A stretch of DNA of 53,798 bases from contig JAUQXK010000071.1 of the NCBI GenBank assembly GCA_030834695.1, forward strand, positions 1-53,798, written 5' to 3'. The translations under genes and the position numbers were made by a program. The first letter of the stretch is position 1. Every line of letters begins with the position of its first letter. A model generated the notes under the pieces. The model did not search any database and was not told the origin of the DNA. It saw nothing but the letters and a program-made list of their open reading frames with translations. Positions 1 to 53,798 of this stretch are shown piece by piece. This DNA is from Desulfobacterales bacterium (GTDB lineage Bacteria; Desulfobacterota; Desulfobacteria; Desulfobacterales; SpSt-501).

Positions 1-153
1 GAAAAATTCGAATTTGAGAATATTATAATTCCTCGAATTGAACCCTGTAAAGCAAAATTAAAGGTATCGTCTGCCTTGACTCGTTTCCACTGTGTTGAAT
101 ATATAGAATTTATGTTAACACCCGATGACATTTTGTGCCCATTTTGTGACTAA
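1..153 (+). CDS. C-terminal part of an unidentified protein (5' end outside window)
   Basis: The frame beginning at the first base stays open for 50 codons and ends at TAA 151-153. In DNA this AT-rich a run of that length without a stop is unlikely by chance. The peptide has ordinary composition and ends in CPFCD, so it may finish in half of a zinc-knuckle-like CxxC motif. I do not recognise a family. The base composition differs sharply from the GC-rich genes beyond 350, and the gene lies just before a tRNA 3'-end scar. I read it as the last gene of an integrated element. No start codon is visible because the gene runs off the window. Confidence 0.55.
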   Translation, partial: EKFEFENIIIPRIEPCKAKLKVSSALTRFHCVEYIEFMLTPDDILCPFCD

Positions 154-266
154 AACCGTTTAAATTTGAATCTTTTGTGTCTATTGTTTAAACCGTCATG
201 TCTTATTATTTCAATAAGTTGTAAAAATACTGGGTAGTTGCGAAACGCTTGGTTTTCGAATGGGGT

Positions 267-304
267 TCAAGGGGTCGTTGGTTCAAATCCAATCGCCCCG
301 ACCA
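267..304 (+). other. tRNA 3' half, probable attachment site (attR-like), tRNA-Pro type
   Basis: A T-arm (stem 277-281 with 289-293, loop TTCAAAT) is followed by a seven-base acceptor strand (294-300), discriminator A and an encoded CCA (302-304). Upstream, TCAAG plus GGGTC fits an anticodon-stem 3' strand and variable loop of the tRNA-Pro kind. No D-arm and no matching 5' acceptor strand (CGGGGCG) occur in the 80 bases before it, so this is not a complete tRNA. A tRNA 3' end with AT-rich foreign-looking sequence on its left and a terminator on its right is the usual scar where an element integrated into a tRNA gene. The intact tRNA would lie at the other end of the element, outside the window. 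The isoacceptor assignment is an inference. Confidence 0.7.
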
Positions 305-316
305 ATTTTATCTAAA

Positions 317-352
317 AAAACCGGAGGTATAGCAGCCTCCGGTTTTGTTTTT
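317..352 (+). terminator. Intrinsic terminator, probably of the original tRNA gene
   Basis: A hairpin with stem AAAACCGGAGG/CCTCCGGTTTT (317-346) is followed by GTTTTT. It sits 12 bases after the tRNA CCA end. That is where the terminator of the host tRNA would lie if the chromosome continues to the right. Confidence 0.8.
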
Positions 353-473
353 ATGGACTGCGCCATTCGATGCCGCGGATGAGCCGATCTTCGGCAATCT
401 TGAATGTGGAAGAAAAATCCAGAACCGGACTTCCGTCCAGATCGAAGGCGCTTGCCTGCCCGTGACGGGAAAA

Positions 474-743
474 TCATTTCAACCCCTTGGCAGCGTGCAG
501 GACGACCTGGTCGGCCATGAACTGGATTTTCACGTACTTGTCATCACTTCCCCAGGTGCAGCTTCTCAACCCCATCACCGAATCGCAGGAAGAGCCGGAG
601 CCCAGGAGTTTCTCGACGTCCTGAAAACTCATGCCCGCTTTAACCTTGTCATAATTCTCCTGCGTCAGTTTGCTGCATCCCGACAACGGAAGACCGAGCA
701 GCAGGATCAGTATGGCGGCGGGGAAGACCCTTGACTTCGCCAT
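474..743 (-). CDS. Small BamE/SmpA-like lipoprotein (DUF3862 type)
   Basis: An 89-residue protein with an N-terminal hydrophobic segment ending in the lipobox LSGC, so the mature N-terminus should be a lipidated Cys. The remaining ~65 residues (KLTQENYDKVKAGMSFQDVEKLLG...) match the compact BamE/SmpA-like fold typical of DUF3862 proteins, with two cysteines near GSSCDSVMGLRSCTW. Start ATG 743 was chosen because GGAGG lies just upstream (745-752); longer in-frame starts lack a ribosome site and would bury the signal peptide. Its role is unknown; the fold is used for protein-protein contacts in the periplasm. After the TGA at 474-476 the same frame stays open to TAA at 351 (see findings). Confidence 0.8.
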   Translation of the reverse strand: MAKSRVFPAAILILLLGLPLSGCSKLTQENYDKVKAGMSFQDVEKLLGSGSSCDSVMGLRSCTWGSDDKYVKIQFMADQVVLHAAKGLK

Positions 744-963
744 CAAACCTCCTTTTTGACCAAGGGTGCGCGCCGCAACCAAAGGTGGCGCGAATCGGGT
801 CCAATTATAGATCATGAACGCCCGGCTTGTCGAGAATAAGGCATCGCCTGTCTCCGCCCCCAAAAAAACCAAACGCAGGCGACAGCGAGGTCCGGTTCCA
901 ACCCGAGTCGAAGGGACCGCGCCGCCCCTACGCTTGATAGCCCAACAAAAAGCCCTCCGAACA

Positions 964-1044
964 TGTCATTTCAAGCACAGCGAGAAATCTTTCGGGTGCA
1001 ACGCGCTAAAAAAATTCAGATTTCTTCCGCCGGTCGAAATGACA
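964..1044. repeat. Extragenic palindromic repeat (REP/MITE-like, 81 bp)
   Basis: The unit is bounded by perfect inverted ends TGTCATTTC (964-972) and GAAATGACA (1036-1044), with a second inner inverted pair GAGAAATCT/AGATTTCT. It resembles the dispersed extragenic palindromes common in Desulfobacterota genomes. The rest of the gene-free stretch 744-1197 holds another palindrome, CCCCCTTTG/CCAAAGGGGG at 1093-1111, of the same dispersed kind. I see no gene there. Confidence 0.6.
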
Positions 1045-1197
1045 GATTCTCTCGCATCGACTTTCAAGGAAGTCGGTTTTAAAATTCCCCCACCCCCTTT
1101 GCCAAAGGGGGAGACCGAGGGACGTAAGCTTGTCGATTTCGTTGCCAAGCAGGATGGCGCTGCGCGCCATAACCTGCTCTTTACAAGTCCATCACGC

Positions 1198-1785
1198 TCA
1201 GGATCGGACCATTTCCATGAAATACTGATGGAATCGAAGATCGCGGGAAAGCTCCGGGTGAAAGGCGGTGGCCAGCCATTTGCCCTCAACTGCGGCAACG
1301 GCCGTGCCGTCCGCCAGTCGGGCGATGACCTGCGCCGGGCTGGAAACTTCAAGCAGGCGCGGCGCTCGGATGAAGACCCCCGGAAACGGGCAGGCCTCGC
1401 CCCCTTGCAACACCGCAACCGGCAGGCTCTCCTCGAAACTGTCGATCTGCCGGCCAAAGGCGTTGCGTTCCACGGCGATGTTCATCAGGCTCAGTACCGG
1501 CTGGCCCTGTTCGATACGTTTGGCCAGGAGGATCATGCCGGCGCAGGTGCCCCATACGGCGTTCCGATCCGCGAAGCGGCGGATTGGCTCCATCAGATCG
1601 AAGGACGCCATCAGCTTGCCGATCGTGGTGCTCTCACCTCCGGGGATGATCAAACCGTCGATGCCCTGCAAATCCTGCGGCAGGCGAACCTCGCCGCACT
1701 GAACGCCCAACTCCCTTAGCTTGTGGATGTGCTCGATGAAGGCGCCTTGCAACGCCAGTACCCCGACCTTCAACGTTCCCTCCAT
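1198..1785 (-). CDS. pdxT: Glutaminase subunit of pyridoxal 5'-phosphate synthase
   Basis: The 195-residue protein is a class-I (triad) glutamine amidotransferase of the PdxT/SNO family. It hydrolyses glutamine and passes ammonia to PdxS in the ribose-5-phosphate-dependent (DXP-independent) vitamin B6 pathway. Visible marks are IPGGEST near residue 47, the nucleophile Cys in GTCAGM near residue 80, and the His-Glu pair in FHPEL close to the C-terminus. The length is normal for the family. It starts at ATG 1785, 29 bases after the pdxS stop on the same strand, so pdxS-pdxT form an operon. The divergent MocR-type gene is the likely regulator. Confidence 0.96.
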   Translation of the reverse strand: MEGTLKVGVLALQGAFIEHIHKLRELGVQCGEVRLPQDLQGIDGLIIPGGESTTIGKLMASFDLMEPIRRFADRNAVWGTCAGMILLAKRIEQGQPVLSLMNIAVERNAFGRQIDSFEESLPVAVLQGGEACPFPGVFIRAPRLLEVSSPAQVIARLADGTAVAAVEGKWLATAFHPELSRDLRFHQYFMEMVRS

Positions 1786-1814
1786 TCTATCCGGCCCTGG
1801 GGCCTGTTCCCATG

Positions 1815-2723
1815 TTACCAGCCCCGACCCGCCAGCTTCTGGTTTTCCGCCAACCCGGCGGCGCTGATGCCGGACATGGGTTCGCCCAGATTCGCGCTCA
1901 ATTCCGCCAGGATGGCCGGATTGCGATACTGTGTGGTGGCCCGCACGATGGCGCTGGCACGCCGGGCCGGCTCACGGCTCTTGAAAATCCCCGAGCCGAC
2001 AAACACACCGTCGACCCCCAACTGCATCATCAGAGCGGCATCGGCCGGGGTGGCGATACCGCCGGCGGCGAAATTGACCACCGGCAGACGCCCCAACTCC
2101 CTGACCTGCAGCACCAGTTCAAACGGCGCCCCGATGCTTTTGGCGAAGGCCATCAATTCCTCGTGGGGCTTGGCCTGCAGCGATCGGATTTCGCCCAGCA
2201 CGGTGCGCGCGTGGCGCACGGCTTCGACCACATCGCCGGTTCCGGCCTCGCCCTTGGTGCGGATCATGGCCGCCCCCTCCCCGATGCGGCGCAGAGCCTC
2301 GCCCAGATTCCGGCAGCCGCACACGAACGGCACGCCGAAGGCATGCTTGTGGATGTGGTGGTCCTCGTCGGCCGGGGTGAGCACCTCGCTCTCATCGACA
2401 TAATCGACCCCGATGGCCTCCAGGATCTGCGCCTCCACGAAGTGGCCGATGCGGCACTTGGCCATGACCGGGATGCTGACCGACGCCATGATCTCCCGGA
2501 TCAGGCCCGGGTCGGACATGCGTGCCACTCCGCCTTGGACGCGGATGTCGGCCGGAACCCGTTCCAATGCCATGACCGCTACAGCTCCGGCGTCCTCGGC
2601 GATGACGGCGTGCTCCGGCGAGACCACGTCCATGATGACGCCGCCCTTGAGCATTTGCGCCAGCCCGCTTTTCACTTTAAGGCTGGCGGATCTCTGAGCT
2701 TCCTTGCGCAATTGCTTTTCCAT
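1815..2723 (-). CDS. pdxS: Pyridoxal 5'-phosphate synthase subunit PdxS
   Basis: This 302-residue (beta/alpha)8-barrel enzyme makes PLP from ribose 5-phosphate, glyceraldehyde 3-phosphate and ammonia delivered by PdxT. The two catalytic lysines can be placed: one in MAKCRIGHF (equivalent of K81) and one in MIRTKGE (equivalent of K149). The phosphate-binding tail [17 protein letters not shown]...[11 protein letters not shown] is intact. Start ATG 2723 is preceded by GGGAGG at 2730-2736 with normal spacing; an upstream TTG at 2738 would overlap that ribosome site and is rejected. It is the first gene of pdxS-pdxT and is transcribed away from the MocR-type gene. Confidence 0.97.
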
Positions 2724-2755
2724 GGGGTTTCCTCCCAAAATAAAATTGAAGTGGT

Positions 2756-2784
2756 TTGGCTATAGTTAGTGGATGTGTTAGAAT
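2756..2784 (+). promoter_or_regulatory. Sigma-70-type promoter of the MocR-type gene
   Basis: TTGGCT (2756-2761) and TAGAAT (2779-2784) are separated by exactly 17 bases, giving transcription from about 2791 and a ~60-nt leader before the ATG at 2852. The element lies in the 128-bp divergent gap with pdxS, so a regulator bound here could control both directions. Confidence 0.6.
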
Positions 2785-2851
2785 AAAAACAGATACAGAT
2801 TTTCTGAAAAAAAGGCATAACAGTTCAGCGCTGCTCGCACGGATATCCGCG

Positions 2852-4357
2852 ATGCCTGTCGTCCAGAAACGAACGAAGCAACCGACCGTTCCGCCCCGTG
2901 ATGCATTTCGCTACCGGCAGCTGGCCGGTGAGATCGAAAACAAAATTTTCAGCGGACTTTACCCCCCGGGTGATCGCCTGCCGTCCATCCGCAGCCTGCA
3001 TCGGCAGACGAACCTGAGCATTTCAACGATCTACCAGGCCTATCGGGAGCTGGAAAACGCGGGTTTGGTCGTCGCCCGGCCGAAATCCGGGTACTACGTC
3101 CAGCCGGTCGCCATGCAAAAACTGGAAGCCCCGATCTTCCGCAAAAAATCATCCGCGCCGCAGCGGGTCAGTCTGGCGCCGGCGATCAACTCGGTGGTCG
3201 AGGCCATCAGCAACCCCCGATTGGTGCCCCTGGGCAATACCGCCATGGACCCTGCCCTGCTGCCCGTCAAGCCGCTCGCCCGCATTCTGAAATCCATCAC
3301 CCACAGCGAGATGCGGACGCTCCTGACCTATTCGCCCTCGGAAGGCAACCCCGAGCTCAGACGCCAGATTGCGCTGCAGACGACGGGGGTGATGGCCGGC
3401 ATTACCCCGGACGACATCATTGTCACCAACGGGTGCATGGAGGCAGTCGCGCTGGCGCTGCTGGCCGTCACCCGGCCCGGGGATACAGTCGCTATCGAAG
3501 CGCCCACCAACTTCAGCTTTCTGCAGTTGCTCCAGGAGCTCGGCCTGCTGGTGGCCGAAATCGCGACCGACCCTCAGGAGGGCGTGGATCTGGATGAACT
3601 CGAGAAGAGTTTGGATCGGAATTCCGTGCGGGCCTGCCTGTTCATGCCCAGCTTCCAAAACCCTCTGGGCGCGCTCATGCCCGAAGCCAACAAGCAGCGC
3701 CTGGTCGAGATGCTGAGCGCGCGGGACGTTCCGGTGATCGAGGACGATATCAGCAGCCAGCTTTACTTCGGCGAACCGCACCCGCGGCCGCTCAAGGCCT
3801 ATGACCGCGACGGCATGGTACTGACCTGCTCCTCTTTTTCGAAAACCCTGGCGCCGGGCCTGCGTCTGGGCTGGATCATTCCGGGCCGTCGTTTCAATGC
3901 CAAAATTCGTCGGCTGAAAGCGGGCATCACCATGTCCACCTCCACCCTGGATCAATGCGTGGTGTCGCGGTTTCTATCCGGCGGGGGGTACGAACGCCAC
4001 CTGCGGACCTTGAGGAGTTCGCTCAAAAAACAGCTCTACCGGACAGCCCTCGAAATTCGAAGGCATTTCCCGGCCCAGACCCGGCTGGCCATCCCCCAGG
4101 GTGGATCGCTGCTCTGGGTTCAGCTGCCGCCGGGCGTCGACGGCCTGGATGTCTATCAAGCAGCCTTCGATCGCGGCATCGCCACCATACCGGGAGCGGT
4201 CTGTTCGAATTCGGACCGCTTCGGCAACTACATTCAGATCAGCTGCGCCGCGCCTTTCAGTCCCAGGCTCAAATCGGCGATCGAGACGCTGGGTGCGATC
4301 GTTGATAGCCTTTTTCCGGCGCCGGGATGTTCCCGGCAGGCGCCATGCCGCCCCTGA
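2852..4357 (+). CDS. pdxR: MocR-family (GntR-aminotransferase) regulator, likely PdxR
   Basis: The 501-residue protein has an N-terminal GntR winged helix (about residues 12-80, FRYRQLAGEIENKIFSG...LSISTIYQAYRELENAGLV) joined to a fold-type-I aminotransferase domain. The PLP-binding Lys is residue 331 in SSFSKTLAPG. MocR proteins next to pdxST usually sense PLP and control B6 synthesis. The divergent position next to pdxS makes PdxR the natural assignment, but other MocR functions cannot be excluded. ATG 2852 was chosen because it falls after the promoter at 2756-2784; a TTG at 2756 overlaps the -35 box. The ribosome site before 2852 is weak. Confidence 0.85.
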   Translation: MPVVQKRTKQPTVPPRDAFRYRQLAGEIENKIFSGLYPPGDRLPSIRSLHRQTNLSISTIYQAYRELENAGLVVARPKSGYYVQPVAMQKLEAPIFRKKSSAPQRVSLAPAINSVVEAISNPRLVPLGNTAMDPALLPVKPLARILKSITHSEMRTLLTYSPSEGNPELRRQIALQTTGVMAGITPDDIIVTNGCMEAVALALLAVTRPGDTVAIEAPTNFSFLQLLQELGLLVAEIATDPQEGVDLDELEKSLDRNSVRACLFMPSFQNPLGALMPEANKQRLVEMLSARDVPVIEDDISSQLYFGEPHPRPLKAYDRDGMVLTCSSFSKTLAPGLRLGWIIPGRRFNAKIRRLKAGITMSTSTLDQCVVSRFLSGGGYERHLRTLRSSLKKQLYRTALEIRRHFPAQTRLAIPQGGSLLWVQLPPGVDGLDVYQAAFDRGIATIPGAVCSNSDRFGNYIQISCAAPFSPRLKSAIETLGAIVDSLFPAPGCSRQAPCRP

Positions 4358-4424
4358 TGCCCGTCGTGGCCAAGAAGCCGATCGCAAGAGCCAGCCCACC
4401 TACTCCTACAGATGATTAGCCCTG

Positions 4425-5489
4425 TCATTCGACAGCCACCAGCGCGGCAGCCTCATCTATCCTGAACCGCGCGTCGAGAAATTGCTCGCACACATAAACG
4501 TTGGCACGGATATGGTCGGTGATGCGGGCGGTTTTGATTGTTCCGCCGGCGATTGCCAGCAACGGAATGAGGTTGTCCGCCAGGTGCACGTCCACGGCCG
4601 CCTCGGTGTGCAGGGTTTCCATCAATTTGCGGGCGGCTTCGCGGCCGACATCCTCGGCGGGTTTGCCCTTCTCTCCCAGTGCATCCGCGCCCACCAGCGT
4701 CCGACCTTCCGCGTCCACGGTCCACAGCGTGATCACCGTCCCGGGCGATGCGCTCCGGCAGTACTCGGCGCGGATATCGACGGCCGGCCCGGAGCCCAGC
4801 ACGGCGCCGGCCGATTCGGCCTGACGTTCAGCCACGCGTGCCTTTGCCAGAAATTCGGAGGCGGCTGAAATACCCTTTATCGCCGCCGGTCGGCAGCGCG
4901 AGCTCACTTCCAATCCGCCGTTCATCCGGCGGGCCGCCCGCCGCCAGAGGTCGATATCCTTGGAGGAGGATGCAGGAACGTCCGGCCGGATCCTCACCTT
5001 CAACATCCCCTGCCCTTTGGGGTAAAAGCCGCGATGCATGCCCACCACTTCGATCCGGCAGAATCGCCGAAACACCGGCAGTATCAGTTGCGTGAAGTAA
5101 TCCACCGGGATGCTCCAGCGGGTGTCCGTGCCGCCGCGGATCGCGAGGGTCGTTTCGCCCCCGGCGAACACGCAAGGCACCAGCAGCGCCTGCATCATGA
5201 GCGTGACGGAGCCGGCCGTGCCGATGTCGAAGGAGTAATCCCCAGGCGTCAGGGGCCCCGGCACAAACTCGACCTCTCCGGCGCCGACGCGCGCGCCCCT
5301 GACCCGTGCGCCGCTCATGCGGATCAGCGCTTGAATGGCGCTCAGATGCTGCGGCTTGAGGCCCGGGGTCGGACGGTTCTGTCTGATTCGCTCCGCCCGG
5401 AAGGGACGACCGGTCAGCACGGAGAGCGCCACGGCCGTGCGCAGAATCTGCCCGCCGCCTTCCATGAGAGATCCGTCGATGTGGATCAT
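4425..5489 (-). CDS. rtcA: RNA 3'-terminal phosphate cyclase
   Basis: A 354-residue enzyme converting RNA 3'-phosphate ends to 2',3'-cyclic phosphates using ATP, through a covalent His-AMP. The family signature begins at the start (MIHIDGSLMEGGGQILR), followed by RPTPGLKPQH, GSVTLMMQ and, near the C-terminus, HLADNLIPLLA. His in VDVHLADN is the expected adenylation site. An in-frame ATG at 5525 would add 12 residues but lies inside an extragenic repeat and has no ribosome site, so 5489 is preferred; neither start has a good Shine-Dalgarno. No rtcB or rtcR is nearby, so the gene stands alone, converging on the MocR-type gene. Confidence 0.9.
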   Translation of the reverse strand: MIHIDGSLMEGGGQILRTAVALSVLTGRPFRAERIRQNRPTPGLKPQHLSAIQALIRMSGARVRGARVGAGEVEFVPGPLTPGDYSFDIGTAGSVTLMMQALLVPCVFAGGETTLAIRGGTDTRWSIPVDYFTQLILPVFRRFCRIEVVGMHRGFYPKGQGMLKVRIRPDVPASSSKDIDLWRRAARRMNGGLEVSSRCRPAAIKGISAASEFLAKARVAERQAESAGAVLGSGPAVDIRAEYCRSASPGTVITLWTVDAEGRTLVGADALGEKGKPAEDVGREAARKLMETLHTEAAVDVHLADNLIPLLAIAGGTIKTARITDHIRANVYVCEQFLDARFRIDEAAALVAVE

Positions 5490-5522
5490 ATTTTTTACAT
5501 CGGCAATTGATATGCCATGATT

Positions 5523-5570
5523 CATTCCGGCAAACCCTGGATCAGGTCCAGGGCAAGCCCCGGAATCCAG
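5523..5570. repeat. Extragenic palindromic repeat remnant
   Basis: CATTCCGG at one end and CCGGAATCC at the other flank a hairpin CCCTGGA/TCCAGGG (5535-5553). This is the familiar 'CCGGAATGAC' class of dispersed repeat. It abuts the 5' end of rtcA and may have altered its start region. Confidence 0.5.
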
Positions 5571-5593
5571 ACCGGGATCTGATTCAACCCCGC

Positions 5594-6031
5594 TCAGCGG
5601 CCCTTTGCTTTCGCAGAGAGCCCTTCGTCGACCGCACGAATGAAACAGCTCACAATAATGGTGGCGTCGCTCTCCTCGTCATTGTCGGTGCATTCGACGG
5701 CCTGGCCGTTCACCGTGACGCAGGTCTGGCTGGACAGGTCGCTTTCGACGTTGGAAGCGGAAATGCCGGTCGCCGCGAACCAGTAAGTATTGCCTTCATT
5801 CAACCCGGTCACCCGGTAGCTGGGGTGGGCCGGGTCATCGAAGTCCGCCGTGCGAATCACATCGATCCGTTGATAGGGGGCATCTCCGATGCGCTGGTAG
5901 ACGCCGTATGCGGTTACAAACGGGTCCGAGCTGGCTTTCCAGTAGAATACGAAATCTGCGGCATCCAGGGCGGGCGCCAGTGCCGCCCCGAGCAGGGCAG
6001 AAAGGAGAATCCAAACGAATCGCGATCGCAT
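5594..6031 (-). CDS. Secreted protein with one fibronectin type III-like domain
   Basis: A 145-residue protein. Residues 1 to about 24 form a signal peptide (positive MRSR, hydrophobic core, ALDA cleavage site). The mature part looks like a single FN3 sandwich: FVFYWKASSDPFVTAYGVYQRI near the start and the typical VTGLNEGNTYWFAATGISASNVES run in the middle. The tail holds two cysteines (TCVTV, VECTD) and a third near the end. FN3 domains of this kind sit in surface or matrix proteins as binding modules; nothing shows a partner. ATG 6031 was chosen because it puts the signal peptide at the N-terminus. Confidence 0.7.
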   Translation of the reverse strand: MRSRFVWILLSALLGAALAPALDAADFVFYWKASSDPFVTAYGVYQRIGDAPYQRIDVIRTADFDDPAHPSYRVTGLNEGNTYWFAATGISASNVESDLSSQTCVTVNGQAVECTDNDEESDATIIVSCFIRAVDEGLSAKAKGR

Positions 6032-6133
6032 GAGAATCGTCTTGATGTTGAGGTACCGCCATGCCACCGCAGCGGTCTGCCGTGACCGGCCAAATGGATA
6101 AATGGCTGCGGAAAGCCTCCTGAACCCAGTTTC

Positions 6134-7036
6134 CTAACCAACCAAACTGAAAAAAGCGGATGCGCTTTTCTTCAAGATCCATTCAAGATCCGCATCGGAG
6201 AGTCCGGATCCAGACAACCATTTTAGCTCCCGGTCCCATGCATAGGGAATATTCGGGAAATCCGATCCATACATGACCCGGTCCAATCGGTAGCGCTTGA
6301 GGTCGACAACTTCCTCGATTGGAAAATAGTCGGTCAGGACCATAGTCGTATCCAGCCAGAGGGTATCGTATTCTTCTATTAGCTTGCGGTATTCGGATAG
6401 CTCATCAAACCCCAGGTGCGGAACACATATCTTGAGTCTCGGATAATCCTGCAAAACCCGTTTCAGTTTCTCCGCATTGCAAATTCGGTAGGGGTCGCAG
6501 CGGTAGGCCTCGCTTTTGGGCTCTCGGCCGACATGCATCACGATGGGCTTTTCTCTGGACTGGCAGAGGCCATAAAGAGGTTCCATCTCGATGGCGTTCA
6601 TGTCGAAACACTGCACGTGCGCGTGCAGTTTCAGGCCGGACAGACCCGAATCAAACGCTTCCCGGAGGATGCGCTCGGCGCCGTCTTCGCCCGGGAACAC
6701 GGTCGCCATGCCGGTTATTCGACCGGGGAATTCCCGGCATTTTTGAAACATGTACCCGTTCAACGTTGCAGCGATCCCAGGCTTGTGGGCGTATTGAAGC
6801 GCAACGATGTGGGCGATGCCGTGCGACAACAAGAATTCGAACACCTCGGACGTCGTTAGCCGATATCGAATCCGCCAGGCATGTTCATCAAACCAGCCGT
6901 GGATGGCCGTGAAAATCTCGCGAGGAAAGATGTGGACATGCGCGTCCACCACCGCCGGAAGGCCGTCAGGAACGGCAGCACCTTCCTCATCGTCGATCGA
7001 GGGCAAATCGGGAGTAAGCATGGGCTTTTTTTGCAT
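6134..7036 (-). CDS. Amidohydrolase-2 family metal-dependent hydrolase/decarboxylase
   Basis: About 300 residues. The N-terminal VVDAHVHIFP metal motif (DAHxH), the middle MHVGREP, CVPHLGFDE and the C-terminal GSDFPNIPY are those of the amidohydrolase-2 (ACMSD/TIM-barrel) family, which hydrolyses or decarboxylates small carbonyl compounds using Zn or Mn. The substrate cannot be told from sequence. The Asp in GSDFP is the expected catalytic acid. The start is uncertain: ATG 7036 was taken, with TTG 7045 and ATG 7018 as alternatives, none with a strong ribosome site. The gene follows the papain-like gene by about 25 bases on the same strand, so the two are probably co-transcribed. Confidence 0.82.
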   Translation of the reverse strand: MQKKPMLTPDLPSIDDEEGAAVPDGLPAVVDAHVHIFPREIFTAIHGWFDEHAWRIRYRLTTSEVFEFLLSHGIAHIVALQYAHKPGIAATLNGYMFQKCREFPGRITGMATVFPGEDGAERILREAFDSGLSGLKLHAHVQCFDMNAIEMEPLYGLCQSREKPIVMHVGREPKSEAYRCDPYRICNAEKLKRVLQDYPRLKICVPHLGFDELSEYRKLIEEYDTLWLDTTMVLTDYFPIEEVVDLKRYRLDRVMYGSDFPNIPYAWDRELKWLSGSGLSDADLEWILKKSASAFFSLVG

Positions 7037-7060
7037 CGGCGGCAAACCAGGACAAAAGCG

Positions 7061-7651
7061 CTATGACAGAAAATAAGTATGCGTCGGGCACAACACATGG
7101 GGGCGAGCCGCCGTCGGCCGAATCGTCGTGCAACGGCTGCGCTTCAGGCTCTTGAGCTTGTAGGAGTCGAAAAAATAGATCTGCCGGTCGCTGATCGCAT
7201 GCACGATGGACCAGTGATCCCACAAGCGGCCGCCCAGGCCGATAAGAATGGCTCTCTTGCTGCCGCCATCCAGAAACGTCATCATCTCAGACCAGAATTC
7301 ATCCAAGGATGCTTCGGGGCTATGTTTGAACGGCATGACCCGGTCATGCATTTTGCCGTTCGCGACGTCCCGCAGAATGCTGCCGACCGTGTTAAGGCCG
7401 ATGCCTTCCGTCAGCACCCGGCTGAGGTCCTCACGATCTTCCAGGTAAATCAGAATGTTCTTGAAGAGGTTTTTGGATTCTTCCTCACTGATATCGGCGA
7501 TGATGCGGGCGGCGTTGACGATGCTGTAGATGGCGCACAGACCGTCCAGGGCTCCCTGAATGTAAGGTTTCATCTCCTTTCCATTCGAATACAAGGAGCC
7601 TCTTCGGACGAAAAGCCGAGGCTTTTTCATCGCCTCATTGACGGTCCCCAT
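7061..7651 (-). CDS. Putative papain-like (C39/transglutaminase-fold) cysteine peptidase-like protein
   Basis: The 196-residue protein has no close family I can name. A candidate Gln-Cys-His-Asp set is visible. QGALDGLCAIYSIVNA has the Q...C spacing and following helix of papain-like enzymes; RLWDHWSIVHAIS supplies a His before a beta strand; and YFFDSYKLK supplies an Asp/Ser. No signal peptide or membrane segment is seen, so it should act in the cytoplasm. It precedes the amidohydrolase gene on the same strand. The start is uncertain (ATG 7651 or ATG 7630; both have a purine-rich stretch close upstream). The catalytic role is an inference from motif order only. Confidence 0.6.
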   Translation of the reverse strand: MGTVNEAMKKPRLFVRRGSLYSNGKEMKPYIQGALDGLCAIYSIVNAARIIADISEEESKNLFKNILIYLEDREDLSRVLTEGIGLNTVGSILRDVANGKMHDRVMPFKHSPEASLDEFWSEMMTFLDGGSKRAILIGLGGRLWDHWSIVHAISDRQIYFFDSYKLKSLKRSRCTTIRPTAARPHVLCPTHTYFLS

Positions 7652-7947
7652 AACTCCTATCCCCGTTCCGAGCGATCCCGGAAGTGAAGAATAAGCCACT
7701 GCGCAGGAATAAACCGAATCCTGCGTAGAACAGCCCAACAGCGTTGATCAGCCTTCGGAGTGAAACGAACTTGTTCTTGAGGGTGTTGATGCTCGGAAGC
7801 GGCCTGCCGGCGTATGACCCGTTCGAGCTCTATCGGCACCGCACGCACCCACCTGCGCAAAACCCACAGTGCCAAAATCTCCGGGCACGCCGCTGGTATC
7901 CGGCGCCACTGTCATAAAACCTATTACAAAGCGGAAGGCCTGTCAAA

Positions 7948-9182
7948 CTATGGGACGATTAGATTATAACCAGTTGATATTAATGTTAAAAAATTTGATT
8001 GCCCTTCTTCGGGAGCTCGATCGGAGTGGATTGCAGGGGGGATGTCGACGATCACAAAGGGGCTCAACCCCGCCATGATCTCGATAGTCTCGACAAAATT
8101 CCGGACCGTAGAACGTTTGAAATCGAAATCATTCACCGTACCAGTTTGTTACGGCGGCGGAGATAGTTGCCGGCGTTAAATCAGGACGGTCAGAAGATGG
8201 TTGCCTGCCTAAGCCTGGGCCTGGAGGAAAGCCACGCATACCGCACCGGTGATCTCTCCTTATTGAGCTTCCCCTCGTCCATTGCCCGCTTGAGCCAGAC
8301 GTTCAGCTGGGTTTTAGTAACATCCAGTTCCTTGCGCAGCTCGTCGGCGATGGCATCCAGCACCGCCTTGCGCTCCGGGCTGAACCGCCCCAGGATCAGG
8401 ACCGCCTTGGAGGTGATGGTGCTCAGCACGTTCCGGAGCTTCTCGCGGTTGAGCAGCAGGTAGATGAACTAGGCCACCTCCAGATCGTCCACCGTAACGG
8501 CCGGCTCGTCCGGCCGCGTGATGACCAACCCCGTCTGGCTGGCTCCGGAAAGGGCAATGCCCCATGCGGAAACCCCGTAAACCAGGCATCCGGAAAGATC
8601 GGCCTGCTGCAGGTCTGTCTCCACGAGGATCGCGCGTGTAAGGTCGGCGCCCGTGAGTTTCGCCCCCTTCAGGCTCGCCCGGTTCAAGCGCGCCCCGATC
8701 AACTTTGCCCCGGTCAGGTCAGCCCCGTCGAATCGGGACAATTCGAGGTTTGTTTCGGAAAGATTGGCTTCGGCAAGAACGGCGCCCGTCAGGTTGGAGC
8801 GTGTGATGCGGGCGCGCCGCATGTCGCAGCGGGATATGTCAGCCCCTACCAATATGGTACTGTTCATGTTGGCATCTAATAAGGACGACTCAGCCATTAT
8901 AGCTTTGCTGAAGTCTGATGCCGAGAGATTGGCCTTTGACAGACCAGCCGATGTAAGATTGGCGCCGTTAAGCCTGGCTGCTCCGAGATTTGCTGAAATG
9001 AGATTTGCTTTCTGAAGATCTGCTGCTCGCAGATCCGACTTCCCCAGATAAGCTTCGAAAAGATTCCTCCCACGCAAATCCGCCGCGCTCAGGTCCGGCT
9101 CGACGGAAAGGTTCTCCCGCCGCCATGCGTTCCATGATTCCACCCCTTCCGCCAACCTGGCCAGATGCACCGGATTCGCCAT
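7948..9182 (-). pseudogene. Broken pentapeptide-repeat protein gene with interrupted C-terminal domain
   Basis: From 9182 the frame encodes a pentapeptide-repeat protein ending ...VDDLEVA and then TAG (8469-8471). The same frame continues directly with FIYLLLNREKLRNVLSTI and VLILGRFSPERKAVLDAIADELRK, which in intact relatives follows ...LEVAQFIYLLLN; a CAG-to-TAG change explains the stop. After DELRK the sequence switches to a winged-helix-like stretch (DVTKTQLNVWLKRAMDEGKLNK) and stops at 8190. The missing next part of the domain (DFDFKRSTVRNFVETIEIMAGLSPFVIVDI) reappears at 8136-7948. So there is one nonsense mutation, one insertion or recombination and a decayed end. The family memory (Q at the stop, order of blocks) is recall, not a search. 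Confidence 0.75.
8469..9182 (-). CDS. Surviving pentapeptide-repeat ORF (N-terminal part of the broken gene)
   Basis: The 237-residue ORF begins MANPVHLARLAEGVESWNAWRREN, the standard lead-in of this protein type. It then runs about 30 A(D/N)Lxx repeats (residues ~32-195) that would fold as a right-handed quadrilateral beta-helix. It closes with SAWGIALSGASQ...VITRPDEPAVTVDDLEVA. If translated it could still fold, but it lacks the C-terminal nucleotide-binding/TIR-like domain its relatives carry. No function can be assigned; the premature TAG and the scrambled downstream sequence argue it is a relic. Confidence 0.7.
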   Translation of the reverse strand: MANPVHLARLAEGVESWNAWRRENLSVEPDLSAADLRGRNLFEAYLGKSDLRAADLQKANLISANLGAARLNGANLTSAGLSKANLSASDFSKAIMAESSLLDANMNSTILVGADISRCDMRRARITRSNLTGAVLAEANLSETNLELSRFDGADLTGAKLIGARLNRASLKGAKLTGADLTRAILVETDLQQADLSGCLVYGVSAWGIALSGASQTGLVITRPDEPAVTVDDLEVA

Positions 9183-9318
9183 GTCGCCCTCTCGCCGGAC
9201 AACCTGTGGTCATTCGTCAGTTTAAGCTCTTCAGTAAAATTCATCGTTTTTCAAATCACTTTCATCCGCGTACGACTTGTACCTTTATGTAAGTCCATCC
9301 ATCCCCTTATGTCAAAAG

Positions 9319-9345
9319 AATGATCGGTTTTTCTTACCGATCATT
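9319..9345. terminator. Perfect 10-bp hairpin in intergenic region
   Basis: AATGATCGGT (9319-9328) pairs with ACCGATCATT (9336-9345) around a T-rich loop, followed by TTA on the + strand and preceded by AAAAG. It lies in the gene-free stretch 9183-9571 and could end transcription leftward or rightward. Apart from this and the hairpin at 9448-9486 I see nothing else in that stretch. Confidence 0.4.
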
Positions 9346-9447
9346 TTAGGGGCGGCGTTGACAAAACAAGCTGAATTTGATAGAAATTTCGACCGGATAA
9401 GAATGTTTATAAATAACAAATTGTGAGGGTATTGCCGATGACGGCTC

Positions 9448-9486
9448 AAAACCCCGCTTCTCGCTTCAATGAGATGCGGGGTTTTT
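9448..9486 (+). terminator. Intrinsic terminator hairpin
   Basis: AAACCCCGC (9448-9456) pairs with GCGGGGTTT (9476-9484), followed by TTTGTTT. The shape is that of a rho-independent terminator on the + strand, although no + strand gene precedes it. It may be left from a deleted gene or insulate the metallophosphoesterase gene. Confidence 0.6.
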
Positions 9487-9571
9487 GTTTGAGATATAAA
9501 AATATTGTCCGAGATATCGCAAATCGGCGTCATCTTCTGAAGATTATCCACGTGCAACCTGAGATGGTAGC

Positions 9572-10558
9572 ATGAAAACGAAAGTTTTTGTTTTCATACT
9601 TAATCTATTCGCGCTTAGTTATTTTGGATGTGCTGCAGGAGGCCGTCACATTGGAAATCTTTCGGCTACTTCTTCAAAGGTCGAGATTTCTGCGTCAAAT
9701 CAAGCGGCCGGAAACAAAACGTATCATCATCTTGTTATTCTGGGCGACCCTCATCTACCTGGCAAAAACATCGAAGCTAAAGAAAATGTTATCAAAAAAA
9801 TCAATTCATGGAACGATGTGGATATGGTCATAGCGGTAGGGGATATCTGTGAAGACCTTGGCACGGACAACGAGTATGAGGCTGCAAAAAAGTTTTTCGA
9901 CAAGATGGACAAGCCGCTCTTTCCAATTGCGGGCAATCACGACTATTTGTATTCAAGCTTTTTGAGCCCGCAAGGAAAGCGAGTGAGAGCCGATGCGGCA
10001 TCCATGCAAAAAAAGCTCAACAAATTTCGTGAGACTTTCGGGCTGCCGTCGATCTCTTATAGCAAGATGGCTGGCAGTTATCTGCTCGTTTTCCTCTCGC
10101 CGGATGGGTCGGACCACCTATCCGAGATGTCAGACCAGCAAATTGGTTGGCTGCGAGCAGAATTGGAGAAAAACAAGGATGCACCGACAATCATCTTTTT
10201 TCACGCGCCCTTGAATGGCACCCTGCGCGACTATAACAGCAACGCGAATACGCCGAATTTTATTGCGCAGCCATATGAAAAAATCCACGAGATCCTTGTG
10301 CAGAATTCGCAAGTGTTTCTCTGGGTTTCCGGTCATACCCACACATCTCCCAAAGAGGAGAGCTTTGCCGCGCCTATCAATATTTACGAAAACCGGGTAA
10401 CGAATATTCATAATACGGACATGAATCGTGAGACGATCTGGACCAATTCGCTGCTCTTGTATCCAGACAAAATCGTTGTCAAGACATACCAACACAAAAA
10501 AGATATCTGGCTTCCGGACTTTGAGCGAACTTATCAGTTCCTAAGCGTTAAGCCATGA
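9572..10558 (+). CDS. Metallophosphoesterase lipoprotein
   Basis: A 328-residue protein. Residues 1-19 are a lipoprotein signal ending in SYFGC, so it is predicted to be anchored in the envelope. The calcineurin-like phosphoesterase motifs follow in order: GDPHLPG (about residue 58), VGDICED, GNHDYLY, FFHAPLN and GHTHTSPKEE, supplying the Asp, Asn and His ligands of a di-metal centre. The substrate is unknown; extracytoplasmic relatives cleave phosphodiesters, nucleotides or wall/lipid phosphates. The gene is more AT-rich than its neighbours and uses many AAA/AAT codons, which suggests acquisition by transfer. It stands alone between hairpins upstream and a sensor kinase downstream. Confidence 0.88.
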   Translation: MKTKVFVFILNLFALSYFGCAAGGRHIGNLSATSSKVEISASNQAAGNKTYHHLVILGDPHLPGKNIEAKENVIKKINSWNDVDMVIAVGDICEDLGTDNEYEAAKKFFDKMDKPLFPIAGNHDYLYSSFLSPQGKRVRADAASMQKKLNKFRETFGLPSISYSKMAGSYLLVFLSPDGSDHLSEMSDQQIGWLRAELEKNKDAPTIIFFHAPLNGTLRDYNSNANTPNFIAQPYEKIHEILVQNSQVFLWVSGHTHTSPKEESFAAPINIYENRVTNIHNTDMNRETIWTNSLLLYPDKIVVKTYQHKKDIWLPDFERTYQFLSVKP

Positions 10559-10973
10559 TTTTAGCTTGATTTCGCCTGGGATATTAGAATCAATTGGTCT
10601 AATGCTAAGGAAGAGAGGCGCTGAAATTCTTCCCGGGAGCAAAGAGAGAATCCCTCTGTATTTAGCCGCTGTCGCTAAGAATAAGAAATGTGTTCGATAG
10701 CCTTATATCGAAATATCGCGGACATGTATCACCGAAAGGGCACTTCTGAGATAGGTTCAGCCAATGCCCTGAGCCGACGGCCCTAAATCTCCAGATAAGA
10801 AACTCATGGTAATTCACAAAAGATTTCAATATCTTTGATCGTCCATCCCAATTCAATTCTTCCAGGTGGGATGTAAAGGCCTGGCGCGGCCTTCTAGAGA
10901 TCATGCATTTGCAAAAGCAGAAGACCATTGCGAACAGATTTTGCTGTTCCCCGTATAGGCCGAGAGGAGTGCC
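10559..10973. other. Gene-free stretch before the hybrid kinase
   Basis: I see no convincing gene, repeat or terminator in these 415 bases. A 32-codon frame at 10601-10699 has no ribosome site. A good ribosome site for the kinase, GAGGAG, lies at about 10965. Confidence 0.4.
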
Positions 10974-13900
10974 ATGCGACAGCAAAGAATGAGGCTAACG
11001 AAGATACTATGGTGGGCGCTTTTTGTGCAACTGCTGGTCTTGGTGACCGGTTTCGGCATTTGGACCTGGCTCGACTTTGCCGAAGCAGAGCAAGAGGCCC
11101 GTAGAGACATCGAGAACTCCAGTTTAGTGCTGGAGGAACACGTTCTGCGCTCGCTATCGGCAATAGATGGAGCATTGCTTCAAACAGCCGATCTTGTCCA
11201 TGAAATCGGCCTGAAGGAATTGCACTTGGAGACCACTTGGAAGCGCCTCAAATCGATAGCGAAGCCGTTGCCTCGTTCTGGTGCCATTTTTATTTATGAC
11301 CTAAACGGCGACACCATGGCCGCAAGCACTTCCCATCCTGCTCCCGTATTTAATGCCTCCGACCGAGAGTATTTTCAGCACATAGTTGCCCTAAAGGCCG
11401 ATCACTATATCGGCAAGGCCATAAAAGGCCGAACGGTTCACCAATTTTTCTTCCCCGTTGCACGGTCGATCAAAGCGGCGGACGGCCAGGTGCAGGCGGT
11501 GGTGCAAGTCGGGGTGGAGGTCGATTACCTTGCCGATCTGTTCACAAAGGCGGAACTGAGAGGCAAGGCATTCCGTCTTTACCTGAGGTCCGATGGAGCC
11601 CTGGTTGCGCGTCATCCAATGACCGAACAACTCTTGGATGAAAGCATCGCATCGCTTCCGTTCTTTTCAGCGCTGTCGGCGGGAACCTCTCACTGGACCG
11701 GTTGGGTGAACGAAAAAATGGGCCGTCAGCTTGCTACAGCCCGCCAAGTGAGTGAGTTGTCTCTGCTCTTAACGGCTTCTATGCCTTACGAGGAGGTCTT
11801 CGGACACGCTTACAATCAGCTGATGTGGCGGGGGGTAGGGCTGCTTGCGGCTGTTGGGATTCTGATAACGCTCGGGGCCATGTTACTCAAGAGTGTAAGT
11901 CGCGAAGAGCAAAGCCAAAACGCATTGCGTGAGGTCAACGAACGTTACGAATTGGTGTTGGAGGGAGCACAGTCCGGGATTTGGGACTGGGACGTCCCTC
12001 GGCGCAAGATTGTGTTCTCGCGGGTTTGGAAGACCATGCGTGGGTTCGGAGAACAGGAAGTCAGCGATAACGAGGAAGAATGGAGCCGCAGGATCCATCC
12101 GGAGGACGCCCCGAGAGTGACGGCGGCGGTGCAGGCGCACATTGAAGGGAAAACGCCCATATTTAATGAGGAATACCGCGTGCAACGCAAGGATGGCTCG
12201 TGGATGTGGATTGCCGATCGAGGCATCGCCAAGCGGGACGCGACAGGCGGTGTGGTGCGAATGGCGGGTTCTGGGATCGACATCACCGAGCGCAAGCAGG
12301 CCGAGGCGTCGCTGCGAGAGAGCGAATCCAAGTATCGCAACTTGTTCGAGAATATGACCGAGGAAGTGCATTTCTGGCAGCTCGTGCGAGACGAGGCCGG
12401 TCGGATCAAGACCTGGCGGCTGGTGGACGTCAACCCGCCGACGATTAAGAGCTGGGGCAGGGGCTCGGTCGACGAAATCAGGGGTAAAACCACCGATGAG
12501 ATTTTCGGCCCCGATGCCACTGATCACTACATGCCGGTCGTGCAGAAGATCATGACGGAAGGCGTTCCCTACTCCTTCGAAGACTATTTTCCCAATCTCG
12601 GTAAGTATTTTCGGTTTACCAGCGTTCCCTTGGGGGACCATTTCATTACCACGGGGGCAGACATCACGGACATCAGGAAAGCGCATGAGGCCTTGCGCGA
12701 GAGCGAACAGCGCTTCCGCCTGGCCCTGAAGAATTCTCCGGTGGTGGTGGCGATGCAGGACAGCAACCTGGTATACCAGTGGGCGTACAACACCCGGACG
12801 CAGCGATCTGAATACGTCGTCGGCAAGACGGACATGGACCTCTTTGCCCCCGAGGACATGCCTTCAATCCTGGAAGCCAAGAGCAATGTGCTCCAGACCG
12901 GCGAAGTGGTCCGTCACAAGCATTGGCTGACCAGTAACGGACAGCGCGTATTCCTCGACTGCTACTATGAGCCGGTACGGGATTCCGCCGGGAAGATCAT
13001 CGGGGTAGGCATAGCGGCTGTCAATCTCACTGAGCAGAAACAGGCCGAGCAGGCCCTGCGCGAAAGCGAAGAACTCAACCGCCGCACTTTGCAGGCGCTG
13101 CCGGCGCACATCGCCGTGCTCGACCGCGAAGGCCGCATCATCGCCACCAATCAGGCGTGGGAGGAGTGTGCGGCGCAGAATGAAGCCGCCGGCAAGCCAT
13201 CGGTCGCTGTGGGCGCCAGCTACCTCGAAGTTTGCCGCCACGCCACTGCCGACAAGGATGAGTCCGCCGCCCAGGCGCTGGCCGGCATCGAGGCGGTGAT
13301 GACGGGCCGGCAAGCGCAGTTCGCGATGGAGTATCCATGCCACGGCCCGCAGGAGCAGCGCTGGTTCTACATGACGGTCGTGCCGCTGGGCACTCCGGGC
13401 CAAAGCGGGGTGGTCGTTACGCACTTGAACATCACGGAGCGAAAACTGGCCGAGGAGGGATTGCGGCACTTGAATCTATCCTTGGAGCAGCGGGTCGCCG
13501 AGCGCACCTCCGAGTTGACCCATACGGTTGAAGCACTGCAAGGTGAAATCGAGCAGCGCGTGCGGGCCGAGGAAGAGCTGAAGCTGGCCAACGAGCAGCT
13601 GGCCCAACGGGCCGTTCAGCTGCGGCGTTTGGCAGGCGAGCTGACCGCAGTCGAGCAGACCGAACGCAAACGCCTATCAAGGATTTTGCACGATGGACTT
13701 CAGCAGCATCTGGCATCGGCAAAAATGCAGATAGGAGGTCTGGCAGAGCAGATCGACAACGAGGATCTCAAACAAACCGCGGAGGAGATCGAAAAAATCA
13801 TCGGCGAAGGCGTGGGCATATCCCGATCGTTGAGTGCAGAGCTCTGCCCTCCCATCCTGCACGAAGGCGGGCTCTCGGAGGGGCTGGAGTGGCTGATCCG

Positions 13901-14729
13901 ATGGATGCGGGAGAAACATCGCTTCAGGGTCGATCTTTCGCTGGGAGCCGTTCCGGAGCTGCGCGAAGATGTAAAAATGCTGGTCTTCGAGTCCGTGCGG
14001 GAGCTGCTGTTCAACGCCATCAAGCATGCGCAGGCACCCCGGGCCCAGGTCCGCCTGGAGTTGGGGGGTGAGGGCAAGATGCGGGTAACCGTAAGCGATG
14101 AGGGGGCTGGTTTTGATCCCCGCCGGATTTTGCCTGCAGGGGATGGGGGAGGATTCGGCCTTTTCAGCATCCGCGAGCGGATCGGTCTGATCGGCGGCAA
14201 GCTTGAAATCGACAGTGCTCCCGGCAGGGGTAGCCGCGTGGCGCTGATCGTGCCTCATGGCCCAGTGGATGCGGTCCCGTTCCCGGCGGATGGTATAAAC
14301 ACTGCCGTCGTTCTGCCGCCAAGAGGCGCTGCGGACGATCAGCCTACGACCATTCGAGTGCTGCTTGTTGATGACCATGAACTTTTCAGAAACGGTGTGG
14401 GCCGGCTGTTAAAAATTGAGTCGGGCCTTGAAGTCATCGGGGAAGCCAAGGACGGGCAGGAGGCGATCGAGTTCACCCAGAAGCACAACCCGGATGTAAT
14501 CCTGATGGACATCGGATTGCCCGGCATCAACGGGATAGAAGCCACGCGGGTAATTCATAAGCAACATCCGGAGATTTGCATCATCGGCCTTTCGATGTAC
14601 GACGATCCGGAAAAAGAGCAGGCCATGCGCACAGCCGGCGCGGCCGACTATAGGACCAAGGAGTGCGCTGCCGCTGAACTCATTGCCGCCATTCGTGAGG
14701 GTCTGCAAATACGGAAGCCCTCACTATAA
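10974..14729 (+). CDS. Hybrid sensor histidine kinase, Cache-PAS(x4)-HisKA_3-HATPase-receiver
   Basis: The protein has 1251 residues. Transmembrane segments at about 12-32 and 281-304 flank a periplasmic double-Cache-like sensor. Four PAS domains follow (about 322-440, 450-565, 570-685, 690-822); the first has the PAS_3-type WDWD...WSRRIHPED pattern. A coiled coil leads to a NarX/DegS-type (HisKA_3) domain with the phospho-accepting His at residue 906 (RILHDGLQQH). A HATPase_c follows (N-box FNAIKHA near 1012, GFGLFSIRERI). A C-terminal receiver carries the Asp in VILMDIGLPG near 1179. The receiver resembles the NarL class but has no HTH, so output needs another protein. In the receiver the usual Thr/Ser position is GLSMYDD. 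The start has GAGGAG upstream. No partner regulator lies next to it. Confidence 0.92.
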   Translation: MRQQRMRLTKILWWALFVQLLVLVTGFGIWTWLDFAEAEQEARRDIENSSLVLEEHVLRSLSAIDGALLQTADLVHEIGLKELHLETTWKRLKSIAKPLPRSGAIFIYDLNGDTMAASTSHPAPVFNASDREYFQHIVALKADHYIGKAIKGRTVHQFFFPVARSIKAADGQVQAVVQVGVEVDYLADLFTKAELRGKAFRLYLRSDGALVARHPMTEQLLDESIASLPFFSALSAGTSHWTGWVNEKMGRQLATARQVSELSLLLTASMPYEEVFGHAYNQLMWRGVGLLAAVGILITLGAMLLKSVSREEQSQNALREVNERYELVLEGAQSGIWDWDVPRRKIVFSRVWKTMRGFGEQEVSDNEEEWSRRIHPEDAPRVTAAVQAHIEGKTPIFNEEYRVQRKDGSWMWIADRGIAKRDATGGVVRMAGSGIDITERKQAEASLRESESKYRNLFENMTEEVHFWQLVRDEAGRIKTWRLVDVNPPTIKSWGRGSVDEIRGKTTDEIFGPDATDHYMPVVQKIMTEGVPYSFEDYFPNLGKYFRFTSVPLGDHFITTGADITDIRKAHEALRESEQRFRLALKNSPVVVAMQDSNLVYQWAYNTRTQRSEYVVGKTDMDLFAPEDMPSILEAKSNVLQTGEVVRHKHWLTSNGQRVFLDCYYEPVRDSAGKIIGVGIAAVNLTEQKQAEQALRESEELNRRTLQALPAHIAVLDREGRIIATNQAWEECAAQNEAAGKPSVAVGASYLEVCRHATADKDESAAQALAGIEAVMTGRQAQFAMEYPCHGPQEQRWFYMTVVPLGTPGQSGVVVTHLNITERKLAEEGLRHLNLSLEQRVAERTSELTHTVEALQGEIEQRVRAEEELKLANEQLAQRAVQLRRLAGELTAVEQTERKRLSRILHDGLQQHLASAKMQIGGLAEQIDNEDLKQTAEEIEKIIGEGVGISRSLSAELCPPILHEGGLSEGLEWLIRWMREKHRFRVDLSLGAVPELREDVKMLVFESVRELLFNAIKHAQAPRAQVRLELGGEGKMRVTVSDEGAGFDPRRILPAGDGGGFGLFSIRERIGLIGGKLEIDSAPGRGSRVALIVPHGPVDAVPFPADGINTAVVLPPRGAADDQPTTIRVLLVDDHELFRNGVGRLLKIESGLEVIGEAKDGQEAIEFTQKHNPDVILMDIGLPGINGIEATRVIHKQHPEICIIGLSMYDDPEKEQAMRTAGAADYRTKECAAAELIAAIREGLQIRKPSL

Positions 14730-15016
14730 TAAAAACAGCCGGCTGGTGTGGACAGCCTGGTTATCATCCTCACTGGCAGAAAGCCAGATAGACCGTCTCG
14801 CTGGGCTATATCGCATGCAAAAAGGCCTGACTCCCTCAGGTGTTGCTGACAGCAAATCAACCAGCGTTCGGTTTTAAAAACCCGGGATGTCAAAATCAGC
14901 GGGGCATCCCTGCGTTCATGCATATTTAGGGGTCCATTAAAAATCACCCCTACCCTTTATTTTCCGAAGAAGAGAAAAGCCGTTTCTTGGCAAACAGGAG
15001 GATAGGATTAATCGGC

Positions 15017-18000
15017 TCACGCAAAAACCATCTCGATCACCGGCGCTTCCCATTTCTCCGCCCTGATACGGCCCCTGAAATCCTCCTGCGGGTCCATTCG
15101 GTCACGTTCAATCATGGCCACCACGCGCACCTCGCTGATTTCGTCAAGCTTGTCTTTCCATCGGCTGGACGCACTTTGCGACAACCTGCCCACACAGAAC
15201 CCCTCTTGGTCGCAAATCTTTATTGCCGCGTCTTCGGCTGCCAGAAAAACCTTCTCCCCGGCTTGAATCCGCGCCAGATGCGCATGAACGGCGTGGCTTT
15301 GCGGAAACACGCCGGCGTAGTCGAGATAGATGTCGCTCAGCCCCAGCGCTTCGTATTGCCGGAATGCACTTTCCTCCTCCCTGCCGGCGTCGGCCGAGCC
15401 CTTTCTGTGAAGGAAGCATTCCCTCTTGAGTCCCTTCAAGAACGGATTCGGCCGCTCCGCCAGCTTCATCAGGGCGAGGGTTTCCCTGGCCCGTGTCATG
15501 CCAACGTACAGGGTGCGGCGCTCCTCTTCGATTCGGGCCGGGTCGTCCGACCACGGCCAGCCGCCGTCGAGGATGATCACGTGGGCGAACTCCAGGCCTT
15601 TGGTGGAGTGGATGGTGCCGAGAAATATCCCGCTGCCCAGCGATTTTTCGCGCCGCTGCTCGGCGATGAAGTCGTATAGCGCATCGACCGCCCACCCGAC
15701 CGGCAGCATGGCATCCGCGGTTTCATCGACCAGTGCCTGGACGAAGCCATCCAGCATCTGCCACCAGGGGCTGCCCCTGCTATTCGAACTCAGTTCATCG
15801 AGCACGCCCAGCAGCTCCGAGGCTTTGCGGTTTTCCGCCTTGCGATCGGACAACGCCTCGATGAACGCCGCGAACTCGCGCACGCGGTGCAGCGGCAGGC
15901 TGGTTTCGAGGAGAACCTTCACGGGAAGCCCGGCCTCCTCCAGCACGGACCGGACCGGCGCCAGGTCCCTGCGGCTCCGCGCCAGAACCGCGCATTCCGC
16001 CCAGTCCAGATCCGGCGAAAGCCCTCTCAGGCGTTCCAGCTCGGACTTCACGCACTCGGCCTGGTGCCGGCGGTTCCCGACGGCGACCACCTGCACCCGG
16101 CCCTTCGACACCGGATCGAGCAGCTCCCACCGGCCTCCCGGGCTGTTGGGCGCTCTCTCGCGGTTGATGCGGATCGGGTGCTCGGTTTTCATCCGATCCA
16201 GGTTGCGCCGGATCAGCTGGTTGGAGGCGTCGATGATGTGCCGGGTGGACCGGTAGTTCTCTACGAGATAAACCACCTTAGCCGGATAGTCCTGCTGGAA
16301 CCGGCGGATGAACTCCACGTTCGCGCCTCTGAAGGCGTAGATGTTCTGGTCGTCGTCGCCGACCGCCATGATTGAAAGCTTCCCCTCGCCGTCCTCCAGG
16401 GTGCGTCCGGCGATGGCCGAGACCAGGTCGTACTGCGCCTGGTCGATGTCCTGGTACTCGTCCACCAGGATGTGGCTGGTAACCCCCAACAGCCGGTCGC
16501 GTATTTCGTCCGGCGGGACGCCCGGCACGTCGGACTCGCCCCTGAGAAGGCGCACCGCGTCGACGACGATTTTCCCAAAGTCGATTTCCCGGTCGCGGCT
16601 GGCCTCGGCCAGTTCTCGAACGGAGATGCCGGCGATCCGCATGGCGGCCCCGTGATAGGTGGCCACCAACACCCCGCCCGCCTCTTTCCCTACCAGGGCG
16701 TTCAACCGCCGGCGCAGGCTGACCGCGGCGCTGTGGTTGAAGCATAAGACCAGGATCTGCCGGGACGGCACCCGCTCGACCTGCAGGAGGTAGGCGCAGC
16801 GGTGCACGACCACGGTGGTTTTTCCGGAGCCGGGACCGGCGAGCACGAGCGTGTTCTGCTCCAGCGAGCTGCCGACGGTGGCGATCTGAACCGGGTTGCC
16901 GAGCTTTTCGACGATGTTCCGGTAGGTTTCCTGGGTGGTGGCCCTTTTGATCACATCCTGCCGGTCGGCGAAATACTTTCTGACGAATTTGATGCGCCCG
17001 AGCGTGAAATAATCCAGCACCAGCGCAAGCGCCCGGGTAATCTTTTCCACTGCCAGCTGCACATACGCCATCATCACGTGCACCTGAAAGCGCTTCTCGC
17101 GGTAGTGCACGGCCAGCGGCTTGAAATCCCCCACGGTGTAACGCCGGGCCCGGTCTTCGGTTTTGAGCCTGACGGTCATGGCCTGCCGCATGATCGCCAA
17201 ACCGCCCTGCAGGGTGATGGCTTTGTGCTCGTGCAGGAACATGAGCGCGCGATCGACCGCGGCCAGCGGTTTCTTGACTTCGGACCTCAATGCGATGTCC
17301 GCCAGAACGGCGGCGGTCAGTTCGTTGCTCGCGAAGGACAGGGTCACATCGCCGCCGTTGGCGGCTCCAGGCTCCGTCAGCGTCTTCTCGGCCTTCTCGA
17401 CCAGCATTTTCAAAATGACGAAGGCGGTCTCGCGCCTCAGCCGGGCGGTCTTCCGGATCGCTTCCCAGCTGCGCTGCAGCCGCACCTGGAACCGGTCCCG
17501 CCCGAGGTGCTGCAGCTCCAGGCTCCCCAGGCCGGCGGCCAACCCTTTGCCGTCGCGAGACAGGCCGGTTACCAGCGCCCGGACCGCCAGGGGGGTGGCC
17601 TCCGAGTCGTCGGTTTTAACCCTCTGGGCCATTCGCCGCACGTCGAGCTCGACCCAGCGACCGTCGTCGGCGTCCGGATCCTCTGTCTGCATCAGGCCGA
17701 GGAGGCGTTCTTCGAGGTCGGACACCCTCTGCAGGACCTGCACGGCATGCCCCCGGCCCCTGGGCCGCAGAATGGCGGTCAGCAGGATGCCGCGGTCGAC
17801 CAGCCGAGCCTCGGCCATATCGTGGAGGGCGCGGATCACGACCTGCGCCGGAGTCAGGTTCCAGGCCTTCTCCACCTGCTGCAGCAGATCCCGGTCGTGG
17901 AACAGACTCTCGGCGATGCCGTCGGCGCTGAGCACCCGGTCTTCGGGGGCGTTGAACAGAGCGCGCAGGATGCTGCGCCACAATTCGGCGACAGACTCGG

Positions 18001-20230
18001 GCAGGCGCATCCCGGCGATGACGGCCTCGGCCTCTTCCAGGTTTTTGACCAGCGGCCGGCCCTGAAACACCTCGGTCACGTTCTCATCCCGGCTCAGAAA
18101 ACCGCCCCTCTCGAGCCAGGCGATCGCGGTCCTGACCTTGGTGCCGCCGGCTTCCCGGGCGTCCTCTTTAAATTCGGCCAGGTCTTCGTCGCGCAGCAGT
18201 TCGTCGCTCGTGACGACGATCTCACCGGACCGATTGCGCCGGGCACGTCTCAGCGCGCGCAGAACGCGCTCGATCTCGCGCTTCTTGATCTCCGCCATCG
18301 CCCCCTTGCGGAACTGCAGGCTGTCGTCGCCGGGCGCGTAAAGCAGCACGCACCGCGCCAGTTCGCCGTCCCTCCCGGCCCGGCCGGCCTCCTGGATGTA
18401 GTTCTCGAGCGAGCCCGGCATTTCGAAATGCAGGACCAGCCGCACGTTGGCCTTGTCGATCCCCATGCCGAACGCACTGGTGGCGCAGATGACGGCGACC
18501 CGGCCGCCGACGAAGGCGTCGATGATGTCCCGCTTCTCCTTGGCGTCCAGGCCGCCATGGAACGCCTCCGCGGCCATCCCCTGGCGGCGCAGGAAATCGC
18601 GGATCTCTTCGGTTTTCGCACGGGTCTCCGCATATACGATCGCGCTGCCGGAGGCGTCTTCCCGAAAGGATTCCGACAGAATTTCGAAGGTGCGTTCGAG
18701 CTTCTCGGCGACGCCCACCGGCAGCACCTCAAACGCAAGGTTCTCACGCTCCACCCCTCCGGCGAAAAGCTTCAGCTCCTGGCCCAGTTCGTTGCGGAAA
18801 TGCGAAGTGATATCCTCGATCACATCGGACTTGGCCGTGGCGGTGAAGCAGCAGACCGGGGGCACCGGCTGGCCGAATTCGGCCGCGAACTCACGGATAA
18901 ACCGGGCGGCATAGAGGTAATCCGGCCTGAAATCGTGGCCCCACGCGGAGACGCAATGGGCCTCATCGAAGACCCAGCACCCGATTTCGCGTTGGCTCAG
19001 CACGGCTCGCACGGAGCGGCTGCGCAGCTGCTCGGGGGCGATGTAAAGGATCGCCACGTCGCCCAGCCGGATGCGCTCCAGCATCTCGCCGCGCTCCGGC
19101 GGCGTCTGCAGCCCGCTGACAGCCGCGGCAAAGGGGGTGCCCGTGGTCTTCATAAGGTTGTCCACCTGGTCCTTCATCAAGGCAACCAGCGGGGAAATGA
19201 CCACGGTCATCAGCCCCCGGCAGCGATGGCGAACCAGGGCCGGAAGCTGGTAGCAGACCGATTTCCCGCCTCCGGTCGGCAGGATCGCCAGAAGCGGCCG
19301 GCCCTGCATCCCGTCCATCACGATGGTTCTTTGAAGGCTCTGCCCATCGGAGGTCATCGGCTTTGCCCGGAAACCGGCGAACCCGAAAAACCGCTCAAGG
19401 TTCGACTCCGGGTGGTGGTGCTCACGGCAATAGCTGCACGCCTCGTCCCCGCAGGGTGTCTGCCTCAGCCGCGTCAAAACAACGGCGATCTCGGGAAACC
19501 GGTAGCGCACCCAGGGAGGGAGCACGGAGTTGGTGCCGGCGACCTGGAGCCACGCCAGGCAGTATGCCAAAACAGGCCTTCTGATGTGATCTTCCAGCAG
19601 GCGGGATGCCGTCTCAACGACCGCCTGTCGGCACACACGCCCTGCCGCTGTTTCGACCAGAAACTCCAACGCCGCCTCCGGTGACATAAATCCTTTGGCG
19701 CCCACGGCGGCGAATACGGCCGCCAAGCCGTCTCCCGAAAAGCCGTTGAAGAGGCTGGCTTCGAAACAGAACCGGTAAAGATCGATGGGGTGAGATAATC
19801 CGCCGCCGCTGCCCCGGAAGCTCTCCCACTGGTCGCGGAAGACCGAAGCGGCCAGCCTCGCGTCGGCCACCGGGTCGCTCACGGAGGATCGAACGAGTTT
19901 GTAGTTTTTCACCAGGCGATGGTAGGGGTTTTGGGGGAACGCCAGCGGGGACAAATAGAGGGTGTCGATCACCGGCTTTACCAAAACGGCGAGCCCGGGA
20001 TAAGCCGCCTGCAAAATTGGGAAGTCGTGGCCCAGGAGGTTGTGCCCGAGGACGAAGTCGGCGGAGGAGGCGACTTCCTCGATTTGAGACAATGTTTTTT
20101 TAAGGGAAGATCCGGAGCTTGTCTCAACGATGCGATCGTTGAAAACGGCCCCGATCCGGTGGATTCTCCCGCTCTTGGTCGCTTCAATATCCAAAAGCAG
20201 CGTGCGGGATAAAAGCTCATCCAGGGTCAT
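15017..20230 (-). CDS. DEDD exonuclease-RecQ-UvrD triple fusion helicase
   Basis: About 1737 residues hold three enzymes in one chain. (1) An N-terminal DEDD 3'-5' exonuclease-like domain (LLLDIEATKSG, GHNLLGHDF, SDPVADARLA); the usual catalytic His five residues before the last Asp is Ser. (2) A cysteine/histidine patch (CGDEACSYCREHHH) that may bind zinc. (3) A RecQ helicase: LPTGGGKS near 315, VFDEAHCVSAWGHDFRP, motif VI QEAGRAGRDG. (4) A UvrD/PcrA helicase: AGPGSGKT near 1130, ILVDEYQD, GDDDQNIYAFRG, GTIHSTKGLEF, YVGMTRARE. A winged-helix/linker region separates the helicases. Such fusions are known but rare. ATG 20230 is taken because AGG lies five bases upstream; ATG 20257 has no ribosome site. 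Likely in DNA repair or defence. Confidence 0.9.
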   Translation of the reverse strand: MTLDELLSRTLLLDIEATKSGRIHRIGAVFNDRIVETSSGSSLKKTLSQIEEVASSADFVLGHNLLGHDFPILQAAYPGLAVLVKPVIDTLYLSPLAFPQNPYHRLVKNYKLVRSSVSDPVADARLAASVFRDQWESFRGSGGGLSHPIDLYRFCFEASLFNGFSGDGLAAVFAAVGAKGFMSPEAALEFLVETAAGRVCRQAVVETASRLLEDHIRRPVLAYCLAWLQVAGTNSVLPPWVRYRFPEIAVVLTRLRQTPCGDEACSYCREHHHPESNLERFFGFAGFRAKPMTSDGQSLQRTIVMDGMQGRPLLAILPTGGGKSVCYQLPALVRHRCRGLMTVVISPLVALMKDQVDNLMKTTGTPFAAAVSGLQTPPERGEMLERIRLGDVAILYIAPEQLRSRSVRAVLSQREIGCWVFDEAHCVSAWGHDFRPDYLYAARFIREFAAEFGQPVPPVCCFTATAKSDVIEDITSHFRNELGQELKLFAGGVERENLAFEVLPVGVAEKLERTFEILSESFREDASGSAIVYAETRAKTEEIRDFLRRQGMAAEAFHGGLDAKEKRDIIDAFVGGRVAVICATSAFGMGIDKANVRLVLHFEMPGSLENYIQEAGRAGRDGELARCVLLYAPGDDSLQFRKGAMAEIKKREIERVLRALRRARRNRSGEIVVTSDELLRDEDLAEFKEDAREAGGTKVRTAIAWLERGGFLSRDENVTEVFQGRPLVKNLEEAEAVIAGMRLPESVAELWRSILRALFNAPEDRVLSADGIAESLFHDRDLLQQVEKAWNLTPAQVVIRALHDMAEARLVDRGILLTAILRPRGRGHAVQVLQRVSDLEERLLGLMQTEDPDADDGRWVELDVRRMAQRVKTDDSEATPLAVRALVTGLSRDGKGLAAGLGSLELQHLGRDRFQVRLQRSWEAIRKTARLRRETAFVILKMLVEKAEKTLTEPGAANGGDVTLSFASNELTAAVLADIALRSEVKKPLAAVDRALMFLHEHKAITLQGGLAIMRQAMTVRLKTEDRARRYTVGDFKPLAVHYREKRFQVHVMMAYVQLAVEKITRALALVLDYFTLGRIKFVRKYFADRQDVIKRATTQETYRNIVEKLGNPVQIATVGSSLEQNTLVLAGPGSGKTTVVVHRCAYLLQVERVPSRQILVLCFNHSAAVSLRRRLNALVGKEAGGVLVATYHGAAMRIAGISVRELAEASRDREIDFGKIVVDAVRLLRGESDVPGVPPDEIRDRLLGVTSHILVDEYQDIDQAQYDLVSAIAGRTLEDGEGKLSIMAVGDDDQNIYAFRGANVEFIRRFQQDYPAKVVYLVENYRSTRHIIDASNQLIRRNLDRMKTEHPIRINRERAPNSPGGRWELLDPVSKGRVQVVAVGNRRHQAECVKSELERLRGLSPDLDWAECAVLARSRRDLAPVRSVLEEAGLPVKVLLETSLPLHRVREFAAFIEALSDRKAENRKASELLGVLDELSSNSRGSPWWQMLDGFVQALVDETADAMLPVGWAVDALYDFIAEQRREKSLGSGIFLGTIHSTKGLEFAHVIILDGGWPWSDDPARIEEERRTLYVGMTRARETLALMKLAERPNPFLKGLKRECFLHRKGSADAGREEESAFRQYEALGLSDIYLDYAGVFPQSHAVHAHLARIQAGEKVFLAAEDAAIKICDQEGFCVGRLSQSASSRWKDKLDEISEVRVVAMIERDRMDPQEDFRGRIRAEKWEAPVIEMVFA

Positions 20231-20288
20231 TGATGCCTGTCCAGTGCTTGTTGACATCTGATGTATAAAACATTATCATCAACGCACC

Positions 20289-20552
20289 ATGAGAACAACT
20301 GTAGATATCGACGACCCAGTCCTGAAGGACCTGAAGAAACTCCAGAAAAAGGAAGGCAAATCGCTCGGACGATTGATTTCCGACCTGTTGGCCCAGGCGA
20401 TCGGTGACCGCAAATCCGCGAAGGCCCATAGGCGGCCGATCCAATGGATTTCAAAAGACATGGGCGCCCGAATGGACGTGGCGGATACCGAGGCAGTGTA
20501 CTCCGCCATGGAAAAAGAACCGCGGCCTAAAACCGGGAACAACCGAGCATGA
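20289..20552 (+). CDS. vapB: VapB-type antitoxin
   Basis: The 87-residue protein starts with MRTTVDIDDPVLKDLKKL, the beta-strand and helix of a ribbon-helix-helix DNA-binding antitoxin. A positively charged middle and a variable tail that would wrap the toxin follow. Its stop overlaps the toxin start by four bases (ATGA, 20549-20552), the usual coupling for vapBC. The gene is divergent from the helicase fusion, whose start region lies only about 60 bases away, so the antitoxin operator may overlap the helicase promoter. Confidence 0.85.
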   Translation: MRTTVDIDDPVLKDLKKLQKKEGKSLGRLISDLLAQAIGDRKSAKAHRRPIQWISKDMGARMDVADTEAVYSAMEKEPRPKTGNNRA

Positions 20553-20983
20553 GTTTTGCCCTTGATGTCAACATCCTGCTTTACGCTTCCGATACGAGCA
20601 GCCCCCACTTCGAACGAGCCAGATCCTTTATCGAGTCCTGCATGGTTCAAGATGAGGTTTTCACCGTAGGATGGTCTACGGTGATGGGTTACTTGCGGGT
20701 AGCCACCCACCCTGCCATATTTGACCGCCCTTTATCACCCGATGAGGCGATGGCCAACATCGAAATGCTGCTGAACCTTCCCCAGGTGCGCTTTTTATCA
20801 GAGGAAGAGGGCTTCTGGAACGCTTATCGCACCACGACGGCAGAGGTTCCGACACGGGGCAATCTGGTGGTGGATGCCCATTTGGCCGCTCTGCTTCGAC
20901 AGCATGGCGTGAAGACGCTATATACGCATGACCGCGATTTCCTGAAGTTTTCCTTTCTCGATGTCCGCGATCCCCTTTCATGA
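20549..20983 (+). CDS. vapC: VapC-type PIN-domain ribonuclease toxin
   Basis: A 144-residue PIN-domain protein. The acidic residues of the Mg2+ site are visible: Asp in FALDVNILLYAS, Asp in NLVVDAHLAALL and Asp in YTHDRDFLKF; the Glu position in the middle is less clear. PIN toxins of this subgroup (TA_VapC/'DVNILLYA') cut RNA, often tRNA. It is translationally coupled to the antitoxin. The target RNA cannot be deduced. Confidence 0.88.
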   Translation: MSFALDVNILLYASDTSSPHFERARSFIESCMVQDEVFTVGWSTVMGYLRVATHPAIFDRPLSPDEAMANIEMLLNLPQVRFLSEEEGFWNAYRTTTAEVPTRGNLVVDAHLAALLRQHGVKTLYTHDRDFLKFSFLDVRDPLS

Positions 20984-21081
20984 GCTCCGGCGAACAGCCG
21001 ATCAGGGCAGGATCAGGGACTCCATCCGTAGACGAACGAGGACATCCCCGACGCTTTTTTCCCGTTGCGGCAGCCGTTGTC

Positions 21082-21723
21082 TTATTTAGGCAGCAGCGCC
21101 GACACCGGGCAGACGTCGATGCAGGCGCGGCAGTCGCGGCAGGACGGGGCGGAGCTGCCCGAGAGGCCGTAGCAGCCCACCACCGTGTCGAAGCCGCGCC
21201 TGGCGAAGGTCAGGACCACGTCGCGGTGCTGGGCGCGGCAGACGTGCACGCACTTTCCGCACAGGACGCAGCGGTTGGGATAGTAGTTCAGGCAGGGATG
21301 GCTGGCGTCGATCTCCGGCTGCTTGAAGCGCTGCGCGAGTTTGCCGGGTTTCAATCCGACCTTGAGGAATTTCGCGATCCGCTGGAGCTCGCAGCGGCGG
21401 TTGGCCGGGCAGTTCTTGCATTCGACCCGGTGCACCGAAAGCAGCAGCTGCAGGCCGGCCTTTTGCAGCCGCCGCACGGCCGGCGCGTCCGTCCTGACGG
21501 TCAGCGGTTCCTCGACCGTCACGGTGCAGGCCGGCACCGGCCCGCTGCGGCCATCCACTTCCACGAAGCAGAGTCTACACGAAGCCGCTGCCGGCTGCAG
21601 GTGTTCCATGTAGCACAAGTGCGGGATGTAGATCCCGTTGGCCAGGGATGCGGAAAGGAGATTGGCCCCCTTTGCCACTACGATAGTTTTATCGTCGACA
21701 GTTATGCTGACGGATTCGGTCAT
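21082..21723 (-). CDS. HoxU/NuoG-N-terminal-like iron-sulfur subunit
   Basis: A 213-residue electron-transfer protein. It has an N-terminal [2Fe-2S] ferredoxin domain (CYMEHLQPAAASCRLC...PACTV). Next is the NuoG-type His-Cys [4Fe-4S] motif (HRVECKNCPANRRCELQ), followed by two CxxCxxC clusters (CVLCGKCVHVC and CRDCRACIDVCP). This equals the HoxU or NuoG N-terminal module that passes electrons between the NuoF flavoprotein and a partner. The usual catalytic domain (hydrogenase or NuoG C-terminal part) is absent, so the partner enzyme must be encoded elsewhere. It is the last gene of the five-gene operon and starts 55 bases after the NuoF-like stop. ATG 21723 was chosen to match the family start; the ribosome site is weak. 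Confidence 0.87.
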   Translation of the reverse strand: MTESVSITVDDKTIVVAKGANLLSASLANGIYIPHLCYMEHLQPAAASCRLCFVEVDGRSGPVPACTVTVEEPLTVRTDAPAVRRLQKAGLQLLLSVHRVECKNCPANRRCELQRIAKFLKVGLKPGKLAQRFKQPEIDASHPCLNYYPNRCVLCGKCVHVCRAQHRDVVLTFARRGFDTVVGCYGLSGSSAPSCRDCRACIDVCPVSALLPK

Positions 21724-21777
21724 GGGTCCGAAAAAGACTTTGGATTCAGGGCACACGGTGCACGGTACACGGACAAA

Positions 21778-23718
21778 TCAAGATTTCGGGTCTTTCTCCT
21801 CGGCCGGCGGCCGTTCGATGACCGGCGCCAGGTGCGGCGGAGACACGCGGCGCACGGCATCATATTCCGGCGGGCAGGCCACCACGCACTCTCCGCACTT
21901 CACGCACTTGGACTGGTCGATGCCCCGCTTGCGGTCGCGCGTGATGAAGACCGCGTCCACCGGGCAGCACCCTTCGCAGGCGTTGCAGCCGCGCGCGCAT
22001 TTCTCGAGATCGATGTAGTAGGCGATCAGCGGCCGGCACATCTTTCCGGGGCAGCGCTTCTCCTTGACGTGCGCCTCGTAGTCGTCCTGGAAATAGCGCA
22101 GCGAGGTCAGCACCGGATTGGGCGCAGTTTTGCCGAGGCCGCACAGAGAACCTGCTTTGACGTCCTCGCTCAGTTGCCGCAGCAGGTCCAGATCGCCTTC
22201 GCGGCCCTCCCCCTGGGTCAACCGCTCCAGGATTTCGAGCAGGTGCCGGGTGCCGATCCGGCAGAAGGTGCATTTGCCGCAGGATTCCTTCTGCGTGAAG
22301 TCCAGGAAGAAGCGCGAGACATCGACCAGACAGGCGTCCTCGTCCATAACGACCATGCCGCCGGAGCCCATCATGGCTCCGGCCTGAGCGAGCGAGTCGA
22401 AGTCGATGGGCGTGTCCAGATGTGCCCCGGACAGATACCCGCCGGAGGGGCCGCCGATCTGGACCGCCTTGAATTTCTTTTTTTTGGGAACGCCGCCGCA
22501 GATGTCGAAGATCAGGGTCCGCAGGGACGTCCCCATGGGCACTTCCACCAGGCCGGGGTGGACGACGCTGCCCACCCCCGAAAAAATCGCCGTACCTGGG
22601 CTTTGCTCGGTGCCGACCGCGCGGAAGGCTTCGACGCCGCCCTGCAGTATGACGGGAACGCTGGCCAGGGTCTTGACGTTGTTGATCAGCGTGGGCCGGC
22701 CGTTGAGCCCACCGGCCACCGGGTAGGGCGGCCGGTGCACCGGCATGCCCCGGAACCCTTCGATGGACTGAATCAAGGCGGTTTCCTCTCCGCAGACGAA
22801 GGCCCCGGAGCCCTGGAACACCTCGATGTCGAAATCGAGCGCGCTCCCCAGGATCCCCTGCCCCAGCAGCCCGAGCGCCCGGGCCTGCTCCACGGCTCGG
22901 GTGAGGATGCGCACGGCCAGCGGGTATTCCGCCCGCACATAAATAATGCCGCGGCCGGCGCCCACGGCATGCGCGCCGATGATCATGCCCTCGATGACCT
23001 GGTGCGGGTTGCTTTCCAGAAGGGTGCGATCCATGTAAGCGCCGGGATCGCCCTCGTCGGCGTTGCAGATGACGTATTTTGCGGGTCCTGCGGCTGCGCG
23101 CGCGAGGGCCCACTTGCGCCCGGTCAGAAACCCGGCGCCGCCCCGGCCGCGCAGGCCGGACCGCGCGACAGCTTCGATAACGTCTTCCGGCCCGCGTCCC
23201 AGGGTGTCCGCCAGGGCCTCGTAGCCGCCCTCGGCGATATAGTCGTAGATGTCCTCCGGATCGATCCGGCCGCAGCGCTCCATGATCAGGCGGTGTTCCA
23301 GGTTGAAGCGCGGGAACTCCATCACCGAAGGGATGAGATCGTTGGCGACGGTGGCGCCCAGGATGTGTTCGAGGCGCGGGTCGCCCTCCTTCAGGAACAG
23401 CTTGGCCAGCATCCGGGCCTTGCCGGCATTGACTTCGGGATAGAAGATGGGCGGAAAGCCCGACTGCGGATGATCGATGATCACCACGGGCTCGGCGTAG
23501 CAGTGCCCGCAGCAGCCCACCGCACGGATGTGCGCCGGCACCCCGGCTTCGGCCAAGGCCTCCTCGAAGGCGGCCCGGGTTTCCTGGGCGCCGGCGGCAA
23601 TGCCGCAGGTGGCCATGCCGATGTGGATCTTGGGCAGCGCGGACTCATTCCACTCCCGACGCCGCCGGTCGGCTTCATTCCGAAGTTGGCGGTAGCGGTG
23701 TGGGGAGGTTTGGCTCAT
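21778..23718 (-). CDS. NuoF-like NAD(P)H:ferredoxin/acceptor oxidoreductase flavoprotein subunit
   Basis: The 646-residue protein resembles HndC/HydB and BamH. In order: a thioredoxin-like [2Fe-2S] domain (MATCGIAAGAQE...GCCGHCYAEP, residues ~30-120); the NuoF core with the NADH loop GRGGAGFLTGRKW, the FMN loop GSGAFVCGEETALIQS and the [4Fe-4S] site ESCGKCTFCRIGT...SLCGLG; and a C-terminal pair of [4Fe-4S] clusters (CARGCNACEGCCP, CVKCGECVVACP). It would oxidise or reduce NAD(H) and feed low-potential carriers. ATG 23718 lies inside the end of the NuoE-like gene (44-bp overlap), so translation is probably coupled. Longer upstream frames have skewed composition and are rejected. Confidence 0.93.
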   Translation of the reverse strand: MSQTSPHRYRQLRNEADRRRREWNESALPKIHIGMATCGIAAGAQETRAAFEEALAEAGVPAHIRAVGCCGHCYAEPVVIIDHPQSGFPPIFYPEVNAGKARMLAKLFLKEGDPRLEHILGATVANDLIPSVMEFPRFNLEHRLIMERCGRIDPEDIYDYIAEGGYEALADTLGRGPEDVIEAVARSGLRGRGGAGFLTGRKWALARAAAGPAKYVICNADEGDPGAYMDRTLLESNPHQVIEGMIIGAHAVGAGRGIIYVRAEYPLAVRILTRAVEQARALGLLGQGILGSALDFDIEVFQGSGAFVCGEETALIQSIEGFRGMPVHRPPYPVAGGLNGRPTLINNVKTLASVPVILQGGVEAFRAVGTEQSPGTAIFSGVGSVVHPGLVEVPMGTSLRTLIFDICGGVPKKKKFKAVQIGGPSGGYLSGAHLDTPIDFDSLAQAGAMMGSGGMVVMDEDACLVDVSRFFLDFTQKESCGKCTFCRIGTRHLLEILERLTQGEGREGDLDLLRQLSEDVKAGSLCGLGKTAPNPVLTSLRYFQDDYEAHVKEKRCPGKMCRPLIAYYIDLEKCARGCNACEGCCPVDAVFITRDRKRGIDQSKCVKCGECVVACPPEYDAVRRVSPPHLAPVIERPPAEEKDPKS

Positions 23719-24256
23719 GTTGGCGCGTTTCGCGCTCCTGCTGTTCTTTTTCGATCTTGACGCGCAAGACGATGCCCTCCACTTTGCTCGGCTGCATCTT
23801 GCCGTACAGGGTTTCGCCGACGATGGCCACGGGCGCCAGGGCGCAGCAGCCCACGCAGGCGACCCGGTCGATGCTGAACTCGCGGTCCGCCGTGGTCTGG
23901 CCGTCCTTGATCTGAAGCTTGCGTTCGAAATTCTCCAGGATGATCTCGCCGCCCTTGACGTGGCAGGCCGTGCCCAGGCAGACCTTGATCGGATGGCGGC
24001 CCGGCGGGTTGAAGCGGAACTGGTTGTAGAACGTCGCCACCCCATAGACCTCGGAGGCGGATATCTCCAGGTGATCGGCAACGAGCCGGATCGCCGGCGG
24101 CGGCAGATAGGCCAGGCTGTCCTGAACGAACTGCAGCATGGGGATCAGCCTGCCGCGCTCGCGCCCCATCTGCTCCAGCTGCGATTTCAGGTCATCGAGC
24201 GTTTTGAGTTCTTCGTCCGTTAGGTCTGGGGCTTCAGCCGGATCGAAAGATGCCAC
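23675..24256 (-). CDS. NuoE-like thioredoxin-fold [2Fe-2S] subunit
   Basis: The 193-residue protein has the NuoE/HndA layout: a helical N-terminal part (LTDEELKTLDDLKSQLEQ...MLQFVQDSLAYLPPPAIRLVADHL), then SEVYGVATFYNQFRF. The four ligands of the [2Fe-2S] cluster follow, CLGTACHVKGG and CVGCCALAP. It works with the NuoF-like subunit in NADH electron transfer. No ATG fits; GTG 24256 is taken, with GAGGGTGG upstream and 17 bases after the stop of the preceding gene. The C-terminal 44 bases overlap the NuoF-like start. Confidence 0.9.
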   Translation of the reverse strand: MASFDPAEAPDLTDEELKTLDDLKSQLEQMGRERGRLIPMLQFVQDSLAYLPPPAIRLVADHLEISASEVYGVATFYNQFRFNPPGRHPIKVCLGTACHVKGGEIILENFERKLQIKDGQTTADREFSIDRVACVGCCALAPVAIVGETLYGKMQPSKVEGIVLRVKIEKEQQERETRQHEPNLPTPLPPTSE

Positions 24257-24272
24257 GGGGAGTTTACCACCC

Positions 24273-24740
24273 TCATATATTGTCCATGGCGCCCAGGGTG
24301 GCCTGCACCCGGTCGCGCAACAGGAGGCAGAGCTTCTCAAGCAGGCGGAAACCCATCAAGATGTCGGCGGTCATGCGCTGTCGAAGCTCGGCGCCGTTGA
24401 TGGCCAGGAGCACGGCCGGCCGCCGGCAAACAGCCGAAAGCATCAGCGTGTGCGGCTCGTTCAGCAGCGTGGACCACCCCCCGATGATTTTACCCTTGCC
24501 GAGAACGGCAACCGGTACGGTCCCCTTGCGGGAGCCCACGCTGACGGCGCGCTCGAGCATCACCTGGCCTGCGGCAATGATAAAAATCTCATCGCCGACC
24601 CCGCCCTGATGATAGATGGTTTCACCGGCCTCGAAGCGGCAGGGCCGGCAGATGGGCATGATGCCGGCGAGCTGGCCGCCATCGAGGCCCTTGAAGAATT
24701 CGCAGGTTTCCAACGTCGTTCGAACTTCATCCATGTGCAT
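24273..24740 (-). CDS. Cyclic nucleotide-binding domain protein (second of two)
   Basis: A 155-residue stand-alone cNMP-binding fold: FFKGLDGGQLAGIMPICRPCRFEAGETIYHQGGVGDEIFIIAAGQVML followed by a GKGKIIGGWSTLLNEPHTLM phosphate-cassette-like loop, then a C-terminal helix. No helix-turn-helix follows, so it is not a CRP-type repressor. It may sense a nucleotide or serve as a regulatory subunit of the redox complex encoded downstream. Its ATG overlaps the stop of the preceding paralogue (TGATG) with GGAGG upstream, showing tight coupling. Confidence 0.85.
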   Translation of the reverse strand: MHMDEVRTTLETCEFFKGLDGGQLAGIMPICRPCRFEAGETIYHQGGVGDEIFIIAAGQVMLERAVSVGSRKGTVPVAVLGKGKIIGGWSTLLNEPHTLMLSAVCRRPAVLLAINGAELRQRMTADILMGFRLLEKLCLLLRDRVQATLGAMDNI

Positions 24741-25198
24741 CAGTGCCCCTCCTGAGGTGGCTCATCGAGCCCCCCGCATTCGGCGACCGTATCGTAGATC
24801 TGCAGCAGCCGGTTTCCAAGGGCCCGGGAAAGCTGCCGGTAGAAGATGGTGCTGCTGTCGGGATCTGCCTCGATCAGCGCTGTCAGGCGGCGCTGATCCA
24901 TTTTAAGAACCGTGCTCGGCTGGCTGCAGAACGCCGAAAGCGTGTGTCGCTCGCGCCCGATCAGGCTCGACCACCCGAAAACCTCGCCAAGGCTGGCAAT
25001 CGCAAACACCTCCGCGCCCTCATCGCCAAGGCGCAGCCGGACCTCACCCTGCATGAGGATATAAATAAAATCGGCGGGGGCATCGCGATGGTAGACGAAC
25101 GTGCCCCCTGCGAAAGCGTGCCGGGTGCCGGTCGCCATGATCGCCTTCAAGGTGTTGGGGTTCAGTCCCCAGAAAATATCCGATTGTTTCAGGCGCAT
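24740..25198 (-). CDS. Cyclic nucleotide-binding domain protein (first of two)
   Basis: The 152-residue protein is paralogous to the gene after it: FWGLNPNTLKAIMATGTRHAFAGGTFVYHRDAPADFIYILMQGEVRL, then ASLGEVFGWSSLIGRERHTL and a terminal helix with no DNA-binding domain. ATG 25198 was chosen because GAGGG precedes it; a longer start at 25231 has none. It is the first gene of the five-gene unit CNBD-CNBD-NuoE-NuoF-HoxU. Two single-domain CNBD proteins heading such an operon suggest allosteric control of NADH-linked electron transfer, which is an inference. Confidence 0.85.
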   Translation of the reverse strand: MRLKQSDIFWGLNPNTLKAIMATGTRHAFAGGTFVYHRDAPADFIYILMQGEVRLRLGDEGAEVFAIASLGEVFGWSSLIGRERHTLSAFCSQPSTVLKMDQRRLTALIEADPDSSTIFYRQLSRALGNRLLQIYDTVAECGGLDEPPQEGH

Positions 25199-25294
25199 GG
25201 CGAAACCCTCTTTGAACGGTTGGATGAGCACCGCCGGGGAACTCTTTATTACGCCTGCCGCCCGGATGTCAAATCCGGCCCCTCACCTTTTTTG

Positions 25295-25323
25295 TTGAAA
25301 ACAGAATTTGAGAGTGGTATTGA
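25295..25323 (+). promoter_or_regulatory. Possible sigma-70 promoter for the Na+-pump genes
   Basis: TTGAAA (25295-25300) and TATTGA (25318-25323) with 17-base spacing lie in the 194-bp divergent gap. The -10 match is only fair. Confidence 0.35.
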
Positions 25324-25392
25324 ACTAACCTTTTTTCGGTTCGACAAATAACAGATAAATCTCCAGGTCATTGACGGGTTGAGGAGGACAAA

Positions 25393-25524
25393 ATGGATAA
25401 TTGGACGTTCGGACTTACCATGCTGATCGTCGGAATGGGCGGCACGCTGGCGGCCCTGGGAGCGCTGGCCGTGATAATGGGGCTATTGAAGAAGATCTTT
25501 CCCGTTAAAGAGGAATCCAACTAG
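25393..25524 (+). CDS. Small gamma subunit of Na+-translocating decarboxylase (OadG-like)
   Basis: A 43-residue protein starts at ATG 25393 behind GAGGAGGAC. One membrane helix (LTMLIVGMGGTLAALGALAVIMGLL) is followed by a short charged tail, the plan of OadG/GcdC-like gamma subunits. It is shorter than typical (about 80 residues) and lacks the extended C-terminal metal-binding tail. It lies 24 bases before the beta-subunit gene, which supports the assignment. Confidence 0.7.
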   Translation: MDNWTFGLTMLIVGMGGTLAALGALAVIMGLLKKIFPVKEESN

Positions 25525-25548
25525 GATCATCAACAGCGAGGTTACACC

Positions 25549-26697
25549 ATGTTCGATGCGGTGCTGAATGGGCTAAGCGGGCTGGGAGCGGGAGTGGCTA
25601 ATTTGCACTGGTCCAACCCCATCATGATAGCGGTGGGATGTCTCCTGCTTTATCTGGGGATCAAGAAGGATGTTGAGCCGCTTCTGCTGGTTCCGATCGG
25701 CTTCGGGGCTATTCTGATCAACATTCCTCTGGCGGATTTGATGGGCGATGAAGGTTTTCTGCGGACCATCTACAACATGGGCGTGGCCAATGAGCTCTTT
25801 CCCCTGCTCATCTTCATCGGTATCGGTGCCATGACGGATTTCGGGCCGCTGCTGGAAAACCCCAAGATATTTCTGTTGGGGGCGGCCGGCCAGTTCGGCA
25901 TTTTTCTGACGATCGGCCTGGCGCTGCTTTTCGGCTTCGACAAGCTGGATGCCGTTGCCATCGGCGTCATCGGCGCCTGCGACGGACCTACGGCGATCTA
26001 TGTGTCCTCCCGCTACGCCCCGCACCTGCTGGCGGCGGTATCGGTGGCGGCGTACTCGTACATGTCCCTGGTGCCGATCATCCAACCGCCGATCATGAGG
26101 TTTTTAACCACCGAAAAGGAACGCCAGATCAACATGTCGGAGCTCACCTCAACGACTCCGGCCTCCAAGGCCACCAAGATCGTTTTCCCGATTGTGGTGA
26201 CCATTTTCGGCGGGCTGATCGCACCCAACGGCCTGCCGCTGCTGGCCACGATCATGCTGGGCAACCTGATGAAGGAAAGCGGGGTCGTAAGCCGTCTGAC
26301 CAAGGCGACCGAGAATGAAATCACCAACGTCGTGACCCTGTTCCTCGGCATTTCGATCGGCGCCACCATGGACGGCCGCGCGTTCCTGACGCCACAGACC
26401 ATCATGATTCTGGTGTTCGGCTTTGTAGCCATTTGCCTGGATACGGCCTGCGGGGTGCTCTTCGGCAAGGCCATGTGCGTCATGACCGGTGGCCGGATCA
26501 ACCCCTTGATCGGCGCAGCCGGCATATCCGCCTACCCCATGGCGGCGCGCGTCGTTCAGAAGGAGGGCCTGAAGTACAACAAGTTCAACTTCCTGCTGAT
26601 GCATGCGGTGGGTGCCAACACCGGCGGCCAGGTCGGATCGGTCATGGCCGCCGCCATTATGCTCTCGGTGCTGAAAGGGATGGGGATCATTCCCTGA
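25549..26697 (+). CDS. Na+-translocating decarboxylase beta subunit (OadB/GcdB/MmdB family)
   Basis: The 382-residue membrane protein belongs to the beta-subunit family that couples decarboxylation of a biotin-bound carboxyl group to Na+ export. The functional residues mapped in OadB can be recognised: Asp in GACDGPTAIYVSS (equivalent of D203) and the spaced set N-P-L-I-G...S...R in NPLIGAAGISAYPMAARVV (equivalents of N373, G377, S382, R389, with the same spacing). No alpha subunit (carboxyltransferase) or biotin carrier is in the window, so it must pair with one encoded elsewhere. The gene ends 16 bases before a strong bidirectional terminator. Confidence 0.92.
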   Translation: MFDAVLNGLSGLGAGVANLHWSNPIMIAVGCLLLYLGIKKDVEPLLLVPIGFGAILINIPLADLMGDEGFLRTIYNMGVANELFPLLIFIGIGAMTDFGPLLENPKIFLLGAAGQFGIFLTIGLALLFGFDKLDAVAIGVIGACDGPTAIYVSSRYAPHLLAAVSVAAYSYMSLVPIIQPPIMRFLTTEKERQINMSELTSTTPASKATKIVFPIVVTIFGGLIAPNGLPLLATIMLGNLMKESGVVSRLTKATENEITNVVTLFLGISIGATMDGRAFLTPQTIMILVFGFVAICLDTACGVLFGKAMCVMTGGRINPLIGAAGISAYPMAARVVQKEGLKYNKFNFLLMHAVGANTGGQVGSVMAAAIMLSVLKGMGIIP

Positions 26698-26712
26698 GGT
26701 TTCGATAGGAAC

Positions 26713-26757
26713 AAAAAAAGGCCAGGCGGCTAAAGATGCCGCCCGGCCTTTTTTTAT
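26713..26757. terminator. Bidirectional intrinsic terminator between converging genes
   Basis: A-run plus stem GGCCAGGCGGC paired with GCCGCCCGGCC (one mismatch) and T-run (26713-26757). The symmetrical A and T tracts serve both the beta-subunit gene from the left and the hexapeptide-repeat gene from the right, whose stop codon lies inside it. Confidence 0.9.
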
Positions 26758-27335
26758 TTGCTGTAAAGCTTCAGATAGCCGTCTCGGAGGGAGGCGCTGG
26801 CGTCGTAGACGCCCTTCTTGTATTTCTCTTCCTTGAGGTTGATCAGCCGGAACTGTTTGGTTTCCTGGTCCGAACGAATAATGGACCCCGCCGGAACCCA
26901 GGTGTTGGCGGGAACCGTGGTGCGCATGATGACCGATCCCACGCCGACCCAAACGGATTCCTCCAAAACCGAATCGTAGACGACCGCCCGGATGGCCACG
27001 AAGCAGTCGGCCTTGATGGTGGCGGGCCCGTGGACGATGACGCCGTGGGAGATGTTGGCTCGCGGTCCGATGACCACTTCGCTTCCGGACCGTCCGTGGA
27101 TGACCACGCCATCCTGGACGCAGGCGTCTTCTCCGATGATGACCGGGTGCACCTTGCCCTTGTCGTCAACCTCATCCGCGCGGACGACCGAAAGCGGGCC
27201 GACATACACGCGGGCGCCGATCACCACGTTTCCCATGATTTGCGCACTCGGATCCACGAAGGCCGTGGGGTCGATCTTCGGCCAGTCTCCCACGGGATTC
27301 GGCCGTATTCCGTTCTTAGGTACCTGTGACGTCAT
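26754..27335 (-). CDS. Hexapeptide-repeat protein, gamma-carbonic anhydrase/CaiE-YrdA type
   Basis: The 193-residue protein is a left-handed beta-helix built from I/V-G-x-x hexads (VVIGARVYVGP..., VVIGPRANISHGVIVHGPATI...). The His residues that bind the metal in gamma-carbonic anhydrases can be placed in VVIHG and ISHGVIVHG. Related proteins include YrdA, CaiE and PaaY (thioesterase-like). The substrate is not resolvable. ATG 27335 has AGGAGGAG six bases upstream. The gene stands alone between a terminator and the epimerase genes. Confidence 0.85.
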   Translation of the reverse strand: MTSQVPKNGIRPNPVGDWPKIDPTAFVDPSAQIMGNVVIGARVYVGPLSVVRADEVDDKGKVHPVIIGEDACVQDGVVIHGRSGSEVVIGPRANISHGVIVHGPATIKADCFVAIRAVVYDSVLEESVWVGVGSVIMRTTVPANTWVPAGSIIRSDQETKQFRLINLKEEKYKKGVYDASASLRDGYLKLYSK

Positions 27336-27441
27336 CGAAGGCTCCTCCTCTGCAGTTGATGGGGTCGCATGAACGCATCCAGTCCGCACCGGAGTCAGTG
27401 CATGTGATGAAAAAAACTATATCCGCAAACGAAATTTGCTG

Positions 27442-28461
27442 TCAATGGGAATAGTAACTCCGGTACCATGCGATGAAGCGTTCGATCCCGCTGCGCAGAG
27501 GGGTCGCCGGTTTGAAGCCGACATCGGCCGTCAAATCGTCCACGTCGGCGTAAGTCGCCGGAACATCTCCGGGCTGCATGTCGAGGTATTCCTTGCGGGC
27601 CGTTCGCCCGAGAACCGCTTCGATCGTCTCGATGAAGCGATTGAGCTCCACCGGCTGGTTGTTGCCGATGTTGTAGATCTTGTAGGGAACGTAGGACGTG
27701 CCGGGGTCCGGCCGGTCGCCGCTCCAGGCCGGATTGGGCGCTGGCGGCCGCCCCATCACGCGCACGACCCCTTCGACGATGTCGTCGATGTAGGTGAAGT
27801 CGCGCTGCATGCGGCCGTGGTTGAAGACCTGAATCGGCCGGTCGTTCAGGATCGCGTCCGTGAACAGAAAAAGCGCCATGTCCGGCCGGCCCCATGGCCC
27901 GTAGACGGTGAAGAACCGCAGACCGGTGCAGGCCAGCCCGTAGAGGTGGCTGTAGGTGTGGGCCATCAGTTCGTTGGCCTTTTTGGTGGCGGCGTACAGC
28001 GACACCGGGTGGTCGACGTTGTGGTGGACCGAAAAGGGCATCCGGGTGTTCGCGCCGTAGACCGAGCTGGAGGAGGCGAAGACCAGGTGTTTGACCGCAT
28101 GGTGCCGGCAGCCCTCCAGGATGTTCGTAAAGCCGACGATGTTGGCGTCGATGTAGGCATGCGGGTTTTGCAGCGAGTATCGCACCCCGGCCTGGGCGGC
28201 CAGATTGACCACCGCATCGAAACGCTTCTCGCTGAACAGCCGGTCCATGGCGGCTCGATCGGCGAGGTCCAATCGTGCGAAGGTGAAGTGCGCATGTCCT
28301 TGGAGTTGCGCGAGGCGATCCTCCTTGAGCTTGACGCTGTAGTAGGAGTTCAGGTTGTCGAGCCCGACCACCGCAGCGCCGGTTTCCAGCAAACGCTTCG
28401 ACAGGTGATAGCCGATGAACCCGGCAGCCCCGGTCACCAGCACGTTTTTGTATTCAACCAT
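27442..28461 (-). CDS. UDP-glucuronate 4-epimerase-like extended SDR
   Basis: A 339-residue NAD-dependent epimerase. NAD loop [14 protein letters not shown] at residue ~11; [17 protein letters not shown], typical of UDP-glucuronate 4-epimerases (CapI/LspL group); SSSSVYGAN; and the catalytic Tyr-Lys in [11 protein letters not shown]. It would interconvert UDP-GlcA and UDP-GalA for surface polysaccharide. It lies 26 bases after the neighbouring epimerase gene on the same strand, forming a two-gene unit. Confidence 0.88.
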
Positions 28462-28487
28462 CGTTTTGGCTCCTTGTATCTTCTATG

Positions 28488-29453
28488 CTATTGAATGTCT
28501 TCTGGCAGGACGGTTTTGCGGTACCACGCGATCGTCATCTCCAGGCCTTTCTCGAAGCTCACCTGGGGAACGAAGCCCAGGTCCGTTCGCGCGGCGTCAA
28601 TGGCTGAAACGGACTGGGGGACATCCCCCGGCCGCGGCGGCTCGTGCACGGGTTTTGCGCTGGAGCCGGACAGCGCCGAGACTATTTCCCACAGTGCGCG
28701 GATGGTGACCGATCGGCCGGTGCCGACATTGAACACCTTGCCGGGGCCGCCGGGGGAATTCGCCGCGCGGATCAGGGCCTGGACCACGTCGCCGACAAAG
28801 ACAAAATCCCGGCTCTGGAGACCGTCGCCGTAGATCACCGGCACCCCGGCCGTCAATGCCTTGGTCATGAAGATGGAGATGACCCCGGAGTACGGCGAGG
28901 AAGGATCCTGCCTGGGCCCGAACACATTGAAAAAACGCAGGCTCACGGACGGCAGGCTGAACAAGCCGCTGTAGACGCGGGCGTGGTATTCGACCGCCAG
29001 CTTCTGGACCGCGTAAGGCGTCAGGGGTTTCGGCGCCATGTCCTCGCGTTTCGGCAGACGCGGGTCGTCGCCGTACACGGCGCTGGAACTGGCGAAGACA
29101 AACCGGCGGGCACCGGCACGACGCGCCGCATCGAGCACATTCAGCGAGCCGGCCTCGTTGACTTCGGCGGAGCCGACCGGATCTTGCGTGGTTTTCGGCA
29201 CCGACACCACGGCGGCCAGGTGAAACACCACTTCGCAGCCGGCCACCGCGTTTTCAACCGCTCGACGGTCGCGGATATCCCCGCGGATGAAGCGAAGTTC
29301 TCCGGCCGATGCCGGCAGATTGCGTTCGTTTCCGCTGGACAGATCGTCGAGCACGGTCACGCGGCAACCGCCGGCCAGCAACGCCTCGGCGAGATGGGAG
29401 CCGATGAACCCAGCCCCCCCGGTCACCAGGGCGCTTTTGAAGGAAATCAACAT
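28488..29453 (-). CDS. UDP-sugar 4-epimerase-like extended SDR (GalE/WbpP group)
   Basis: A 321-residue epimerase: NAD loop GGAGFIGSHLAEALL; LDDLSSGNERNL; SSSAVYGDD; catalytic Tyr-Lys TPYAVQKLAVE; and RFFNVFGPRQDPSSPYSGVIS. That run is typical of UDP-GlcNAc/Glc 4-epimerases of the WbpP type. It would make a UDP-hexose for cell-surface glycans. ATG 29453 has CAGGAG six bases upstream; the longer frame to 29513 is unsupported. It is the first gene of the two-epimerase unit. Confidence 0.87.
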   Translation of the reverse strand: MLISFKSALVTGGAGFIGSHLAEALLAGGCRVTVLDDLSSGNERNLPASAGELRFIRGDIRDRRAVENAVAGCEVVFHLAAVVSVPKTTQDPVGSAEVNEAGSLNVLDAARRAGARRFVFASSSAVYGDDPRLPKREDMAPKPLTPYAVQKLAVEYHARVYSGLFSLPSVSLRFFNVFGPRQDPSSPYSGVISIFMTKALTAGVPVIYGDGLQSRDFVFVGDVVQALIRAANSPGGPGKVFNVGTGRSVTIRALWEIVSALSGSSAKPVHEPPRPGDVPQSVSAIDAARTDLGFVPQVSFEKGLEMTIAWYRKTVLPEDIQ

Positions 29454-29720
29454 CGATTGCTCCTGAGTTGGATGAGTCGAGCAAATTGTATCCCAATACC
29501 CCCAAAAACTCAATTTGACTTAAACACCCGCCGCAGGCTATCAAAAAGCCGGACATGGCCCCGTGCGGCCGAGCCGTAAGCGCCCTTGACTTTTTTCGAT
29601 TTAATTCTACGGTCCGTCAAAGGCCATCGAAAATGCGGCCTTATTTCCCTGCGGCTGGACGCCTCTGCCGAACCGGCCGCCCGGCATGCATTAAACAACC
29701 AATCGCCCGATGGAAACGCC

Positions 29721-29954
29721 ATGCCAACCCGCATCAAACTGAAACTCTACGCCGCCCTGCAAGCGCTCGTTCCGCCGGAAGGCGAAGACTACCCCATCTC
29801 GCCGGGAATGACCGTCCAGGAGCTGCTCGGACAGCTGAATTTGCCTGCCGATAAGGCCAAGCTGATATTTGTCGACGGCAGGAAGGCCGATCTATTGTTC
29901 AAGCTGAACGGCGGTGAACGAGTGGGGATCTTTCCGCCCGTCGGCGGCGGTTGA
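29721..29954 (+). CDS. MoaD/ThiS-like sulfur-carrier protein
   Basis: The 77-residue beta-grasp protein ends in a di-glycine (FPPVGGG), the tail that is adenylated and thiocarboxylated in MoaD, ThiS and relatives. The middle has the family pattern (TVQELLGQLNLPADKAKLIFVDGRKADLLFKLNGGERVGIFPP). It is not next to molybdopterin genes and lies just before the sigma-54-controlled transporter unit. It could serve molybdo/tungsto-enzymes or act as a ubiquitin-like carrier. ATG 29721 was chosen to match the domain; the ribosome site is weak. Confidence 0.8.
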   Translation: MPTRIKLKLYAALQALVPPEGEDYPISPGMTVQELLGQLNLPADKAKLIFVDGRKADLLFKLNGGERVGIFPPVGGG

Positions 29955-29997
29955 TCGGCGCCCGGAAAGCATCCTTTCCAAATCGCAGGTTCGATCC

Positions 29998-30023
29998 TTC
30001 GGCACCCTGCCCAATATTGGGCA
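29998..30023 (+). promoter_or_regulatory. Upstream activating site for the tctCBA sigma-54 promoter
   Basis: Three half-sites are arranged in alternating direction: TTCGGCA (29998-30004), TGCCCAA (30008-30014) and TTGGGCA (30017-30023). The last two form a perfect 16-base palindrome, TGCCCAA-TA-TTGGGCA. The end of the element is 72 bp before the sigma-54 promoter. The same element, 21 of 26 positions identical, lies at 34824-34849 at the same distance from another sigma-54 promoter. The likely binder is the activator encoded at 33211-34767. Confidence 0.8.
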
Positions 30024-30094
30024 AACCCGGCCCAAAAAAGCCGGCAATTATAAAAAAATACTATTAATTTCGAATTATTATACCACTGCCGGGC

Positions 30095-30111
30095 CTGGCA
30101 AAAATCTTGCT
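30095..30111 (+). promoter_or_regulatory. Sigma-54 promoter of tctCBA
   Basis: CTGGCAAAAATCTTGCT fits the -24/-12 consensus YTGGCACGRNNNTTGCW in 15 of 17 positions, with GG and GC correctly spaced. Transcription would start about 30122, 58 bases before the tctC ATG. Confidence 0.85.
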
Positions 30112-30179
30112 TGTAGCCGGAGTGTCGTAATGGGCGGTTCATCCGGCAGCAACCAACATACTGGAAGGGAGGAATCATC

Positions 30180-31148
30180 ATGCGTCGATCAAACCGGTGG
30201 TACCACATAGTCCTGATCGTGAGCGTCGCCCTGGCGTTAGGGCTGGGGGGGCCGTGCATGGCCCAGGACAAACCGTATCCGACCAAGTCGATCACCTACC
30301 TGGTCACCTTCGACCCGGGCGGACAGTCCGACCGTGAGGCCCGTCGGCAGCAGCCGCTACTCGAAAAGAGCCTCGGCCAGAAAGTCATCGTCGATTACAA
30401 GGTGGGCGGGGGCGGCGCCCTGGGTTGGAGCGAGTTGGTGCGCTCTCAGCCGGACGGCTACCTGATGGCCGGCATCAACATCCCTCACATCATTCTGCAG
30501 CCCCTGCAGCAGCAGACCGGCTACACCACCGAGCAGATCGTGCCCGTGGCCATTTTCCAACGCACGCCGCTGGCCCTGGCCGTTCTGAAGACCGCCCCCT
30601 ACAAGGACATCAAGGAGTTCCTGGCGGCGGCCAAGGACAAGCCCGCCGACATCAGCATCGGCGGGTCCGGCACCTTCTCCGGCCACCACGTGGCCACCCT
30701 GCGCCTGCAGAAACTGGCCGGCACCAAGTTCAATTACGTGCCTTTCACCGGTGCCGCGCCGCAGATCACGGCCTTCCTGGGCGGCCACGTCAACGCCGTC
30801 TTCGGCAACTCCGACGATCTGGTCAAGCACGCCGATTCGATCCGGGTGCTGGCCGTGGCCGACGACCAGCGGTTCTTCGGATTCCCGGACACCCCCACCT
30901 TCAAAGAGTCCGGCGTCGACATGGTCGAATCCATCGATCGCGGCATCGGACTGCCGCCCAAAACCCCGGACGCCATCGTCAAGAAACTGGAAGCGGCGTT
31001 CCTGCAGATCGCCAAGGACCCCGGCATCCAGGAGCAGATGAAAAAAGAAGGCTTCGTGCCGTTGGCGCTGGGCCACCAGGAAAGCAAGGCGCACATCGAG
31101 AAAATGACGGCTGTCTACAAGGACATCGTCAAGGACATCAAGAAATAA
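30180..31148 (+). CDS. tctC: Tripartite tricarboxylate transporter solute-binding protein
   Basis: A 322-residue periplasmic receptor with a signal peptide (basic MRRSNRW, hydrophobic core, cleavage after PCMA). The mature protein shows the TctC/Bug fold: YPTKSITYLVTFDPGGQSDREARRQQP, the carboxylate loop GGGGALGWSELVRSQPDGY, and the C-terminal run DPGIQEQMKKEGFV. It captures an organic carboxylate and delivers it to TctAB. The DPGGQSDREARR loop departs from the common APGGxxDxxAR, which suggests a subfamily for a particular acid. The start has GGGAGG upstream. It is the first gene of the sigma-54-controlled tctCBA unit. The sulfolactate importer SlcHFG in other bacteria belongs to the same family. 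Confidence 0.93.
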   Translation: MRRSNRWYHIVLIVSVALALGLGGPCMAQDKPYPTKSITYLVTFDPGGQSDREARRQQPLLEKSLGQKVIVDYKVGGGGALGWSELVRSQPDGYLMAGINIPHIILQPLQQQTGYTTEQIVPVAIFQRTPLALAVLKTAPYKDIKEFLAAAKDKPADISIGGSGTFSGHHVATLRLQKLAGTKFNYVPFTGAAPQITAFLGGHVNAVFGNSDDLVKHADSIRVLAVADDQRFFGFPDTPTFKESGVDMVESIDRGIGLPPKTPDAIVKKLEAAFLQIAKDPGIQEQMKKEGFVPLALGHQESKAHIEKMTAVYKDIVKDIKK

Positions 31149-31163
31149 AGCGGGAGCCGTTGC

Positions 31164-31637
31164 GTGCTTAAGACCAAACGATCCGGCAACATCGCCAGCG
31201 GCATCATTCTGGCCATTTTGGGCCTCGTTGCGGCCTGGGCGTCGACGTCGATCGACGAAGGTGCGGGCGGGCACCTGCACCCCCGCACCTTCCCCATGCT
31301 GATCGGCCTGCTCCTGGTGGTGGGCGGTGCTGCACTGGCCGTATCCGGGGCGGTGGCCAAGGCCGCCGGGGAGCCCATCGACTGGCCGGATGAGAAGGGC
31401 TGGAAGCTCTGGCTGATCGCCCTCGCCGGTCTCGTTCTCTTCGTCGGCCTTTCGCTGCCGCTCGGCTTTCTGGTGTGCAGCTTTCTTTTTATAGCGGCGT
31501 TCATTCGCTACTTCGGCCGTTACAGCCTGCCGGTGGCGTTGGCCTGGGCCACGGGAGTGACCGTATTCATTTACATCGTTTTCATCCGGTTGCTTGACCT
31601 GACATTGCCCATGGGTCCCTTGGGGTTTCTGGCATAG
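31164..31637 (+). CDS. tctB: Tripartite tricarboxylate transporter small membrane subunit
   Basis: The 157-residue protein has four predicted membrane helices, the usual TctB layout: SGNIASGIILAILGLVAAW, FPMLIGLLLVVGGAALAV, WLIALAGLVLFVGLSLPLGFLVCSF and LPVALAWATGVTVFIYIVF. It starts at GTG 31164 behind CGGGAG, 15 bases after tctC, and ends 20 bases before tctA. It stabilises the TctA channel and takes part in carboxylate/cation import. Confidence 0.92.
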   Translation: MLKTKRSGNIASGIILAILGLVAAWASTSIDEGAGGHLHPRTFPMLIGLLLVVGGAALAVSGAVAKAAGEPIDWPDEKGWKLWLIALAGLVLFVGLSLPLGFLVCSFLFIAAFIRYFGRYSLPVALAWATGVTVFIYIVFIRLLDLTLPMGPLGFLA

Positions 31638-31657
31638 TTGATTCGCAGAGGTGCTGA

Positions 31658-33166
31658 ATGGAAGCCTGGTCTTCCCTGCTGAACGGTTTTGCCGCCGCAC
31701 TGACGCCGTACAATCTGCTTTTCGCCCTGATCGGCAGCATTGCCGGAACCCTGGTGGGAGTGCTGCCGGGCCTGGGGCCGACGGCGGCCATCGCCATGCT
31801 GCTGCCGCTGGCCTCGCACCTGGACCCGGCCCCGGCCATCATCATGATGGCGGCCATCTATTACGGGGCCATGTACGGCGGCTCGACCACCTCGATCCTG
31901 GTGAACATCCCCGGCGAAGCCTCCTCGGTGCCCACGGCCATGGAGGGCTACCAGCTCAACCTCCAGGGCCGCGGCGGGCCGGCCCTGGGGATATCCGCCC
32001 TGGCTTCGTTCGCGGCCGGAACCATGGGCGTGGTGGGCCTCACGTTCTTCGCACCGGTGTTGTCACGGACGGCCCTGGCCTTCGGTCCCCCGGAATACTT
32101 CGCCCTGACCTTCCTGGGCCTGAGCCTGGTGGTGAGCCTGTCCGGCCGGGATCTCGGCAAGGGGCTGCTTTCGGCCCTGCTGGGCCTGCTGACGGCCGCG
32201 ATCGGCCTGGATCCGCTGACCGGAGTGGCGCGGCTGACGTTCGGCTCCATGGAACTCATGGCCGGCATCGACTTCGTCCCGATCATCATGGGACTCTTCG
32301 CCATCAGTGAAATCCTGACCAACGCCGAGAAAGAAACCAAGTGCATCCTGGAAGCCAAGCGCATCGAGTGGCTGCCCACCTGGCAAGACATAAAGGATAC
32401 CTGGGCGGCTACGACCCGCTCGGGCGTCATCGGCTTCCTGGCTGGTCTCATCCCCGGCTGCAGCCCGGCGGTCACCTCCTTCATGGTCTACGACCTGGAA
32501 AAGCGCTTCTCCAAGCACCCGGAACGTTTCGGCAAGGGCGCCATGGATGCCGTGGCCGCCGTGGAGGGCTCCAACAACGCCACGGCCAGCGGCGGGTTCG
32601 TGCCGCTTTTCGCCTTCGGCATCCCGTCGGGCCCGGCCCTGGCGGTGCTGCTCGGCGGTTTTCTGATGTACGGACTACAGCCCGGGCCGCGGCTCATGCA
32701 GGAACAGCCGGCCCTGCTGTGGACCATCATCGCCAGCATGTACATCGGAAATGTCATGCTGCTGGTGCTGAACCTGCCCCTCGTCGGGCTGTGGGCGCGC
32801 ATGGCGCTGATCCCCTTCCCCATCCTCGGCCCGATGATCGCCGTCTTCACCCTGATCGGCGCCTACAGCCTGCGCCATTCTTTTTTCGACCTCTGGATCA
32901 GCCTGATCTTCGGCGTGGTCGGCTATCTGATGCGCAAGTTCGATTTTCCCGTTGCGCCCATGGTCCTGGCCACCGTGCTGGCCAAGCTGATGGAAACCTC
33001 CTTCATGCAGTCGCTGGTCCTGTCCAAGGGTTCGCCGCTGATTTTCTTCACGCGGCCCATTTCGATCGCCTTCATCGTGCTGACGGCCGTTTCGGTTGTT
33101 AGTGGAACCCTGCTGCGTCGAAAGGCCCGGGCGCAGCAAGTCGAACTCGAAGAATCCGACTCCTGA
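31658..33166 (+). CDS. tctA: Tripartite tricarboxylate transporter large membrane subunit
   Basis: The 502-residue channel subunit has about 12 membrane helices. The conserved TctA sequences GVLPGLGPTAAIAMLLPL, MYGGSTTSILVNIPGEASSV and GLIPGCSPAVTSFM are present, as is SNNATASGGFVPLFAFGIPSGPALAVLLGG. It forms the cation-coupled import path for the acid bound by TctC. Its stop is followed at once by a terminator. A ribosome site GAGGTG precedes the ATG. Confidence 0.94.
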   Translation: MEAWSSLLNGFAAALTPYNLLFALIGSIAGTLVGVLPGLGPTAAIAMLLPLASHLDPAPAIIMMAAIYYGAMYGGSTTSILVNIPGEASSVPTAMEGYQLNLQGRGGPALGISALASFAAGTMGVVGLTFFAPVLSRTALAFGPPEYFALTFLGLSLVVSLSGRDLGKGLLSALLGLLTAAIGLDPLTGVARLTFGSMELMAGIDFVPIIMGLFAISEILTNAEKETKCILEAKRIEWLPTWQDIKDTWAATTRSGVIGFLAGLIPGCSPAVTSFMVYDLEKRFSKHPERFGKGAMDAVAAVEGSNNATASGGFVPLFAFGIPSGPALAVLLGGFLMYGLQPGPRLMQEQPALLWTIIASMYIGNVMLLVLNLPLVGLWARMALIPFPILGPMIAVFTLIGAYSLRHSFFDLWISLIFGVVGYLMRKFDFPVAPMVLATVLAKLMETSFMQSLVLSKGSPLIFFTRPISIAFIVLTAVSVVSGTLLRRKARAQQVELEESDS

Positions 33167-33191
33167 AAATTCAGTTTTTGGCTGAATTTTT
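33167..33191 (+). terminator. Terminator of tctCBA
   Basis: AAATTCAG (33167-33174) pairs with CTGAATTT (33182-33189), followed by TT. It directly follows the tctA stop. The facing regulator gene ends at 33211, so it may serve both. Confidence 0.7.
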
Positions 33192-33210
33192 AATTCAATG
33201 ATTTCAATAG

Positions 33211-34767
33211 CTATTTAAGATAATCTTCAGGCTGGATGTGAAGCTTCTTGATGCGGTATTGGAGCGTGGAGCGCGGCAGCCCCAGGAGTTTGGCAGCGCC
33301 CTGCCCGCCGCCGAGAACGCCGCGGGTCTTGGTGAGCGCCTTCAGGATGTGCTCGCGTTCGTTATCCCTCAAGCTCGCCACTTCATCTGGAACCTTCTGT
33401 CCCTGCGGCCGCGCCGATTCGAGAATTTTCGTGACGTCCTCGGCTGAAATCCGGTCGCCGGCCCGGAGGATGACCAGCCGTTTGACGAGATTCTTCAGCT
33501 CCCGCACGTTGCCCGGCCATGCATATCCGCTCAGGCGATCCAAGGCACGCTGGCTGTAGACCGGCTCGGGACGGTTCATCTGCCGTGCCTGGATCTGGTT
33601 CAGCCGGGTCATCAGCACGGGAACATCCTCCTTCCGCTCTCTCAGCGGCGGCACGTGGATCGATACGATGTTCAGCCGATAGAAAAGATCCTCCCGGAAG
33701 GTGCCGGCCCGGATGCTTGCCTGAAGGTCCTTGTTCGTGGCGGCGATGACCCGGCAGTCGATCGGCACGGGCCGGCTGTCACCGACCCGTTCGAACCGGT
33801 TGTCCTGGAGAATGTGCAGCAGCTTGGCCTGCAGGCCGATCGGCAGTTCGGCGATTTCGTCCAAAAAAATGGTGCCGCCGTGCGCCAGTTCGAAGCGACC
33901 GACGCGATGGTGGCTGGCGCCCGTGAAGGCGCCCTTGGCATGGCCGAAGAGTTCGCTTTCAAACAGAGACGTTGCCAGGGCCGGGCAGTTGGTCTTCACG
34001 AACAACCGATTGCACCGCGAGCTCAGATTGTGGATGCAGTGCGCCAGGTAATCCTTGCCGGTTCCGGTCTCGCCCGTGATCAAGACAGTGGCGTCGGTGT
34101 CGGCCGACTGCCGGATGGTTTTCATGATGTCCGCCATCGCGGCCGATGCGTAGAAGAATTCGTCCTGCTGATAGTCGTCGCTGCTTTGCAGAAGGTAGTT
34201 CTTCTCGCGCTCGAGGCTCCGGTTCAGCCTCTCCAACTCGGCGTAAGCCAGCATGTTGTCGACGGCGATCGCCACCTGCCGCGAGACCTCGGTCAGCACC
34301 TGTGTGAGTTCGGTGATGTGCTCGGGCGCGCTGCGGAACGAAAAGTGGATCGAGCCCAGGATCCGGTTGCGCACCAGCATCGGAAAAGCCATGGTGGCGT
34401 TCAGCCCGGCCTTGACCATGGCGCCGATCGAGGACAAGTCGGTGTACCGCTGCAAGTCGTCGATGATGGTCGGCTGGCGCGACTGGACCACCATGCGCGC
34501 GATCGCCCCGTCGGCCAGCGGCCGGCTGTGCCGCGTCATGACGCCGCCGGGTTGGACGCCTTCGGCGGCGGCGAAATAGCTGATGGATTGGGTCTTGGGG
34601 TCGTAAAGGTTGATGGCCATGCGGTCGAAGGCGAAGTGCTTGCGCAACTCCTTGGCCAGTGCCTGAAAAAGGTCTTCCCGGTTGGTCTGGGTGACCACGG
34701 CATTGTTGATTTCGAGAAGCATCTTGTAGCGTGTCTCGGTATTCCAGCGCATGTCCCACCCGCTCAT
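33211..34767 (-). CDS. GAF-domain sigma-54-dependent transcription activator
   Basis: The protein has about 518 residues. An N-terminal GAF-like sensor (RYKMLLEINNAVVTQTNREDLF to VDNMLAYAELERL) is joined by a short helix to an AAA+ domain with Walker A GETGTGKD, the sigma-54 contact loop GAFTGA, Walker B GGTIFLDEIAEL and the arginine-finger region. A C-terminal Fis-type HTH follows (AAKLLGLPRSTLQYRIKKL). It lies between two units that each have a sigma-54 promoter and a shared upstream element, so it is the likely activator of both. The GAF domain would sense a ligand, perhaps the imported acid or a product. The start is uncertain: ATG 34767 or 34752, both with a weak ribosome site. Confidence 0.92.
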   Translation of the reverse strand: MSGWDMRWNTETRYKMLLEINNAVVTQTNREDLFQALAKELRKHFAFDRMAINLYDPKTQSISYFAAAEGVQPGGVMTRHSRPLADGAIARMVVQSRQPTIIDDLQRYTDLSSIGAMVKAGLNATMAFPMLVRNRILGSIHFSFRSAPEHITELTQVLTEVSRQVAIAVDNMLAYAELERLNRSLEREKNYLLQSSDDYQQDEFFYASAAMADIMKTIRQSADTDATVLITGETGTGKDYLAHCIHNLSSRCNRLFVKTNCPALATSLFESELFGHAKGAFTGASHHRVGRFELAHGGTIFLDEIAELPIGLQAKLLHILQDNRFERVGDSRPVPIDCRVIAATNKDLQASIRAGTFREDLFYRLNIVSIHVPPLRERKEDVPVLMTRLNQIQARQMNRPEPVYSQRALDRLSGYAWPGNVRELKNLVKRLVILRAGDRISAEDVTKILESARPQGQKVPDEVASLRDNEREHILKALTKTRGVLGGGQGAAKLLGLPRSTLQYRIKKLHIQPEDYLK

Positions 34768-34823
34768 CAAGCTCGCTATCTCGGCCTTTATGACGGTATT
34801 GCGCCCAAAAAGCAAAATCAAAA

Positions 34824-34849
34824 TTCGGCAGAGTGCCGAATTTTGGGCA
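34824..34849 (+). promoter_or_regulatory. Upstream activating site for the larA-like/suyAB sigma-54 promoter
   Basis: Half-sites TTCGGCA (34824-34830), TGCCGAA (34834-34840) and TTGGGCA (34843-34849). The first two belong to a perfect 11-base inverted repeat (AAAATTCGGCA with TGCCGAATTTT). The end is 72 bp before the sigma-54 promoter, identical to the tctC site. It also lies about 57 bp before the activator gene, so it may allow autoregulation. Confidence 0.8.
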
Positions 34850-34920
34850 CAAGTTTTCACCGCGAGTTCGTTCGATCATTTTTTATTCTATTATTATAGA
34901 TAGATAAATTAAAATACGAT

Positions 34921-34937
34921 CTGGCAGCACTTTTGCT
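34921..34937 (+). promoter_or_regulatory. Sigma-54 promoter of the larA-like/suyAB unit
   Basis: CTGGCAGCACTTTTGCT matches the -24/-12 consensus with correct spacing (CTGGCA, TTGCT). Transcription would begin about 34948, 25 bases before the ATG at 34973. Confidence 0.85.
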
Positions 34938-34972
34938 AATTGCATCCGCAAAACTTTAAACGGACCCTTGCA

Positions 34973-36241
34973 ATGGTCGAGCTCAAATACGGCACCGGCA
35001 AAATCAGGATCGCAATCCCCGCAAAGGCCAAGGTATCCATCCTGGAGCCGCTGCGGGCACCCGTGCTCGATTCGGTAAAGGATGCGCTGGCAGAAGCCCT
35101 GCATGCGCCGCTCGGCTGCCCTGCAATTGAAGCTATCATTCAACAGCGCCGGCCCCGGTCGGTCGCCATTGCGGTTCCGGATGAAACCCGCCCCGCTCCG
35201 CTGCGCGAGGTTCTGCCTCCGCTTCTGGATCGGCTCGAATCCAAACTGGCGCGACCCGTTTCCGAGACCGTCACCCTGTTTATCGGCGGCGGCCTGCACC
35301 CGCCCGCGGATGGCACCGCCATCAAACGAATCCTGCCGGCCGACATTGCCCGCGGCTGCCGGATCGTCGCCCACGATGCGCGCACGGCCGCGATGCGCGA
35401 TTACGGCCCAACCTCGCGCGGCACGCCGGTGCGCATCAACGCCGCGTTTGCCGAAGCCGACCTCAAGATGGTCATCGGGCAGGTGGACCCACACCAATTC
35501 GTGGGGTTCACGGGCGGCTCCAAGGGAGTGGTCATCGGCTGCGCCGCACCGGATACCATCGAGAAGAATCACAGCCTCATGTCCCAGCCCAACGCCCAGG
35601 TCGGCCGGCTCGCCGGCAATCCGGTACGCGAAGACCTGACCGAGGCCGGCGAGATGGCCGGCATCGATCTGGCGGTCAACTTCGTGCTCGATGCGGACAA
35701 GCGGGTGGTGCATCTGACCGCCGGGATCCCTTCACGGGCGCTGGCGTCCTGTGCGGAGGTCTGCGCCAGGGTCTACGGAGTCGCCATCGCGGAAAAGTTC
35801 GACATCGTGGTGGCCTCCTGCGGGGGCTATCCCAAGGACATCTGCCTCTATCAGGCCCAGAAGGGTTTGAACCTGGCCTCGCAGGCCCTGAAGCCGGGCG
35901 GCCGCATCCTGCTATTGGCGGCCTCCCCTCAAGGCGTGGGCGATGACATCTATTTCGACTACGTCTCGCAGTTCACCTCGCCGGAGGAGGTCATCCGGGA
36001 CTTCAAGTCGAGCGGTTTCCGCATGGGCGCCCACAAGGCCTATCTTTTCGGCCGGACGCTGGTTAATTTTGACGTGGCGGTGTTTTCGGACCTGGACCCC
36101 GGCATTCTGCGCAAATGTCACCTGCGCGCGGCCGATCCGGCCACCGTCATCGATGAGTGGGTGTCGGCGTTCGAAGGCACTCCGGAACTGGCGGTCATTC
36201 CCAACGCCAACACGACGTATTTTTACCAAAAAGAAGGTTGA
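34973..36241 (+). CDS. larA: LarA-family nickel-pincer 2-hydroxyacid racemase/epimerase
   Basis: The 422-residue protein is of the LarA (lactate racemase, DUF2088) family, which racemises 2-hydroxy acids with a nickel-pincer nucleotide. The functional residues of L. plantarum LarA are visible: His174 and Lys184 in DPHQFVGFTGGSKG, the Ni ligand His200 in EKNHSLM, and a His at 109 in GGGLHPPADG for His108. The match of residue numbers supports ATG 34973. It is the first gene after a sigma-54 promoter and upstream of a SuyAB-like lyase, so it probably inverts the 2-hydroxy acid that the lyase uses. The family includes lactate, malate, phenyllactate and gluconate enzymes, so the substrate is inferred. 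The cofactor genes larB, larC and larE are not in the window. Confidence 0.85.
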   Translation: MVELKYGTGKIRIAIPAKAKVSILEPLRAPVLDSVKDALAEALHAPLGCPAIEAIIQQRRPRSVAIAVPDETRPAPLREVLPPLLDRLESKLARPVSETVTLFIGGGLHPPADGTAIKRILPADIARGCRIVAHDARTAAMRDYGPTSRGTPVRINAAFAEADLKMVIGQVDPHQFVGFTGGSKGVVIGCAAPDTIEKNHSLMSQPNAQVGRLAGNPVREDLTEAGEMAGIDLAVNFVLDADKRVVHLTAGIPSRALASCAEVCARVYGVAIAEKFDIVVASCGGYPKDICLYQAQKGLNLASQALKPGGRILLLAASPQGVGDDIYFDYVSQFTSPEEVIRDFKSSGFRMGAHKAYLFGRTLVNFDVAVFSDLDPGILRKCHLRAADPATVIDEWVSAFEGTPELAVIPNANTTYFYQKEG

Positions 36242-36326
36242 CCCGTTGTCCCGGTCAACTGTTGGCCCGTTCGGGAGGCAGCAGATGCCTTCTTGAGCTA
36301 ACGGGCAAACGGGTCCACGGGCCAAC
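36241..36326 (+). repeat. Long-range inverted repeat between larA-like and suyA-like genes
   Basis: GTTGGCCCGT (36261-36270) is perfectly complementary to ACGGGCCAAC (36317-36326), and ACCCGTT (36241-36247) to AACGGGT (36308-36314). It could fold in the mRNA of the intergenic region 36242-36396 and affect the relative expression of the flanking genes, or be a dispersed repeat. Confidence 0.45.
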
Positions 36327-36396
36327 GGACATACTGAGAAGCATCTCTAACAGGGTTCGGTTTCGATCGAATCCAAAAATATCGAGAGGAGGAAAC

Positions 36397-36675
36397 ATGA
36401 TTCAATTTTTGGTTCACGAAAAAGCCGACAACGTCGGTGTGGCTACGGTCGACATCAAGAAAGGGGAAAAAGTCACGGGCCTGTACATGGACTCTCAGAA
36501 AAAGGTCGAGGTCAAGGCCCTGCAGGACATCCCCCTCGGCCACAAGATCGCGCTGACGAACCTCAAGCAAGAGGGCGCCGTGATCAAATACGGCCATGAC
36601 ATCGGCCGGGTCGTGGCCGGCATCAAGACCGGCGAGCACGTTCACATTCATAATCTGAAGACCAGGAGGTGGTAA
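36397..36675 (+). CDS. suyA: Small subunit of UxaA-family lyase, SuyA-like (SAF domain)
   Basis: The 92-residue protein is a single SAF domain of the altronate dehydratase N-terminal type: [43 protein letters not shown], then [12 protein letters not shown]. In (2R)-sulfolactate sulfo-lyase the enzyme is split into SuyA (about 90 residues) and SuyB (about 390), as here; classic UxaA/GarD are single chains. The tail [10 protein letters not shown] and the spacing match SuyA as I recall it. Other split UxaA enzymes (sugar-acid dehydratases) remain possible. GAGAGGAGG precedes ATG 36397, and the large subunit begins two bases after the stop. Confidence 0.72.
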
Positions 36676-36677
36676 TC

Positions 36678-37850
36678 ATGGCCAAAGCCAAAAATCCCAA
36701 AGTTTTCGCCTATCGCCGGGAGAACGGCCGGGTCGGCATCCGCAACCATGTGGTGATTCTCCCGCTCGACGACCTGAGCAATTCCGCCTGCGAAAAGGTG
36801 GCCCACAACGTCAAGGGCTGCAAGGCCATCCCGCACGCCTACGGGCGCTTGCAGTTCGGAAAAGACCTGGAGCTGTTCTTCCGCACCATGATCGGCACCG
36901 GCGCCAACCCCAATGTGGCCGCCGTGGTGGTGATCGGTATCGAGCCCGAGTGGACCAACCGCATCGTGGAGGGCGTCGCCAAGACCGGCAAGCCCGTGGC
37001 GGGCTTCAGCATCGAGCGCTACGGCGAGTTCAAGACCGTCGAGATGGCCAGCTGGAAGGCCAAGGAATACGTCCAGTGGGCGAGCGAGCTGCGCCGCGAG
37101 CCGGTGGATCTGAAAGAGGTCTGGGTCAGCGTCAAGTGCGGCGAGAGCGACACGACGAGCGGCCTCGCCTCCAACCCCACGGTCGGCAATGCCTTGGAGA
37201 AGCTGGTCGCCATGGGCGGCACCTGCAGCTTCGGCGAGACCAGCGAGATCACCGGCGCCGAAATGGTCTGCCAGGAGCGCGCGGCCAACCGCAAGCTCGG
37301 CGAGCAGTTCATGGCCACCTTCAATGCCTACCAGAAGATGATCGACGACAACAAGACCGACGACCTGTCCGGCTCCCAGCCCACCAAGGGCAACATCCGC
37401 GGCGGCCTGACCACGATCGAAGAGAAGGCCTTCGGCAACCTGCAGAAGATCGGCAAGAAGATCAGCTACGTGGGCGTGCTGGACAAGGCCGAGGCGCCCA
37501 CCGGCAAGGGGCTTTGGTTCATGGACACCTCCAGCGCTGCGGCCGAGGCCGTGACGCTCTGGGCGGCGGCCGGCTTCGTGGCGCATTTCTTCCCCACCGG
37601 CCAGGGCAACATCATCGGCAATCCCATCGAGCCGGTGATCAAGCTGACCGCCAATCCGCTCACGGCCAAGACCATGAGCGAGCACGTCGACTACGACTGC
37701 TCGGCCATCCTGCGCGGCGAGATGACGCTCGACCAGTCGGGCGACAACCTGATCCAGATGCTCGTCCGCACCTGCAACGGCCGCCTGACCGCCCAGGAGG
37801 TGCTCGGCCACGAGGAGTTCGTTCTGACCAAGCTGTACGAAAGCGCCTGA
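36678..37850 (+). CDS. suyB: Large subunit of UxaA-family lyase, SuyB-like
   Basis: The 390-residue protein is the catalytic part of the UxaA/GarD/SuyB family: [72 protein letters not shown] (Cys metal ligand), [40 protein letters not shown] and the C-terminal LTKLYESA. The length and end resemble SuyB, which cleaves (2R)-sulfolactate to pyruvate and sulfite; altronate and galactarate dehydratases share the fold. It is tightly coupled to the SAF subunit (AGGAGGTGG before ATG 36678). Together with the racemase and TctABC it suggests a sulfolactate or related 2-hydroxyacid pathway; the released sulfite could be reduced for energy. The assignment rests on recall of SuyB. Confidence 0.78.
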
Positions 37851-38686
37851 TCACGCACCGCCGGGAGAGGGCCTCACCGCCCTCTTCCGGGCGGTATACC
37901 TATCAGGGTAGAATAGCTTCAAGAAATTGAAAATGGGATTTGTCTCCGGGGAAAAGCCGGAGTGAACCATTCCGATTTCACTTTGCTCCTCAAAATACAC
38001 GATTGACAGCATTTGATAGCCTGTCCGGCGATGACAACAATGAAGCCGTCGGACGACTGACCTGAGATCCTATCCTCTTTTTTAAAATCCGATCGCAGTT
38101 TCTCCTCTCCACCTGGTTTTATTCCCAAAAAGAGAATCTAATTTTTATTGCAGCGATGTCCATGGAGGGGTTATCAACCTGCAAATCACCAACCCGACCG
38201 ATTTGCGGCCCAAATGGCTATCACAGCGTAGTACTTTCCACAGCATGGTTAATTAATCGGCCGAAGCAAAGCAAAGAAGTCGATTATCAGCATAACTATC
38301 TATTTTAAAACATAATTATTGAACGTTATACTAAAAGAATCTTTGGTTATTTATACTTTTAAAATACACTCCTGACAGTATTTAAACGGCCACCTGCCAA
38401 TGATAAAGTTCGACCTATCGCGGCAGCCAGCTCGCTTTTCACCCCGCCTCCTGCACGTCACGATGATAGCTGAATGACTTTCAATAAGTATCGATTCTAA
38501 AGTACTGTTTTTCTCTTTGACCTAAATTTATTTTCAGAAGGGAGGTGCTGAGGATTCGTCTTTCCCCTAGGGACTTCAGCTCATGCTCAACGCGCTTTTT
38601 AAGAGACATATCTCTCGCATGCACGTGGGGCATACGCAGCTCCAAGAAGGGCATGGTTGGCAAGAACCAATTATAAAGGAGGTAGC
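37851..38686. other. 836-bp gene-free region with imperfect direct repeats
   Basis: No convincing gene is seen. Two related blocks begin AAAATACAC...TGACAG...ATTT at 37992 and 38361, about 369 bp apart, with further partial similarity over ~45 bases. Otherwise the stretch is AT-rich around 38260-38400 and has no terminator I can name after suyB. The 3' end holds AAGGAGGTAGC, the ribosome site of the cytochrome-like gene. Confidence 0.45.
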
Positions 38687-40426
38687 ATGAAAACCAAAAG
38701 AGTCCCTTACCGGCATCGGTCACATGATGAATCGTCATCGTTGGAAGGGCCCAATCGATTCGGCTCATCAGCTTGGGCCCTGTTGCTTTCCTTCGTTGTA
38801 GGATTTTTCTTTATGTGCAATGTCGCACAGGCCCAGAATCAAGCCCAATTGTTCCAACGCATCGACGAGGGATTTCGCCTCTGGACACAGGAGACATGGA
38901 ACGGCAATGGCCGGACCTGCAGCACCTGCCATATTCCTGCCGAAGCCTACAACATCTTTCCGGCGACCATCAAAAGACTCGGCAAGACGGACAAAGACCT
39001 CGTTTTTGCGACCAACGTACCAGGGCTCGAGAACATCGATTTGGTCAGGTCGCATGCGCTGTTCAACATCCTGGGGAGCACCCCCTGCGGCGCCGATGAA
39101 CCCGAGTGCTGGGAGGAAGCCGAAGCCGAAGGGCAGCATCCCGGGCCGATTTTCCGCAGCACGATGGGAGTATTTGGGCTGGAAATTACCTCAACGAACA
39201 ACCGTGCGACATTTCCCGGTACGCCCTTGCTTCCTGCGGCGTGCAGCGACGGAGTGGAGAACCAGCTGGCTCAGCTCGGCTGGTCGGGCGACGGCTCGCC
39301 GGGTACTCCAAAAATCTTGCCAGATAATCCCTGCCAGGTCCATCACGGCTTCGTTGATCCCGCTGCCGACGGCTCCATCCGCGCTTTCTGCAACGGTGCA
39401 ATTGCACAACACCACACCAAGAGCCTGGAACGGATACCAGGAGTCGATTTCCGCCTTCCCACCGAAAATGAGCTGGCCGCCCTGGATGCATTCCAGCGGT
39501 GGCTGGGCCGACGTCCGCTGACGGCGGAAGAGAACGCGAAGCAGGGCACCTCGGGCGCACCCGCATCGGAGTTCGTCCTCAACCTGCTCAAGTTCAAGGA
39601 TTCCCGCGTCGCCCTCGGTCGCGATCATTATATCGGTCCGGCTGAGTTCGCAGGACCTGGTGCCCCTTCAAACCCAAACGCCGGAGCGGGCTGCAACGCC
39701 TGCCACAACAATGCAGGCGCCAAGAGCGTTATCGCCGGCCCACCCGAGAACATCAACATAAACACGGACGTCGAGCTCGGCAGCGATGACATCGGTCTGG
39801 CGGTAGTCGGTGTTGCTTTGCCGTTTGACGAGGGCGCTTCGGATATCTTCGGGCCCCGACGAGCGCCCACGTTCGAGGATGCGTTCAACATCCAGTCCGT
39901 CATCGAGGCGTCACAGAAGAAAGGCTGGTTCCATAACCATCGAGCCATCGACGATTTTGAAAAAGCGATCGCCTTCTATATCTCAGAAGACTTCACCACC
40001 GCGGGAGCGGGGATATTCACCAGCGAGGCGGTCATGCGGAATGGCAATGCGAGTGGGAGCATCCGTTTCCCCAAGGGGGACGGAATCGAGCATCTAGGCG
40101 CGTTCCTGAGGGCGCTGAACGCGTTCTACAACCTGCGCGACTGCGAACGGCTGCTCGACGAAGCCATTCAACGGATCGGCATGGGCATCTCCTCGGAGAA
40201 CCCAATCCGCCATTGCCGGTTCAACCTGAGCTATGTGCAGCGGGTTCTGAGTGAATCGAAACTTCCGAAATTGCACTTAGACGTTCAAGTCGGTGCCGCA
40301 CTGAATAACGCTACACTCAAACTCCTGCACAAGCCGACTGCATGGCAGCTTAAACTAATTAAAGCGGCGGTTCGTGTTATGCGCAATTCCATTGCCATCC
40401 AAACTTCGCCGCCACCGGCCTCCTAA
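38687..40426 (+). CDS. Secreted di-haem cytochrome c-like protein
   Basis: The 579-residue protein has an N-terminal basic region and hydrophobic segment (ALLLSFVVGFFFMCNVAQAQ), so it is exported. Two CxxCH haem c sites are visible: CSTCH (about residue 87, GRTCSTCHIP) and CNACH (about residue 344, GCNACHNNAG). The sequence between is long and includes HHTKSLERIPGVDFRLPTENELAALDAFQRWLG, a pattern seen in large extracytoplasmic cytochromes of the CcpA/MauG-like superfamily. That assignment is uncertain because the usual cytochrome c peroxidase motifs are not all evident. It would carry or use electrons in the periplasm. The ribosome site AAGGAGGTAGC precedes the ATG. Confidence 0.82.
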   Translation: MKTKRVPYRHRSHDESSSLEGPNRFGSSAWALLLSFVVGFFFMCNVAQAQNQAQLFQRIDEGFRLWTQETWNGNGRTCSTCHIPAEAYNIFPATIKRLGKTDKDLVFATNVPGLENIDLVRSHALFNILGSTPCGADEPECWEEAEAEGQHPGPIFRSTMGVFGLEITSTNNRATFPGTPLLPAACSDGVENQLAQLGWSGDGSPGTPKILPDNPCQVHHGFVDPAADGSIRAFCNGAIAQHHTKSLERIPGVDFRLPTENELAALDAFQRWLGRRPLTAEENAKQGTSGAPASEFVLNLLKFKDSRVALGRDHYIGPAEFAGPGAPSNPNAGAGCNACHNNAGAKSVIAGPPENININTDVELGSDDIGLAVVGVALPFDEGASDIFGPRRAPTFEDAFNIQSVIEASQKKGWFHNHRAIDDFEKAIAFYISEDFTTAGAGIFTSEAVMRNGNASGSIRFPKGDGIEHLGAFLRALNAFYNLRDCERLLDEAIQRIGMGISSENPIRHCRFNLSYVQRVLSESKLPKLHLDVQVGAALNNATLKLLHKPTAWQLKLIKAAVRVMRNSIAIQTSPPPAS

Positions 40427-40461
40427 CATAGACGGTTAGGCCCATTTTGCGCACATTATAG

Positions 40462-40498
40462 ATGCCCCGGTTGTCCTCGACGGCCGGGGCATACTTTT
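40462..40498 (+). terminator. Terminator of the cytochrome-like gene
   Basis: ATGCCCCGG (40462-40470) pairs with CCGGGGCAT (40484-40492), followed by ACTTTT. It lies about 35 bases after the stop. The rest of 40499-40895 shows nothing I can support as a gene. Confidence 0.75.
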
Positions 40499-40895
40499 GG
40501 AAGGAGTGCCGGATCGCATGCTGCCGGGCGAGTTTTTTGAGCGTTTCGATTCTCACTTTGGCGCTGTTTTTCTTTTTTTTTCAGAAAACCGCACAGATGA
40601 TGAACTTCTGTCGGATATCATCCAATCATCGCTCTATTACGGACAGTGATCACAATCCGGTAAATCACAAATAAGTGGAACTATGAAAAATTTTTATGGG
40701 CTGTAAAATTCATTTGATTTTCATCGCTTAGCCGGGATATACTTCAACTGAATCGGGTCATGCTTCTCATCTCTATTCCGGGCCAGAAAATCACCACCCA
40801 CTTGGCCGACGGCCCAGAGTTCTTCTCTCCTGTCAGTCCTTCATTTCGGCATCGCCTTTTTATTTGGCATAACCAACAAAAAAGGAGGTGTGCGG

Positions 40896-40946
40896 ATGAA
40901 AAAACATAGTAATAGGTTTCCCCCCACCCTGCCCCTAAGGGAGTGA
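40896..40946 (+). CDS. Candidate leader peptide (16 residues)
   Basis: A 17-codon ORF (MKKHSNRFPPTLPLRE) starts at ATG 40896 behind an excellent ribosome site, AAAGGAGGTG. Its last codons form the 5' arm of the hairpin at 40931-40967 and its TGA lies in the hairpin loop. This is the plan of an attenuator leader upstream of the phospholipase-C-like gene, but it could equally be a tiny unrelated protein. Confidence 0.45.
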   Translation: MKKHSNRFPPTLPLRE

Positions 40947-40967
40947 TTTGTCCTTTAGGGGCTTTTT
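40931..40967 (+). terminator. Terminator/attenuator hairpin over the leader ORF
   Basis: GCCCCTAAGG (40931-40940) pairs with CCTTTAGGGGC (40952-40962), with one bulge, followed by TTTTT. It lies before the phospholipase-C-like gene (41044) and overlaps the leader ORF, so translation of the leader could prevent it from forming. Confidence 0.7.
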
Positions 40968-41043
40968 GCTTCTCCTTGCTGATTCATTGTTGCCCAGAAC
41001 CAAGCACCGATGCATGGAATCTCTTAGACCAAGGAGGGACGCT

Positions 41044-42027
41044 ATGGAAAAGGGACATGGAAGAAAACTCCCGGCGATCGTTGCGGTGGTTATTCTCTTT
41101 TCTGCAGTATCGGCAACCCAAGCATTCGGTTGGGGGTCTGCGGTTCATGCCTACATTGATGACCATCTTGGAAGAAGGGGGCCTGTGAGAAACTTGAACG
41201 AGATTTATGGTGCCATGGTGCCGGACGTTTTCAACTTTCTCTTCTCGGACATGGATATGATGAAATATCTTTACACCGTTACGCATTACCAAGGTGTAGG
41301 CTATCCTGATGACTACATCAATGTCTGGGAAAAATCTCACTGTATTTTTTCAAAAGCCGTCGCTTTCGGGTTCGTCAGCCATAACGGAAATTTCGGGGCG
41401 GATTTGACTGCACACCATTTCAGTCTGGCTCTACCGGAAGGAAATAATGGATATGTGATTCAAAAGGCGGCAAGTCTTAGGAAAAATATCCTGCCGCTAA
41501 TGCTTAATAATGGGATTATTTTGCCCGATCCCGTGATCGACGAACTATGCCACGACCTCGTCGAATTTGCCTTGGACGTAATGATCACCCAGCAAAACAG
41601 AGGCCTTGCAGCCAAAATATCGACAGCAGCGATGTTACGAACTCCTGAATTTCCACTCATTTTAGTAAAATCGTACGCAAAGGGGCTGGTACAACAACAA
41701 TTCCCGGAAGCGGATAATTATCCAGCAGCAGTGAAGCTGATTTTAAAAGCAGAAAACGAATTTCGTAAAAGCATGATAGCATATGGGCAGGCCCTCATGC
41801 AGGATGAAGAGACTGCCATCGATTTAATCGCACAACAATTGGTGGATCTTGCCAAGGCATTTTTAGGCGGTTTGCCGCCCAACGTTGATGAGAAAGTTTT
41901 TCTCGGCTTGGCAAAATATGGGCTTGTTACATCAATGGAGATTTGCAGCGAGGATTTTAACCGGGAGCTCCAAGCGACGATCGATTATGTGGCCGACAAA
42001 CTTGCCGGTAATGGAATTTCCTACTAA
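41044..42027 (+). CDS. Secreted zinc-dependent phospholipase C/S1-P1-like protein
   Basis: The 327-residue protein has a signal peptide (LPAIVAVVILFSAVSATQAFG). The mature N-terminus WGSAVHAYIDDHLG then offers the Trp and His that bind zinc in phospholipase C/S1-P1-type enzymes. Next come GAMVPDVFNF, YTVTHYQGVGYP and GFVSHNGNFGADLTAHH, a His/Asp pattern of the PF00882-like fold. The C-terminal half is helical with no clear motif. It would act on phospholipids or other phosphodiesters outside the cytoplasm; the substrate is not known. It is AT-richer than its neighbours, perhaps acquired. AAGGAGGGAC precedes ATG 41044. Confidence 0.72.
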   Translation: MEKGHGRKLPAIVAVVILFSAVSATQAFGWGSAVHAYIDDHLGRRGPVRNLNEIYGAMVPDVFNFLFSDMDMMKYLYTVTHYQGVGYPDDYINVWEKSHCIFSKAVAFGFVSHNGNFGADLTAHHFSLALPEGNNGYVIQKAASLRKNILPLMLNNGIILPDPVIDELCHDLVEFALDVMITQQNRGLAAKISTAAMLRTPEFPLILVKSYAKGLVQQQFPEADNYPAAVKLILKAENEFRKSMIAYGQALMQDEETAIDLIAQQLVDLAKAFLGGLPPNVDEKVFLGLAKYGLVTSMEICSEDFNRELQATIDYVADKLAGNGISY

Positions 42028-42034
42028 CGCTACA

Positions 42035-42077
42035 TAACCATGGCCCCCGGCAGACGTTGCGTCGGGGGTTATGGTTA
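42035..42077 (+). terminator. Hairpin after the phospholipase-C-like gene
   Basis: TAACCAT (42035-42041) pairs with ATGGTTA (42071-42077), and CCCCCG (42044-42049) with CGGGGG (42063-42068). There is no T-run, so it may end transcription only partly. Confidence 0.55.
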
Positions 42078-42226
42078 TCGATACAAAACGATCTATAATA
42101 TGTTGAAAGCACGTTGAGGAACAATGCAATCATTCAATAGCAGCACAACCGGGTGATCGTGGAAACCGTCCGCAATGATTTATCGCGATGTTGCCTTCAT
42201 CTGATTAATCGTCTCGAAATAGTACT

Positions 42227-42301
42227 GTCATGCCGGACGTGATCCGGCATCCAGAACGGGTTGAATCCACTGGATTCCGGCTAAAAACATGCCGGAATGA
42301 C
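42227..42301. repeat. Extragenic palindromic repeat (75 bp)
   Basis: The unit has inverted ends GTCATGCCGG (42227-42236) and CCGGAATGAC (42292-42301). The centre holds CCGGCATCCAG and CTGGATTCCGG. It belongs to the same dispersed class as 5523-5570. The apparent reading frame through it is not coding, which is why a later start was taken for the next gene. Confidence 0.7.
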
Positions 42302-42331
42302 GACGTAAAGACAATTATGAGGCCCTTAATA

Positions 42332-43345
42332 ATGGCCCAGCGACGGGAGGCTATGGGTGAACCTCCCAGCAGAGAGGTGAATGTGCCTGATCCCAAGCCC
42401 GACTCGAGCGTACGCTTTCAGAAAATAGTCGGTATTGCCCTTATGGGTACTGCCGGGGTGCTCTGGCTCGTCTTCCTCTATGGTCTTTCTTCCGGCGGCT
42501 TCGACATGATCAGCGGCGCTGTGATCGGCGCGGTCGGTGCGGCGGCAGCCCATCGAGGCAGGCGCCTATTCAACCGCGCCAGGCAGGTCGAGGCTGCCAC
42601 GGTGTGCGGCCGGGCGACCACCGCAAACGACAGCCGCCCTCCTGTCCTATACCTCCGATCATTTGCGGATGACACCATCACTGCGGCCGGGGTTTCGAGC
42701 GGCGCGGCGTGGCGCGGTTTGGCCGTCAAGACCGAAGAGGAACAGCTTGCCAAGGTCCTGTCTGCCATCGGACCGATTGTCGCCGTCGGAAAGCCGGGGG
42801 AGGAACTGCCGGGGTTGGGCGCACATCGCATCTACCTGCGCGGGGAGGAATGGAAAGAACGTGTGGCCGAACTTATGCGTGGGGCCGCTCTTGTGGTTTT
42901 GCGGCCTGGCAATACCCCAAGCGTCTGGTGGGAGATTTCCCAGGTCATGACGCATGTGCCGCATGAACGGCGGCTGCTCGTCCTGCCGTTTGATTCGACG
43001 CAGTACGCGGACTTTCAGCAGGAGCTCCAAGCAACGTGCGGGGTCAAGTTGCCAAGCTATGACGTGAACAAAGCGTTAAAGCTTGGAAGTATCCGCGCCT
43101 TTGTCTATTTCGATCCGAACGGCATGCCGAAGTTCGTCGGAATCAACAAAAACCTCGTATCGTTCTTGAGGCGCGCGGTAAGGGAGCGGCTCGTTCCGTA
43201 TTTTTTAATCGCGCTCAGGCCTCTGCTGGTGAGATTCGGTGTCAGCTGGCGTCAACCGCCGGTATCGGCCTTTATAGCGGGCTTCCTGGCACTCGCTGCG
43301 CTCTTTTTCCTCGTGGTTATTGCGTCGATTCTAGCCGGTGGCTGA
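42332..43345 (+). CDS. Membrane protein with a cytosolic Rossmann/TIR-like domain
   Basis: The 337-residue protein has two N-terminal membrane helices (IVGIALMGTAGVLWLVFLYGL and FDMISGAVIGAVGAAAA) and one at the C-terminus (FIAGFLALAALFFLVVIASI). Between them is a cytosolic domain: PPVLYLRSFADDTI, EEEQLAKVLSAIGPIVAVGKPGEELPGLGAHRIYL, WKERVAELMRGAALVVLRPGNTPSVWWEISQVM, RLLVLPFD. The last block resembles TIR and nucleoside deoxyribosyltransferase-like folds, which recurs in membrane proteins of unknown role. A Glu in WWEIS would fit the catalytic Glu of TIR NADases, but this is tentative. ATG 42332 was chosen; longer starts lie in the palindromic repeat. Confidence 0.65.
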   Translation: MAQRREAMGEPPSREVNVPDPKPDSSVRFQKIVGIALMGTAGVLWLVFLYGLSSGGFDMISGAVIGAVGAAAAHRGRRLFNRARQVEAATVCGRATTANDSRPPVLYLRSFADDTITAAGVSSGAAWRGLAVKTEEEQLAKVLSAIGPIVAVGKPGEELPGLGAHRIYLRGEEWKERVAELMRGAALVVLRPGNTPSVWWEISQVMTHVPHERRLLVLPFDSTQYADFQQELQATCGVKLPSYDVNKALKLGSIRAFVYFDPNGMPKFVGINKNLVSFLRRAVRERLVPYFLIALRPLLVRFGVSWRQPPVSAFIAGFLALAALFFLVVIASILAGG

Positions 43346-43388
43346 AGCCTGCCGCACCGCGGACCGCCATTCGGCTTTGAAGCGCCGC

Positions 43389-44420
43389 CTACGCGAGGTT
43401 AATGGCATCGATGAGCTGCCGGAGCCTCGCAAAATCCCGCTTGTTGAAATCCACCACCAGTCGCGGCAGATTCGCGAGCTCCGGTTCGTCGCACTCCTTG
43501 GGGAGCGCGCCGGACAGCGTCATCCCGCCGCCCTCGGCAATGATGTCCGCGTACTCCTGCCGGAGCCTGTCGATCTGGGATTGCGGCAGCCCGATTGCCA
43601 TCCGAATGACGGCCTTTCCACCCACGAAGCGCAGGCTGTGAAAGCGGTGATAGAACCGCTGGATGACGGCCACGGCATCGGCGACGTCGTGGGTGTGATG
43701 GAAGAATGCGCCATCGCTCGGCCCGATGTAACCGGCCGACAGGAGATGGTCTTTCATGAAGTCCATCCATCCGGACCAGTATCGGTCCCCGGGCTGATCG
43801 ATCAGGACGACCGGTATGGGGTAGCGTTTGCCGGTCTGAAGCAAGGTCAGGGCTTCCATCGCCTCATCGAGGGTCCCGACCCCGCCGGGGAAGAGCGCCA
43901 CCGCGCAAGCCTCCTTGAGAAAAGCGACCTTGCGGTTGAAGAAATACTTATAGGTGATGTCGCGCGGGCTGCCGTTCAGCACAGGATTCGACTTCTGCTC
44001 GAGCGGAAGGCGGATGCCGACGCCAAAGGATTTTTCCGGACCGGCGCCCTCGTTGGCTGCCTGCATGATTCCCGGACCGCCTCCGGTGATGACCATGAAT
44101 CCGGCAGCGGCCAGATTTCGTCCGAACTCCCTGGCCATTTGGTAAAGCGGGTCGTCCGGCGTCGTCCGCGCCGAGCCGAAAACGGTTACTTTGCGGGCTT
44201 CACGGTAGTCGCCGAACACCTTGGAGGTATAGCGCATCTCCTTCAAGGTCGAACACATGACCTTCAAATCGGCTAATTGTGGGTTTTCCTGGCCGGCCTT
44301 CAGCGCGGCGATGATCATTTCGCGGACGATCGCATGATGATGGATGGGGCCGGCCAGTTCGAACAGATCTTTGATGGCACGATCCACGACGCCATTGTCG
44401 GCGTTAAAGCTGAGGTTCAT
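43389..44420 (-). CDS. LOG-family protein (Rossmann nucleotide-binding, lysine decarboxylase-like)
   Basis: The 343-residue protein contains the LOG/YgdH signatures VTVFGSARTTP, VITGGGPGIMQAANEGA and FPGGVGTLDEAMEALTLLQ. LOG enzymes release free bases from nucleotide 5'-monophosphates (cytokinin-type or general purine/pyrimidine nucleotides). N- and C-terminal extensions beyond the ~190-residue LOG core are typical of the long bacterial group. ATG 44420 follows AGGAG by six bases, so it is preferred over 44426. It converges on the membrane protein gene. Confidence 0.9.
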   Translation of the reverse strand: MNLSFNADNGVVDRAIKDLFELAGPIHHHAIVREMIIAALKAGQENPQLADLKVMCSTLKEMRYTSKVFGDYREARKVTVFGSARTTPDDPLYQMAREFGRNLAAAGFMVITGGGPGIMQAANEGAGPEKSFGVGIRLPLEQKSNPVLNGSPRDITYKYFFNRKVAFLKEACAVALFPGGVGTLDEAMEALTLLQTGKRYPIPVVLIDQPGDRYWSGWMDFMKDHLLSAGYIGPSDGAFFHHTHDVADAVAVIQRFYHRFHSLRFVGGKAVIRMAIGLPQSQIDRLRQEYADIIAEGGGMTLSGALPKECDEPELANLPRLVVDFNKRDFARLRQLIDAINLA

Positions 44421-44617
44421 TGACATCTCCTGTTAAAATGCATTCTTTCCGAAGCATACCAGATTCGCGGCCGGATCAAAAGTTCGACGGAAACAATGGT
44501 GCTCCCTTCAGTTTGGGTTTGACAGGAACGGCCGGCGGAGGTTAAGCTGATTCTTGAAAATTTCATCCGCTTTCAGTTTCTTGATTGCCTGAATCCCATC
44601 CGGAAGACCGGTCGATT

Positions 44618-45784
44618 ATGAAGAGGGCGTTGGCCTGCAGCTTTTTTATTTTTTTCCTTATCCTCGGCGCTTCAGAGGCCGCCGCGGCTGATCCCGGCCT
44701 CTTTATCCCCTACGACGGGTCGCTGCAACTGGATCCACGGTCCGTGAATCCGGCCCTCGTTCTGCGTCAGCGCCTGGTCACGATCCAGTTTGATCTCCTG
44801 CCGATGACAAAAGGCCAGGCCGTCGTCCTCAACCTTTTTGGGGACGTGGTGCTGCGGGCGGTCTGCGACGGCGTGGAGGCAAACGTATCCGACGGGTTCG
44901 TCTGGAATGGCCACATCCAGGACCAACCCGGTAGCCTGGTCACCTTTACCGTTTCGCATCAAGCGCTGGCCGGTTCGGTGGCGGTGCCGCCTCTTTTGTA
45001 TCATATCCGCTCCTTCCGGGACCCGGTGCATGTCATCCGGGAGATTCGGCCTCCCGTCCCGCGGGCCGAACGGTCTCTGGCAGATGCCGGGCCGTCCGCG
45101 GTGGAGCAGGAGGTCACCGAACTGGTGAACATGGAGCGGGAGATCGAAAATCTGCACCCACTGATTTGGGACGATGCGCTGGGTGCCGCCGCGCGCGGCC
45201 ATTCGGCCGACATGGCCCAGCTCAATTACTTCAGCCACACGAGTCTGGACGGGCGCTTGTTCTATCAGCGTATCACCGCTGCCGGCTACCCCTACAGCAC
45301 CTGCGGCGAGAATATCGCCGCCGGTTACAGCAGCGCGCAGGCCGTCATGAACGGCTGGATGAACAGCCCGGGGCATCGCGCCAACATTCTCGGCTCGGGC
45401 TTCTGCGACATCGGAGTGGGCTACGCCTTCGGATCGGCCAGTACTTACGGCCATTACTGGACCCAGGATTTCGGCCGGCGGCAGGGAGTGAGCGCCTGCC
45501 CGGCGGCGGAATACACCATCATGGCGTCGGCCGGGCTGCACGGAGAAATCGAACCGTCAGGCTCCGTGCGAGTCCCAAGCGGCGCGGGCCAGACGTTTCA
45601 GATAACCGCCGATGCCGGCTATCGGATTCAGGATGTGAAAATCGACGGGCTGTCGATCGGCGCGCTATCGACCTACACCTTCGACTCCGTAACGGCGAAT
45701 CACTCGATTGAGGCGTACTTCGAAGAAGTACCCAAAGTGGCCAAACCAGCGCCATGGATTCCCCTTCTGCTTCTGGACGAATGA
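44618..45784 (+). CDS. Secreted CAP/SCP domain protein with InlB-like C-terminal repeat
   Basis: The 388-residue protein starts with a signal peptide (MKRALACSFFIFFLILGASEAAAA). The middle carries a CAP (YkwD/PR-1) domain: LVNMEREIENLHPLIWDDALGAAARGHSADMAQLNYFSHTSLDGR, YSTCGENIAAGYSSAQAVMNGWMNSPGHRANILG and HYWTQDFG. The His and Glu residues expected at its cleft are present. The last part is an InlB-type repeat (MASAGLHGEIEPSGSVRVPSGAGQTFQITADAGYRIQDVKIDG). CAP proteins are secreted and often bind lipids or cell-wall parts. No partner is evident. The start was chosen to place the signal peptide. Confidence 0.85.
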   Translation: MKRALACSFFIFFLILGASEAAAADPGLFIPYDGSLQLDPRSVNPALVLRQRLVTIQFDLLPMTKGQAVVLNLFGDVVLRAVCDGVEANVSDGFVWNGHIQDQPGSLVTFTVSHQALAGSVAVPPLLYHIRSFRDPVHVIREIRPPVPRAERSLADAGPSAVEQEVTELVNMEREIENLHPLIWDDALGAAARGHSADMAQLNYFSHTSLDGRLFYQRITAAGYPYSTCGENIAAGYSSAQAVMNGWMNSPGHRANILGSGFCDIGVGYAFGSASTYGHYWTQDFGRRQGVSACPAAEYTIMASAGLHGEIEPSGSVRVPSGAGQTFQITADAGYRIQDVKIDGLSIGALSTYTFDSVTANHSIEAYFEEVPKVAKPAPWIPLLLLDE

Positions 45785-45861
45785 CTTTCCGCACGGGGTC
45801 CTTCCATTCTTGATTTCGTATCCGAATGTCGCCGCGGACCTGGGGCCGACCCGGTTCCTTC

Positions 45862-45880
45862 AACCCTAGTAGGGTTTTGT
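45862..45880 (+). terminator. Short possible terminator
   Basis: AACCCT (45862-45867) pairs with AGGGTT (45871-45876), followed by TTGT. The stem is short. The stretch 45785-46160 otherwise holds only the sigma-28 promoter. Confidence 0.4.
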
Positions 45881-45964
45881 ATAAATCCTGCCGCCGGCGG
45901 TGACTCTTCCCATTGGATTCTTGCCTCCGCGCACGCTGAAAAACCCAACAGTCCTGTTTGTAAT

Positions 45965-45991
45965 TAAAGTTTCTCTGCTGGTTGCCGAAAG
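45965..45991 (+). promoter_or_regulatory. Sigma-28 (FliA) promoter of the chemoreceptor
   Basis: TAAAGTTT (45965-45972) and GCCGAAAG (45984-45991) are spaced 11 bases, matching the flagellar sigma-28 consensus TAAAGTTT-N11-GCCGATAA fully at -35 and in six of eight positions at -10. The start would be about 45998, 163 bases before the receptor ATG. Confidence 0.85.
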
Positions 45992-46160
45992 CATGATCAG
46001 GTGGCGAGGACCGTGCCAATTTCTCCCTGAACCGGCCCGACGGCAGCATGTATTCCTGGCCTGCGCTCCTGCAACGCTCCAACGGTGCCTCTTCTTTCTG
46101 CGGAGTCAAGCGCCCCATCCGCAACTTCCATGGGGCAAATTTAACCGAGAGGTGCATCAC

Positions 46161-47933
46161 ATGAAGCTGAACACCAAAATCACCATCTTGATCACGACCG
46201 CTCTGGCTCTCACGGCTGTATCGTCCGGCCTGGTTTCAACCTGGAAAACCGGGCAATCCGGAAATGAAACGATCACCCAGATCGAGCGCCTGGGACAGAA
46301 CAATCTCCAGCGCATCAAGGCGGACGGCGAAAAGCAGACGGCAGCTTTCCGTGAAGAGTTGATGGCGCTCAAACAAGAATACCTCAAGTCCCAGGTGCAG
46401 ACCGCCATGAGCATCCTGGAGGCCGTCGTAAAGGATACGAGCCTGAGCCCTGATGCCAGACAGGCGCGGGGCCTCGCCCTCATTAAAGCGTTGCGATACG
46501 GCCCGGAGAACAAGGATTACTTCTGGATCAACGATCTACACCCCCGCATGGTAATGCATCCCTACAAGCCCGAAATGGACGGGCAGGACCTGACCGAGAA
46601 CAAGGACCCCAACGGGAAAAAACTTTTTGTCGAATTCGCGCGGGTGGGCAAAGCGTCCGGGGAAGGTTTCGTCGACTATCTCTGGCCCAAATACGGTGCG
46701 GACAAACCTCAGCCCAAGCTATCCTTCGTACAGCTTTTCAAGGAATGGGGATGGATCATCGGCACCGGTCTCTACATCGATGACATTGAGGTCATGGTCA
46801 ATGCCCGGCGCGCAGAACTGGAGCGGCGATTGAAGGCGGAAGCCGATCAGCTGAACCAGGAGATCGAGGCGGCGAAACAGAATACCCAGAAGGGCATCCA
46901 GGGTGTTATGCTGTGGATCGGCGGCATATCATTGGCCGCTTTAACCGCCGTGCTGCTCGTGAGTTTTGTTTTCACCCGCCGCAGCATCACCCGGCCGATC
47001 ACTCGGATCGTAGTCGGTCTGAACGAAGGGGCCGACCAGGTGGCGTCGGCCGCCTCGCAGATTTCCTCCAGCAGCCAGCAACTCGCCGAGGGGGCGTCCG
47101 AGCAGGCCGCCTCCATCGAGGAGACGTCGGCCTCCTTGGAGGAAATGTCCTCCATGACCCGCAAGAATGCGGACAACGCCCAGCAGGCCGACCATCTGAT
47201 GAATGATACCAGGAGGGTGGTGGCTCAGGCGAAGGATTCCATGGCCCAGATGTGCCGGTCCATGGATGAAATCACCCAGGCCAGCGAAGACACCTCCAAG
47301 ATCATCAAAACCATCGACGAGATTGCTTTCCAGACCAATTTGCTGGCCCTGAACGCTGCCGTAGAAGCCGCCCGGGCCGGTGAAGCAGGTGCCGGTTTTG
47401 CGGTGGTGGCGGACGAGGTCCGGAACCTCGCCATGCGGGCCGCCGATGCGGCCCGAAATACCGCCAACTTGATCGAGGAGACGGTGAAGAAGGTCAAGGA
47501 TGGGTCCGCCCTGATGTCCTCGACCAACAACGCCTTCGGCCAGGTGACGAACAGTGCGAACAAGGTGGCCGACCTGGTGGGTGAGATCGCGGCCGCCTCC
47601 AGGGAGCAGGCCCAGGGGACCGAGCAGGTGAACAAAGCGGTTTCCGAGATGGACAAGGTCACCCAGCAGAATGCCGCCAGCGCCGAGGAGTCCGCATCCG
47701 CTTCCGAAGAGATGAACGCCCAGGCCGAAACGATGAAGGCCATGGTGAATGATCTTTTGGTCATGATCGGAGGAAATATTTCCATGGCCCGGAAAAGCGA
47801 ACCCAGAGAGAATAAAATGGATGTCGATAAAGGGCAAAAACGGCCGACCAAAAAGAGCGCCGGTAGGCGGCCGGCTTCTCAGGCTGCCGAGCAAATCATT
47901 CCCATGAATGAAGCTGATTTATTGGAGTTCTAA
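46161..47933 (+). CDS. Methyl-accepting chemotaxis protein with sCache sensor
   Basis: The 590-residue protein has membrane helices at about 6-27 and 246-270 flanking a periplasmic single-Cache domain, whose pattern [41 protein letters not shown] is typical of small-molecule carboxylate sensors. A HAMP segment and a cytoplasmic coiled coil follow, with the hairpin tip [25 protein letters not shown] near 388. It binds a ligand in the periplasm and controls CheA; the methylation sites lie in the flanking helices. The sigma-28 promoter upstream agrees with flagellar co-regulation. A broken cheW fragment follows. Confidence 0.93.
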
Positions 47934-48043
47934 GACGCCCGGGCAACGGGGATGCGGATGACCGGAAGGGGCGCTGGGTTCGGCTTGGAACAAAAGGTCC
48001 GGCGCCCCGCAATTTCATGATCCAATTTCCGTGGAGGGCACGC

Positions 48044-48157
48044 ATGCCGATAGGCAACGAGGTCGAGGATATCCTCGCCGGCAAGTGCCTGACATTTGCA
48101 TTGACCGGAGAACCGTAAGGCATTCGGATCATGCAGATCAAGGAGATCAACGGCTAA
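48044..48157 (+). pseudogene. cheW: Broken cheW fragment
   Basis: Behind GGAGGG, ATG 48044 opens a frame MPIGNEVEDILAGKCLTFAL...GEP, then TAA, then GIRIMQIKEING and TAA (48155-48157). It follows the N-terminal CheW pattern GKYLTFxLxxEEYGIxIxxVxEI, with the usual Tyr before GI replaced by a stop. Only about 37 codons remain, so it is a relic of a cheW gene next to the chemoreceptor. The rest of 47934-48335 shows no gene. Confidence 0.7.
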
Positions 48158-48335
48158 AATAGGAGGCGGGATTAAGATTCTGCTGGATATTGACCGAGCG
48201 TTGTGCGATGAAAATGGCGCAGCCATAAAGCCGGCTGCCTAACCGCCATTTCTGCCGACACGACTTCCGGGCAGTTCGGGAATACGGATGTCCGCAACGC
48301 CGCCGGCCGGGATACCTTTACTTTCAGGCAGGAGC

Positions 48336-49502
48336 ATGAGCACCATTCCTCTGGCAGAGAGCCTCGCCGCCGTGCCGCCCTCCCGGATTCGCGAAATCGC
48401 CGATATAGCCTTCGGCATGTCCGGGGTTTTCAGGCTCCATTTCGGCGAGTCCAACCGGCCGACCCCGGACTTCATCAAAAAAGCGGCGGCACAGGCGGTG
48501 GAGGATGGTTATACCTTCTACACCGAAAACCAGGGGCTGCCCGCCCTGCGACAGGCCATTGCTGCAAAATACCATGAGCTCCATGACGTAACGCTCGACC
48601 CCCAGGACGAAATTCTGATTACGGCGTCGGGGGTCCAGGCGCTGCATCTGTCCATCCGCTGCGTGATCGATCCCGGCGACGAGGCGATCGTTTTGACCCC
48701 CAACTGGCCCAACGCCACCGCCATCGTGGGCCTGCACGCCGGCCGGGCATACGAGGTCCCCCTGACCTGGAACGGCGAACGCCACGGCCTCGACCTGCCC
48801 GCCATCGAGGCCGCCCTTACGCCGCGCACCCGTCTGCTGGTCTATGCATCACCCTCCAACCCGCTCGGCTGGGTGGCCCGGCCGCAAGAGCAAAGCGCCC
48901 TCCTGGACTTCTGCCGCCGTCACGGGCTGTGGCTCCTGGCCGATGAAGTCTACGAACGCATTTATTTCGCCGGGCTGGCGGCGCCATCGATTCTGAAGCT
49001 CTGCCGGCGCGATGATGCGGTCATCGTGGTGCAGTCGTTTTCCAAAAGCTACTGCATGACCGGCTGGCGTCTGGGTTGGGCGGTGGCCCGGCAGGATCTG
49101 GTGCGGAAGGCGGCGCAACTCAACGAGTTCATCGTCTCGCATGCCCCGTCCATGGTGCAGCGCGCCGGGGAAACGGCCCTGCGGGACGGTGAAGCGTTCG
49201 TGCGGGAGATGGCGGCGGATGTGCAGGGCCGGGTCCGATTATGCTACGACGCCCTGCAAGGTGCGCCGGGAGTCACGGTGGCCCCGCCGGAAGGCTCTTT
49301 CTACCTCTTTCCGCACATTGCTGGACTGATCGACTCGTTGGATTTTGCCCGATCCCTCCTGGAAAAAACTCGCGTGGCCGTAGCGCCCGGGTCGGCTTTC
49401 GGCAGGGGCGGCGAAGGTGCGATCCGAATCTGCTGCGCGGCGGACGAATCGGTCCTGGAACCGGCGATGGAACGATTGTGCAAATTTCTGGCGAGTCGAT
49501 GA
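48336..49502 (+). CDS. PLP-dependent class I aminotransferase
   Basis: The 388-residue fold-type-I aminotransferase resembles the aspartate/alanine/aromatic group: HFGESNRPTPDFIKKAA, TFYTENQGLPALRQAIA, YASPSNPLGWV (NPTG-like), LLADEVYERIYF and the PLP Lys at residue 237 in SFSKSYCMTGWRLGW, with the C-terminal Arg in GAIRICCAADE. The amino-acid substrate is uncertain. ATG 48336 follows AGGAG; a longer start at 48288 has no ribosome site. It follows the cheW relic and converges on the usp gene. Confidence 0.88.
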   Translation: MSTIPLAESLAAVPPSRIREIADIAFGMSGVFRLHFGESNRPTPDFIKKAAAQAVEDGYTFYTENQGLPALRQAIAAKYHELHDVTLDPQDEILITASGVQALHLSIRCVIDPGDEAIVLTPNWPNATAIVGLHAGRAYEVPLTWNGERHGLDLPAIEAALTPRTRLLVYASPSNPLGWVARPQEQSALLDFCRRHGLWLLADEVYERIYFAGLAAPSILKLCRRDDAVIVVQSFSKSYCMTGWRLGWAVARQDLVRKAAQLNEFIVSHAPSMVQRAGETALRDGEAFVREMAADVQGRVRLCYDALQGAPGVTVAPPEGSFYLFPHIAGLIDSLDFARSLLEKTRVAVAPGSAFGRGGEGAIRICCAADESVLEPAMERLCKFLASR

Positions 49503-49664
49503 CCGTATCGTCAACCAGGGGAAAGCGGTTTATCCAGCCTGGATCACGGCTGAGGGCAAGGCGTTCCGCGAACTGAAAGCGGAACGTACACGTTGGTACG
49601 CGAGCATTTCAGGGCGCGAAACAACGCAGCCATCGGTCGCGAGACAGGATCCAGAAACCGATTT

Positions 49665-50102
49665 TCAGACGGGAATCATTACGACCGGGACCGTCGTGCA
49701 CTTCAGCACGCGCTCGGCCACGCTGCCGAAGTTGAAGTGCCCCTCGCTGCCGCGGTTGGCCATCACGACGATGTCGATCTTTTGCTGGGTGATGATTTTC
49801 AGAATTTCCTTGGCCGGCTCCCCGACGGCGATGTGCCGGATGTAGAGCGGGCATTCATTCAGGAATTTGTCACAGATCTCACTCAGGCGTGATTCCGCCG
49901 TCTGTTTTTCCCACTCCTGCATTTTCTTCAACTCGTCGGGGTCGAATTGCCCATAGGAGGCGCCGAAGGCCGGGTAGTCCTTCATGACATATAAAATGTG
50001 AATTTCCGCTCCGAATTTTTGCGCCAATTCCGTGACCAGCGACAGCGCTTTGCCGGCATTTTCGGAAAAGTCCGTCGGCCAAAGTATCCTGGTGATTCCC
50101 AT
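49665..50102 (-). CDS. Universal stress protein (UspA family)
   Basis: The 145-residue protein has a UspA-like alpha/beta fold: ITRILWPTDFSENAGKALS at the start and, at the C-terminus, the ATP-binding pattern MANRGSEGHFNFGSVAERVLKCTTVPVVMIPV (G-x2-G-x9-G-S/T type). It probably binds ATP/ADP and helps survival under stress or energy limitation. ATG 50102 follows AGGAGG by six bases (an ATG three bases earlier also exists). The gene lies 55 bases after the cupin gene on the same strand. Confidence 0.9.
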   Translation of the reverse strand: MGITRILWPTDFSENAGKALSLVTELAQKFGAEIHILYVMKDYPAFGASYGQFDPDELKKMQEWEKQTAESRLSEICDKFLNECPLYIRHIAVGEPAKEILKIITQQKIDIVVMANRGSEGHFNFGSVAERVLKCTTVPVVMIPV

Positions 50103-50157
50103 CATCTTCCTCCTTCGGGTGAGCAAGCATTTTGTGTAAGGGCGTCTTTTAGCACCT

Positions 50158-50478
50158 TCACAGGGGCGGTGCAATAGTTACCAGGACTCGCATATCCGTT
50201 TCAGCCCGCACCCCATGCGGTTCGCTGATGTCCGAGATGAGCACATCGCCGGGGGCGGCCGGCAACGTCTGACCCTCTTTCCCGAGGAAAAGCCCTCGGC
50301 CCTCCAGGACGACGATGCTGAGCTGGCCGTCCGTGTCGTGCGAGTGAATCGGCAGTTCTTGACCGGCCTTGAAATTGAAATTCAGCACCCGGAAATAAGG
50401 CGAATCGTGCACCAGGAGCCTCGCCATGGCCAAGTCGTTGAATTTTCCGTCTTTGAATACCTCGACGCGCTTGAGCAT
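50158..50478 (-). CDS. Small cupin-domain protein
   Basis: A 106-residue single-domain cupin. Motif 1 ELPIHSHDTDGQLSIVVLEGRGLF and motif 2 PGDVLISDISEPHGVRAE carry the expected His/Glu-type metal ligands (HSH..., EPHG). It could bind a metal and act as isomerase, dioxygenase or sensor. The ribosome site GGGAGG precedes ATG 50478. It lies about 168 bases downstream of the MoaD-like gene with a terminator between, so it may have its own promoter. Confidence 0.85.
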   Translation of the reverse strand: MLKRVEVFKDGKFNDLAMARLLVHDSPYFRVLNFNFKAGQELPIHSHDTDGQLSIVVLEGRGLFLGKEGQTLPAAPGDVLISDISEPHGVRAETDMRVLVTIAPPL

Positions 50479-50596
50479 CTACGCCTCCCTCTTGCTGTGA
50501 TTTTCTGCCTGGAATCGCTTCCAACGGCACCTGCATCGACACAGTAAATCGCAGAACGGATGAAGTCAAACCGCTGTTCAGACGGCCCTAAAACAA

Positions 50597-50620
50597 GAGG
50601 CGGCCGGTGAAGGCCGCCTC
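50597..50620 (-). terminator. Terminator of the AOR gene cluster
   Basis: GAGGCGGCC (50597-50605 on +) pairs with GGCCGCCTC (50612-50620). On the minus strand the stem is followed by TTGTTTT. It lies 26 bases after the stop of the MoaD-like gene and probably ends the AOR operon. Confidence 0.75.
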
Positions 50621-50645
50621 ATCCGACTGCACCCAGTGAACCGTC

Positions 50646-50933
50646 CTATCCGCCGCCGACCAGCAGCATGAACCGGATGCGGTCGCCGTCCTTCAGCTCA
50701 CGCTGGGGCAGGTCCTCCCGAGCCAGGAAGCCCTCGTCGTTCACCATCACCTGAATGGTTAGATCCAGATGCCCTTCCCCGTCGAGGAGCACCGCACGGG
50801 CCTTGGGGCCGAAGCGTCCGATCAGATGGTTTACGAGGTCCGTCACCGTCCCGCCCTTGAAATCCAGTTCCGCTTTTTTGCCGATCACGACCGAAAGAGT
50901 CGGAAGGCCCAGCGATTCAACGGTGATTTTCAC
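50646..50933 (-). CDS. MoaD/ThiS-like protein of the AOR cluster
   Basis: The 95-residue beta-grasp protein ends in LLVGGG, the Gly-Gly tail of MoaD/ThiS sulfur carriers. It lies about 100 bases after the polyferredoxin gene on the same strand. Proteins of this kind sit in AOR gene clusters (AorD-like) and may supply sulfur for the tungsten-pterin or act as an AOR-specific carrier. It is one of two such proteins in the window; the other is at 29721-29954 and is shorter. Confidence 0.85.
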   Translation of the reverse strand: MKITVESLGLPTLSVVIGKKAELDFKGGTVTDLVNHLIGRFGPKARAVLLDGEGHLDLTIQVMVNDEGFLAREDLPQRELKDGDRIRFMLLVGGG

Positions 50934-51035
50934 ACTTCCCTCGATTTTGAGCAGCCATCATTGGCCTATGTGCTTGGGAGTTTGGCATACCCCAAATACG
51001 TGAAGACCTAAAAATACCCCTTTACCCACGCGATG

Positions 51036-51521
51036 TCACTTCCCGTGCCGCCGCATGAGCTCGGAGTAGCTTTCGGCCGCTTCGCGCATCTTACCGGTCT
51101 GCAGCCGGGTCGTTTCCACGTAGTCTACGGCCTTCATGTCGCAGAACCGTACGCATTGAGGCTCACCGTGGCAGAGGTCGCACTTGAACACGCGCCCGCG
51201 CTCGGGGTTCCATCCCATCGCGCCGAAGGGGCATGCCTGCACGCACATCTTGCACCCGATGCAAAGCTCGTGATCGATGCGCACGCTGTCCAACTCGGGG
51301 TCGCGGTAGATTGCACCCTTGGGGCAGATGGCCAGACAGGGCGCATCCTGGCACTGCTGGCAGCGCATCGGCATATAAAACCCCTCGTTGTCCCACTTGA
51401 CGACGTGGATTCGGGCCAACGTCGGATTGCTGACGCCGTTGTGCTTCACCGAGCAGACGATCTCGCACAACCGACAGCCGGTGCATTTTTCAGGGTCCGT
51501 GATCATTATTTTATTGGCCAT
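51036..51521 (-). CDS. Polyferredoxin subunit of AOR (four [4Fe-4S])
   Basis: The 161-residue protein has 16 cysteines in four ferredoxin-type sets: CTGCRLCEIVC, CQQCQDAPCLAIC, CIGCKMCVQAC and CDLCHGEPQCVRFC. The pattern is that of DmsB/HycB-like proteins and of AorA of Aromatoleum-type AOR. It would pass electrons from the tungsten site of AOR to a carrier. The start is ATG 51521, and the gene follows aor by 51 bases. Confidence 0.9.
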   Translation of the reverse strand: MANKIMITDPEKCTGCRLCEIVCSVKHNGVSNPTLARIHVVKWDNEGFYMPMRCQQCQDAPCLAICPKGAIYRDPELDSVRIDHELCIGCKMCVQACPFGAMGWNPERGRVFKCDLCHGEPQCVRFCDMKAVDYVETTRLQTGKMREAAESYSELMRRHGK

Positions 51522-51572
51522 GTCGTATCTCCCGTGATGTCATTTCATCCGTGTCCGCCGATGCGGCCCGGT

Positions 51573-53477
51573 TCAGGCCGCAGTCATCAGGTCCGAGATC
51601 TGCAGCCGTTCCAATAGCTCCGCGGTCGGAACACCATTCGCATCCCACGCGTGCAGCCGGTAGTACTCGTCGAGCATGGTCCTGAACTTCTCCCGGTCGA
51701 TGCATTTGCCGCGGGCCACCGGCAGCCCGAGTTTGGTCGGCTCGTCGAAATAGCGGTCGGGCAGCCAGTCGTCCTTGCGGGTCATGCCTTCCCTCAGGTT
51801 GAAAAGACGCTCGGCGGTGTAACCGCGGTTGGCCACATCCCAGATGTCCTTCTCGGAGAATTCGAGGCCCGTGTTGAGATAGATGAGCCGGGCGAATTCC
51901 TTGAACTGCGGGTGGTTGGGGCTGAGGAAGACCGTGTGGTACTTGCAGATGCCCACGCAGTCGACCGCCATGTAGACCAGCTCCTGCCACATGACCATGC
52001 GCGGCTTGCCCTCGTATTCGGAGTAGCTGTTGGTGAGCGGCCCGTCGTAGCCGTCGGGGTTGCGGTAGACCTTGTCGAGCACCTTCATCGGCAGGTTGTA
52101 CAGATCGATGGCCGGGCGCCCCCGCAGATGGTCGGAGCCGCGCGAGGACACCGCGATGTTCAAGGCCAGCGCCGGCGTGGCGCGCTCGTCGGAGTGCAGG
52201 TTGCTCATGCCCTTGACATGGATGAGGTACTTCAGGCTCTCCGGACCGATTCGCTTCGCCGCCGGCAGCGGGCCCTCCGCCAGGATATCGCCGATGTTCT
52301 GCCGGAAGGCGATGCGCTTGACCAGCTCGATGACCGCCTCGTCGCTGCCCCATTCGAGCTTCAGGCCGTCGGTATCCTTGTCGGTAATCAGGCCTTTCTC
52401 GTAGAGCTCCATGGCCCAGGCCATCATGCTGCCCACCTCCAGGGTATCCATGCCGTAATCGTTGACCAGGTGGTTTCCGACCAGCACGGTGTTCATGCTG
52501 CGGCAGCCGACCTCGGCCCCGAAGGCGCCCTGGCTGGTGTATTCGGGGCCCTGGGCGTAAGTGCCGGCATAGGGGCCCTCCTTGATGATGTAGCGATGGC
52601 GGCAATGCACCTGGCAGCCGAAGCAGCCGTCCAGCCCGATCGAATATTTGTCGAGGTTCTCGCACTCGATATCTTCGCTGTTCGGCAGCTGGTTGTACTG
52701 GAAATTGCGGGTGCGGACCAAACCGGTGGTGTTGGTGACGCCGAAGATGAAGCCGGTTCCCCAGCGCTGCATGATCTGCGAAACTTTGGTGGAGATCACC
52801 TGGTCGATGATCTGCTTGTTGTACTCCAGCGCCTCCTCCGGGAACTTGATGGCGATGCTCATGGTGCCGCGGCAAGCCACGGCCTTCAGGTTCTTGGAGC
52901 CCATCACGGCGCCCAGCCCGGTGCGGCCGGCGGCGTTCTTGCGGCCGGTCATGACGCAGGCAAACCGCACCCGGTTCTCCCCGGCTTGGCCGATGCACAG
53001 CACCTGGGTCTCGGGGTCGTCGAGTTCGCGCCGGATGAGATCCTGGGTATCATAGACGCCCGATCCCCAGATGTTTTCGGCGCTGCGGAGCTCGATCGCG
53101 CCGTTGTGGATGTACAGGTAAACCGGCTTTTCGGCACGGCCGCGGATCACCAGGTGGTCGAAGCCGGCCCAGCGCATCTCCGGAGCGAAGAACCCGCCCA
53201 TGTTGGCCGATCCGAGCAGGTTTGTGAGGGGCGACTTGGCCATCACGTGGGTCCGCGCGGAGGCCGAAGCCATCGTGCCGACGAGCAGACCGGCGCTGAT
53301 GAGCAGGACGTTATCGGGGCCGAGCGGATCGGCCCCCGGCGGGCAGTGCTTGTTGAGCAGGTAGGCATCCAGCCCGCGGCCGCCGATGAACTTGCGCCGC
53401 CATTCCAGCGGGATGGCCTCGATTTTGACGTCTCCGGTGCTCAGGTCGATATAGGCGATCTTGCGATTCAGGGCCAT
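51573..53477 (-). CDS. aor: Aldehyde:ferredoxin oxidoreductase (tungsten-pterin)
   Basis: The 634-residue enzyme oxidises aldehydes to carboxylic acids (or reduces acids) using a bis-tungstopterin and a [4Fe-4S] cluster. The N-terminal beta domain opens MALNRKIAYIDLSTGDVKIE...FIGGRGLDAYLL. The cluster ligands are CFGCQVHC (near 280) and the distant Cys in DCVGIC (near 505). Pterin-binding runs such as SPLTNLLGSANMGGFFAPEMRWAGFDHLVIRGRAEKP are typical. ATG 53477 follows AGGAG; a GTG two codons earlier is not needed. The polyferredoxin and MoaD-like genes follow, as in Aromatoleum-type AOR operons. The substrate aldehyde is not evident. Confidence 0.95.
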   Translation of the reverse strand: MALNRKIAYIDLSTGDVKIEAIPLEWRRKFIGGRGLDAYLLNKHCPPGADPLGPDNVLLISAGLLVGTMASASARTHVMAKSPLTNLLGSANMGGFFAPEMRWAGFDHLVIRGRAEKPVYLYIHNGAIELRSAENIWGSGVYDTQDLIRRELDDPETQVLCIGQAGENRVRFACVMTGRKNAAGRTGLGAVMGSKNLKAVACRGTMSIAIKFPEEALEYNKQIIDQVISTKVSQIMQRWGTGFIFGVTNTTGLVRTRNFQYNQLPNSEDIECENLDKYSIGLDGCFGCQVHCRHRYIIKEGPYAGTYAQGPEYTSQGAFGAEVGCRSMNTVLVGNHLVNDYGMDTLEVGSMMAWAMELYEKGLITDKDTDGLKLEWGSDEAVIELVKRIAFRQNIGDILAEGPLPAAKRIGPESLKYLIHVKGMSNLHSDERATPALALNIAVSSRGSDHLRGRPAIDLYNLPMKVLDKVYRNPDGYDGPLTNSYSEYEGKPRMVMWQELVYMAVDCVGICKYHTVFLSPNHPQFKEFARLIYLNTGLEFSEKDIWDVANRGYTAERLFNLREGMTRKDDWLPDRYFDEPTKLGLPVARGKCIDREKFRTMLDEYYRLHAWDANGVPTAELLERLQISDLMTAA

Positions 53478-53492
53478 GGTCACTCCTTTCCT

Positions 53493-53705
53493 TCAGATCT
53501 TCTCGTCGGTGCCGAGAGGATAATTCTCCCAGACCGGTCCCCGCACTCGGGCGGTCTTGGGGTAGGGCCAGGAGATGCGCCACTCGATTCCGCACTTGGG
53601 GCACTTGGCCCGATCCGCGCCCTCCGCCGGCCGGAACCGCTCGAAGCAGGTCAGGCAGCGCACCTCGCCGTCGCGCGGACCTTCCATGACTTTGTTGATT
53701 TTCAT
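53493..53705 (-). CDS. Small zinc-ribbon protein
   Basis: The 70-residue protein has one CxxC pair at CLTC and one at CPKC (VRCLTCFERFRPAEGADRAKCPKCGIEW), a simple zinc ribbon or rubredoxin-like iron site. It starts at ATG 53705 behind AAGGAGGTG and ends 16 bases before aor, so it is the first gene of the operon in view. The role is unknown; it may act in metal or pterin insertion or electron transfer. Confidence 0.8.
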   Translation of the reverse strand: MKINKVMEGPRDGEVRCLTCFERFRPAEGADRAKCPKCGIEWRISWPYPKTARVRGPVWENYPLGTDEKI

Positions 53706-53770
53706 CCGTGCACCTCCTTGCCGGCCGGGCTTTGAACCCGTTCAAGAGCCGCTTCCAACTGTTAGTTTTG

Positions 53771-53788
53771 CGTTCATTATAAAGAACG
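53771..53788 (-). promoter_or_regulatory. Palindrome over a TATAAT box upstream of the AOR operon
   Basis: CGTTC (53771-53775) and GAACG (53784-53788) flank eight bases. On the minus strand they include TATAAT (53781-53776). The -35 region would be outside the window. A repressor binding here would cover the -10 box. Confidence 0.5.
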
Positions 53789-53798
53789 AATTGAAACA

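Follow-up and report, generated by a model that had tools for sequence, protein, structure and literature searches.

The window, that is, the whole stretch of 53,798 nucleotides analysed from a contig of a Desulfobacterales bacterium, carries on its reverse strand a gene whose product was found to contain, in this order, a DEDD exonuclease-like domain, a Cys patch, a RecQ core, a middle region of about 450 residues, a UvrD-type SF1 motor and a C-terminal tail (Table 1). A fusion of three enzymes in one open frame had been proposed in a sequence-only reading of this DNA, and the proposal holds: the frame has 1746 codons, or 1737 if counted from M10, with RecQ and UvrD recognized by Pfam and the exonuclease by profile comparison. 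M10 is an alternative start, an in-frame ATG at position 20230, where the earlier reading had placed the end of the gene; a start at this codon is plausible because a GGACAGG stretch adjoins it immediately on the 5' side. The vapBC pair reported to lie back to back with the fusion is likewise present, VapC being identified by its family and VapB by its position. With 31 bases between the start codons, the promoters of the fusion (read from its first ATG) and of vapB must overlap each other or coding DNA.

Table 1. Features of the fusion gene and the adjoining vapBC pair, in positions of the window
Feature	Positions	Strand	Basis or remark
Whole gene, 1746 aa	15017..20257	-	Single open frame; whole match kept in relatives
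C-terminal tail, residues 1627-1746	15020..15379	-	Match of a Sphaerotilus SF1 helicase extends to residue 1745
UvrD/PcrA/Rep-type SF1 helicase, residues 1111-1626	15380..16927	-	Pfam, fold match
Middle region, residues 662-1110	16928..18274	-	Family-conserved; no relative detected
RecQ-type SF2 helicase core, residues 284-661	18275..19408	-	Pfam, NCBIfam, fold match
Cys patch before RecQ, residues 265-281	19415..19465	-	C269, C274, C277, H281
DEDD exonuclease-like domain, residues 12-150	19808..20224	-	D23, E25, D78, D132; Ser127 at the His place; H113
Divergent gap between the gene and vapB, 31 bases	20258..20288		Between start codons, from the fusion's first ATG
VapB-like antitoxin	20289..20552	+	Position; no family match
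VapC PIN toxin	20549..20983	+	TIGR00028, 1.5e-36

Two motors and an exonuclease-like domain

A scan of genome contigs yielded 182 coding relatives, the best 80 of which were retained; the frames of several relatives run off short contigs. The window protein was aligned with the 77 of these 80 whose frame exceeds 1400 aa, leaving out L007, L066 and L080, and in the resulting 78 rows 260 columns show the window's residue in 95% or more of the sequences. A diverse set of 14 copies, nine from plasmids and five genomic, was compared as well.

The RecQ core matches DEAD (2.8e-27) and Helicase_C (4.9e-21) in Pfam and exceeds the TIGR00614 cut-off (282.5 vs 219.8 bits), which places it in the RecQ family, and it does not reach the cut-off of TIGR01389, the equivalog of E. 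coli-type RecQ (334.7 vs 640.2 bits). The other half contains UvrD-helicase (PF00580, 6.5e-41) and UvrD_C (PF13361, 1e-23), the domains of an SF1A helicase, and scores below the equivalog cut-offs of UvrD (TIGR01075, 177.8 vs 1144.45 bits), PcrA (182.9 vs 911.2) and Rep (TIGR01074, 160.6 vs 951.45). Structural re-alignment of AlphaFold2 models made from family alignments (mean pLDDT 87.0 for residues 1-670 and 82.4 for residues 640-1746) matched the RecQ core to 1oyy with Z 26.2 at 2.8 A over 347 aligned residues, and the UvrD half to 3lfu (Z 23.9, 2.7 A, 374 aligned) and 2is6_B (Z 25.6, 4.6 A, 447 aligned). The motor residues checked, among them the Walker A Lys, the DExx motif and the motif VI Arg, occur in all 78 rows apart from Ser333 (77 rows, one Leu), Thr1147 (77 rows, one Ser) and Arg1589 (76 rows, two gaps), and the sole change in the 14 diverse copies is one Ser333 to Thr. 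At the level of motifs and modelled folds, two complete motors of different superfamilies, SF2 of RecQ type and SF1 of UvrD type, are shown in one chain. RecQ and UvrD helicases alike travel 3'-5', which is also the direction in which DnaQ-type exonucleases digest; the "opposite polarity" once ascribed to the motors is wrong, as the parenthesis attached to that very statement gave both as 3'-5'. The middle region between them matched no Pfam family and no PDB sequence, and a profile comparison of residues 655-1125 with 16 RecQs found nothing beyond the core, i.e., no match to the RQC or HRDC parts.

The exonuclease-like domain has no match among the nuclease families of Pfam, even when searched alone at E up to 10, and a profile search with it yielded no convincing match among PDB sequences, the best being a glutathione transferase at 0.023. 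Compared with 15 DnaQ/PolC-type domains, a profile made from 46 family sequences reached a probability of 97.7% over 119 columns (E 1.5e-12, in a single comparison). Other sets scored lower, an ExoI-type set at 7.9%, RNase_H_2 at 42.6% and another DEDDy set at 67.7%, with 65-67 columns aligned in each case. The assignment rests on this profile comparison; structure searches of the models gave helicases. The four acids D-E-D-D of a DEDDh exonuclease are present, D23 and E25 in 73 of the 78 rows (five gaps), D78 in 74 (four gaps), D132 in 76 (two gaps), and each of them in all 14 diverse copies. DEDDh enzymes have a His five residues before the last Asp, and it was also seen in the DnaQ/PolC-type reference domains inspected. 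In the window this D-5 position is occupied by Ser127, which the profile alignment sets against the catalytic His of the 15 DnaQ/PolC-type domains, in agreement with the Ser noticed before. The 78 rows hold N (53), S (17), A (6) or a gap (2) at this position, never His, and the 14 diverse copies all hold N; a residue other than His at D-5 is a family trait. The Tyr four residues before the last Asp, which marks the DEDDy type of WRN and RNase D, is replaced by Asp128 in the window, and the D-4 column holds D in 59 rows, N in 13, S in two, K in one, H in one and a gap in two. Judged from sequence, the protein is by its cores a member of the RecQ and UvrD superfamilies and by its D-5 residue not a DEDDh enzyme.

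Since the general-base His is lost in every aligned member, the nuclease would be slow, gated, or limited to binding. The exonuclease may even be inactive, and it is a serious possibility, not far below even odds, that the domain is dead and binds 3' ends only, the protein being a two-motor translocase; such a state is compatible with the other readings discussed below. It would explain why the general-base position is never His in the 76 rows aligned out of 78 and why the DEDDy place has no Tyr in the 78 rows either, but the four acids, needless for a dead fold, are kept wherever they align, which suggests that metal binding still matters, and H113 is found in each of the 76 rows aligned there and in all but one of the 14 diverse copies.

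Ahead of RecQ, the Cys/His patch described earlier is supported by C269, C274 and C277 in all 78 rows and by H281 in 71. In the 14 diverse copies C fills the three columns in 12, 12 and 13 cases and H281 is H in two, and Nostoc (L099) and Aliarcobacter (L100) lack all or part of the patch. From its residues the patch may be regarded as a putative metal site. The three-part architecture, the absent His and the Cys patch, all reported from the window, are each family-wide, and the word "unusual" given to the protein fits its design but does not single out the window's genome, since relatives occur in several phyla.

Distribution, variants and neighbourhood

The distribution was searched with a profile of the middle region, which matched in 50 of 291 genomes of the window's class, in 38 of the 200 of them with completeness of 90% or more and contamination of 5% or less, and in one of six genomes of the genus. 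Among the matching 50, twelve were weak or piecewise, several being frames of 1620-1650 aa that probably form a second clade. The middle region had no match in 241 of the 291 class genomes and five of the six genus genomes, many of which are drafts. An empty site in the genus was looked for through a neighbouring ferredoxin-type protein, which matched at 28-41% only, so that no orthologous site was found. Besides the fusion, the window's genome keeps a separate RecQ (606-aa frame, 1.8e-235) and a separate 663-aa frame that matches the UvrD half.

In a FastTree tree of 87 rows, built on two core regions and with long-branch warnings, 19 phylum changes were counted among the 73 rows labelled by phylum, where the minimum possible is 7 and shuffles gave 35.2. 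The tree is clustered by lineage with some crossings, and the distance from the shuffles indicates that transfer is not rampant. The nearest row to the window is labelled Verrucomicrobiota, while the other rows of its eight-row clade are Thermodesulfobacteriota and Myxococcota; this placement may stem in part from mis-binned contigs.

At least 80% of the protein was found in one place in 23 of 72,556 plasmid records and in none of 50,697 phage records. In IMG/VR, the middle region has relatives on two contigs: a partial match at the contig end (L252) and a full-length copy of 50% identity near the edge of a 30-kb contig (L251:201-5492). About 2.3 kb from the latter, an ORF (L251:7776-8624) shows 28% identity to the transposase region of Mu-like Pseudomonas phages, and the copy may be a cargo gene or part of a host flank. 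Copies were also located on contigs of 2.4 to 5.1 Mb (L026, L041, L043) and of up to 6.5 Mb elsewhere; contigs of such length point to chromosomal copies and hence to a gene that is not restricted to plasmids.

Ten annotated plasmid copies belong to the same protein family, with 29-42% identity across 75-98% of the query, and bear the product name 'RecQ family ATP-dependent DNA helicase', which names the RecQ part only and gives no function for the whole protein. Several variants were seen on plasmids. In Hymenobacter swuensis (L247:5278-13435) the RecQ motor is divided between its two lobes by two overlapping genes, a 1421-aa protein having RecQ lobe 1 and a 1302-aa protein having RecQ lobe 2 and UvrD, which may reflect a frameshift or a true two-subunit form. 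A lone SF1 helicase of 684 aa on a Sphaerotilus plasmid (L250:8824-10878) matches residues 1094-1745 at 34%, from which it follows that the SF1 half with the tail also occurs alone. Plasmids of Deinococcus and Pseudanabaena encode shorter one-chain relatives (1618 and 1549 aa) with the first exonuclease motifs at their N-termini, and a Rhodobacter relative (L246, 1774 aa) contains the two motors, with no exonuclease motif recognized in it by simple patterns. The copy on a plasmid of Nostoc sp. ATCC 53789 (L249:8956-15701) is broken by an IS1634-family transposase gene and is followed, about 4 kb downstream, by an antiviral gene of the viperin family.

In the window, a PAS/histidine-kinase gene lies on one side of the fusion, with metallophosphatase, pentapeptide and RtcA genes beyond it, and vapBC and NADH-dehydrogenase-like subunits lie on the other; these neighbours are mainly metabolic or signalling genes. 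The gene of RtcA type, for an RNA 3'-terminal phosphate cyclase, is at 4428-5525 on the reverse strand. Searched by tblastn (E 0.01), VapC and VapB of the window were recovered from their own stretch (L081), the positive control, and from none of 118 loci with the fusion or a variant and none of 20 control loci. With 0 of 118 other loci bearing a relative, vapBC was ruled out as a conserved partner. A divergent VapC pair, with no tblastn relation to that of the window, lies 94 bases from a fusion relative on a Pseudanabaena galeata plasmid (L245:7258-8137); it repeats the window's arrangement and mildly favours the earlier reading. PIN is absent from the first 25 Pfam families in the tallies of the flanks, on the fusion and the control sides alike. 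Other toxin-antitoxin genes near copies are Doc with YoeB (one copy), HipA (three) and an unrelated VapC about 4.9 kb away (one). Seven of the ten annotated plasmid copies have toxin-antitoxin, restriction or CRISPR genes in their vicinity, including Cas6/Cas7d in Thiothrix and type I restriction in Allochromatium; near the remaining three no such product name appears. The neighbours are mixed, and homologues found only beside housekeeping genes, the outcome said beforehand to speak against a role in defence or repair, are not the case.

No recurring partner or operon was found among 1112 ORFs, predicted by a simple ORF caller, of the 85 loci that had any. The largest cluster of neighbours spans ten loci at a mean identity of 27%, and the high-identity clusters inspected (e.g., L039/L041/L043) come from close relatives with shared synteny. 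By the same simple caller, a same-strand ORF within 60 bp was present upstream in three and downstream in four of the 68 loci neighboured on both sides. Both the missing partner and the rarity of close same-strand ORFs suggest that the protein most likely acts alone.

Defence genes around the copies were also sought with PADLOC, comparing the flanks of 20 fusion loci in 20 genomes with 20 random stretches in ten genomes, all ten of them likewise positive for the middle region. ORFs of 110 aa or longer, located up to about 5 kb away, were thinned, mostly at random, to 145 of 171 on the fusion side and 145 of 168 on the control side, and searched at E 1e-15. The fusion flanks matched 109 models and the random stretches 42, where several models often fall on one ORF and none matched more than four of the 145 ORFs on either side; the comparison thus shows a weak tilt towards defence genes near the fusion. 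Among the matches listed, the fusion flanks gave mad2 four times and single matches to reverse transcriptase/DRT, Cas1, HKD+Snf2, DrmD, type IV restriction, HEC-06, a homing endonuclease and RecQ, and the controls gave type I and II methyltransferases, BrxH, DruE, SngC, mad2 and mad3. Of ten large flank ORFs re-examined, four match at 1e-12, two of them in locus L110 and the others (L107, L111) partial. At L110:12539-17524, a fusion copy is adjoined by a separate gene of RecQ type and by a type-IV-restriction-like helicase.

Likeness to known helicase-nuclease systems

WRN joins an exonuclease to a RecQ core in one protein, in that domain order, as the fusion does, and the RecQ cores match with Z ~22. 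Its exonuclease is of DEDDy type and it has no UvrD motor; the fusion retains neither the His nor the Tyr. RecBCD, AddAB and AdnAB unite an SF1 motor and a RecB-type nuclease in one multi-subunit machine. The SF1 part of the fusion matches AdnB with Z 20.8 and AddA with Z 20.1, but the fusion differs from these machines in having SF2 and SF1 motors in one chain with a DnaQ-type domain.

With respect to the helicases in PADLOC, the best stretch of each listed model of Gabija GajB, DpdF and PsyrT covers only one motor of the fusion. DpdF was set aside because the score lies below the NF041063 cut-off (201.4 vs 550 bits). Gabija was rejected too: no GajA nuclease gene lies beside the window's fusion, whose neighbours are the histidine kinase, vapBC and NADH-dehydrogenase-like genes, and no partner recurs elsewhere. 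The anti-phage system Hna, in the portion of the paper available, is a single gene with 3'-5' ssDNA exonuclease and helicase domains and a slow nuclease inhibited by ATP, its 845-aa protein carrying a pair of SF2 domains and, at the C-terminus, a PD-(D/E)XK nuclease (PMC13381803). From that portion Hna has neither the DEDD domain nor the SF1 motor, both present in the fusion, and identity with Hna was rejected, as size, domain order and Pfam content differ and the fusion lacks the PD-(D/E)XK nuclease with two SF2 domains. The available part of a study on Deinococcus deserti lists a DnaQ/DinG/RecQ protein, Deide_06510 (1683 aa), with a UvrD/REP helicase, Deide_06520 (849 aa), at the next locus tag, both in a table of the section that treats recA and translesion genes (PMC2669436). 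Compared by this description, Deide_06510 combines DnaQ and RecQ as the fusion does, and differs by its DinG part and the separate UvrD gene.

Proposed action and cellular role

The three activities share the 3'-5' polarity, so all of them fit one strand entered at its 3' end. We therefore favour, with a probability of about one half, a stand-alone accessory single-chain 3'-5' helicase-nuclease that serves defence or repair by acting on DNA whose 3' ends are free. Such a protein would load on a 3' single-stranded end, at a tail, gap or fork, and its motors, both moving 3'-5', would work in series on one strand; alternatively, they may act on the two strands of the fork or gap. The exonuclease, of the same polarity, would trim or merely grip the 3' end while DNA is fed past, either as a slow or gated nuclease, perhaps via the invariant H113, or as a 3'-end sensor that controls the motors. 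The cellular job, which is the least sure step, might be the handling of foreign or broken DNA. Between ordinary repair and defence against phages or plasmids, the balance tilts somewhat to defence, since carriage of the gene is patchy and partly by plasmids, and the window's genome has a RecQ of its own as well as a second UvrD-like helicase; patchiness and plasmid carriage moderately favour foreign-DNA handling over core repair.

Possible, though on balance doubtful, is a DNA-repair accessory, i.e., an extra processor of 3' ends or forks with a WRN-like exonuclease and RecQ, in which the UvrD motor strips proteins and which serves under replication stress rather than against invaders. The combination of exonuclease and RecQ known from WRN (by PDB titles) and the often ordinary genes around the fusion agree with it, as does, in the part of PMC2669436 available, the tabling of the D. 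deserti DnaQ/DinG/RecQ protein and its neighbouring UvrD/REP helicase with recA and translesion genes; the many class and genus genomes without a middle-region match (many being drafts), the plasmid carriage, and the RecQ and UvrD-like helicase already in the genome are difficult to reconcile with it. A function for plasmids or other mobile elements, such as replication restart, transfer or stability of large replicons, with the gene reaching chromosomes as well, seems improbable: an Aliarcobacter copy adjoins parA/parB and replication genes and the 23 plasmid records hold most of the protein, but the copies on megabase contigs and the lack of a recurring partner oppose it. An assembly artefact or chance frame, conceivable where high G+C makes long spurious frames frequent (e.g., a 960-aa antisense frame here), is ruled out by the homologues, since 75 of the best 80 of 182 relatives (the exceptions being L007, L015, L051, L053 and L080) hold the entire matched stretch in one open frame and ten annotated copies stand in plasmid records.

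A more specific form of the favoured helicase-nuclease, offered tentatively and rather unlikely as a whole, is a widespread single-protein immune machine, in which SF2 and SF1 motors would be controlled by a 3'-end-reading DnaQ-type domain with its catalytic His changed to Asn, and a gated nuclease would be switched on solely when both motors engage foreign or stalled DNA.

The open-access literature searched, with most subscription papers outside its scope, yielded no study of the three-part fusion. In conclusion, the family is real and widespread, unstudied so far as that literature shows, and combines a rare design with a family-wide change in the nuclease site. Machines of motor and nuclease are central to the repair of DNA breaks and to bacterial immunity, and in this family a single chain unites motors from two superfamilies with an end-reading domain, the motor residues being kept over great distances. 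As no partner gene was found, it can be tested by transferring a single gene into a laboratory strain.
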